From: a virus
Virus record (IMG/VR): IMGVR_UViG_3300026367_000075
Span: 1 to 30,125 of that record
Length of the DNA: 30,125 nucleotides
Direction: 5' to 3' (one strand)
Below the pieces are notes generated by a model. The model was not told the DNA's origin. It ran no database searches and saw only the letters and a list, made by a program, of their open reading frames with translations. Position 1 is the stretch's first letter, and every line of letters begins with the position of its first letter. The position numbers and the translations under genes are program-made. Shown piece by piece: positions 1-30,125 of the stretch.

Positions 1-1209
1 ATGGCAAAGCAGATCACAGCTATACAGATCAAGAATGCAGGCGATGGCAAACTGGCAGACAGTCGTGGCCTTTTCTTGCTGAAGAAAGGCGATACCGGCC
101 GATGGGTTTACCGCTACCAATTCCAGACTAGGCGACGCGACATGGGGCTCGGATCATATCCCGACATGAGCCTCGCGGCCGCGCGCAAAGAACGCGATCG
201 ATGGGCAGCCGTTGCCGCTGCCGACTCCGACCCAATTGATACTCGCCAGGCGGAACGAGAGGTCGCGACTGCCGAGGCGAACCTCGATGATCCGACATTT
301 GAAGAAGCCGCTCAGCGCGTCCTGAAGATGATCAAGGCGACGCTGAAGGATGACGGCAAGGCCGGCCGCTGGTTGAGCCCCCTCGCCGGTCACGTGATCC
401 CCAAAATTGGGCGACGAAAGATTTCGACTATTACACCGATCGAGATCGCAAGTGTGATCCGGCCAATTTGGCATGCGAAACACCCGACGGCGATCAAAGC
501 AGTGAACCGGACCAAAATGGTATTTCAGAGATGCCGGCGCATGGGCATCGACTGCCACGAGGAAACGATTGAGATAGCGCTGCAGCACTTAGGCGAACAC
601 ATCCACCACGCGGTGCCTTTTGCAGCGACGGAATGGCAGCGGATACCAGAGGTGTATGCCAAGCTCGAAGATGGCGGCACCGCCGCGAAGGCGCTCCAAT
701 TCATGATCCTGACACTGGTCCGGAGCGGTGGATGCCGCGGGGCACGATTTGATGAGATGCCAGGCGATGTATGGACAGTACCGGCCGTCCGCATGAAAGG
801 CCGCAAAGGAAAGACGTCCGACTTTCGCGTCCCGCTATCCGACGAAGCGATGCGAATCCGAGACCAGATGGCAGAGATCAACGACGAGCTGGTCTTCGCT
901 GGCATGCGTAAGGGCAACGGCAATGGCATCACCGACGTAGCGATCGAGAAGGTGCTCAACCGAATGAAGGAACCAGGCCGGCCACATGGATTCCGCACCA
1001 GCTTCCGGACTTGGGTCCAGGACACCGACGCAACCAGCTATGATGTGGCAGAGACCATACTGGCGCACACGATCGGCAACGCGGTAGAGCGGACCTACGC
1101 CCGATCAGATATGCTTGAGAAGCGCGGCTTTGTTATGCAGAATTGGGCAAAGTACGTAACCGGCCGTGTAAGCTCAATCAACGTAACTCCTGGAACATCG
1201 ATAGAATAA
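1..1209 (+). CDS. int: Tyrosine recombinase (phage integrase), P4/DUF4102 type
   Basis: This 402-residue protein should catalyse site-specific integration and excision of the prophage. Residues 1-95 match the DUF4102 N-terminal arm-binding domain of P4-type integrases (LADSRGLFLL, then MGLGSYPDMSLAAAR). A SAM-like core-binding domain follows at about 98-190, and the catalytic domain at about 205-385. The catalytic set is visible: R241 in LVRSGG, H329 and R332 in PHGFR, H356 in LAHTIGN and the nucleophile Y366 in TYARSD. Length is normal for the family and no break is seen. The ATG is the first base of the window, so its ribosome binding site and promoter cannot be judged. It reads toward the AT-rich cargo island and converges with the tail operon. 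The att site is not identified; it probably lies left of the window. Confidence 0.93.
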   Translation: MAKQITAIQIKNAGDGKLADSRGLFLLKKGDTGRWVYRYQFQTRRRDMGLGSYPDMSLAAARKERDRWAAVAAADSDPIDTRQAEREVATAEANLDDPTFEEAAQRVLKMIKATLKDDGKAGRWLSPLAGHVIPKIGRRKISTITPIEIASVIRPIWHAKHPTAIKAVNRTKMVFQRCRRMGIDCHEETIEIALQHLGEHIHHAVPFAATEWQRIPEVYAKLEDGGTAAKALQFMILTLVRSGGCRGARFDEMPGDVWTVPAVRMKGRKGKTSDFRVPLSDEAMRIRDQMAEINDELVFAGMRKGNGNGITDVAIEKVLNRMKEPGRPHGFRTSFRTWVQDTDATSYDVAETILAHTIGNAVERTYARSDMLEKRGFVMQNWAKYVTGRVSSINVTPGTSIE

Positions 1210-1458
1210 AAATACCGAAAAAATGAAAAACCGCCACATGCACCTTGCTGAACTTACTCTTGGCGGGCGAACTTAACTATAGCTAGCGAGAGAGCCTAAG
1301 TTCGATACCTGCATATCCATGCCGTGCGACTAAGAACAGCGCGCATATTCAGCCACATCGAGGGTGCAAACATAAACGATTAAAAGGCTTTACCTCTATT
1401 TACAGTGCTTGTGTGTTAGTGCAGTTCAGATCACAGCGATTCAAGGGATGCGCGGAAA
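1210..1458. other. Intergenic region after int, AT-rich, with inverted repeats
   Basis: No credible gene is seen in these 249 bases. CCGCCA (1231-1236) can pair with TGGCGG (1261-1266) across a 24-base loop, a weak candidate terminator for int. CGAACTTA (1268-1275) is perfectly inverted as TAAGTTCG (1297-1304) with 21 bases between. The last part (1425-1450) resembles the 5' end of int: both carry CAGATCACAGC followed by similar bases. Base composition changes here from the GC-rich phage backbone to the AT-rich cargo genes, so this is the left border of the island. Confidence 0.5.
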
Positions 1459-2097
1459 ATGGCAATTATTAGTTTCAAGTATAACTTCATCTTCATTAAA
1501 ACAGTAAAAACCGCAGGCACTAGCATAGAGGCGGACCTTAGCCAAAATGTAGAAGATGATGCTATTGTAACGCCAATCTACCCGCCCTCGGCATTGCATA
1601 CCCCCAGAAACTGGGAGGCAAAATCAGGCAGTTTTTACAATCACATGAGTGCCGCGGAAGTAAGGAAAATCCTCGGGCAGGATATTTTTGGTAATATGTT
1701 TAAATTTTGTGTAGAGCGGCATCCTATTACGAAATGCATTAGCCACTTTCACATGCTGCGTAATTCACCACTTCACAATAAAGACGGAAGCTATAATTTA
1801 AGCTGGGACGACTATTGTCAGGCTGGAAAGTTTCCTGTCGACATTAATAAGTACACTACTGAAACAGACGGAAATCGATCTCTTATCGTTGATAAAATTC
1901 TTCGATATGAAAACCTAGAAGAAGATCTTCAAGAAACTTTACAACAGTGCGGGATAATGGATTTCAAATTAAAATCCACCGAGAAATCTGAATATTCAGT
2001 AAACAAATTAGTTTCAGTTAGTGACGTAACTGACGAACAGCGAGAAATAATCGACCAATCGTTTTCGGAGGTCAAAAAAATACTAGGGAGATATTAG
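1459..2097 (+). CDS. Sulfotransferase-family protein 1 (cargo gene)
   Basis: A 212-residue protein of the sulfotransferase superfamily, which moves sulfate from PAPS onto carbohydrates or other acceptors. The 5'-phosphosulfate-binding loop is seen at residues 14-22 (KTVKTAGTS) after the first beta strand, and the 3'-phosphate-binding motif at about 85-97 (VERHPITKCISHF). The rest is typical of small bacterial members related to Sulfotransfer_2. The gene is clearly AT-rich compared with int and the tail genes, so it is probably transferred cargo (a moron). A second family member follows 48 bases downstream. Inference: it could modify a surface polysaccharide of the lysogen. The acceptor cannot be told from sequence. 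Confidence 0.75.
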   Translation: MAIISFKYNFIFIKTVKTAGTSIEADLSQNVEDDAIVTPIYPPSALHTPRNWEAKSGSFYNHMSAAEVRKILGQDIFGNMFKFCVERHPITKCISHFHMLRNSPLHNKDGSYNLSWDDYCQAGKFPVDINKYTTETDGNRSLIVDKILRYENLEEDLQETLQQCGIMDFKLKSTEKSEYSVNKLVSVSDVTDEQREIIDQSFSEVKKILGRY

Positions 2098-2145
2098 AGG
2101 ACTAATACCCTATAAGATCGCAAAATACCTACCGGAGGCATCTAA

Positions 2146-2772
2146 ATGCTGTCGTCAGCATATAAGTTCATTTTTTTACATGTACCAAAAACTGGAGGCA
2201 ATGCAGTTCAGACTAACCTTTTGCCGCTGAGCGAAGATCATAAAGTTACGAATCTGTCGCAAGATGGGTTTCATCGGTTTGGAATTATAGGATCTCTCAC
2301 ACCTCGCAAACATGCAGTTCTCAGTGAATATTCAGATATTCTCGGTGATGATCTGAATTCGTACAAGACAGTTATTTCGTACAGGCCACCATTCGAACGC
2401 ATGGTTTCTTTGTACTTTTCGGGCCACCGTTGGACAGCGAGTGAGCCGGTCTGGAGTGAAGAACAATTTATTAGCTTAGTAAAACGGACACCAACAACTG
2501 CTGATTTTCTTCGTATAAAAGGAAAAATCGTCCGACCTGACTTCGTACTTCGTTTTGACGACCTCCAGGTAGACTTTTCGTCTCTAGTCAATGCGCTTTC
2601 ATTGCCCTTGCAGAACACAGTTCTACCAACTCTCAATTCAAGCGCAGCTACATCAGAAATGGTGAAGTCAATACTGAGTGACAAAAATCTTCGCAACATA
2701 GTCAACGAAATTGCCCGTGAAGACTGCGATCTCTTACAGACAGCCGACGCCGATAGAAAAATCTTTGAATAA
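2146..2772 (+). CDS. Sulfotransferase-family protein 2 (cargo gene)
   Basis: A 208-residue protein with the same fold signature as its upstream neighbour but divergent from it. The phosphosulfate loop is at residues 12-19 (HVPKTGGN) and the 3'-phosphate motif at 78-90 (SYRPPFERMVSLY), which is closer to the family consensus R(N)PFxRxxSxY than in the first gene. A good ribosome binding site (CGGAGG) lies 7-8 bases before the ATG. It is AT-rich and probably co-transcribed with the 1459 gene. The pair is not a recent tandem duplication, because only the motifs align. It ends close to the convergent tail operon. Substrate is unknown. Confidence 0.78.
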   Translation: MLSSAYKFIFLHVPKTGGNAVQTNLLPLSEDHKVTNLSQDGFHRFGIIGSLTPRKHAVLSEYSDILGDDLNSYKTVISYRPPFERMVSLYFSGHRWTASEPVWSEEQFISLVKRTPTTADFLRIKGKIVRPDFVLRFDDLQVDFSSLVNALSLPLQNTVLPTLNSSAATSEMVKSILSDKNLRNIVNEIAREDCDLLQTADADRKIFE

Positions 2773-2890
2773 ATATTTGAAATTAACTTCGAACGTAAAT
2801 GAAAGATGTACCAATTGAGCTAGTCACCCAAACCAATATGAAAAATTTCAGCTAAAGGCTATTTGTTAACACGAACTTCATAAGAGCTTC
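2773..2890. other. AT-rich gap between convergent cargo and tail genes
   Basis: This 118-base gap separates the rightward sulfotransferase pair from the leftward late operon. No gene or strong terminator was found. The 10-base palindrome TTCTTAAGAA (2888-2897) spans the stop codon of the leftward gene. It marks the right border of the AT-rich island. Confidence 0.4.
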
Positions 2891-3499
2891 TTAAGAACGA
2901 TCTACTCGTAGCGGCCGCCATGGTGAGGTACGTACAATCGGCTCACCGACGCCAGAACAGGTCTCGTACATTTGCAGCGATCGCCAGGTGTAGGCACCAG
3001 GGGGAGCGAAGGAGGGGATGATCAGCGGCACAGAGAAGGTCACTGGCAGGCGACGCAACTCGATTGGAATCCAATTCGGATCGAAGGCTATATCGAACAT
3101 ACGGCCGTCAGTGGCGCGCAGCTCAACTCGGACGATTTTGGGCTTTCCGCATGTTTCACCATAAGGCGTCCGAGAACCGCCCAGGATATACTCGCAGTGC
3201 TCAACAGTGCAGCCCCCCGCCTGCCGGCCGACGGACTCGTCCCAATCCACCACTTTCGGTGCCGGCATGTTTTTGAGGATAAAGGCTACGTCGGCCGCGA
3301 TGGGATCGAACTTCGCGTCTATGCTTTCAGAGAGCCGCTCCTCAAGACCTTGCATGCCCAGCAGCCACCAGAAGCCAGGACCAAAGAACTGCGCCCAGCT
3401 CGAGATGGCGAGCGTTACAATAAGTGACACCGCGCCTAGCACCTTGCCCAACTGGACCGTTATATCCGCGCCCCGGCGCGCGCTTTCATTCATCGACAT
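2891..3499 (-). CDS. Membrane-anchored protein of unknown function, last gene of the tail operon
   Basis: A 202-residue protein. The start ATG at 3499 was chosen because GGAGG sits 7 bases upstream; the longer open frame to 3667 only shadows gene D. A hydrophobic segment at about residues 20-45 (rich in V, L, I, W and F) predicts one membrane anchor. The rest, about 150 residues, has four or more cysteines (GGCTVEHCEYILGG, ETCGKP, YETCSG) and a beta-rich look, consistent with a periplasmic domain. P2 has the late activator ogr in this position after D, but no zinc-finger ogr pattern is seen here. Its site at the operon end, beside the cargo island, fits a moron (exclusion or envelope function), but this is inference and no family was recognised. 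Confidence 0.65.
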   Translation of the reverse strand: MSMNESARRGADITVQLGKVLGAVSLIVTLAISSWAQFFGPGFWWLLGMQGLEERLSESIDAKFDPIAADVAFILKNMPAPKVVDWDESVGRQAGGCTVEHCEYILGGSRTPYGETCGKPKIVRVELRATDGRMFDIAFDPNWIPIELRRLPVTFSVPLIIPSFAPPGAYTWRSLQMYETCSGVGEPIVRTSPWRPLRVDRS

Positions 3500-3528
3500 A
3501 CCGGCCTCCAGACCGCTTAAAAACAAGA

Positions 3529-4551
3529 TCAGCCCTCGGCAGGCGGAGCATTTGCGCGCTCGGCCGTGAAGGACGTTGTGAACCCGCCAGACGAAAGCGA
3601 GTGGCGAACCTCGGCAGCGATCCACCGACCGGCAGATGCGAGAGAAAAGGTCGGCAGAATGATGCATTCGGGGGATATCAACGCATTGCCAGGCATCCCT
3701 ACCTCGAGCGTTTCGACAGCGCGGCCGGCTCGCGCCAGCTCGCCCGTGGCCGCAGCTTGCGCCGACGCTTGATCGATGAACGTGCCTCGCAACCGGCGCA
3801 CCGGCTCGCCCGCCCCCGCCGTAACCTCAATTTCATCAGCCGCGGCTAGATCGCGATAGGTGGCACAGACCGAAGCCGCTCGCTCGCCCAGCGATCGACG
3901 CACCGACCAACGCGAGACATTCGATCGCACCAAGGGAAAGATGGGCATACTCTGGCCGCTTGCCGCGAGACCATCACCACGGCGACCGACAAACAGACGG
4001 CCGACTGCCGGCTTGACCAGAACATCGAGGCCCAGCGCCACCCGCGTAAGCAAAGCAATATCGGACTCGTCGATTTGATCGAGATGGCCCAGAACCAAGC
4101 CGGTGACCGAGGATGCCACGGCCGGCGCTAAACCGGCCTCGCCCGCGATCGCTTCGACAAGCGCGCTGAGCGTCTGGCCGGCATCCCAGCTCCGGCTTTT
4201 CTGCACATGAAGCGGACCCATGCCAGAGGCCGTTGTGCCTTGGGGCTTTGCCAGACCGCGCACCCGAATAACATTGGGCGGTGAACTCTCCTCGCACTCG
4301 TCAGCGACGAACACACCGAAGTCGCGGAAATTGCCCAGCGTACCGAGCGAGACAGATATCTCTGCGCCAGGCTGCGGCAGAGCGATCGAGCCGAACAGAC
4401 CAGCGCCGGCGAATTCCAGGTCCACCGTATCGGACTGTAGACCAGCCACATCAGTGACGGTGATCGACGACAGCTGCGAGAACAGGAAACCCGTCAGCGG
4501 CACACCGTTAATGGTCACCGAGGCCAAAGGAGCAAAGTCACCTAGTCCCAC
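3529..4551 (-). CDS. D: Phage late control D protein, baseplate/tail hub (P2 gpD-like)
   Basis: A 340-residue protein of the P2 gpD (Phage_GPD) family, which forms the hub between the tail tube and the spike at the baseplate centre. The opening (VTINGVPLTG followed by SSITVTDVAGLQSDTVDLEF) and the central part (LLTRVALGLDVLVKPAVGRL) are typical. The start is GTG at 4551, which overlaps the stop of gene X by 10 bases; no upstream ATG fits. It follows U and X in the same order as in P2. Length is close to the usual 350-390 residues. Confidence 0.9.
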   Translation of the reverse strand: MGLGDFAPLASVTINGVPLTGFLFSQLSSITVTDVAGLQSDTVDLEFAGAGLFGSIALPQPGAEISVSLGTLGNFRDFGVFVADECEESSPPNVIRVRGLAKPQGTTASGMGPLHVQKSRSWDAGQTLSALVEAIAGEAGLAPAVASSVTGLVLGHLDQIDESDIALLTRVALGLDVLVKPAVGRLFVGRRGDGLAASGQSMPIFPLVRSNVSRWSVRRSLGERAASVCATYRDLAAADEIEVTAGAGEPVRRLRGTFIDQASAQAAATGELARAGRAVETLEVGMPGNALISPECIILPTFSLASAGRWIAAEVRHSLSSGGFTTSFTAERANAPPAEG

Positions 4552-4763
4552 AGCGAAACCGTACCGGAAAGAGCCGGCGCAGCGATCACCGGCAGCAGGA
4601 CGACATCGCCAGCGGACAGATAGCCGGCCTTGAGCGCCAGCCCAGGGTTTGCCTCCAAGACGATCTCGAGCTCGCGCGCGTCGCGGCGGCCATAATGAGC
4701 AACCACGATGGCATCGAGCACATCGCCATCAGAGCAGACGTAAGATTGAACCGAGACCGGCAT
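4542..4763 (-). CDS. X: Tail protein X (P2 gpX-like, LysM-like)
   Basis: A protein of about 73 residues resembling P2 gpX, a small LysM-like tail protein. The pattern SYVCSDGDVLDAIVVAHYGRR matches the family opening (a short strand, DGDxLDxI, HYG), and the end (LSAGDVVLLP) matches the LysM-like close. The frame is open to 4808, but GAGG lies just before two adjacent ATG codons at 4766 and 4763; the second has better spacing and gives the usual family length. It overlaps the end of gene U by 35 bases and the start of D by 10. Confidence 0.82.
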   Translation of the reverse strand: MPVSVQSYVCSDGDVLDAIVVAHYGRRDARELEIVLEANPGLALKAGYLSAGDVVLLPVIAAPALSGTVSLWD

Positions 4764-5142
4764 CATACCTCGCAATTCGCATGGTGAAAGATTGAACGCG
4801 AGCGGCACCGCCCACGTCGAAGGTTTCGTGTTCTTCGGTTACGCTCTCGACGACCCATAGACCCATGATTGCGCCCAGCCCCGAAACGAGGGGCAAGGGG
4901 ATGCCAAGAGAGACCAAACCGCGCATCGCCCCCGTTTGGGAGTAGCCCCCGCGCCACTGCGGCAAAATGGTGCCGCTGAACTCGATCGACTGCGGAGCCA
5001 AACCAACGAACTGCAGCTGGTCCGTTGTCCCGATCCGCGACTGCCGCGCCCAGCGCGCCTCGGCAGAGCGAGACAGCCGCTGATAGACGGCCGTATCGAG
5101 ACCGAACTGAAGCGTTCCGAGCTGCATCATTACATCGGCCAT
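4729..5142 (-). CDS. U: Tail protein U (P2 gpU-like)
   Basis: A 137-residue protein of the P2 gpU family, a tail terminator/assembly protein. Typical are the N-terminal MMQLGTLQFGLDTAVYQRLSRS, the middle LQFVGLAPQSIEFSGTILPQ with a following GG, and the glycine-rich LVSGLGAIMGLWVVESV. A strong ribosome binding site (GGGGAGG) precedes the ATG. It starts 2 bases after the end of the tape measure gene and overlaps X. Confidence 0.9.
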   Translation of the reverse strand: MADVMMQLGTLQFGLDTAVYQRLSRSAEARWARQSRIGTTDQLQFVGLAPQSIEFSGTILPQWRGGYSQTGAMRGLVSLGIPLPLVSGLGAIMGLWVVESVTEEHETFDVGGAARVQSFTMRIARYDAGLGSILRLL

Positions 5143-5144
5143 AG

Positions 5145-7898
5145 TTACCTCCCCGCAAATCCGGTGCCAGGAACCCGATCGAACAAAGCCGACGACGCCG
5201 CCTGGCGCTCGCGGCGCTTCAGCTCGTTAATCAACTCCTCGACCGAAACCCCGGTAGCGTTGATCTGGTGCGTAATGTGCTGCACGACTTGCCGATCAGA
5301 ACCGGAGGAACCAGACCGCAACTCCGCCGACGATGTCGCTGGGGCTTCTGGCAGCGCGCGCATCTTCCTATCGGACAATGCAGCGGCCGGTCGCGTGAAC
5401 CCGACGCGACCAGGCTGCGGCCGCGCGCCCAATCCAGCGCCAGGTCGCGCTGTTGTAGGACGAGGCGTTTCAGACCGAGTAGGCAGCGGCCGCGCCAAGG
5501 CAGCCCCCAAAGGCCGCGCCGAACTGGCGCGCGCCGGCTGCGGTGCCGACAGCTTCCCATCTAGAGGCTGCGAAGCATTGCGCCGAACTGCCGGTGGCAA
5601 AGAAGCCGCGCGATCGGAAAGCTCCGCCATTTGCCGCAGCTGCCGATTGGTGGCGACGAAGCCAGAGCGCGTCTCGAACTTGAGCTCCGGACCGAGCTCG
5701 CCGGTCAGATGCCAGCCAGGACGATACTCGCCCCCGTCGGCGTTCATTTGCAGCGGAACGCCATACGGTGCGCGCCCCGATGGAGGCCGGCCTGGAATGC
5801 CAAGGTTGGAGATCGCATCGGACGTCGATCCCTGCGTCCCACCGACCGGAGCCGGCGCATCCATGACGGAGCCCTCGTCGCCACCGAACCGCAGCACAGA
5901 GGCCGCTGCGGCGCCTTTTTCGCCAACCCACTTGAGCCCATCGACAACAGGGCTTATCCGCTCCCAGACAGCCGCGAACTTTTCAGACAGCCAATCGAGC
6001 ACCGCACCAACCGTCGTCTTCACAGTATCCCAGGCGCTCTGGACGCCTTCGGTAGCTGCCAGCTTTCCGACCACTGGCCCAATCGTATTGTCCCAGGCAA
6101 AACTGAACGCGGTACCAACGGCATTCAGATAGGACCGGAACAGCGAACCGACGCCAGACCAGGCGGCGCGCAGACCATCAACGGCACTGTCCATATCGCC
6201 CATGAACGCACCGACGACGAAATCAGAGACACCGCCAAAGGTGGTTTTAACATCAGACCAGATAGCAGAGAACCGAGGCGCAACATTTGACCACGCGTCG
6301 GTCAGACCAGCCGCATCGGCCAGCCTTTCGACATACGGCCCGATCGTCCCGTCCCAAGCCCACATGAAAGCATTGCCAATACCGGACAGGTAATCCTCGA
6401 AAAAGCCACCGATGCCAGACCAGACGTCTTTGACCCCACCGACCGCGCGCTTCATGTCGCCGGTAAACAGACCCACCACGAAGTCGGCCACCCCCCCGAA
6501 GGTCTGCTGCACTCCATCCCAGAGCCGACGGAACCACGGCCCCACCTTGTCCCAATTCTTGTAGATCAGGTAGGCACCACCGGCGATCGCAGCGACGGCC
6601 AAGCCGATCGGATTAGCCAGGAGCGCGGAGCCGATCATCCGGATAGCGCCAGACACAAGCGGACCCGCGCCGGCCAAACGAATGAGCGCCCAGCCCAGCT
6701 GACCGACCGCGCCCGCGAACTTGCCTACCGCCAAGATGGATCGGCCAAGCGCCATGCCGGCAATGATCACTCCAAAGTTGTCCCAGCCGCCAACCAAATC
6801 GGCCACGGCTGCTGCAGCAGAGCTGGTCACCGTCATCATTGCGCCAACGCCGCTGGCAAGGTCCATCACCACAGGCATAGCGGCACCGACACGATCGGCA
6901 AAGGTTGAAGCCCACCGCTCAACCTGCTCGCGGTTTTCGACAACGTAGGTAGAGAACCGCTCCATCGCATCCGACACGATCGGCATCAGCTCGGCACCAA
7001 CCGTGTTCTTCAGCCCCTTCATGACCAGCTGCACATCAAGCAGACGGTCCTGGAAAACCTCGGCATCCCGCGCCGCTTCTTCAGACAACACATAGCCGGT
7101 GCGCCGCGCCTGCTCGCGCAGGTTTTCAAGACCGTCGCTGCCTTCACGCAGGGTATTGAGCAGCGCGACGCCGGACCGGCCGAACAGGTCGTTTGCAATG
7201 ATTGTCTTTTTAGCCTGGGACTCGACCCCGGCCATACCATCCGCGATCGCAGCGAAAGCCGCATCCGGCTCCATAGCGATCAAATCGGATGCAGACAGGC
7301 CCAGCGCCTTAAGCGCATCGACGGCCGTGCCGGTACCGCCTGCAGCTTCGCCCAGGCGTTTCTGCATACCCTCAATCGCCTTGTCGAACGTGCCGACATC
7401 GACGCCGGTACGCTCGGCCGCATAGCGCAGCTCCTGCAAAGCGCCGATGCCAATCCCGAGGCGATCGGCCGTCTTTGCGACGTTGTCGCCCAGCGCTGCG
7501 GTGGACGCGGCGATACCGAAGATCGCGCCGGCTGCGGCCGTGGCACCGACCGCAATGTTGCGCGCATCTCGGCGCACCGAAGTCGCCATAGATTTAAAGG
7601 TGGAGCCGACACGGCGCGACGCAGCGGCCGCGCGATTGTAGCGCTCCTGCTTGCGTTCCAGATCGACCAAAGTCCGCGCCAGGTCTTCATACTCGCGATC
7701 GAGATGCGCGACGGACTCGCCCTGCTTTTCGAGAACCCGGCGCTGCTTGCCGAGCTCCTGCTGGCGCTTGGTCACGTTCTTGATTTCAGAACCGACAGAC
7801 GCAAGGCCGTTCTTGATGAACGACACGCTCGATTTGATCGAGCCATCAAGCGCGGCACCGATCGTGATTGTGGATTTAAGCTTTTGATCGCGGCTCAT
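5145..7898 (-). CDS. T: Tail tape measure protein (P2 gpT-like)
   Basis: A 917-residue protein that should set tail length and fill the tube before DNA ejection. Residues about 35-90 look like a coiled coil rich in E, Q, K and R. Glycine- and alanine-rich hydrophobic stretches follow at about 110-135 and 370-440. Two similar units about 84 residues apart (around 460-545 and 545-630) share TFGGV-DFVVG-F-GDM, W-G-G--F--YL and AWD-TIGP. The part after 690 is proline-, arginine- and serine-rich and low in complexity. Its ATG overlaps the TGA of the E' frame (ATGA), as expected for the P2 E/E'/T arrangement. Confidence 0.92.
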   Translation of the reverse strand: MSRDQKLKSTITIGAALDGSIKSSVSFIKNGLASVGSEIKNVTKRQQELGKQRRVLEKQGESVAHLDREYEDLARTLVDLERKQERYNRAAAASRRVGSTFKSMATSVRRDARNIAVGATAAAGAIFGIAASTAALGDNVAKTADRLGIGIGALQELRYAAERTGVDVGTFDKAIEGMQKRLGEAAGGTGTAVDALKALGLSASDLIAMEPDAAFAAIADGMAGVESQAKKTIIANDLFGRSGVALLNTLREGSDGLENLREQARRTGYVLSEEAARDAEVFQDRLLDVQLVMKGLKNTVGAELMPIVSDAMERFSTYVVENREQVERWASTFADRVGAAMPVVMDLASGVGAMMTVTSSAAAAVADLVGGWDNFGVIIAGMALGRSILAVGKFAGAVGQLGWALIRLAGAGPLVSGAIRMIGSALLANPIGLAVAAIAGGAYLIYKNWDKVGPWFRRLWDGVQQTFGGVADFVVGLFTGDMKRAVGGVKDVWSGIGGFFEDYLSGIGNAFMWAWDGTIGPYVERLADAAGLTDAWSNVAPRFSAIWSDVKTTFGGVSDFVVGAFMGDMDSAVDGLRAAWSGVGSLFRSYLNAVGTAFSFAWDNTIGPVVGKLAATEGVQSAWDTVKTTVGAVLDWLSEKFAAVWERISPVVDGLKWVGEKGAAAASVLRFGGDEGSVMDAPAPVGGTQGSTSDAISNLGIPGRPPSGRAPYGVPLQMNADGGEYRPGWHLTGELGPELKFETRSGFVATNRQLRQMAELSDRAASLPPAVRRNASQPLDGKLSAPQPARASSARPLGAALARPLPTRSETPRPTTARPGAGLGARPQPGRVGFTRPAAALSDRKMRALPEAPATSSAELRSGSSGSDRQVVQHITHQINATGVSVEELINELKRRERQAASSALFDRVPGTGFAGR

Positions 7899-8319
7899 GC
7901 TTTGGGCAGCCCTTCCAAGAACCAGATGAAGCGAGACACGGACAGCTGCATCAGCTCATCAAGCCCCCAGCCGGTGTAGTGGGCGAGGTCCATAAGACCC
8001 CGCCGCACATCATTGGGCGCTAGGCCAAAAAAGAGGCGTAGGCTTCCTGCAGCCGGCCGTACTGTTTCAGCGACAGACCAGCGATCGCCTCCGGAGGCAG
8101 ATCGCAGAGGTTCGCAAAGATCGCGACCTCGGCCTTCATCGCAGACTTGCCCTCGACGGACAGCTGGTCCTGGACGCGCGGCTCGCGCATAACCAGCTCA
8201 AGGACGGAGCCGCCGTCGATCTTCGCAGGGATATCCGTGAAGTCGATCGAAACAGCGCCGTCGGTCCGCTTCAGGTAAGACGGCAGCACCGGTGCATCGG
8301 TAACGGTATCCACGATCAA
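7895..8319 (-). CDS. Tail assembly fusion E+E' made by -1 frameshift (predicted)
   Basis: A -1 slip at the TTTTTTG heptamer (8032-8026) would join the E reading frame to a second frame of 43 further residues. It starts GLAPNDVRRGL and includes AHYTGWGLDELMQLSVSRF. It ends at a TGA (7897-7895) that overlaps the ATG of the tape measure gene. The extension resembles the short P2 GpE' family, with a helix of the form W-L-EL--L----W. In P2, the E+E' fusion and E alone act as tail assembly chaperones for the tape measure. The total is 141 residues. The slip is inferred from the exact heptamer in the correct phase and the conserved gene order; it is not otherwise shown. Confidence 0.78.
8020..8319 (-). 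CDS. E: Tail assembly chaperone E (P2 gpE-like)
   Basis: A 99-residue product of the zero frame, ending two codons after the slippery site. The sequence around VSIDFTDIPAKIDGG and VMREPRVQDQL fits phage tail assembly chaperones (P2 gpE / TAC families) that hold the tape measure during tail building. The start is TTG at 8319, overlapping the TGA of FII as TTGA, with CTGGGGA just upstream. No in-frame ATG exists before residue 44, so TTG is required. Confidence 0.85.
   Translation of the reverse strand: MIVDTVTDAPVLPSYLKRTDGAVSIDFTDIPAKIDGGSVLELVMREPRVQDQLSVEGKSAMKAEVAIFANLCDLPPEAIAGLSLKQYGRLQEAYASFLA
8026..8032 (-). other. Programmed -1 ribosomal frameshift site TTTTTTG
   Basis: On the minus strand the E frame reads TCT TTT TTG GCC TAG, so the last T of TCT plus TTT TTG forms the X XXY YYZ heptamer T TTT TTG, the same heptamer as in P2 E/E'. 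The zero-frame stop comes two codons later. After a -1 slip, reading continues for 43 codons to the start of the tape measure gene. A small stem (GGTC/GACC, around 7983-7999) lies downstream but no strong pseudoknot was recognised. Confidence 0.8.
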
Positions 8320-8822
8320 ATCCCCAGGTTCTTGCGGTGCGCAGCCAGCTGGTCGACGCCATCCACAAACCGCACCATGTTGATCACGTCAATCTCATGG
8401 ATGACGCGGCCGTTGACGATTTCGCGGTAGAAGGTCAGCGATCCGGAGATTGTCAGAGCCGGCTCGTTATTCGGACCCCAGGTGCCGCGCGCGAGGCTCA
8501 AGATTTTGCCAGTCATGTTGTGCACGACCGGCTTAACCGTGCCGTCGAGGCTTTCCATCGAGCCGCGCGCCGTCAGCTGTGTCTGCGCGCCGGTCTTCAA
8601 ACCCCAGAGCGCCAGCACATCGGCATCGTAGCTGGTCAGCACACCCGAGAAGGTGAGCTTTTCCATACCGGTCTCGACATCGACCGGCGCGTCCATGCCG
8701 CCACCGCGAAAGTCGAAATTGGTGGTCGTCAGAGTGGGAGGCGTCCACTCCTTCAGCTTGCCGGCATAGCCCCGGCCGTCGATGACCAAATTCAGGTACT
8801 TAATGATATCCTCGGCAGCCAT
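8316..8822 (-). CDS. FII: Major tail tube protein (P2 gpFII-like)
   Basis: A 168-residue protein of the P2 FII family, which polymerises into the inner tube of the contractile tail. Supporting features are the opening IIKYLNLVIDGRGYAGK, the middle VDVETGMEKLTFSGVLTSYD and the end LTISGSLTFYREIVNGRVIHEIDVINMVRFVDG. The ATG at 8822 overlaps the TAA of the sheath gene (TAATG), with GGAGGTG upstream. Length matches P2 FII (172). Confidence 0.93.
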   Translation of the reverse strand: MAAEDIIKYLNLVIDGRGYAGKLKEWTPPTLTTTNFDFRGGGMDAPVDVETGMEKLTFSGVLTSYDADVLALWGLKTGAQTQLTARGSMESLDGTVKPVVHNMTGKILSLARGTWGPNNEPALTISGSLTFYREIVNGRVIHEIDVINMVRFVDGVDQLAAHRKNLGI

Positions 8823-10006
8823 TACGCGAACACCTCCTCGATGTAGTCATTGACCAGCATCGACCGGAACGTGATGTGCTCGGCCGGATAGACTGGCGAA
8901 AAGTCGAAATTGAAGTAGACCTTGCCGTCGGCCACAGCCGTCGGCGTGTTCAGGTCCGGATCGGCCCAGCAAGTGCCGCCCAGGATAGCGCCTTGCGCCT
9001 TGAGGTCACGCAGGAAACCGTTCACGGAATCCGTCACGTCGTCCACATAGGTCCGCGTGATGCCGCGATCGACCGCCCAGAGGTGAGCGCGCTGCAGCGA
9101 GGCATTCAGCACATCGGCCGTGCGACGCACCGACAGGAAAGCGAACTTGGCGTCAGCAGAGAGTGTCCGATTGCCCCAGAGGCGGAAGCCGTTCTGGCGG
9201 ATTGTGGTGGCGACTTTGGCCTCGTTCAAAAGGTTGGCGCGCGAGGCACGATCGCCCAGCACAAAGTCGATCGGACGCGAGAGCCCTACGATGCCGGCGA
9301 TTTCACGGTTGGACGGCGAAGCCCAGAAGCCAACCTCGTTGTCCGACTTGGCAATCATGCCGGCAACGCGGGACGAAGGAGGCACCGCGACAGTTAAACC
9401 ATCGGCAAAAACGACATGCCAAGGATCGACCAGATAGACCCGATCGGAACCGGAATCTCCAGCTGCTAGGATTGCGGCCGCGTCGGTGGTGTTTGGGCCA
9501 TCCTGGATGATGATCGCGCGCATACGATCGGCCAAGCCGACCAGCTCGGCCACTACAGGATTTGCCAAGTCGGTAGGACGCTGGTGGGTAAAGCCAGGCG
9601 CGATCAGGATCCGCGGTGCAAACCCGACGACGCTCTCCGCACCGGACAGGGCATGGACGCCTTCGAAAGTGCCGTCGGTGGCATTTACGCCGCCAATCAC
9701 GTTTGCCAGGGTTTCAGCTTCATCCGCGCCGACATCGACCCGAACCACGATCACGACAGCGCCGATTTGATCGAAGATGCCATCCAGGGCAGCTGGTAAA
9801 GTACCAAGGCCAGTGCCGACCGTGTCCAGCTTCGCCGCCTCGGTGCGAGACCCCGCGACCAGGACCGGCGTGTTCAAGGGGAACACGAGCGGATCGGCAT
9901 CAGGCGCGGTGCCGACGATGCCGATAACGGACGTGTTGACGACGCTAATGGGGCGAGTGCCGGATTCGACTTCCAGAACTTCGACGCCATGTAGAAAACC
10001 AGCCAT
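8822..10006 (-). CDS. FI: Tail sheath protein (P2 gpFI-like)
   Basis: A 394-residue sheath protein that contracts to drive the tube through the envelope. Family marks are the N-terminal FLHGVEVLEVESGTRPI and SVIGIVGTAPDAD, the middle VVAELVGLADRMRAIIIQDGP and GFWASPSNREIAGIVGLSRP, and the C-terminal QAQGAILGG/CWADPDLNTP region. The ATG at 10006 was preferred over GTG at 10012 because AGAGG lies 6 bases before it. The gene has a 74-base leader region of its own upstream, unlike most neighbours. Confidence 0.94.
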   Translation of the reverse strand: MAGFLHGVEVLEVESGTRPISVVNTSVIGIVGTAPDADPLVFPLNTPVLVAGSRTEAAKLDTVGTGLGTLPAALDGIFDQIGAVVIVVRVDVGADEAETLANVIGGVNATDGTFEGVHALSGAESVVGFAPRILIAPGFTHQRPTDLANPVVAELVGLADRMRAIIIQDGPNTTDAAAILAAGDSGSDRVYLVDPWHVVFADGLTVAVPPSSRVAGMIAKSDNEVGFWASPSNREIAGIVGLSRPIDFVLGDRASRANLLNEAKVATTIRQNGFRLWGNRTLSADAKFAFLSVRRTADVLNASLQRAHLWAVDRGITRTYVDDVTDSVNGFLRDLKAQGAILGGTCWADPDLNTPTAVADGKVYFNFDFSPVYPAEHITFRSMLVNDYIEEVFA

Positions 10007-10080
10007 GATCACCTCTTTAATAGATTTAAAGGTAAGATCACGCAGCGAGCGCCGCTATTCCTCTGGCGCGTTCCCCGCGA
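10007..10080 (-). promoter_or_regulatory. Leader region before sheath gene, with hairpin and repeat motif
   Basis: This 74-base gap is among the longer ones in the late operon. It holds motif copy A (10060-10076). CCTCTGGCG (10060-10068) is perfectly inverted as CGCCAGAGG (10091-10099) inside the end of the upstream gene, so the minus-strand RNA can form a 9-bp stem around the stop codon. An AT-rich run (10015-10033) precedes the sheath start and could hold a promoter, but no clear -35/-10 pair is seen. Sheath and tube are needed in high copy, which fits local control; this is inference. Confidence 0.45.
10060..10076 (-). repeat. Late-region motif, copy A
   Basis: GGGGAACGCGCCAGAGG on the minus strand, in the gap between the DUF1353 gene and the sheath gene. 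It shares 17 bases exactly with copies C and D and 16 with copy B. The similarity to copy D continues downstream: AAT, four different bases, then GCGCTCG. Confidence 0.85.
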
Positions 10081-10434
10081 TCAGCGCCAACGCCAGAGGC
10101 TAACTGCCAGCCACATGGCCAACCGCATAGGACGGCCGACCAAATCGGCAGCCAAGGCATCATGGAAAACCGCAGCGGCTGTGACACGGTCCCAGCCCTG
10201 GCCCAGCAAATAATCGTGCAGCGCCGCTGCTTTTAAGAACTGGCGGTCGGCTGGCGAGATCAGCCACCGCAGGCAGGATGGAACAGACACATCAAAGATC
10301 GAGCCGGCCGGCACCACGACGACGAGTCCGGAGCCGCGCCGCCCGACATCCCAAATCACCGCCCGCGTCACGCGGAAGGCAGCGATCGCCGGGACAGGCT
10401 CACACCAGTCGTTGATGGCGGTGTACGAACTCAT
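10081..10434 (-). CDS. DUF1353 family phage protein
   Basis: A 117-residue protein of the DUF1353 type, common in phages but of unknown role. The block FDVSVPSCLRWLISPADRQFLKAAALHDYL (quoted in parts: FDVSVPSCLRW, LISPADRQFLKAAALHDYLL) and the following GWDRVTAAAVFHDAL match the family, with conserved H and D residues (LHD, FHD) that could bind metal. The end (MWLAVSLWRWR) is hydrophobic. The ATG at 10434 lies 2 bases after the stop of the upstream gene. It sits between fibre and sheath genes. Its last codons form one arm of the 10060-10099 inverted repeat. Confidence 0.8.
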   Translation of the reverse strand: MSSYTAINDWCEPVPAIAAFRVTRAVIWDVGRRGSGLVVVVPAGSIFDVSVPSCLRWLISPADRQFLKAAALHDYLLGQGWDRVTAAAVFHDALAADLVGRPMRLAMWLAVSLWRWR

Positions 10435-10436
10435 GG

Positions 10437-11009
10437 TCAGCCGGCGACGACCAGGCCGAGCTCGGTGGCTTTGGCGCTCGCGGTCGCCAGCGCTTCATCC
10501 AGAGCCAACGCCACTCCTTCGGCGTCGGTCGCGGCATCAATCGCCGCCACGGTGTTGCGCCGGATCCCAGCCACCGCACCGACAACCGTCTCATAGAATG
10601 CCGTCCGCGCCACGATCGTCTCTGCAACTTCGCGCAACGAAGAGCCGATCAAATCAGCCTCTGCTTGGAGAATGGGTGCGACCGTGGCCCCTTCAAGGAC
10701 AGCCTTGGCCTCGGCTGACTTGCTAGGCCAGGACGCCACCTCATCTCGAGGGATGCCCGCGCGAAGCTGTTCCGTCAGCCGATCAATCCAAGCGACCATC
10801 TGATCTAGTGCAACCTGCTTTGCCTCGTTGACGCTGATCGTAATCAACACGAAAGCCTCACCATCGAAGTATAGCGATGTACCACCCACATGCTGCCCCC
10901 ATTCTTCTTCGGAGATCGGAATAGCGTCGGCCGGAATTTCCGTGTGAATTTCAGGATCGTAGAACCCGATGATTGTTCCATCGGCAGCAAGCGTTGCGAA
11001 TTTAGACAT
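10437..11009 (-). CDS. Probable tail fibre assembly-like protein
   Basis: A 190-residue protein that directly follows the tail fibre gene, where tail fibre assembly chaperones (gp38/Tfa-like) usually lie. The opening has the form seen in such phage proteins: FATLAADGTIIGFYDPEIH, then IPADAIPISEEEWGQH, with a short beta-rich head and a helical remainder. The rest is alanine- and glutamate-rich and likely helical. AGGAG lies 6 bases before the ATG. Identification rests on the head domain and position, not on a catalytic motif. Confidence 0.6.
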   Translation of the reverse strand: MSKFATLAADGTIIGFYDPEIHTEIPADAIPISEEEWGQHVGGTSLYFDGEAFVLITISVNEAKQVALDQMVAWIDRLTEQLRAGIPRDEVASWPSKSAEAKAVLEGATVAPILQAEADLIGSSLREVAETIVARTAFYETVVGAVAGIRRNTVAAIDAATDAEGVALALDEALATASAKATELGLVVAG

Positions 11010-11018
11010 TGGGGGCTC

Positions 11019-11753
11019 CTAATGGCCGATAGCGAAATAAGTTACAGATTTTCCCGACGCTAGGGAGCCGTCGGAGATATTAGCTACGCGAAACGCGATT
11101 CCGCCTTTAAAGCCCTCCATTAGGGCCGAAACGGCGTAGACGGCACTTGCGCCGTTCTCAGGAACGCCGTGGGCGGTGCCGTAAACCTGCCGTGTTGCAT
11201 TTGGGAATGAGATCGGAAACGTCGCTTGTGCATATCCAGTAGAATTGCTCACGTCGCTTCGCCCCCACTGTAAAATAAGGCCGTTCGGCAACAAGACATA
11301 TCCGTTCCCCCCAACAGAAAGGGCCGGTTTCGTTTCGCCTGCTAGGCAATACGACCAAGGCGAGAATGGCAGAGCGGGGTCGTCGCGATCACGAAATGCT
11401 AGTTTGCCCGGACCTGGTACACCGATCTGAACAGCTTCTTCACCGGTATGGATGTGAAGTAATTTCATATCTAGCCCGAGCCACGGAGTGCCAACGGCAT
11501 CACCGCTACCAAAATACACGCCTGACTTGGCCAAGGTGTCGAGGTTGTCCGTCATCGGCGCGTCGCCGCCAATACCGGTAAGCGCCTGCTGCAACCATTT
11601 AGTCCGCTTTGCGAGCTGTTGGGCCTGCACATTGGCAAATCCCTTGTCATTCCCCAGATCCGGAGACCCGCCAGTTAAAGGTTCGCCAGCCGGCCGCTGG
11701 TGGATTTGAGCCACCCACTCAGCCGTCTCGGTCATTGGGATAAGATCAGCCAT
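11019..11753 (-). CDS. Tail fibre protein with gp53-like C-terminal tip
   Basis: A 244-residue putative receptor-binding fibre. The N-terminal part (LIPMTETAEWVAQIHQ and the GGSPDLGNDKGFANVQAQQL region) resembles phage fibre attachment segments. The C-terminal 100 residues (LLPNGLILQWGRSDVSN, then YAQATFPISFPNATRQVYG) match the gp53-like/tail fibre tip fold. Start ATG 11753 overlaps the TGA of gene I (TGATG), with GAGGTG upstream; the TTG at 11756 is less likely. It is short for a fibre, so host specificity may rest on a compact tip. Confidence 0.78.
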   Translation of the reverse strand: MADLIPMTETAEWVAQIHQRPAGEPLTGGSPDLGNDKGFANVQAQQLAKRTKWLQQALTGIGGDAPMTDNLDTLAKSGVYFGSGDAVGTPWLGLDMKLLHIHTGEEAVQIGVPGPGKLAFRDRDDPALPFSPWSYCLAGETKPALSVGGNGYVLLPNGLILQWGRSDVSNSTGYAQATFPISFPNATRQVYGTAHGVPENGASAVYAVSALMEGFKGGIAFRVANISDGSLASGKSVTYFAIGH

Positions 11754-12337
11754 CAAGTCACCTCGAATTCAAAAGTTGTATCCAGAGACCACCCCTCGTC
11801 GAGAGAGTAGCCCTCATCGAGCGCGATATTCACCAGCGCTTCGATCCGCTGCAGCCGGCACCGAGCCGGCGCAACTTTCGTCAATACGGAAACGAGAAAC
11901 TCGGCCTCACGCTGCCGCAAAGGCTCGTTCACGTAGACTGCATAAGACGCCCAGTGAGTCAGATCATGGAGCCGGTGGCCCTCGTCGAGCGCCATGCCAG
12001 CGTCCAGCTTGGGGGAACGGCCGGCCTCGATGATGTCCGCATCCCCATAACCGAATGCAGCCAGTGTCTCGCGCACCGAACCCACCGTCCCCTTGCGTCG
12101 GTGGATAGACACCGAACTCGCGATAGCGGCGCGCTTGACGTCTGACGCCCAAGCGGTATCCCAAGAATCCACCGAGAACGCCCAGGCGAGGAAAGGCAAA
12201 TGATCCGCCGCCGTAGTTTCCGCGCGAGCGTTATCCACAATAGGAATATCGATATCGACAGCAGCGGACACTGCCGCCTCGAGGACGAGCTCCACACTGG
12301 TGGAATTGGGCGGCAGAAGGGACAACAGATCAGTCAC
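11753..12337 (-). CDS. I: Baseplate/tail protein I (P2 gpI-like)
   Basis: A 194-residue protein of the P2 gpI family, which forms part of the baseplate wedge. Typical are LPFLAWAFSVDSWDTAWASD and the following RKGTVGSVRETLAAFGYGDADI. The C-terminal part repeats the form LDEG (MALDEGHRLHD, IALDEGYSLDEGWSLD). The start is GTG at 12337, overlapping the TGA of J by 8 bases, with GGTGG before it. Order J-I-fibre is as in P2. Confidence 0.9.
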   Translation of the reverse strand: MTDLLSLLPPNSTSVELVLEAAVSAAVDIDIPIVDNARAETTAADHLPFLAWAFSVDSWDTAWASDVKRAAIASSVSIHRRKGTVGSVRETLAAFGYGDADIIEAGRSPKLDAGMALDEGHRLHDLTHWASYAVYVNEPLRQREAEFLVSVLTKVAPARCRLQRIEALVNIALDEGYSLDEGWSLDTTFEFEVT

Positions 12338-13232
12338 CTAGTCCACCTGACACAATGCTGATCACGGTGCAGAATGCGGCTTCATCATCCGCGATCACCA
12401 CATCAGATGCAGGCGAGGCAAGCGCGACGTTTTGCACACCGCTCCGGTAAAGCGCCGCGATGATGCCGGCTCGCGGAATATCGCGACCAACCAGGCGCTG
12501 CGCCGCCACGAACTCATCCACCGCCGCCCTTGCCGCAGTCAAAACGACAGCAGGGTCAGGACCGTCAAAAAAAGTCAGAGTGGCATCGATCGAGAACGGC
12601 ACGATGGTGGCCGAAACAACATCAACGGTATCGCACAGCGGCCGAACCGTATCCGCATCCAGCGCCGACTGCACCGTGGCGATCAGCGCCGCATCCGCCG
12701 CGCCGTCGCCCTCAACATTGAGGACAACCACGCGCACGACACCAGGCGCAGGATTGAGAACTGCCACATCGGCAATAGCGCCTGATGCGGACAACGCAAA
12801 AAATCGATATCCCCCAAAGGTGCCGGCTGTTGAGAACCCCTCAAGCGACAACTGGATGCGGCCGCGAAAGCGGACGTCGCTCTCCAGCACTTCGAGGACC
12901 GGAGGGATTTGATCGGGAACGCCTGGGATAACCACGGCTCGCTCAACGCCGAACAAAGCGCCGATATGATCGAGGTCTGCCCCCGCCGCAAAAGCGAGCA
13001 TCGTAGCGCGCGCCGCCTCGTTAATCCGCTGGCGAAGCAGCAGCTCGCGAAACGCAACGACCTCAAGAAGTTTGGTCATTGGCTCGCTTTCAAGAGACAG
13101 CGCCTCAGCCAAGTCAGGGTCGCGGGCGACAGCGTCAGCTTTCAGCTCCGCGAGGATCGCCTCGACGCTGAGAACCTCAACGGCGTCCGGAGCCGGCAAC
13201 TTCGAAAGATCAATTGCAGAGAAGCCACTCAT
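12330..13232 (-). CDS. J: Baseplate assembly protein J (P2 gpJ-like)
   Basis: A 300-residue protein of the Baseplate_J family, a wedge component at the baseplate edge. The N-terminus (FSAIDLSKLPAPDAVEVLS), the LLRQRINEAARATMLAFAAG helix, and GADLDHIGALFGVER are hallmark stretches. The C-terminal third carries the usual RLVGRDIPRAGIIAALY block. ATGA overlap with the end of W supports the start. Length equals P2 J (302). Confidence 0.94.
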   Translation of the reverse strand: MSGFSAIDLSKLPAPDAVEVLSVEAILAELKADAVARDPDLAEALSLESEPMTKLLEVVAFRELLLRQRINEAARATMLAFAAGADLDHIGALFGVERAVVIPGVPDQIPPVLEVLESDVRFRGRIQLSLEGFSTAGTFGGYRFFALSASGAIADVAVLNPAPGVVRVVVLNVEGDGAADAALIATVQSALDADTVRPLCDTVDVVSATIVPFSIDATLTFFDGPDPAVVLTAARAAVDEFVAAQRLVGRDIPRAGIIAALYRSGVQNVALASPASDVVIADDEAAFCTVISIVSGGLGD

Positions 13233-13567
13233 GAAACAACGATCCCCTCGATTTCCAGAACTTGCTCGGATGCGACTAGGCTGGCAGTCATTGAGACCTC
13301 GAGCCGGCCCGCCCCGAATTGCGACACGGACACAGACACAAGAGAGATACGCGGCTCCCAGGCCGCGATCGCTTCCGCCGTTGCGGCAATCAGCTCGAGG
13401 CGCAGGCTCGAGGAGTATGGCCGATCGACCAGCTCAAGAAGACGCGATCCGTAATCACGGCGTAGAACGCGAGAGCCAATTGGTGTCGACAAAATATCAC
13501 GGATGGACTGCCGCAAGTGCGGCATGCCACCAATCCCAATCCCTGTCTGGCTATCTATTCCACGCAT
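13229..13567 (-). CDS. W: Baseplate protein W (gpW/gp25 family)
   Basis: A 112-residue baseplate wedge protein with lysozyme-like gp25 fold. The block HLRQSIRDILSTPIGSRVLR followed by RDYGSRLLELVD is diagnostic. The frame is open up to 13669, but the family starts near MRGIDSQTG, at 13567. No clear ribosome binding site precedes that ATG, so the start is somewhat unsure. The 49-base gap before it holds motif copy B and a 12-base palindrome. Confidence 0.88.
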   Translation of the reverse strand: MRGIDSQTGIGIGGMPHLRQSIRDILSTPIGSRVLRRDYGSRLLELVDRPYSSSLRLELIAATAEAIAAWEPRISLVSVSVSQFGAGRLEVSMTASLVASEQVLEIEGIVVS

Positions 13568-13616
13568 GATGGCAAACTGACTGCGCGGCCGGCCGCAATC
13601 CTCTGGCGCGTTCCCA
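13568..13616 (-). promoter_or_regulatory. V-W intergenic segment with palindrome and motif copy B
   Basis: A 49-base gap in an otherwise overlapping baseplate cluster. It contains motif copy B (13600-13615) and the perfect palindrome GCGGCCGGCCGC just downstream of it on the minus strand (about 13586-13597). No promoter was recognised. The RNA could fold and affect translation of W, whose start lacks a clear ribosome binding site. Confidence 0.45.
13600..13615 (-). repeat. Late-region motif, copy B
   Basis: GGGAACGCGCCAGAGG on the minus strand, between V and W. It matches 16 of the 17 bases shared by copies A, C and D; the leading G is replaced by T. Confidence 0.85.
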
Positions 13617-14096
13617 TTACTGTGGACCGCCCGTACTCGAGCCCCCGCCTTGGACGCCGCCATGCACATGGTTGACCAGGCTGATGCCAGAAGCGATCAC
13701 GTCGCCGTCCACAATGATATTGCCCGTCACCTTCATCGTGGTCAGCGACACCGTAGCGACGCCGCCATTCACCGCGATATCAACGCCAGGCATCGAGAGG
13801 CGGATCGAGCTGTCGCGATCGTCAGGCGCGGCACCATCATAGGGACCAGGATAGACGATCCCGCGCGCCGTATCCCCACCAGGCGAAAAGACAACGACTT
13901 GCGAGCCGACGACAAGCGGCACCCAAATCCGCACATCCTTGGAGCCCATCTGGGCGATCGCCAACCAACCGGACACAACGCCAGCACCGAGCGATACCCG
14001 TGCCTTTGCAACGGCCGGATCGAACTCGACCACGGTGCCGATGATGACCATGCGCTCGACGATCCGCATGACTTCGGAAAGCGCTAGATTGCTCAC
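13617..14096 (-). CDS. V: Baseplate spike protein V (P2 gpV-like)
   Basis: A 159-residue central spike that pierces the outer membrane. It has the OB-fold opening (GTVVEFDPAVAKARVSLG, then SGWLAIAQMGSKDVRIWVP) and SPGGDTARGIVYPG, followed by a beta-helix part. The end contains HVHGGVQGGG, the HxH motif that binds iron at the spike tip in P2 gpV. It starts with an ATGA overlap with its upstream neighbour. Length is slightly below P2 V (211). Confidence 0.92.
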   Translation of the reverse strand: MSNLALSEVMRIVERMVIIGTVVEFDPAVAKARVSLGAGVVSGWLAIAQMGSKDVRIWVPLVVGSQVVVFSPGGDTARGIVYPGPYDGAAPDDRDSSIRLSMPGVDIAVNGGVATVSLTTMKVTGNIIVDGDVIASGISLVNHVHGGVQGGGSSTGGPQ

Positions 14097-14617
14097 GACG
14101 AGACTTCCACGTAGTCACCCTCATGATCGAGGCCGATCCGCGGTGCATTTGATACCAGAACCACCGTCGGCTGGAATTCAGCCGGCAGCGCGAAGCCTGC
14201 GCCCAGGCGAGCCGCATGGCTCCACTCGACCAGCCAGACATCGAAGCGATTAGCCTCCGGCGCAAATTCATCCGGCTCAACGGCAAAGACTTTTGCGCCG
14301 CCCCACTCCGAACCGAACCGGTTGTTGTGCACGATGGCCGCGACCGCGCCGGCCAGCTTAAGCGTTTGCATCCGGACCGCCGTCGTCCGATGACCTAAGA
14401 CGATCCGCGCCTGGACACGGACCATGCAGGGGAACTGGCCGGTCAACGGCTCACGATCGGGATCCGGCTCAATCTCCGCGATTTGGCAGACGAGCGCCGG
14501 CACCGGCAGATCGGCAGACTCGACAGCCTCGGCCTCGCACACGTTCACATCAGGAAACGCCTCCGACAGCTTCGACACGATGCCAGCCAGCGCGGCCGAT
14601 AAATCCAAGTCGTTCAT
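14093..14617 (-). CDS. Probable tail completion/terminator protein
   Basis: A 174-residue protein in the position of tail completion genes, between the Z-like protein and V. Its mixed alpha/beta plan (an N-terminal helix LSAALAGIVSKLSEAF, then strands PALVCQIAEIEPDPD and CMVRVQARIVLG) resembles phage tail terminator proteins such as the Mu gp37/DUF1834 type. That assignment is by shape and place only. GGGGTGGG precedes the ATG, which overlaps the TGA of the upstream gene. Confidence 0.6.
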   Translation of the reverse strand: MNDLDLSAALAGIVSKLSEAFPDVNVCEAEAVESADLPVPALVCQIAEIEPDPDREPLTGQFPCMVRVQARIVLGHRTTAVRMQTLKLAGAVAAIVHNNRFGSEWGGAKVFAVEPDEFAPEANRFDVWLVEWSHAARLGAGFALPAEFQPTVVLVSNAPRIGLDHEGDYVEVSS

Positions 14618-15159
14618 TTTCGACCCACCCCTAGAATTGTCCGCGCCCTGATTTCGGACTCGAAATTGCGAAAGAACAGACCCTCGATATCGACGAACAC
14701 CTCGTCCTCGAGATAAATCATCATGCGATCGGCCACCGGCATCATGGCCTCGACGATCGGATACCGCCCCGGCCCCTTGCGGACGTAGACGCCGCGCTTT
14801 TTACCGCCAGGCTTTGCGAAGAATGCGCCTAGGACAGTGGTGCCGTTGAACTCGACCCCGCCAGGCACCGCGCGCGGCCGGCCTTTAAATGCAGAAATCG
14901 GCAGGTCGTTTGCACCGAACCACATATGGATCGACTGACCCCCGCCCTTGCGCATGCGAAACTCTTTGATGCGCCGGCGCAGCGCCGTGGCATTTCGCAG
15001 ACCGAGCTCCGACTGCAAGCCCGTCGAAGACAGGCGCCTAATGTTGCCGGCCGTCCGACGCAGCGCGCGACCATAGGCTTGATCGATCTCGCGCGCGGAG
15101 GAATCGAACTGAGTGGAGAGCCGCTCAAGCTCGACGGCATCGATGTCGAAATTAAGCAC
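14614..15159 (-). CDS. Minor tail protein Z-like
   Basis: A 181-residue protein resembling lambda-type minor tail protein Z (prophage tail protein gpZ), needed to complete the tail top for head joining. Seen are the N-terminal helix (LERLSTQFDSSAREIDQAYG), the R-rich ALRRTAGNIRRLSSTGLQSE, and AFFAKPGGKKRGVYVRKGPG with the final YPIVEAMMP. The start is GTG at 15159, overlapping the upstream stop by 8 bases; there is no better ATG. Confidence 0.75.
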   Translation of the reverse strand: MLNFDIDAVELERLSTQFDSSAREIDQAYGRALRRTAGNIRRLSSTGLQSELGLRNATALRRRIKEFRMRKGGGQSIHMWFGANDLPISAFKGRPRAVPGGVEFNGTTVLGAFFAKPGGKKRGVYVRKGPGRYPIVEAMMPVADRMMIYLEDEVFVDIEGLFFRNFESEIRARTILGVGRK

Positions 15160-15481
15160 GGAATGCGACGTTTGGCTTGGTCAGGATAACGCGCGCCAAG
15201 CCGGTGCCATCGCGCTCGGGCTCGCTCAAAATATCCCAAACTTTGCCGTTGATCACCGCCTCGTCGCCTTCATCAACGCCGGCGACATCATCTGCCGAGC
15301 AGAGCAGATGCGGCGACGACAGATCATGCTCGAGGTCGCCCAGGCCGGCTGGCGCATTGCCATCATCAAAGATGGCAGAGCCCTGCCACAAAACGACCTC
15401 GCCGCGCCGGATGGTAACCGGCACGGCGAAATCGTCCTGCCCAAAAAAGGCGTCGAGGTTTTCCCAATCAGGTGCAGGCAT
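15152..15481 (-). CDS. Head-tail joining protein (lambda gpFII-like)
   Basis: A 109-residue protein of the lambda FII type (head-tail attachment). The opening WENLDAFFGQDDFAVPVTIR, the central GSAIFDDGNAP and the closing KVWDILSEPERDGTGLARVI match the family layout of a small beta barrel. It starts 5 bases after the upstream stop. It closes the head module before the tail completion genes. Confidence 0.78.
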   Translation of the reverse strand: MPAPDWENLDAFFGQDDFAVPVTIRRGEVVLWQGSAIFDDGNAPAGLGDLEHDLSSPHLLCSADDVAGVDEGDEAVINGKVWDILSEPERDGTGLARVILTKPNVAFRA

Positions 15482-15486
15482 AAGCG

Positions 15487-15873
15487 TTACTTCGCCGCGC
15501 CGGCTGATTTGCCTTTGGCGGCTGGCTTGGCAGGCGCAGCACCGGAGCCAGCACCAGGCGTTGCATCAGCGCCCTGCTCTGGCCCGCCTTGCGGCTGGAC
15601 CAGCGGACTGCCGGAGCGGTTCTGGCCGTCTTTGGCCGGAGGCGGAAAGCCGTTCTTTGCGCTGGAATCGGTGTCGGCAGGATCCACGATGCCGGTGCCT
15701 TCCAAATCCTGATCGCCAAACAGCTCGGCTTTGCCGCGGTGCAAAAGGTTCTTTGCCAAGGTTTCGGACACAGTGCAGTCGGCCTTGGACTTGCCGCTGC
15801 CAGGAAGGATGATCTTGCCGCCGATCGCGACAGCCGAGGTGAGCCGAAGCTCGATCTTTTTCTTTTCTGCCAT
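15487..15873 (-). CDS. Hypothetical head-region protein with disordered tail
   Basis: A 128-residue protein. The first 55 residues (EKKKIELRLTSAVAIGGKII, then ETLAKNLLHRGKAE) form a short domain like those in small proteins that follow phage capsid genes. The remaining residues are rich in G, A, P, K and Q and are probably disordered. AGGTG lies 6 bases before the ATG. Function is unknown; the position, between capsid and joining protein, suggests a head accessory or decoration role. Confidence 0.65.
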   Translation of the reverse strand: MAEKKKIELRLTSAVAIGGKIILPGSGKSKADCTVSETLAKNLLHRGKAELFGDQDLEGTGIVDPADTDSSAKNGFPPPAKDGQNRSGSPLVQPQGGPEQGADATPGAGSGAAPAKPAAKGKSAGAAK

Positions 15874-15905
15874 TTTGACACCTACGTTACAGGGAAAAGG
15901 GGAAA

Positions 15906-15927
15906 GCCGACCCGCGAGCGGATCGGC
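15906..15927 (-). terminator. Strong RNA hairpin after the capsid gene
   Basis: On the minus strand GCCGATCCG pairs with CGGGTCGGC around a CTCG loop: nine base pairs with one G-U, followed by TTTCCCC. On the plus strand the same place would hold an A-C mismatch, so pairing is best in the leftward RNA. The short U run makes it a weak terminator at most. It may limit read-through or protect the abundant capsid message. Confidence 0.5.
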
Positions 15928-15934
15928 CTATGAT

Positions 15935-17965
15935 TTAGACGACGGGCTTGCGACCGAGGGCGAAGGACTCAACATGGCGGTAGGCGATATCGGCGTCCTG
16001 GAATGCGACGATCCGCAGACGGCCCTTCTTGGACATCGAATAAGGATCGACCGTCAGATCGAGGCCACCCCACATGCCGACCAGCATATCCGCGAAGTTG
16101 CCAAAGAACGTATCGCCAGAAGCGGTCTGGTTGGTGATTTCAGCGCGGTAGCCGTTCACGGTGCCGCCTTCTTCCCAGACCGGCTGGCCATTGGTGCCGG
16201 CGAACTTTTGAGTAGTTTTCATCGCACCACGGAAGGCCGCGTTGCCGACATAGGCCATCGAATCCACGTCAGCGTTGTCCGACGCAATCTCGCTCTCCAT
16301 CTGCACCAGCTCGGCATAGGTTGGCTGAACACCCGCAAATGGCACAGCGTTGATGCCCGACAGGTTCGCCAGGCCGAGCGGCATGGTGGCGGAGCCGGTG
16401 CCGTAGAAGCCGGCATAGTCCATCGTCAGGCCAAGGGACTGAGCGATATCACGTCGCACAAGCGCCTCGCCGTCGATCGAGCTCTGCTTCAGGAACGAGC
16501 GCGTCATTTCATAGTAAGTGCCAACGGTTTTCATCGACAGCTGGACATTGCCCAGATCAATGTTGCTCTCGCCAGCGTCCTCGTCCTCGCCAAGCCAGAA
16601 GCCCTGGCCACCACCGGTCTGCGTCGGAATATCGACGTTACCCGTCAGGCCGGCCAGCGGCGTCGCCATGCCCAGCAGGACCGAACGATTGCGCAGCATG
16701 GTGATGAACGACTGCGAGTGCAGGTCAGTGGCGATCGCATAGCCGCCAGTGTCGCCAGGAGCGACGCCGCCGGTGCCAGTGTTCAGAGCGCGGCGCAGGA
16801 CGTCGGCTGGAACCATGATGCCTTGCGCTTCACGGCCAGAGCTACGCGCTGCCGCCTCGGACGCTTCGCGCTCGAATGCGGCGTCTTCTTGCGCGCGGCG
16901 ATCGTTCGGATTCGCCAGCGCCCGCAGCGCCCGCAAAAAAGAGAACCGACCCGCGTCGGCATCCGACATCCCGATCACGCCGGCATCATCGTTCAGTGCA
17001 TCGTTAGAGCCGCCGCCGCCGCGACGCTCGCTCAAAGTGGACAAAAGGTGGCGCGTGAAGTCATCGACGGTTGCGCCATCACGAATGGCCTTTGCGGCAT
17101 CGGCAGCAGCGCCATGCTGCTCGCCCAGCTCGAGCAGCGACGCGGTGCGCTCCTGCTCGGCTTGCGTACCGGCGCGAACCAGCTGCTGCGTTTCAGAAGC
17201 GCGCTCGAGCGTTTCGATCACTTCGATGATCTGGCCGGCGTCGTCCACTTTGGCGCGGACCAGGTTACCACCGGCGTCCCGCATGACTTTGGTTTTCATC
17301 TTCGAACTATCCTCTTGATTGCGGGAAGCAGGCTCGCCCCCAGAAATGATGGTCTCACTATCGGCAGACGGTGCCGCCGGTGCCTCTGGCGCGTTCCCCA
17401 GTGCAGAACGGCCGACACCGACCGAGCTGTCGGCAGGCACAGCGACCAGGGAAATCTCGAAAGGCTCCCATTCCGTAACCGTGACGACATCCGGCTCGCC
17501 CTCCTTCTCTTCGGTTTTGATGGCGCGGATCATGTAGCCGACGGACACATGGCGGATCACGCCATCGATCACGTCGCGGAAAATCTCCTCGGCGCGCGCA
17601 CCGCGACCGAAGCGCAGCACTGCACGGCCGCGACGATCGCCACCAACCTCAGCCGACTCGACGACACCGATCTGCACGTCGGTGTTGTGATTCCACAGGA
17701 CGGCCGCGCCATCCAAAAGCCGCGACATATCGACAGCGCCAGGACCATGATCGAGGACTTCCGAACCGAACCAGCGCGGCACCGGCTCTTCGGAGGAAAA
17801 CGCGACCTCGACGGTCCGCGCCTCTTCGTCAAACTTTCGGACCCGCGCGGTGCGATGCAGCGCGCCCGCGCCACGGTTTCCATTGAGCTGCTCCGGCGTC
17901 AGAGACCGCACCATCGCGGCCCCGACCAAAGCGCAGCTCAAGGTCGCAAAATTACTCTTCAACAT
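15935..17965 (-). CDS. Fused prohead protease and HK97-fold major capsid protein
   Basis: A 676-residue fusion. Residues about 35-190 form an S78 prohead protease: His in VLWNHNTDVQIG, Ser in RHVSVGY, and acidic EPFEISLVAVPAD, the expected triad order. A linker (GNAPEAPAAPSADS) leads to an HK97-type capsid, with a helical delta-like scaffold region and the fold from about 380 (MVPADVLRRAL, TGGYAIATDLHSQSF, MLRNRSVLLGMATP) to the end. The ATG at 17965 has GGAG 7 bases upstream and overlaps the portal stop by 14 bases. The frame is also open up to 18166, but that stretch shadows the portal gene. An internal ATG at 17299, with AGAGGA 10 bases before it, could give free capsid (454 residues). Confidence 0.9.
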   Translation of the reverse strand: MLKSNFATLSCALVGAAMVRSLTPEQLNGNRGAGALHRTARVRKFDEEARTVEVAFSSEEPVPRWFGSEVLDHGPGAVDMSRLLDGAAVLWNHNTDVQIGVVESAEVGGDRRGRAVLRFGRGARAEEIFRDVIDGVIRHVSVGYMIRAIKTEEKEGEPDVVTVTEWEPFEISLVAVPADSSVGVGRSALGNAPEAPAAPSADSETIISGGEPASRNQEDSSKMKTKVMRDAGGNLVRAKVDDAGQIIEVIETLERASETQQLVRAGTQAEQERTASLLELGEQHGAAADAAKAIRDGATVDDFTRHLLSTLSERRGGGGSNDALNDDAGVIGMSDADAGRFSFLRALRALANPNDRRAQEDAAFEREASEAAARSSGREAQGIMVPADVLRRALNTGTGGVAPGDTGGYAIATDLHSQSFITMLRNRSVLLGMATPLAGLTGNVDIPTQTGGGQGFWLGEDEDAGESNIDLGNVQLSMKTVGTYYEMTRSFLKQSSIDGEALVRRDIAQSLGLTMDYAGFYGTGSATMPLGLANLSGINAVPFAGVQPTYAELVQMESEIASDNADVDSMAYVGNAAFRGAMKTTQKFAGTNGQPVWEEGGTVNGYRAEITNQTASGDTFFGNFADMLVGMWGGLDLTVDPYSMSKKGRLRIVAFQDADIAYRHVESFALGRKPVV
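17297..17315 (-). promoter_or_regulatory. Candidate internal ribosome binding site and ATG for free capsid protein
   Basis: On the minus strand AAGAGGA stands about 10 bases before an in-frame ATG (17299-17297) that begins MKTKVMRDAGG. Starting here would make scaffold plus capsid without the protease. Many phages need far more capsid than protease, and lambda uses an internal start in C for Nu3, so a second start is plausible. It is not proven; the spacing is a little long. Confidence 0.5.
17383..17399 (-). repeat. Late-region motif, copy C
   Basis: GGGGAACGCGCCAGAGG on the minus strand, inside the linker between the protease and capsid domains, where it encodes GNAPEA. It is identical to copies A and D over 17 bases. 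Confidence 0.85.
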
Positions 17966-19586
17966 CGTCGGTCTCCTGCTTGTCGGATTGATCATCCGGC
18001 GCATCGTCAGACGACGCGCTGGACTTGGCCTGGCCGGCCTTTGGGTTCGAAGCCGGTGCAACACCGAGCACGGCAGCCATGATGAACTCTTCAGGGATAT
18101 CGGCGTCCCGCATGCCCTGGATATCCTGCGCATAGCTGCGCCAGACCGTCTCGGGATCGCCGCCACGGCGCTGGATGATTTCAGACGGCGAGGTGAGAAG
18201 GTTATTCTTTGCCGTCACCTCGGCCGCGATATCCTTTGTGGGATCGACCCAAGGCCAGCGACGCGGCTGCCAGCGAACGGCATAGTGGCGCGACAGGTTC
18301 TCTGGGCGAAGACGCACACCGTTGGCAACCACCTTGCCCATCAGCAAGGCCGGCTCAAGCGCCGCGCGATAAACGCGATCGACCAGAACCTCGATCAACC
18401 ACTCCTGCAAATCCATCCAGTGGTCACGCTCATCCAGGACGCCTTGCCGGATAGACGAGAAATTCACGCCCTCAAGATCGTTGGCAAATGAGACATAGGA
18501 CACGCCTATGCCGGCACCGGCACCGCGCAGCATCGCCTTATGAAAAGGCGTGAACTCGCCGGTGGGATATAGGCTCGGCACGTTCTTGATCCGCGCGCCA
18601 GGCGGCAGCTCTTGATAGAGCCCCTCCTCCGCCTCAAAGACCAGCTCCTCGTCGGCAAGATCATCGTCGATATCCGGCCCCTCGCCGGCCTCCCATTCGA
18701 TGAAACCGCCAAGAGATGCAGAAGACCGCGCGTTTTTGAGCGCCGCCTTCTCAAACCCGTCCAGCATACCAAGACGCCAGAGCGCAGTCGCCGCCCAGGG
18801 CAGACCGCGCCGCTGGCCCAGCAAATCCTCGATAAAGCCGTGAATGATCTGCTGCGCCGGCACCCGCTCCAGCGACATGCCGCCATGCGTATAGCCACTC
18901 AACGACGGATTGTCGGTTGAGAAGAAATAGGCGAGCGGCCGGCCGGCGCGATTGAACTCGATGCCCTGCCGGATGAAGCGACCGCCGCCCAGGCTGTCCA
19001 CATTGTAATCGACCGGACACCGCTGCGGATCGATGACCTGCAGAGCATAGAGCATCGGCCCCGCGTCCTTGCCGCGCACTTCGCGCACAATGAATTCGCC
19101 GTCCTTCGCCGCCGATCCAACGAGCGCTTTGCAGATCCGCCGAAAGTTGCGCTTGCCTGTGACGTCGCAGTTTTCAGCGCGACACCACTCGTTCCACCAC
19201 AGCTCAATCGCGGTATTGGCATTCGCGTCCATCTTGCCATCGCGCAGCTTCGATTGCGCCTGCAAAACGATGCCGTTGGCACCGATGATGCTGCGCTCCG
19301 CGATCCGCAGGAACGACTTCATGTAATCGTTCGTTGTGGCCTGTTGCCGCGACTGCGCCACTAACACGCGCTGATTGCGATCGATCAGCGCGTCGGTGGA
19401 TATCGGCGTAGACGACATGAACGAAACCGCAGGACCCAGATCACGCCCGCCAGGCGTGAGGCTCCGCGACCGGCGAATCCGAAGCCCGCTCGTTGTGCCA
19501 ACGACGGCCGGTACCGGATCGGCCTGCATAGGCGGATCGGCCCGCGTGACCGCCTCGGACTTCGACCGCTTACCAAATCCAAACAT
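17952..19586 (-). CDS. Portal protein, lambda GpB family
   Basis: A 544-residue portal, close to lambda gpB (533). It forms the dodecameric ring at the DNA entry vertex and joins terminase and tail. Typical are SRQQATTNDYMKSFLRIAER with IIGANGIVLQAQ, NTAIELWWNEWC, the long central QRGLPWAATALWRLGMLDGF helix and SFANDLEGVNFSSIRQG. The C-terminal 40 residues are charged and of low complexity. Its ATG overlaps the stop of the upstream gene by one base (TGATG). Order terminase-W-like-portal-protease is lambda-like. Confidence 0.93.
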   Translation of the reverse strand: MFGFGKRSKSEAVTRADPPMQADPVPAVVGTTSGLRIRRSRSLTPGGRDLGPAVSFMSSTPISTDALIDRNQRVLVAQSRQQATTNDYMKSFLRIAERSIIGANGIVLQAQSKLRDGKMDANANTAIELWWNEWCRAENCDVTGKRNFRRICKALVGSAAKDGEFIVREVRGKDAGPMLYALQVIDPQRCPVDYNVDSLGGGRFIRQGIEFNRAGRPLAYFFSTDNPSLSGYTHGGMSLERVPAQQIIHGFIEDLLGQRRGLPWAATALWRLGMLDGFEKAALKNARSSASLGGFIEWEAGEGPDIDDDLADEELVFEAEEGLYQELPPGARIKNVPSLYPTGEFTPFHKAMLRGAGAGIGVSYVSFANDLEGVNFSSIRQGVLDERDHWMDLQEWLIEVLVDRVYRAALEPALLMGKVVANGVRLRPENLSRHYAVRWQPRRWPWVDPTKDIAAEVTAKNNLLTSPSEIIQRRGGDPETVWRSYAQDIQGMRDADIPEEFIMAAVLGVAPASNPKAGQAKSSASSDDAPDDQSDKQETDDVEE

Positions 19587-20143
19587 CAGCCACCAAACCT
19601 CACATTAATGCGACGGCCGAGCAGCCGGCGCGGCTTTCCATTGGCAGACAGCCGGCCCACCTCTTTGCGATACGCATCGCGCATCGTTTGCAACTCCAGG
19701 ATCGGCGTCCGGACCAGGGACCGGCCGGCGATCGTGTAGGACTGTTGATCGAGGGACGCCCGCTTTTCGAGAACCGCCTCGATTGCGTCCAGCATCCGCT
19801 GCGCATGCGATCGCGGATCGACCGCACCATCAACGCTGGCCAGATCGGCTGTGATTTTAACCTGCCCCGCGTCCACCTCGACGACATCCGCGCCAGACAC
19901 CGCACGAACCGACGCCGCATAGAGACCGCCCGCCCAGCTGGTGGTTTGCGTCGCCGGAACAGACAGCCGGTGCAGATCGCCATAAGGGACCGACGTAAGC
20001 TCGATCTTTTCAGGACCAGCCAGGATCACGATCACTGCCCACTCCGGAGCAGGATGATCGTCCAAATCCAGATCGACAGCGAAGGTCAAACCCGCTGCGA
20101 TTGAGGACGGGAAATGCTGCAAATCGAAACCTCGCGCGATCAA
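19586..20143 (-). CDS. Probable head-tail joining protein with gpW-like C-terminus
   Basis: A 185-residue protein between terminase large subunit and portal, where lambda has gpW. The C-terminal 60 residues (SYTIAGRSLVRTPILELQTM, then RDAYRKEVGRL) have the helix-hairpin-helix plan of gpW-like proteins. The N-terminal 110 residues are beta-rich (PEWAVIVILAGPEKIELTSV) and are an addition to the short lambda gpW. The start is TTG at 20143, overlapping the terminase TGA as TTGA; no ATG occurs in the first half of the frame. The assignment of the N-terminal part is open. Confidence 0.68.
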   Translation of the reverse strand: MIARGFDLQHFPSSIAAGLTFAVDLDLDDHPAPEWAVIVILAGPEKIELTSVPYGDLHRLSVPATQTTSWAGGLYAASVRAVSGADVVEVDAGQVKITADLASVDGAVDPRSHAQRMLDAIEAVLEKRASLDQQSYTIAGRSLVRTPILELQTMRDAYRKEVGRLSANGKPRRLLGRRINVRFGG

Positions 20144-22035
20144 AGACCAGACGACCGTCGCCGGCGTCTCTGCCGCGCAGCATTGCGAGCCGAGCGCTTC
20201 GATTCCTCTGGCGCGTTCCCCGCCTCCTCCTCGGCCGGCTCTTCGGCAGCCAGCGCGGCCGGTGCTATTCGAGACAGACGCTGCGGCAGGTTTGGATTGG
20301 CAATTTTAAGCGCGGCATAAGCATAGACGCGGCAGTCGAGCGCCTCGTTGCGCTCCCGCGTTTTGTGCCAGGCACGGACCGGAAAGCCGCGCCGCATTTT
20401 CGTCACCAGCTGCTCGGCCGTTAGCTGAAGAAAGAACTCCGGATCCCGCTCGATCGGAAAGTGGCAGTAGCCAGGACCGACGGCCGACATATTGGCCCGG
20501 CGCAGAATGGTCAGCTTCGCGTCGTTCACACCCACCGAAAACAGCATAACCGGCCGCGATCGCCGGCCGCTGCGGGATTTGGTTGGAGCAGAAACTACCG
20601 GCTTGTTCCAAGTGCCGCCGCCTTTGAGCGCATAAAAACCACGGCGCTGCTTTCCGCGCAGCTGCTCATAAGCCGCCTGGGTCAAACCACCCGAGCCACC
20701 CGTATCGAAGCCGGCAGCCGAGACCTTCAGCGTCGCCCCGCTTTGCGTCTCATAAGTTTGCGCCAGGAAATCGAAGACCAGCTCCCAGACGTCGTCTTTC
20801 ATCGGATCGCCCCAGAACACCTGATAGTCGATCGACCAGGACTCCTCGCCCAGACCCCAGCCGACCAGCTCGAGCTCAAGGCGATCCTCCTGCATATCGA
20901 TACCGGCCGTCAGGCAAGCGACACCCGCTGGGATTTTATCACCCCAGCTTTCCGCCCGCGCCATCAGATCGTCGGCCGCGACCCGCTCCGCCTCCTCCTC
21001 CCAGCATTCAGCCAGGGACACGTTGACGAAGGTTTGCAGATCGTCACTAGCCTTCTTTTCCAGGAAGGACTGCACGATATCGCCCAGGCGACGGAAGCAA
21101 GAATAGAGCTCCGACAGATGATAGCTCGCATGGCCAAGGAACGGCTTCTGGGCCTTCCAGCCGTGGCCCAGCTTTTCAGCATCGCGGACGGCCGCGACCC
21201 GATCGGAATCAGACCAGACGCAGCCATGCGCCGAACACTGATAGTAGGCCGACATCGGCAGATGCGCCCCGTCCGCGTCCTTTTCCCATTTAACGTTTGA
21301 CCACATGATCACTTGCGGCTCGCCGCAATGCGGACAGCCGACGTGAAACTGCCGCTGGTCTCCCTGCTCGTAAGCATCATCAATCCAGGACAGGCCGCGC
21401 ACCGTTGGCGTCGAGATTTCCAGCAACTTGCGCATATCACCAAAGGTCGCGGCCCGCTGCCAGAGCAGCGAGACAGGGTGGCCCTCGGCCGTCCGATCGT
21501 AGCCGTCCGTTTCATCCGCGACGACGAAAGGTGCCGACTTGCCGCGCTGCGTCTTAGGCGAGCCAGACCAGGCGAACATGATGAACCCGCCTGGGTAGGA
21601 TTTCATCCGCGTGTTGTTTACGCCCTTACGACCCCGCGCGGTCGCGATCCGGCTCTCGAGCTCGGGATTAGCCGCGACCAGAGGATTAAACTTGGTCTGC
21701 AGCCAGGTTTGCAGATCGCCCTCCGACGGCTGCATCATCAGCTGCGAAGTTGGGTCCATGGCAATCCGGTAGGACTGAGCACAAAGCGCGACTTGCGTCT
21801 TGCCCACCTGGGCGGCCCATTTCAGGCTGATACGCTGACAGGAAGGATCGACCGTCATATCGAGCGGCTCGCGCTGATAAGGCGCGTTGTCGAACCGGAT
21901 CAAACCAGGGATCGCGTTCCCGACCGGAATGTAGACCGACCGCTCCGCCCAGACCGAAGGCTTCAAATCCGGAGGCGGCTGCAGCGCCGCCAAGGCGGAG
22001 GCCATCATGCGATGCGCGGCTGGGCTATACTCCAT
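20140..22035 (-). CDS. terL: Terminase large subunit, lambda GpA family
   Basis: A 631-residue DNA-packaging motor and nuclease. The ATPase has a Walker A-like loop at residues 74-81 (AAQVGKTQ) and a Walker B-like stretch FVVADETDGYD. The nuclease half follows, with GVACLTAGIDMQEDRLELEL and VSAAGFDTGGSGG carrying acidic metal ligands, and the family-typical LTAEQLVTKMRRGFPVRAWH. Members of this family usually cut at cos sites. The ATG at 22035 overlaps the small subunit by 11 bases. Motif copy D lies near its 3' end, beyond the catalytic core. Confidence 0.94.
   Translation of the reverse strand: MEYSPAAHRMMASALAALQPPPDLKPSVWAERSVYIPVGNAIPGLIRFDNAPYQREPLDMTVDPSCQRISLKWAAQVGKTQVALCAQSYRIAMDPTSQLMMQPSEGDLQTWLQTKFNPLVAANPELESRIATARGRKGVNNTRMKSYPGGFIMFAWSGSPKTQRGKSAPFVVADETDGYDRTAEGHPVSLLWQRAATFGDMRKLLEISTPTVRGLSWIDDAYEQGDQRQFHVGCPHCGEPQVIMWSNVKWEKDADGAHLPMSAYYQCSAHGCVWSDSDRVAAVRDAEKLGHGWKAQKPFLGHASYHLSELYSCFRRLGDIVQSFLEKKASDDLQTFVNVSLAECWEEEAERVAADDLMARAESWGDKIPAGVACLTAGIDMQEDRLELELVGWGLGEESWSIDYQVFWGDPMKDDVWELVFDFLAQTYETQSGATLKVSAAGFDTGGSGGLTQAAYEQLRGKQRRGFYALKGGGTWNKPVVSAPTKSRSGRRSRPVMLFSVGVNDAKLTILRRANMSAVGPGYCHFPIERDPEFFLQLTAEQLVTKMRRGFPVRAWHKTRERNEALDCRVYAYAALKIANPNLPQRLSRIAPAALAAEEPAEEEAGNAPEESKRSARNAARQRRRRRSSGL
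20205..20221 (-). repeat. Late-region motif, copy D
   Basis: GGGGAACGCGCCAGAGG on the minus strand, within the low-complexity C-terminal tail of the terminase gene, encoding GNAPEE. Similarity to copy A extends beyond the motif through AAT and GCGCTCG. Confidence 0.85.
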
Positions 22036-22543
22036 CGGACGCAGGCTCCCCCATCAAGGCGACAAGGTCAGTCTTCGCAATGCCGGCCATGATTTCCGAC
22101 AGCTCGGCTTTGATGATCTTCTTGAGAGCCGCCTCGGTCTTGGTGGATTTGCCAGCGGCCGCGATCCGCACCGGCGCATTGTTGAGAAGTTTCGTCTTCA
22201 GCTCCGACATCAGCAGAGCAGTGACCGCCGCCGCCTCTTCGGCATTGATCAGCGAGCCGCGCAGCTGCAGCACCGCCATCTCCTTAAGATCAGCGTCCGC
22301 GCGCATGCGCCGCGCCTTTTCACTTTGGTAATTGATTGCGCCTTCTTCGCCCCCGCCAGGACCGACATCGAGCGACTGCAAATACCGGATATAGCCCTGC
22401 ACGGCCGGCGCGAGCTCATAGCGGCCTCGGTCAGCCTTCGGGATTACCCCCTCCTTCGACAGCTGCTGCACCCGACGATCCGTGAGCATAAGCAGCTTTG
22501 CGATCGTGCCGACGGGATAGGTGGGATTGCCGGCGCCTGCCAT
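22025..22543 (-). CDS. terS: Terminase small subunit, Nu1-like
   Basis: A 172-residue DNA-recognition subunit. A winged helix-turn-helix like lambda Nu1 occupies residues about 8-60 (YPVGTIAKLLMLTDRRVQQL, then SKEGVIPKADRGRYELAPAV). A helical dimerisation and large-subunit contact region follows (SEKARRMRADADLKEMAVLQ, LINAEEAAAVTALLMSELKT). The ATG overlaps the stop of the PLD-like gene (TGATG). Its direct overlap with the large subunit supports the pairing. Confidence 0.9.
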   Translation of the reverse strand: MAGAGNPTYPVGTIAKLLMLTDRRVQQLSKEGVIPKADRGRYELAPAVQGYIRYLQSLDVGPGGGEEGAINYQSEKARRMRADADLKEMAVLQLRGSLINAEEAAAVTALLMSELKTKLLNNAPVRIAAAGKSTKTEAALKKIIKAELSEIMAGIAKTDLVALMGEPASDGV

Positions 22544-23229
22544 CAGCCAGTAAACGCCCCGAGGTCCAAACCGGCCAGATCGTCAGCCGGCTCTGAAGCA
22601 GCAGGCGCGACCGATGCCCCCCCCTCTTCGAGAGGCGTCTCCTCGAGATAGCGATCAAAGACCGCCTTGATGATCTCGACATTATCGGTAGAGCGACCGG
22701 CCTCATCCCAGAGCGCATCGAACCAGCCCTGATAGAAATCAGTGAACGCGTCCGACACATCGATGTCGAACTGCTCGGTGCGCAGGTTTTTATTCAGGTT
22801 CATCGACGAGCGCATGACAGCACGGCCGCGCGCGCCTTCCACGATGATGATTTTGGCATGCACCGACACGCACCGGAAAGCCTCCACGCCACACGCCTGG
22901 ATCAACGGACCGGCGAACTTCGGAGACTTCTCAAAAGTGCCGCGGTCGAGGATGAACCGAAGGCCGCACAGCTGCTCGTTGGCGCGCATTTCAGCCGCGC
23001 GCTTCACATCGTAGAGGCCGGTGGTCCAAGCCGAGATCGACACGTCGGCCGGCCCAAGGCAATTGACCATGTGCTCCATTACGTCAATCGCAGAGAACTG
23101 GCCGGCCGTTAGACCAGACACCGACACCCCAGGCGACAGATCGCCGATGACCTCGGCCGCAGCCCCGGTGCGATGCGCGACCAGGCGCGCGGTGCGTGAT
23201 GCCGTCCGAAGCGCCGAGCCCCTAGCCAT
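22543..23229 (-). CDS. PLD-like (single HKD) protein
   Basis: A 228-residue protein with one phospholipase-D-like motif: H124 and K126 in VSVHAKIIIVEG, then SSMNLNKN and E152 in RTEQFDID. Single-HKD proteins work as dimers; some are nucleases (Nuc, BfiI type), others hydrolyse phospholipids. The N-terminal part has the beta strand DVSISAWTTGL typical of the fold. The ATG at 23229 overlaps the methyltransferase stop by 8 bases, so the two are coupled. Its place directly before the terminase genes is where several phages carry a packaging-associated nuclease. No membrane segment is seen. Substrate is unknown; DNA is the likelier guess. Confidence 0.78.
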   Translation of the reverse strand: MARGSALRTASRTARLVAHRTGAAAEVIGDLSPGVSVSGLTAGQFSAIDVMEHMVNCLGPADVSISAWTTGLYDVKRAAEMRANEQLCGLRFILDRGTFEKSPKFAGPLIQACGVEAFRCVSVHAKIIIVEGARGRAVMRSSMNLNKNLRTEQFDIDVSDAFTDFYQGWFDALWDEAGRSTDNVEIIKAVFDRYLEETPLEEGGASVAPAASEPADDLAGLDLGAFTG

Positions 23230-24613
23230 CAGCCGCCGCTTTCCGCTCGCCCCGGCTCGCCGCCAACGCATCGTAGCTTTCGCCAGTGCTGCGCAGATGG
23301 GCCTTAAGACCAGACCACTCCTGCCAGCGCCGCACGATCACGTCGACGAAACGCGGATCCAGCTCCATCAGGCGGGCGCGCCGGCCGCTCTTTTGTGCAG
23401 CGATCAAGGTCGAGCCGGAACCGCCAAACGGATCGAGCACGATGTCGCCCCGCTGCGAGCTGTTCTTGAGCATGCGCAAAATGAGCCCAACCGGCTTCAT
23501 TGTCGGATGCTCGCCGCTCTTGCGCGGCTTTTCATGTCGGATGACGGAGCCGACCAGCTCCTCCACCTTCAAATCGGACCCAGAGATGCGCAGCCTTGTC
23601 TCGCCGGTGTCAATTTCGACAGCGCCGTCGGCCGTCACCACGAAGGGAGCCGCCTCGGCATTCAGAACGGTGGTCTGCTTTCGACCGCCGAACCAGCGGT
23701 GCGCCGCCCCTTCTTTCCATCCGTACAGGATCGGCTCGTGCTGCCACTGATAATCGGACCGGCCCAGGACAAGCGAAGGCTTGATCCAGACCAGGCAGCC
23801 GGAGGTTTTAAACCCGCTGTCTTGAAACGCCCCACGGAACGACCGGCCCTCGGTATCGGCATGCGCCACATAGCAGCTCGCACCGGCATGCAGGTAGGAC
23901 GCGACCAGCCCAAAGCAGTCGAGCAGGAACTGACGAAACGCCCCGCCTTCCATGTGGTCGTTTTTGATTTTGCCGGCCGAGCCCTCGTAATTCACATTAT
24001 AGGGCGGATCGGTCCAGCAGAGGTCAGCCAGCTCGGAACCCATCAGCTCGGAGAAGTCGCTCTCCACGGTGGAATCCCCGCACATCACCAGATGATCGCC
24101 AAGAACCCAGACATCGCCCTCGGACGAGACATAGCCGTCGCCGGCATCGGGAACCGCGTCGTCGTCGGTGTTGCCTTCGCCGTCGATATCGTCGCCGTCC
24201 AGGAACAGCAGATTGAGCTCGTCTTTCGAGAAACCGATCACATCAATACCAAAGCCCAGGTCGCGCAGCTCGCCCAGCTCAAGCGCGAGCAGCTCTTTGT
24301 CCCAGCCGGCGTTTTCGGCAAGTTTGTTGTCCGCGATCACATAGGCGCGGCGCTGCTCGTCCGAAAGATGAGACAAGCGCAGGCACGGAACCTCGGCCAT
24401 GCCAAGACGCTCGGCAGCCAAGACGCGGCCGTGGCCGGCGATGATTTCGCCATCGCCAGAGATCAGGATCGGGTTGGTGAAACCGAACTCCTGGATCGAG
24501 GCGACGATTTGCAGAACCTGCTCGTCCGAGTGGGTCCGCGAATTGCGAGAGAAGGCGACGAGATCGGACGGAGCGATGAGCTCGATATTGGACGGCAGGA
24601 TGAGATCAGACAT
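23222..24613 (-). CDS. ParB-domain / DNA N6-adenine methyltransferase fusion
   Basis: A 463-residue protein. Residues about 10-110 form a ParB/Srx-like domain (GEIIAGHGRVLAAERLG at 56-71, then VPCLRL). After an acidic linker (about 135-165) comes an alpha/beta-type methyltransferase: the catalytic DPPY at 202-205 (CWTDPPYNVNYEG), and the SAM-binding FGGSGS late in the chain after IVLDP, followed by ARLMELDP. Such fusions are widespread in phages as stand-alone methylases. GGAGG lies 6 bases before the ATG. No restriction nuclease is nearby, so self-protection of phage DNA is likely; the PLD-like gene next to it is the only nuclease candidate. Confidence 0.93.
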   Translation of the reverse strand: MSDLILPSNIELIAPSDLVAFSRNSRTHSDEQVLQIVASIQEFGFTNPILISGDGEIIAGHGRVLAAERLGMAEVPCLRLSHLSDEQRRAYVIADNKLAENAGWDKELLALELGELRDLGFGIDVIGFSKDELNLLFLDGDDIDGEGNTDDDAVPDAGDGYVSSEGDVWVLGDHLVMCGDSTVESDFSELMGSELADLCWTDPPYNVNYEGSAGKIKNDHMEGGAFRQFLLDCFGLVASYLHAGASCYVAHADTEGRSFRGAFQDSGFKTSGCLVWIKPSLVLGRSDYQWQHEPILYGWKEGAAHRWFGGRKQTTVLNAEAAPFVVTADGAVEIDTGETRLRISGSDLKVEELVGSVIRHEKPRKSGEHPTMKPVGLILRMLKNSSQRGDIVLDPFGGSGSTLIAAQKSGRRARLMELDPRFVDVIVRRWQEWSGLKAHLRSTGESYDALAASRGERKAAADG

Positions 24614-24905
24614 CGACGCCTCCGGAGATCAGATCAACGCGACCGACAAAAGGCGCAATGAACCAGGCGGAGCGGCTCGGAGCACAACGAAGCCAATCGG
24701 ACGCTACCGGCGAATAGCCAACGCCGGTCCATTTCGCTTTGCGATCGCCGGTCATTTCGTTTTCAAAGTAGCGATAAGAGCCGCGCTCGAACTTAAAACG
24801 CCACGCGAAAGGCCGCAGGCTATGACGCCAGCACCAAGACATCAAAAATCTAAACCGAAACGAAATGAAGTTTTTCGACCACTCAAAAGTTGTTTTTTGC
24901 GACAT
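24606..24905 (-). CDS. Small hypothetical protein upstream of the methyltransferase
   Basis: Up to 99 residues, with tryptophans and arginines (MSWCWRHSLRPFAWRFKFER, then SDWLRCAPSRSAWF). Its TGA lies inside the first codons of the methyltransferase (ATGTCTGA overlap), which supports a real, coupled gene. The start is unsure: ATG at 24905 or at 24842 (78 residues); neither has a strong ribosome binding site. No family was recognised. Confidence 0.55.
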   Translation of the reverse strand: MSQKTTFEWSKNFISFRFRFLMSWCWRHSLRPFAWRFKFERGSYRYFENEMTGDRKAKWTGVGYSPVASDWLRCAPSRSAWFIAPFVGRVDLISGGVDV

Positions 24906-25073
24906 AACAAACCCGCATGGGGTCCCCCCGGGGGAAGGACCCGTGAAAGGTGGCAGGCACTGCTACGGGATCGTTTGGGAACGGTTGAGCAGCACCTGCC
25001 GGTTGAGCGCGCCGTCCCGTGGGGACGCAACGTCGCGCATCCTCAGCTGACCAGCCGAGAATCAGAAACCGTG
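24906..25073. promoter_or_regulatory. 168-base gap with palindromes and direct repeats; candidate late promoter/cos region
   Basis: This is the only sizeable gene-free gap in the middle of the leftward operon. It holds a GC palindrome block (24917-24944, with GGGGTCC and GGACCC arms around CCCCCGGGGG), CGTCCC GTG GGGACG (about 25013-25027), and two direct copies of CGGTTGAGC (24982-24990 and 25000-25008, 18 bases apart). Terminases of the lambda family cut at sites with two-fold symmetry beside small-subunit binding repeats, so a cos site is possible here. The palindromes could also be a terminator after the lysis genes. No clear sigma-70 promoter was found. Confidence 0.45.
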
Positions 25074-25289
25074 TCAGCCGCGAAGGCGGATACGAGCAGA
25101 AGCACGGATGCGCCCGACAGCTGCGGCAATGCCTGCAACTATCGTGACGCCACCCGCAATTAGCTCGCCCAGATCCTTCGCGTGACTGGGCTCAATCGTG
25201 TAACCGAGTACTTGAGCAATACCTATTAAGATCGCGGCAATTGCACCACCCACTCCGATAGACTTAAACGGAGATTTGTAAGACTGCAT
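25074..25289 (-). CDS. Putative holin
   Basis: A 71-residue protein with two membrane segments (about 12-30, GVGGAIAAILIGIAQVLGY, and 44-60, LIAGGVTIVAGIAAAVG) joined by a short polar loop, and a basic end (RIRASARIRLRG). The N-terminal YKSPFKSIGVGG and the closing GRIRAS resemble small two-segment phage holins. AAAGGAG overlaps the end of the endolysin gene, 3 bases upstream. It would time lysis by opening the inner membrane. Confidence 0.75.
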   Translation of the reverse strand: MQSYKSPFKSIGVGGAIAAILIGIAQVLGYTIEPSHAKDLGELIAGGVTIVAGIAAAVGRIRASARIRLRG

Positions 25290-25291
25290 GT

Positions 25292-26143
25292 TCAGGCTCC
25301 TTTAGCCGTTGAGGACAGGTCGTAACGCGATAAGACACCACGGATGGCAACCAGCGCCTCTGGCACGCTCATGGGCCGCTGTGCCGGCTCAGGATCGTCC
25401 CCAGCCACCACCACGCCTGTCTCCGAGGGAAACCAGTGCGGCAGCTTTGACAGCGCCTCATGCATCGCGGCGCGCGTCGCAGGACCAGGAACCCCATCGA
25501 CATAGAGGCCGCCATATTTCATCTGAAAGGCGCGAACTGCGTTAGGTGCCATTCCGAGCAAAACCAGAGCGCAGCGCGGATAGAGCGCCAGGCGATCCGC
25601 GTAGCCATTCAGCCCGCCGTTGATCGTCTTCGTGACCATTTCGATATCGCCGCGCCGCGCGTAGCGATTAAGGTCGTTTGTCTCCCAGAACCAGATAGGC
25701 GCGAGCCCCTCCCACGGATCCTCTAGGATGCGATGCGGCTCGACTTCGAAGTCAGGCACGGATAGAAACAGCGCGCAGCACCAATCGCGGAAGCGGCGAT
25801 AGTTATCACCGCCCGTCACCATCATCGCAGTGCGGCCTTTGAACAGCTCGCCATCGCCATCGCGCGCGGCAGAGTTGCCAAGGTCTGTACGGATATCATA
25901 GCGCGCCTGCGCGACCGTTGGGCCCCAGACCTCCTCGTCCCACATGAAGCGCCCGCTCTCATGCGCCACTTGGGCGAGATACTGCGCCAGGACGGCCGGC
26001 TCGTTTAGACCAGCACCGACGGCGCGCACATCGAGCGCAGCGATCACCGCCTCTGCATTGGCAGAGAACCGGCTGTTAGCCGCCGCGCCGCACATGAGCG
26101 CGATAGCCGACACGGTAAGAATTCGAGAGCTGGACACGATCAT
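25292..26143 (-). CDS. Endolysin, glycoside hydrolase family 19-like
   Basis: A 283-residue cell-wall hydrolase. The GH19/lysozyme-like fold is marked by LAQVAHESGRF with catalytic E62, a second acid in EEVWGPT, and the late WFWETNDLNRYARRGDIEMV with TINGG. Residues about 205-232 (AVRAFQMKYGGLYVDGVPGP) look like a short peptidoglycan-binding repeat. The N-terminus is mildly hydrophobic (ILTVSAIALMCGAA) but aligns with the first helix of the fold, so a signal is uncertain. GGAAGGGG precedes the ATG, which overlaps the upstream TGA. No spanin gene was recognised nearby. Confidence 0.85.
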   Translation of the reverse strand: MIVSSSRILTVSAIALMCGAAANSRFSANAEAVIAALDVRAVGAGLNEPAVLAQYLAQVAHESGRFMWDEEVWGPTVAQARYDIRTDLGNSAARDGDGELFKGRTAMMVTGGDNYRRFRDWCCALFLSVPDFEVEPHRILEDPWEGLAPIWFWETNDLNRYARRGDIEMVTKTINGGLNGYADRLALYPRCALVLLGMAPNAVRAFQMKYGGLYVDGVPGPATRAAMHEALSKLPHWFPSETGVVVAGDDPEPAQRPMSVPEALVAIRGVLSRYDLSSTAKGA

Positions 26144-26550
26144 GCCCCTTCCATTTGTTGAGCAGCGGCAAGCGAGGCAATCTCGCGAACGCGGTAGGCC
26201 GAGAGCCGCGTGAGCTCGGCCACCTCATCGACAGGCAGGCCGTCACGAATGAGGTCCGGAATTGCCTGGTGGTGAAAGCGCCGCTCGATCACGCGGCAAT
26301 TGGCCGGCTGCAAGATCATGCCCGCAAAGGCGCGGCTCATACGCTGAGCCATCTTCCATCCCAGCTTGCGCACCAGCCAGTGATCGACAGGGAGCGTCTT
26401 TGGCACGTAGAGGCCGCGCCGCCATGTGCGCGAGCCGGCCTGCGGCAGCGAGGCGATAAGATCGAGCGCGAGCTCGCGGCCAATGACCTCTGCGATTTCA
26501 GCAGCTGATCGTGGCAAGTCGGACAGGTCCTCACACATCGTGCGGTTCAT
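26140..26550 (-). CDS. Mor-like helix-turn-helix regulator
   Basis: A 136-residue protein resembling the Mor/C family of phage late activators: an N-terminal helical part (AEIAEVIGRELALDLIASLP), a central strand with basic residues (YVPKTLPVDHWLVRKLGWKM) and a C-terminal helix-turn-helix (IRDGLPVDEVAELTRLSAYR). In Mu this family switches on middle/late promoters. It sits just ahead of the lysis genes, with ATGA overlaps on both sides. It may activate the late operon from a promoter in the 24906-25073 gap; that is inference. Confidence 0.68.
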   Translation of the reverse strand: MNRTMCEDLSDLPRSAAEIAEVIGRELALDLIASLPQAGSRTWRRGLYVPKTLPVDHWLVRKLGWKMAQRMSRAFAGMILQPANCRVIERRFHHQAIPDLIRDGLPVDEVAELTRLSAYRVREIASLAAAQQMEGA

Positions 26551-26942
26551 ACCTCGACCACCGTGACACCTTGGGCAGCAGCGATCGCACGACGGACCTC
26601 ATAGTCCCGCGTCGGCATGCCTTTAGGATCCTCGAAAACCAGCAGGCCGGTGGCGACCTCAATGTACGAGAAATCGAGGGTCAGACGCATCTGCCGACCG
26701 GTGCGCGTCAGAACAGGACCATCCCGCCCCTCGAGCATAATCGGGATCTGGCGCTTCAAATCGCGGATCACGCCGGCACGAACCAGCAGCTTTAACTGGG
26801 CCCAGCGCGCGGCCTCGTGCTTGGAGTCGAACCGGATACCATCGACAACGACAGGCTCGGCCCGATATTTCGATCCAGCCGGCTTACTCGCAGCCTTGGC
26901 AGTTTGTGCCAGATTGAATGCAGCAGCCGACATGCGCTCCAT
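26547..26942 (-). CDS. DUF1064 family protein (nuclease-like fold)
   Basis: A 131-residue protein. SKYRAEPVVVDGIRFDSKHEAARW (in parts: KYRAEPVVVDGIRFDSKHEA, ARWAQLKLL) and LTLDFSYIEVATGLLVFEDP with KG are the DUF1064 signature. The E-(x)n-D-(x)n-E-x-K pattern suits a PD-(D/E)XK nuclease such as phage resolvases. The start at 26942 overlaps the upstream TAA as TAATG; the frame is open to 27008, but that part shadows its neighbour. A role in phage DNA replication or recombination is likely but not proven. Confidence 0.82.
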   Translation of the reverse strand: MERMSAAAFNLAQTAKAASKPAGSKYRAEPVVVDGIRFDSKHEAARWAQLKLLVRAGVIRDLKRQIPIMLEGRDGPVLTRTGRQMRLTLDFSYIEVATGLLVFEDPKGMPTRDYEVRRAIAAAQGVTVVEV

Positions 26943-27223
26943 TAGCGCTGGGCCTTCGTTTCGATCGAGCCGCGCAACCGCTTGCCCGCATAGGCCAGAG
27001 CTGAACAAACATCCCGAGCCACATGATCGAAGGCAGCCCTACCGCGCTGGGCGGCATGGGCGGCAACGATCTCCTCGAGCGAGTGGTAGCGGTGCTTCTG
27101 TAGGCGCATGCCGACGACATCAACGATCAGGACCGCATCACCCGCCTCCTCGTCCACGGTCACGTAGGCATCGCCAAAGCGCGTCCCGTTGGCTTTTACG
27201 TCGGAATGAATCGATGGGCTCAC
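26942..27223 (-). CDS. Small hypothetical early protein
   Basis: A 93-residue protein starting at GTG 27223, overlapping the upstream stop as GTGA, with AGGTG 6 bases before. The longer frame to 27310 is a shadow of the initiator gene. The visible parts are ANGTRFGDAYVTVDEEAGDA, a beta hairpin-like stretch, and a helical basic end (YAGKRLRGSIETKAQR). No family was recognised. It sits between the initiator and DUF1064 genes, so a replication-related role is possible. Confidence 0.68.
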   Translation of the reverse strand: MSPSIHSDVKANGTRFGDAYVTVDEEAGDAVLIVDVVGMRLQKHRYHSLEEIVAAHAAQRGRAAFDHVARDVCSALAYAGKRLRGSIETKAQR

Positions 27224-28089
27224 AGGACACCTACAGCTTGGCATTGGGATTGGGTCACCAGGGCAGCGGCGATGAACTCGCGCGCCTTGGTTGCGGAGAT
27301 CGAGCGGCACCGCGCGGGATTGCCCGAAATGATATCAGCCACAGCGGTGGGAACTTCCGGCAGGCTCTTAGCCACCGCAGGCGTCGCCGAGTCTTGCCAG
27401 CTTTCAGCAGCGAGCCAATTCTGGGGCTTCTTCGGAAAACCACGCTTCACCACATCGGAGCCGGCATAGGACCGAGCGGCAGCGATTACCGTGGACGCGT
27501 CGGCACCGGCATGCAGCGCCACATCCCAAGCCGCCTCTGCGAATCTGCGATCAACCCGATTGGGGAAAGCATCCCAGAAATTATCAAAACCAAGATCACC
27601 GCCACCAGCGGCCGCAGGCGCGTCTGGTTGTATTACTGGTTCTCTTACAAGGTTAGTGTCACAATTTGAGACACGGCTATCGCCATTTTTGAGACACGGC
27701 TCTGGCGTTTTTTGAGACACGGCCCGTGTTTCATTGTGAGACACGGCACCCGCATCAGGCCGTGTTTCATTTTGAGACACGGCATCACCGGGCAAATCAG
27801 GAACGGACAGATCGGTGTCGCAGCCCAGAATGTAGGAGGTGCGCTGCTGTCGCTTAGTGCGGGGATCAATGCCAGCCACCCGACGGATCAAACCACACCG
27901 CTCGAGCTCGTCGAGATGGCGGTTCACCGAGGCCCGCGACATTTCGGTGTCGTCGGCTAACCCCTCCTGTGAGGGATCGCACCGCTTGGTGTCCTTGTTG
28001 TGACGATCGGCCAGCTGCCAGAGCAGCAGCTTAGTCGCAGGCTTGAGCCCGCGCTGCTTGATCGCCCAGTTTGTCGCGTCATGGCTCAT
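27220..28089 (-). CDS. Replication initiator-like protein (winged helix N-terminus, lambda O-like layout)
   Basis: A 289-residue protein. Residues about 15-85 form a winged helix (ATKLLLWQLADRHNKDTKRC, then EGLADDTEMSRASVNRHLDE, LERCGLIRRVAG). The middle (about 100-145) is low in complexity and encoded by repeated DNA. The C-terminal part (FDNFWDAFPNRVDRRFAEAA, KPQNWLAAESWQ) resembles phage replication proteins that recruit helicase. Lambda O has the same plan: DNA-binding head, ori iterons in the middle of the gene, helicase-loader contact at the end. GGGAGGGG precedes the ATG. A strong terminator lies just upstream. Confidence 0.75.
   Translation of the reverse strand: MSHDATNWAIKQRGLKPATKLLLWQLADRHNKDTKRCDPSQEGLADDTEMSRASVNRHLDELERCGLIRRVAGIDPRTKRQQRTSYILGCDTDLSVPDLPGDAVSQNETRPDAGAVSHNETRAVSQKTPEPCLKNGDSRVSNCDTNLVREPVIQPDAPAAAGGGDLGFDNFWDAFPNRVDRRFAEAAWDVALHAGADASTVIAAARSYAGSDVVKRGFPKKPQNWLAAESWQDSATPAVAKSLPEVPTAVADIISGNPARCRSISATKAREFIAAALVTQSQCQAVGVL
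27665..27783 (-). repeat. Iteron-like repeats inside the initiator gene; candidate replication origin
   Basis: Five direct copies of GCCGTGTCTCAAA (minus strand) end at 27783, 27747, 27723, 27700 and 27677; copy 27747 has one change (CAAA to CACA). Spacings are 36, 24, 23 and 23 bases. Two inverted relatives (GCCGTGTTTCA at 27759-27769 and GCCCGTGTTTCA at 27722-27733) lie between them. The copies fall in all three reading frames (AVSQ, PCLK and RVSN are encoded), so the DNA rather than the peptide is conserved. An AT-richer stretch (27628-27665) follows. This is the layout of the lambda ori within O. Confidence 0.72.
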
Positions 28090-28135
28090 GGAGCCCCTCC
28101 CGATAATCCAGCGCGCCAGGTATTCCGCCCAGCCG

Positions 28136-28168
28136 AAAAAAAAGACCGACTGCCCAGGGCAGTCAGTC
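28136..28168 (-). terminator. Strong intrinsic terminator after the early regulators
   Basis: On the minus strand GACTGACTGCC pairs with GGCAGTCGGTC (28168-28158 and 28154-28144) around a CTG loop, 11 pairs with one G-U, followed by eight Ts (28143-28136). The TGA of the 28163 gene lies inside the stem. It stands between the regulator genes and the replication gene at 28089, in the position of lambda tR1. Confidence 0.85.
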
Positions 28169-28456
28169 GTTCATGAAAAACGCCACCGCTTCTGGGTAGC
28201 GCAGGAAAAACAGGGCGATGGTGTCGCCGCTCGGCTTTGAAACTTCGGTCCGCCAATTGTCCGCGGTGCGCGAAGTGACCCCGAAGACCCGCCCGATGTG
28301 CTCGGCTGATTGAAACTCCGAGCGAAGGAAAGCAGCCCAGCGCTGGGCGAAGCGCGCCTTAAATTCTTCTGCAAATTTAACGCTTCGGAAAGACTCTTCA
28401 GCGCAAGTTATTGTATTAATTGGATAATGAACGGCATTCTTTACCGCGATATTCAT
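28163..28456 (-). CDS. Small helix-turn-helix regulator, second gene of the leftward early operon
   Basis: A 97-residue protein with a helix-turn-helix at about 55-80 (AEHIGRVFGVTSRTADNWRT) and an end rich in F and A (DTIALFFLRYPEAVAFFMND). It starts at ATG 28456, which overlaps the upstream TGA (TGATG), with GGAGG 9 bases before. By place it corresponds to lambda cII, the gene after cro, but no sequence relation to CII is claimed. Its end lies within the terminator stem. Confidence 0.75.
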   Translation of the reverse strand: MNIAVKNAVHYPINTITCAEESFRSVKFAEEFKARFAQRWAAFLRSEFQSAEHIGRVFGVTSRTADNWRTEVSKPSGDTIALFFLRYPEAVAFFMND

Positions 28457-28716
28457 CAAGAGCCCTCCACAGGGGCAGCAGAGCAGGATGGCCCACAGTG
28501 ACCAGAAGCAACCGAAGCCGCATCTACAGATCGCGATGCAATGAAATCCAAAAGTTTTTGCTCGGTAACGCCAGTGATCGACCGCCCCGATTTAAGACGA
28601 GACACCACCTCCGAATTGCCGGCAGCGCGTTTTCCGAAGTAGCTGGCACTCATCCCAGCCGAAGCGAGGAAAGCGTCAATTTTCGACACAAGGATTTTAT
28701 GAATTTCAAGGACCAT
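28456..28716 (-). CDS. Cro-like repressor
   Basis: An 86-residue Cro/CI-type DNA-binding protein (KIDAFLASAGMSASYFGKRA, then GNSEVVSRLKSGRSITGVTE, LLDFIASR). It is divergent from the CI-like gene across an 88-base gap full of operator-like sites. The C-terminal 25 residues are low in complexity. No ribosome binding site is seen before the ATG, and the proposed promoter would start RNA only about 2 bases upstream, so the message may be leaderless. Confidence 0.78.
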   Translation of the reverse strand: MVLEIHKILVSKIDAFLASAGMSASYFGKRAAGNSEVVSRLKSGRSITGVTEQKLLDFIASRSVDAASVASGHCGPSCSAAPVEGS

Positions 28717-28730
28717 TTGGTGACGTTACA

Positions 28731-28744
28731 TCCTCTAAAGCGGA
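28731..28744. promoter_or_regulatory. Operator-like site 1
   Basis: TCCTCTAAAGCGGA, close to the palindromic consensus TCCTCTAAAGAGGA. It fills the spacer between -35 and -10 of the leftward Cro-like promoter, where a bound repressor would block RNA polymerase. Confidence 0.65.
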
Positions 28745-28755
28745 CATTGCAAGCC

Positions 28756-28769
28756 GCCTCCATAGAGGA
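28756..28769. promoter_or_regulatory. Operator-like site 2
   Basis: GCCTCCATAGAGGA, centre of the three-site set, just to the right of the shared TTGCAA. It matches the consensus perfectly in the right half (AGAGGA). Confidence 0.6.
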
Positions 28770-28781
28770 CGTGCAAAAACA

Positions 28782-28795
28782 TCGGCAAAAGAGGA
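28782..28795. promoter_or_regulatory. Operator-like site 3
   Basis: TCGGCAAAAGAGGA, the weakest of the set: right half intact, left half poor. It lies nearest the repressor gene, as expected for a low-affinity site used in self-regulation. Confidence 0.5.
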
Positions 28796-28804
28796 CAAGG
28801 CCGC

Positions 28805-29164
28805 ATGGATAAAGATATGTGGAAAATCCGACTTCAAGAGGCGATCACAGCCTCAGCCAAGTCTAAGCGCGCTATCTCCATCGCCTCGGGCAATGGACCT
28901 GGCTATGTTCATTCTATCTTAGCGGAAGGAAAAGACCCGACGATCACTAACCTGATCGCGGTCTGCAAAGCGATTCCGATAAGTCTGACTTACATCTTGC
29001 ATGGCCATGAAGTCTCACCCGATGACGAAGAACTCCTTAGGCAGCTCTACGAGCACCCCTCCAAGCGGGCGGCCATAAGAGCGCTGCTAGAAACAGAAAA
29101 GCCAAATGAGACGGAGCGCCAGGTAGAGACCGAGCTCCCGAAGCCGGTGGATTACGAATATTGA
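28805..29164 (+). CDS. CI-like repressor, short form without peptidase domain
   Basis: A 119-residue helix-turn-helix protein of the XRE type: residues about 8-65 (WKIRLQEAITASAKSKRAIS, IASGNGPGYVHSILAEGKDP, TITNLIAVCKAIPISLTYIL). The remainder is charged and helical. It lacks the S24/LexA-like self-cleavage domain of lambda CI, so RecA-driven self-cleavage is not expected; induction would need another route such as an antirepressor. Divergent from the Cro-like gene and the only clear lysogeny repressor in the window. Confidence 0.8.
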   Translation: MDKDMWKIRLQEAITASAKSKRAISIASGNGPGYVHSILAEGKDPTITNLIAVCKAIPISLTYILHGHEVSPDDEELLRQLYEHPSKRAAIRALLETEKPNETERQVETELPKPVDYEY

Positions 29165-29385
29165 ACGAACCCTGATGGCCCTATCACTAACGAAATGACA
29201 GGGGAATCACCGGAAGCTGTAGCTGTGGATCCGTCATTGGCCCGCAGCTCGGCCAAAATTTTGCGCTTTGCCGCATCACTCAGAGACGCCCAGTCAGTCC
29301 AGTATTCCGACAACCTCAACGATGAATCTCCCCAAGCAATACCCGTAAGAGTTAGAACAAAGCATGACCGCCTGGCAATCACCAA
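29152..29385 (-). CDS. Doubtful small ORF behind the repressor gene
   Basis: A possible 77-residue leftward protein (SEYWTDWASLSDAAKRKILA is its most protein-like part) overlapping the 3' end of the repressor gene by 13 bases. It would start at TTG or GTG (29385/29382) with no clear ribosome binding site. It lies next to operator-like site 4. An overlapping rightward frame (29195-29404) is equally open, so the call is weak. Confidence 0.3.
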   Translation of the reverse strand: MVIARRSCFVLTLTGIAWGDSSLRLSEYWTDWASLSDAAKRKILAELRANDGSTATASGDSPVISLVIGPSGFVQYS

Positions 29386-29394
29386 TTTGAAATA

Positions 29395-29408
29395 TCCGCA
29401 ATAGAGGA
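29395..29408. promoter_or_regulatory. Operator-like site 4
   Basis: TCCGCAATAGAGGA, flanked to give ATCC...GGAT symmetry. It lies upstream of the -35 of the rightward early promoter, 29 bases before site 5. Confidence 0.55.
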
Positions 29409-29423
29409 TAAGTTGATTGCATG

Positions 29424-29437
29424 ACCTCTAAAGAGGA
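29424..29437. promoter_or_regulatory. Operator-like site 5
   Basis: ACCTCTAAAGAGGA, the best palindrome of the set (CCTCTAAAGAGG). It fills the spacer of the rightward early promoter, exactly as site 1 does in the leftward one. Confidence 0.68.
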
Positions 29438-29467
29438 TGTAAGGTGAGCCCGTAACGGAGGTTCACC

Positions 29468-29665
29468 ATGCAACACCAAGGCACACCTAGCAACGCAAAC
29501 AACCGAGTAACACGCGAAGCCCGCGCGCTCGTCACTGACCCGCTAGCCGGGTACATGACCCGCGAGCTGCGCCTCGCAGCCTGGGCCATTCTTAAGGCCG
29601 GCCGAGGCCAGGCAGTCTGCCAGAGCCGCCTCAACGCCATGCCCTTCGAAGGCTTTCGGCCATGA
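29468..29665 (+). CDS. Small early hypothetical protein 1
   Basis: A 65-residue basic protein with GGAGG 6 bases before the ATG and the repressor-controlled promoter about 25-50 bases upstream. ALVTDPLAGYMTRELRLAAW and the AILKAGRGQAV helix are the main features. No family was recognised. As the first gene under the operator pair it is in the place of lambda N, but an antiterminator role is only a guess. Confidence 0.65.
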   Translation: MQHQGTPSNANNRVTREARALVTDPLAGYMTRELRLAAWAILKAGRGQAVCQSRLNAMPFEGFRP

Positions 29666-29946
29666 GCGCCGACGACCAGATCGCGGCCATTGCAGGCGAG
29701 ATCGCGACACTCGAGCTGATTCGCCCAGGTAACCGCCTAGCCCACCTTAGAACCCGCGTGATCGAGACAGGCGGAACTTGGGATTTGCCCGCCGCTGACC
29801 CCACCACTTACGACCCCCTCCTCAAGTCGATCCAGCTGCATGGCATTTTCGCCATGTCGGACAAGATCGACGAACTGGCAAAGAACTGGCTCAAGGCCGC
29901 GCGCAACACGCTCAATGCCCACAACGAAGCGATGGCAGCAGAATGA
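29662..29946 (+). CDS. Small early hypothetical protein 2
   Basis: A 94-residue, mostly helical protein (SADDQIAAIAGEIATLELIR, SDKIDELAKNWLKAARNTLN). It overlaps its upstream neighbour by ATGA. No recognised family. It belongs to the rightward early operon. Confidence 0.65.
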   Translation: MSADDQIAAIAGEIATLELIRPGNRLAHLRTRVIETGGTWDLPAADPTTYDPLLKSIQLHGIFAMSDKIDELAKNWLKAARNTLNAHNEAMAAE

Positions 29947-30125
29947 CCGATTGCACCTGCGAAATGTGCCAGACGCTCCGCGCAACGATCACCGCCCCAC
30001 CAGGCGAGGCGATCAATCCCGTAGAAATCGAGGAATGGCTGCAACTGCCGAACGAAAGCCGTCCACCCTTGTGGGATTGGCAAGCCGAGCGCCGCAAAGC
30101 CCAACGGCAGCCGACCGAAGGATAG
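29943..30125 (+). CDS. Small early hypothetical protein 3 with CxxC
   Basis: A 60-residue protein starting with an ATGA overlap. It carries a C-x-C-x2-C cluster (DCTCEMCQTL) near the N-terminus that could bind zinc, and is acidic then basic toward the end. It ends at the last base of the window. The operon probably continues beyond. Confidence 0.62.
   Translation: MTDCTCEMCQTLRATITAPPGEAINPVEIEEWLQLPNESRPPLWDWQAERRKAQRQPTEG

Follow-up and report, generated by a model that had tools for sequence, protein, structure and literature searches.

The window, that is, the whole 30,125-base stretch analysed, is an IMG/VR virus record with a lambda-type head (terminase gpA, a lambda-family portal, and an S78 protease fused to an HK97-type capsid) and tail genes of the P2 contractile type (V, W, J, and sheath). 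The 17-base motif GGGGAACGCGCCAGAGG occurs on its minus strand at 10060-10076, 17383-17399, and 20205-20221, while a fourth minus-strand copy at 13600-13616 reads TGGGAACGCGCCAGAGG, with one mismatch to the 17-mer at the first base. These four are the only matches in the window at up to three mismatches, and shuffled sequences gave a mean of 0.27 and never four, which bears out the original prediction that four copies in a single orientation exceed chance. The late-region features considered below are the following:

20140-22035, minus strand: terminase large subunit gene, with promoter 1 in its tail
20203-20221, minus strand: candidate activator box of late promoter 1 (GGGGAACGCGCCAGAGGAA), in the 3′-terminal part of the terminase large subunit gene
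20179-20184, minus strand: -10 of late promoter 1, AATGCT; predicted start about 20172
15935-18166, minus strand: protease-capsid fusion ORF (Pfam Peptidase_S78, Phage_capsid), containing promoter 2 and the internal capsid start
17381-17399, minus strand: candidate activator box of late promoter 2, in the protease-capsid linker
17357-17362, minus strand: -10 of late promoter 2, GATAGT; predicted start 17350
17299, minus strand: in-frame capsid ATG in the protease-capsid ORF, preceded by the Shine-Dalgarno-like AAGAGGAT; likely a separate capsid protein start
13598-13616, minus strand: candidate activator box of late promoter 3, between V and W, with one mismatch in the 17-mer
13574-13579, minus strand: -10 of late promoter 3, CAGTTT; predicted start 13567, the A of the gpW ATG
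13229-13567, minus strand: gpW gene (baseplate wedge, gp25-like; Pfam GPW_gp25)
10058-10076, minus strand: candidate activator box of late promoter 4, upstream of the tail sheath gene
10034-10039, minus strand: -10 of late promoter 4, GATCTT; predicted start 10027
10006, minus strand: tail sheath ATG, with the Shine-Dalgarno-like AAAGAGG just before it
26140-26550, minus strand: gene for a putative late transcriptional activator (136 aa, phrog_836) with a C-terminal helix-turn-helix, the proposed box binder

The copies were originally placed at borders between functional blocks, with the DNA conserved rather than a peptide. Both the positions and the conservation of the DNA hold, and the reading of the protease-capsid copy as GNAPE is correct, but the borders are better understood as points where transcription units begin.

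Elsewhere in the window, three elements of about 25 bases with palindromic TGAGACACGG arms (27654-27784) lie inside a replication-initiator gene (27220-28089) and look iteron- or origin-like. A 25-base inverted repeat pair, 80% complementary and 673 bases apart (28723-28747 and 29421-29445), may represent operators, and two adjacent sulfotransferase-like genes (1459-2097 and 2146-2772) are found at one record end.

A -10 element at fixed distance from the motif

Each copy of the motif has the appearance of a late promoter's upstream part. Counting from the box end GAGGAA in 95 deduplicated sites, position 22 is A in 85/95 and position 26 is T in 85/95, position 23 is T in 49/95, and position 33, the presumed start point, is A in 57/95, with the spacer at roughly positions 3-18 nearly unconserved. 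The conserved positions fit a -10 hexamer at 21-26 followed seven bases on by the start, which would put the box at about -49 to -31. The spacing test was repeated in lytic phages on 49 sites chosen by box similarity alone, where the A...T template was counted 16 and 31 times at offsets 21 and 22, and 0 to 6 times at any of the remaining offsets between 10 and 39.

In the window, a correctly spaced -10 is present at 4/4 copies, and a TTGACA-like -35 at the usual distance is absent from all four, that position being filled by the 3′ end of the box. A weight-matrix scan for the box plus the downstream -10, with a matrix built from relatives and including the window's own sites, scored the four copies at 35.6 to 46.1, as against 6.7 for the next candidate in the window and 9.1 for the best match in 20 shuffles. 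The matrix scan found no fifth copy 3′ of the window's activator gene, a place where many relatives have one.

At gpW, the ATG lies at the predicted +1, within one or two bases, in 31/32 records (some of them near-duplicates) with differing box and spacer sequences, Alexa being the exception. No Shine-Dalgarno sequence was found before the gpW ATG. Pairing of the 18 bases 5′ of this ATG with the anti-Shine-Dalgarno sequence averaged -1.0 kcal/mol in the IMG/VR phages and the window and -2.4 in annotated lytic phages, weaker than in random 18-mers (-3.4) and in the remaining late genes compared (means between -3.4 and -8.2). Since the start codon is predicted to be the first transcribed base, the gpW mRNA, with its 5′ end so placed, would be leaderless, and conservedly so. 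At the protease-capsid linker, an internal capsid start similar to that of the window follows the promoter in 8/8 relatives examined (for example, MNEKILRDAAGNLVRA in Mica), and the linker promoter would thus yield capsid without protease.

Homologous places and different box letters in related phages

Megablast returned no near phage records, and tblastn was therefore used. Relatives were gathered by terminase and by box patterns. In their boxes CGCCAGAGG is constant, whereas the 5′ part, nearly uniform within a phage, differs between phages and reads GGGGAACG in the window's group, GGGGGAAC in most, GGGGAACC in L038, GGGGGAAA in L063, GGGAAATC in L053 and L055, and GGAAAAMC in L052. The named phages ep3, Arya, KA2-1, MQ-4, Mano, Persinger, PPpW-3, Mica, FoX3, FoX5, and Alexa each carry their own box or that of a close group, as exemplified by GGAAATTCCGGACATGG in FoX and GACAAACCCCAAGAAGA in ep3. 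Their boxes occupy homologous places, namely the terminase end, the protease-capsid linker, the V-W border, and the region before the sheath gene, and most have a further box where the activator gene ends, ahead of the lysis genes. The terminase-end place is common to ep3, Mano, Mica, PPpW-3, FoX, Arya, KA2-1, MQ-4, Persinger, and Alexa. Every lytic relative has a box version of its own, found at 3 to 5 of these places; reversed sequence gave 0 matches. The box of G024, TGTCGCATTCTGGCGTAAAAA, is unlike all others, and is followed at fixed distance by TAnnnT after 5/6 copies and by TTTGAT after the sixth.

In the papers searched, the box sequences did not turn up in a phage context, nor did anything relevant on the late promoters of these phages, and the annotated records retrieved for them do not list such promoters.

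Other repeats were recorded in the relatives. A weaker copy of the unrelated box of L058 (G024) is found at 14313-14333, immediately 5′ of the phage's activator gene, which suggests autoregulation. In L049, two extra boxes about 294 bases apart (1505-1521 and 1799-1815; 2233 and 2527 in G005) lie away from the late genes and are part of a local duplication, with GCGCCCGCGGGGAATCATGC after each of them. Palindromic repeats, AACAATSATTGTT in L164 (ep3) and CGTTTAAACG in L166 (Alexa), occur at several places untied to late promoters and are possibly operators of other regulators.

The phrog_836 protein as candidate reader of the box

The putative activator of the window matches the phrog_836 "late transcriptional activator" profile with an E-value of 5.7e-17, residues 10-129 of 136 aligning with profile positions 10-121 of 133. 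Its gene overlaps the start of a putative endolysin gene and lies on the same strand as the boxes, and every near-complete relative examined encodes a phrog_836 homolog. Against Pfam Mor (PF08765), the homologs of FoX5 and L049 scored 30.7 and 27.4 bits (cut-off 24.9), that of L059 fell below it at 21.6, and the window protein gave no match. An AlphaFold model of the window protein (mean pLDDT 82.5) superposed on Mu C (9l0x_I) with a VIA Z of 7.4 and an rmsd of 2.1 over 53 residues, in the C-terminal domain only and at a level that many helix-turn-helix proteins share. A Foldseek search with the model gave no significant match (E above 1), and a PDB sequence search gave one weak match, 8vd6. 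The activator, probably a distant Mor/C-like protein, is the likely binder of the box.

Association of protein and box was examined in 79 loci fetched by the phrog_836 protein alone, several of them from phages already in the relative set. In a blind scan of these loci for families of at least three recurring 17-mers with a -10 at the expected spacing, 34/79 loci gave box families, compared with 3/79 in reversed sequence. Loci L219-L221, one phage's copies with internal repeats, give three in each set, and the counts without them are 31 and 0.

Boxes and activators also vary together, as assessed by Mantel tests on 42 non-redundant activator-box pairs. Box distance correlated with the distance of the C-terminal half of the activator when the N-terminal half was held constant (r 0.34, p 0.0003) and when terminase was held constant (r 0.22, p 0.003), whereas the N-terminal half added nothing (r 0.06, p 0.25). 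Terminase distance still correlated with box distance with the activator held constant (r 0.40), and shared descent is therefore part of the signal. An earlier Mantel test on 29 phages pointed in the same direction. Individual pairs agree: the recognition helix SASQVRLILQR is found in L242 and L249, both with box GCCTATCTCGCAGGRGG; SRETVNA in L254 and L264, both with GCAGAACCCACAAGAGG; and SERTV in ep3, MQ-4, KA2-1, and Arya, all with GACA...GAAGA. As phages that share a helix are also relatives, these pairs illustrate the link rather than prove it.

We propose, with a probability of about 0.88, that a late activator encoded by the phage itself binds this motif, which is present at promoters for four late units. 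These promoters would lack a usable -35 and carry a weak -10 (xATxxT) at fixed spacing from a box spanning about -49 to -31. The activator (26140-26550) would contact the box through its C-terminal helix-turn-helix and recruit host RNA polymerase, switching on the head genes (portal onwards) from late promoter 1 at the terminase end, the capsid from the linker promoter, the baseplate unit starting at gpW, and the tail unit starting at the sheath. Each phage would keep one near-uniform box, whose copies would change jointly because one protein reads them all, and box differences between phages would run in step with the DNA-binding half of the activator. Computation establishes the copies, their places and spacing, the -10, and the co-occurrence and co-variation of box and activator, from which binding, activation, start sites, and leaderless translation are inferred. 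The -10 at fixed distance, the activator gene within the window, and the box that changes in step between phages are points that the original prediction missed, although the link to late-transcription control among its options stands. A few activators count against this reading: those of L268 and L282 are without the helix-turn-helix, yet boxes are present. In L268, L278, L282, and related loci, a short NKGGRPKK-type tail takes the place of the C-terminal helix-turn-helix, and the boxes end in CGTGGAA.

The late promoters could be real and read by a phage regulator other than the phrog_836 protein, which we consider unlikely. Binding of the box by phrog_836 is something we infer from sequence, boxes also track terminase divergence, and these phages encode further putative DNA-binding proteins. 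However, loci chosen by the phrog_836 protein alone carry boxes, box variation follows the C-terminal and not the N-terminal half of this particular protein, and many phages have one box where the gene for this protein ends, ahead of the lysis genes.

That a prophage repressor acts on the sites as one-way "stoperators," blocking transcription in the lysogen from gene borders, is very unlikely. It would account for sites that are asymmetric, mostly in one orientation, at gene borders, and uniform within each phage, but under it neither a fixed-spacing -10 with a start A nor a gpW start codon at the predicted +1 is expected. An RNA element, whether hairpin, processing site, or antitermination site, has still less in its favor. 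The GCGC of the window copies can pair with a later GCGC, as originally noted, but this sequence is restricted to the window's subgroup, most relatives having ACCGCC, CCCGCC, or TCCGCC instead; bases 3-18 after the box are nearly unconserved, and no Rfam match was obtained. The suggestion of a recombination linker for module exchange drew on the copies lying at gene-block borders and is now highly improbable, since the same homologous borders are occupied in phages with unlike boxes and a strict -10 spacing would have no role in such a linker. Finally, invasion of the phage by a host repeat is rejected because a search of 84,980 bacterial and archaeal genomes (257 Gb) gave 30 matches to the 17-mer, scattered over unrelated phyla, where about 30 on both strands are expected by chance.

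Beyond the window, we regard it as fairly probable that a widespread phage family pairs a Mor/C-like activator with an asymmetric box, that a promoter fused to the gpW start codon sets the level of gpW through a leaderless mRNA, and that the DNA-binding half and all its sites have been rewritten together repeatedly. Named members of the family infect beta- and gammaproteobacteria, and the others are uncultured or prophage records. If this is true, the family offers dozens of natural matched activator-operator sets. The boxes also allow late transcription units to be mapped from sequence in ep3/Jilinvirus, Foxunavirus, Micavirus, Manovirus, PPpW-3, and many IMG/VR records. The genomes would preserve the joint change of a regulator and the sites it acts on, with the box matched in each phage to its own activator, and the 42 non-redundant activators with their multi-copy targets would supply natural data on how specificity changes when several sites must co-change. 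The fusion of promoter and start codon at gpW would, in turn, be a testable case of selected leaderless translation in proteobacterial phages.

Comparison with known systems

Late promoters of P2 are activated by Ogr, a zinc-finger protein, at a TGT-N12-ACA dyad near -55. The phages studied here resemble P2 in their tail and baseplate genes and in having several late units with their own promoters, but the predicted activator is a helix-turn-helix protein and its box is centered near -40. Mycobacteriophage stoperators and start-associated sequences block transcription or adjoin ribosome-binding sites. They are likewise short, asymmetric sites at gene borders, uniform within a phage and different between phages, whereas the boxes described here precede a -10 at fixed spacing.

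The closest parallel is phage Mu, where the dyad recognized by Mor spans -51 to -36 of a promoter that has no -35 and C acts at four late promoters (PMC4287176; PMC4461284). There, too, one phage-encoded helix-turn-helix activator acts at several promoters without a good -35 (C at Plys, PI, PP, and Pmom; Mor at Pm), and the box lies just upstream of or overlaps the -35, as it does here by the predicted start site; moreover, the activator homologs of FoX5 and L049 match Pfam Mor. Unlike the Mu sites, the window box spans about -49 to -31, its copies are nearly identical, one promoter is fused to a start codon, and the box is not dyad-symmetric (a fraction of 0.556 of shuffles reach its symmetry). 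Elsewhere, the dyad symmetry of the FoX box is clear (0.006) and that of the main relatives' box weak (0.04). With a layout much alike and homologs that match Pfam Mor, but a window protein that does not, an indecisive fold match, and a non-dyad box, we claim likeness and do not class these promoters as Mor/C promoters. As judged from these comparisons, the system probably works like Mor/C and is related to it.
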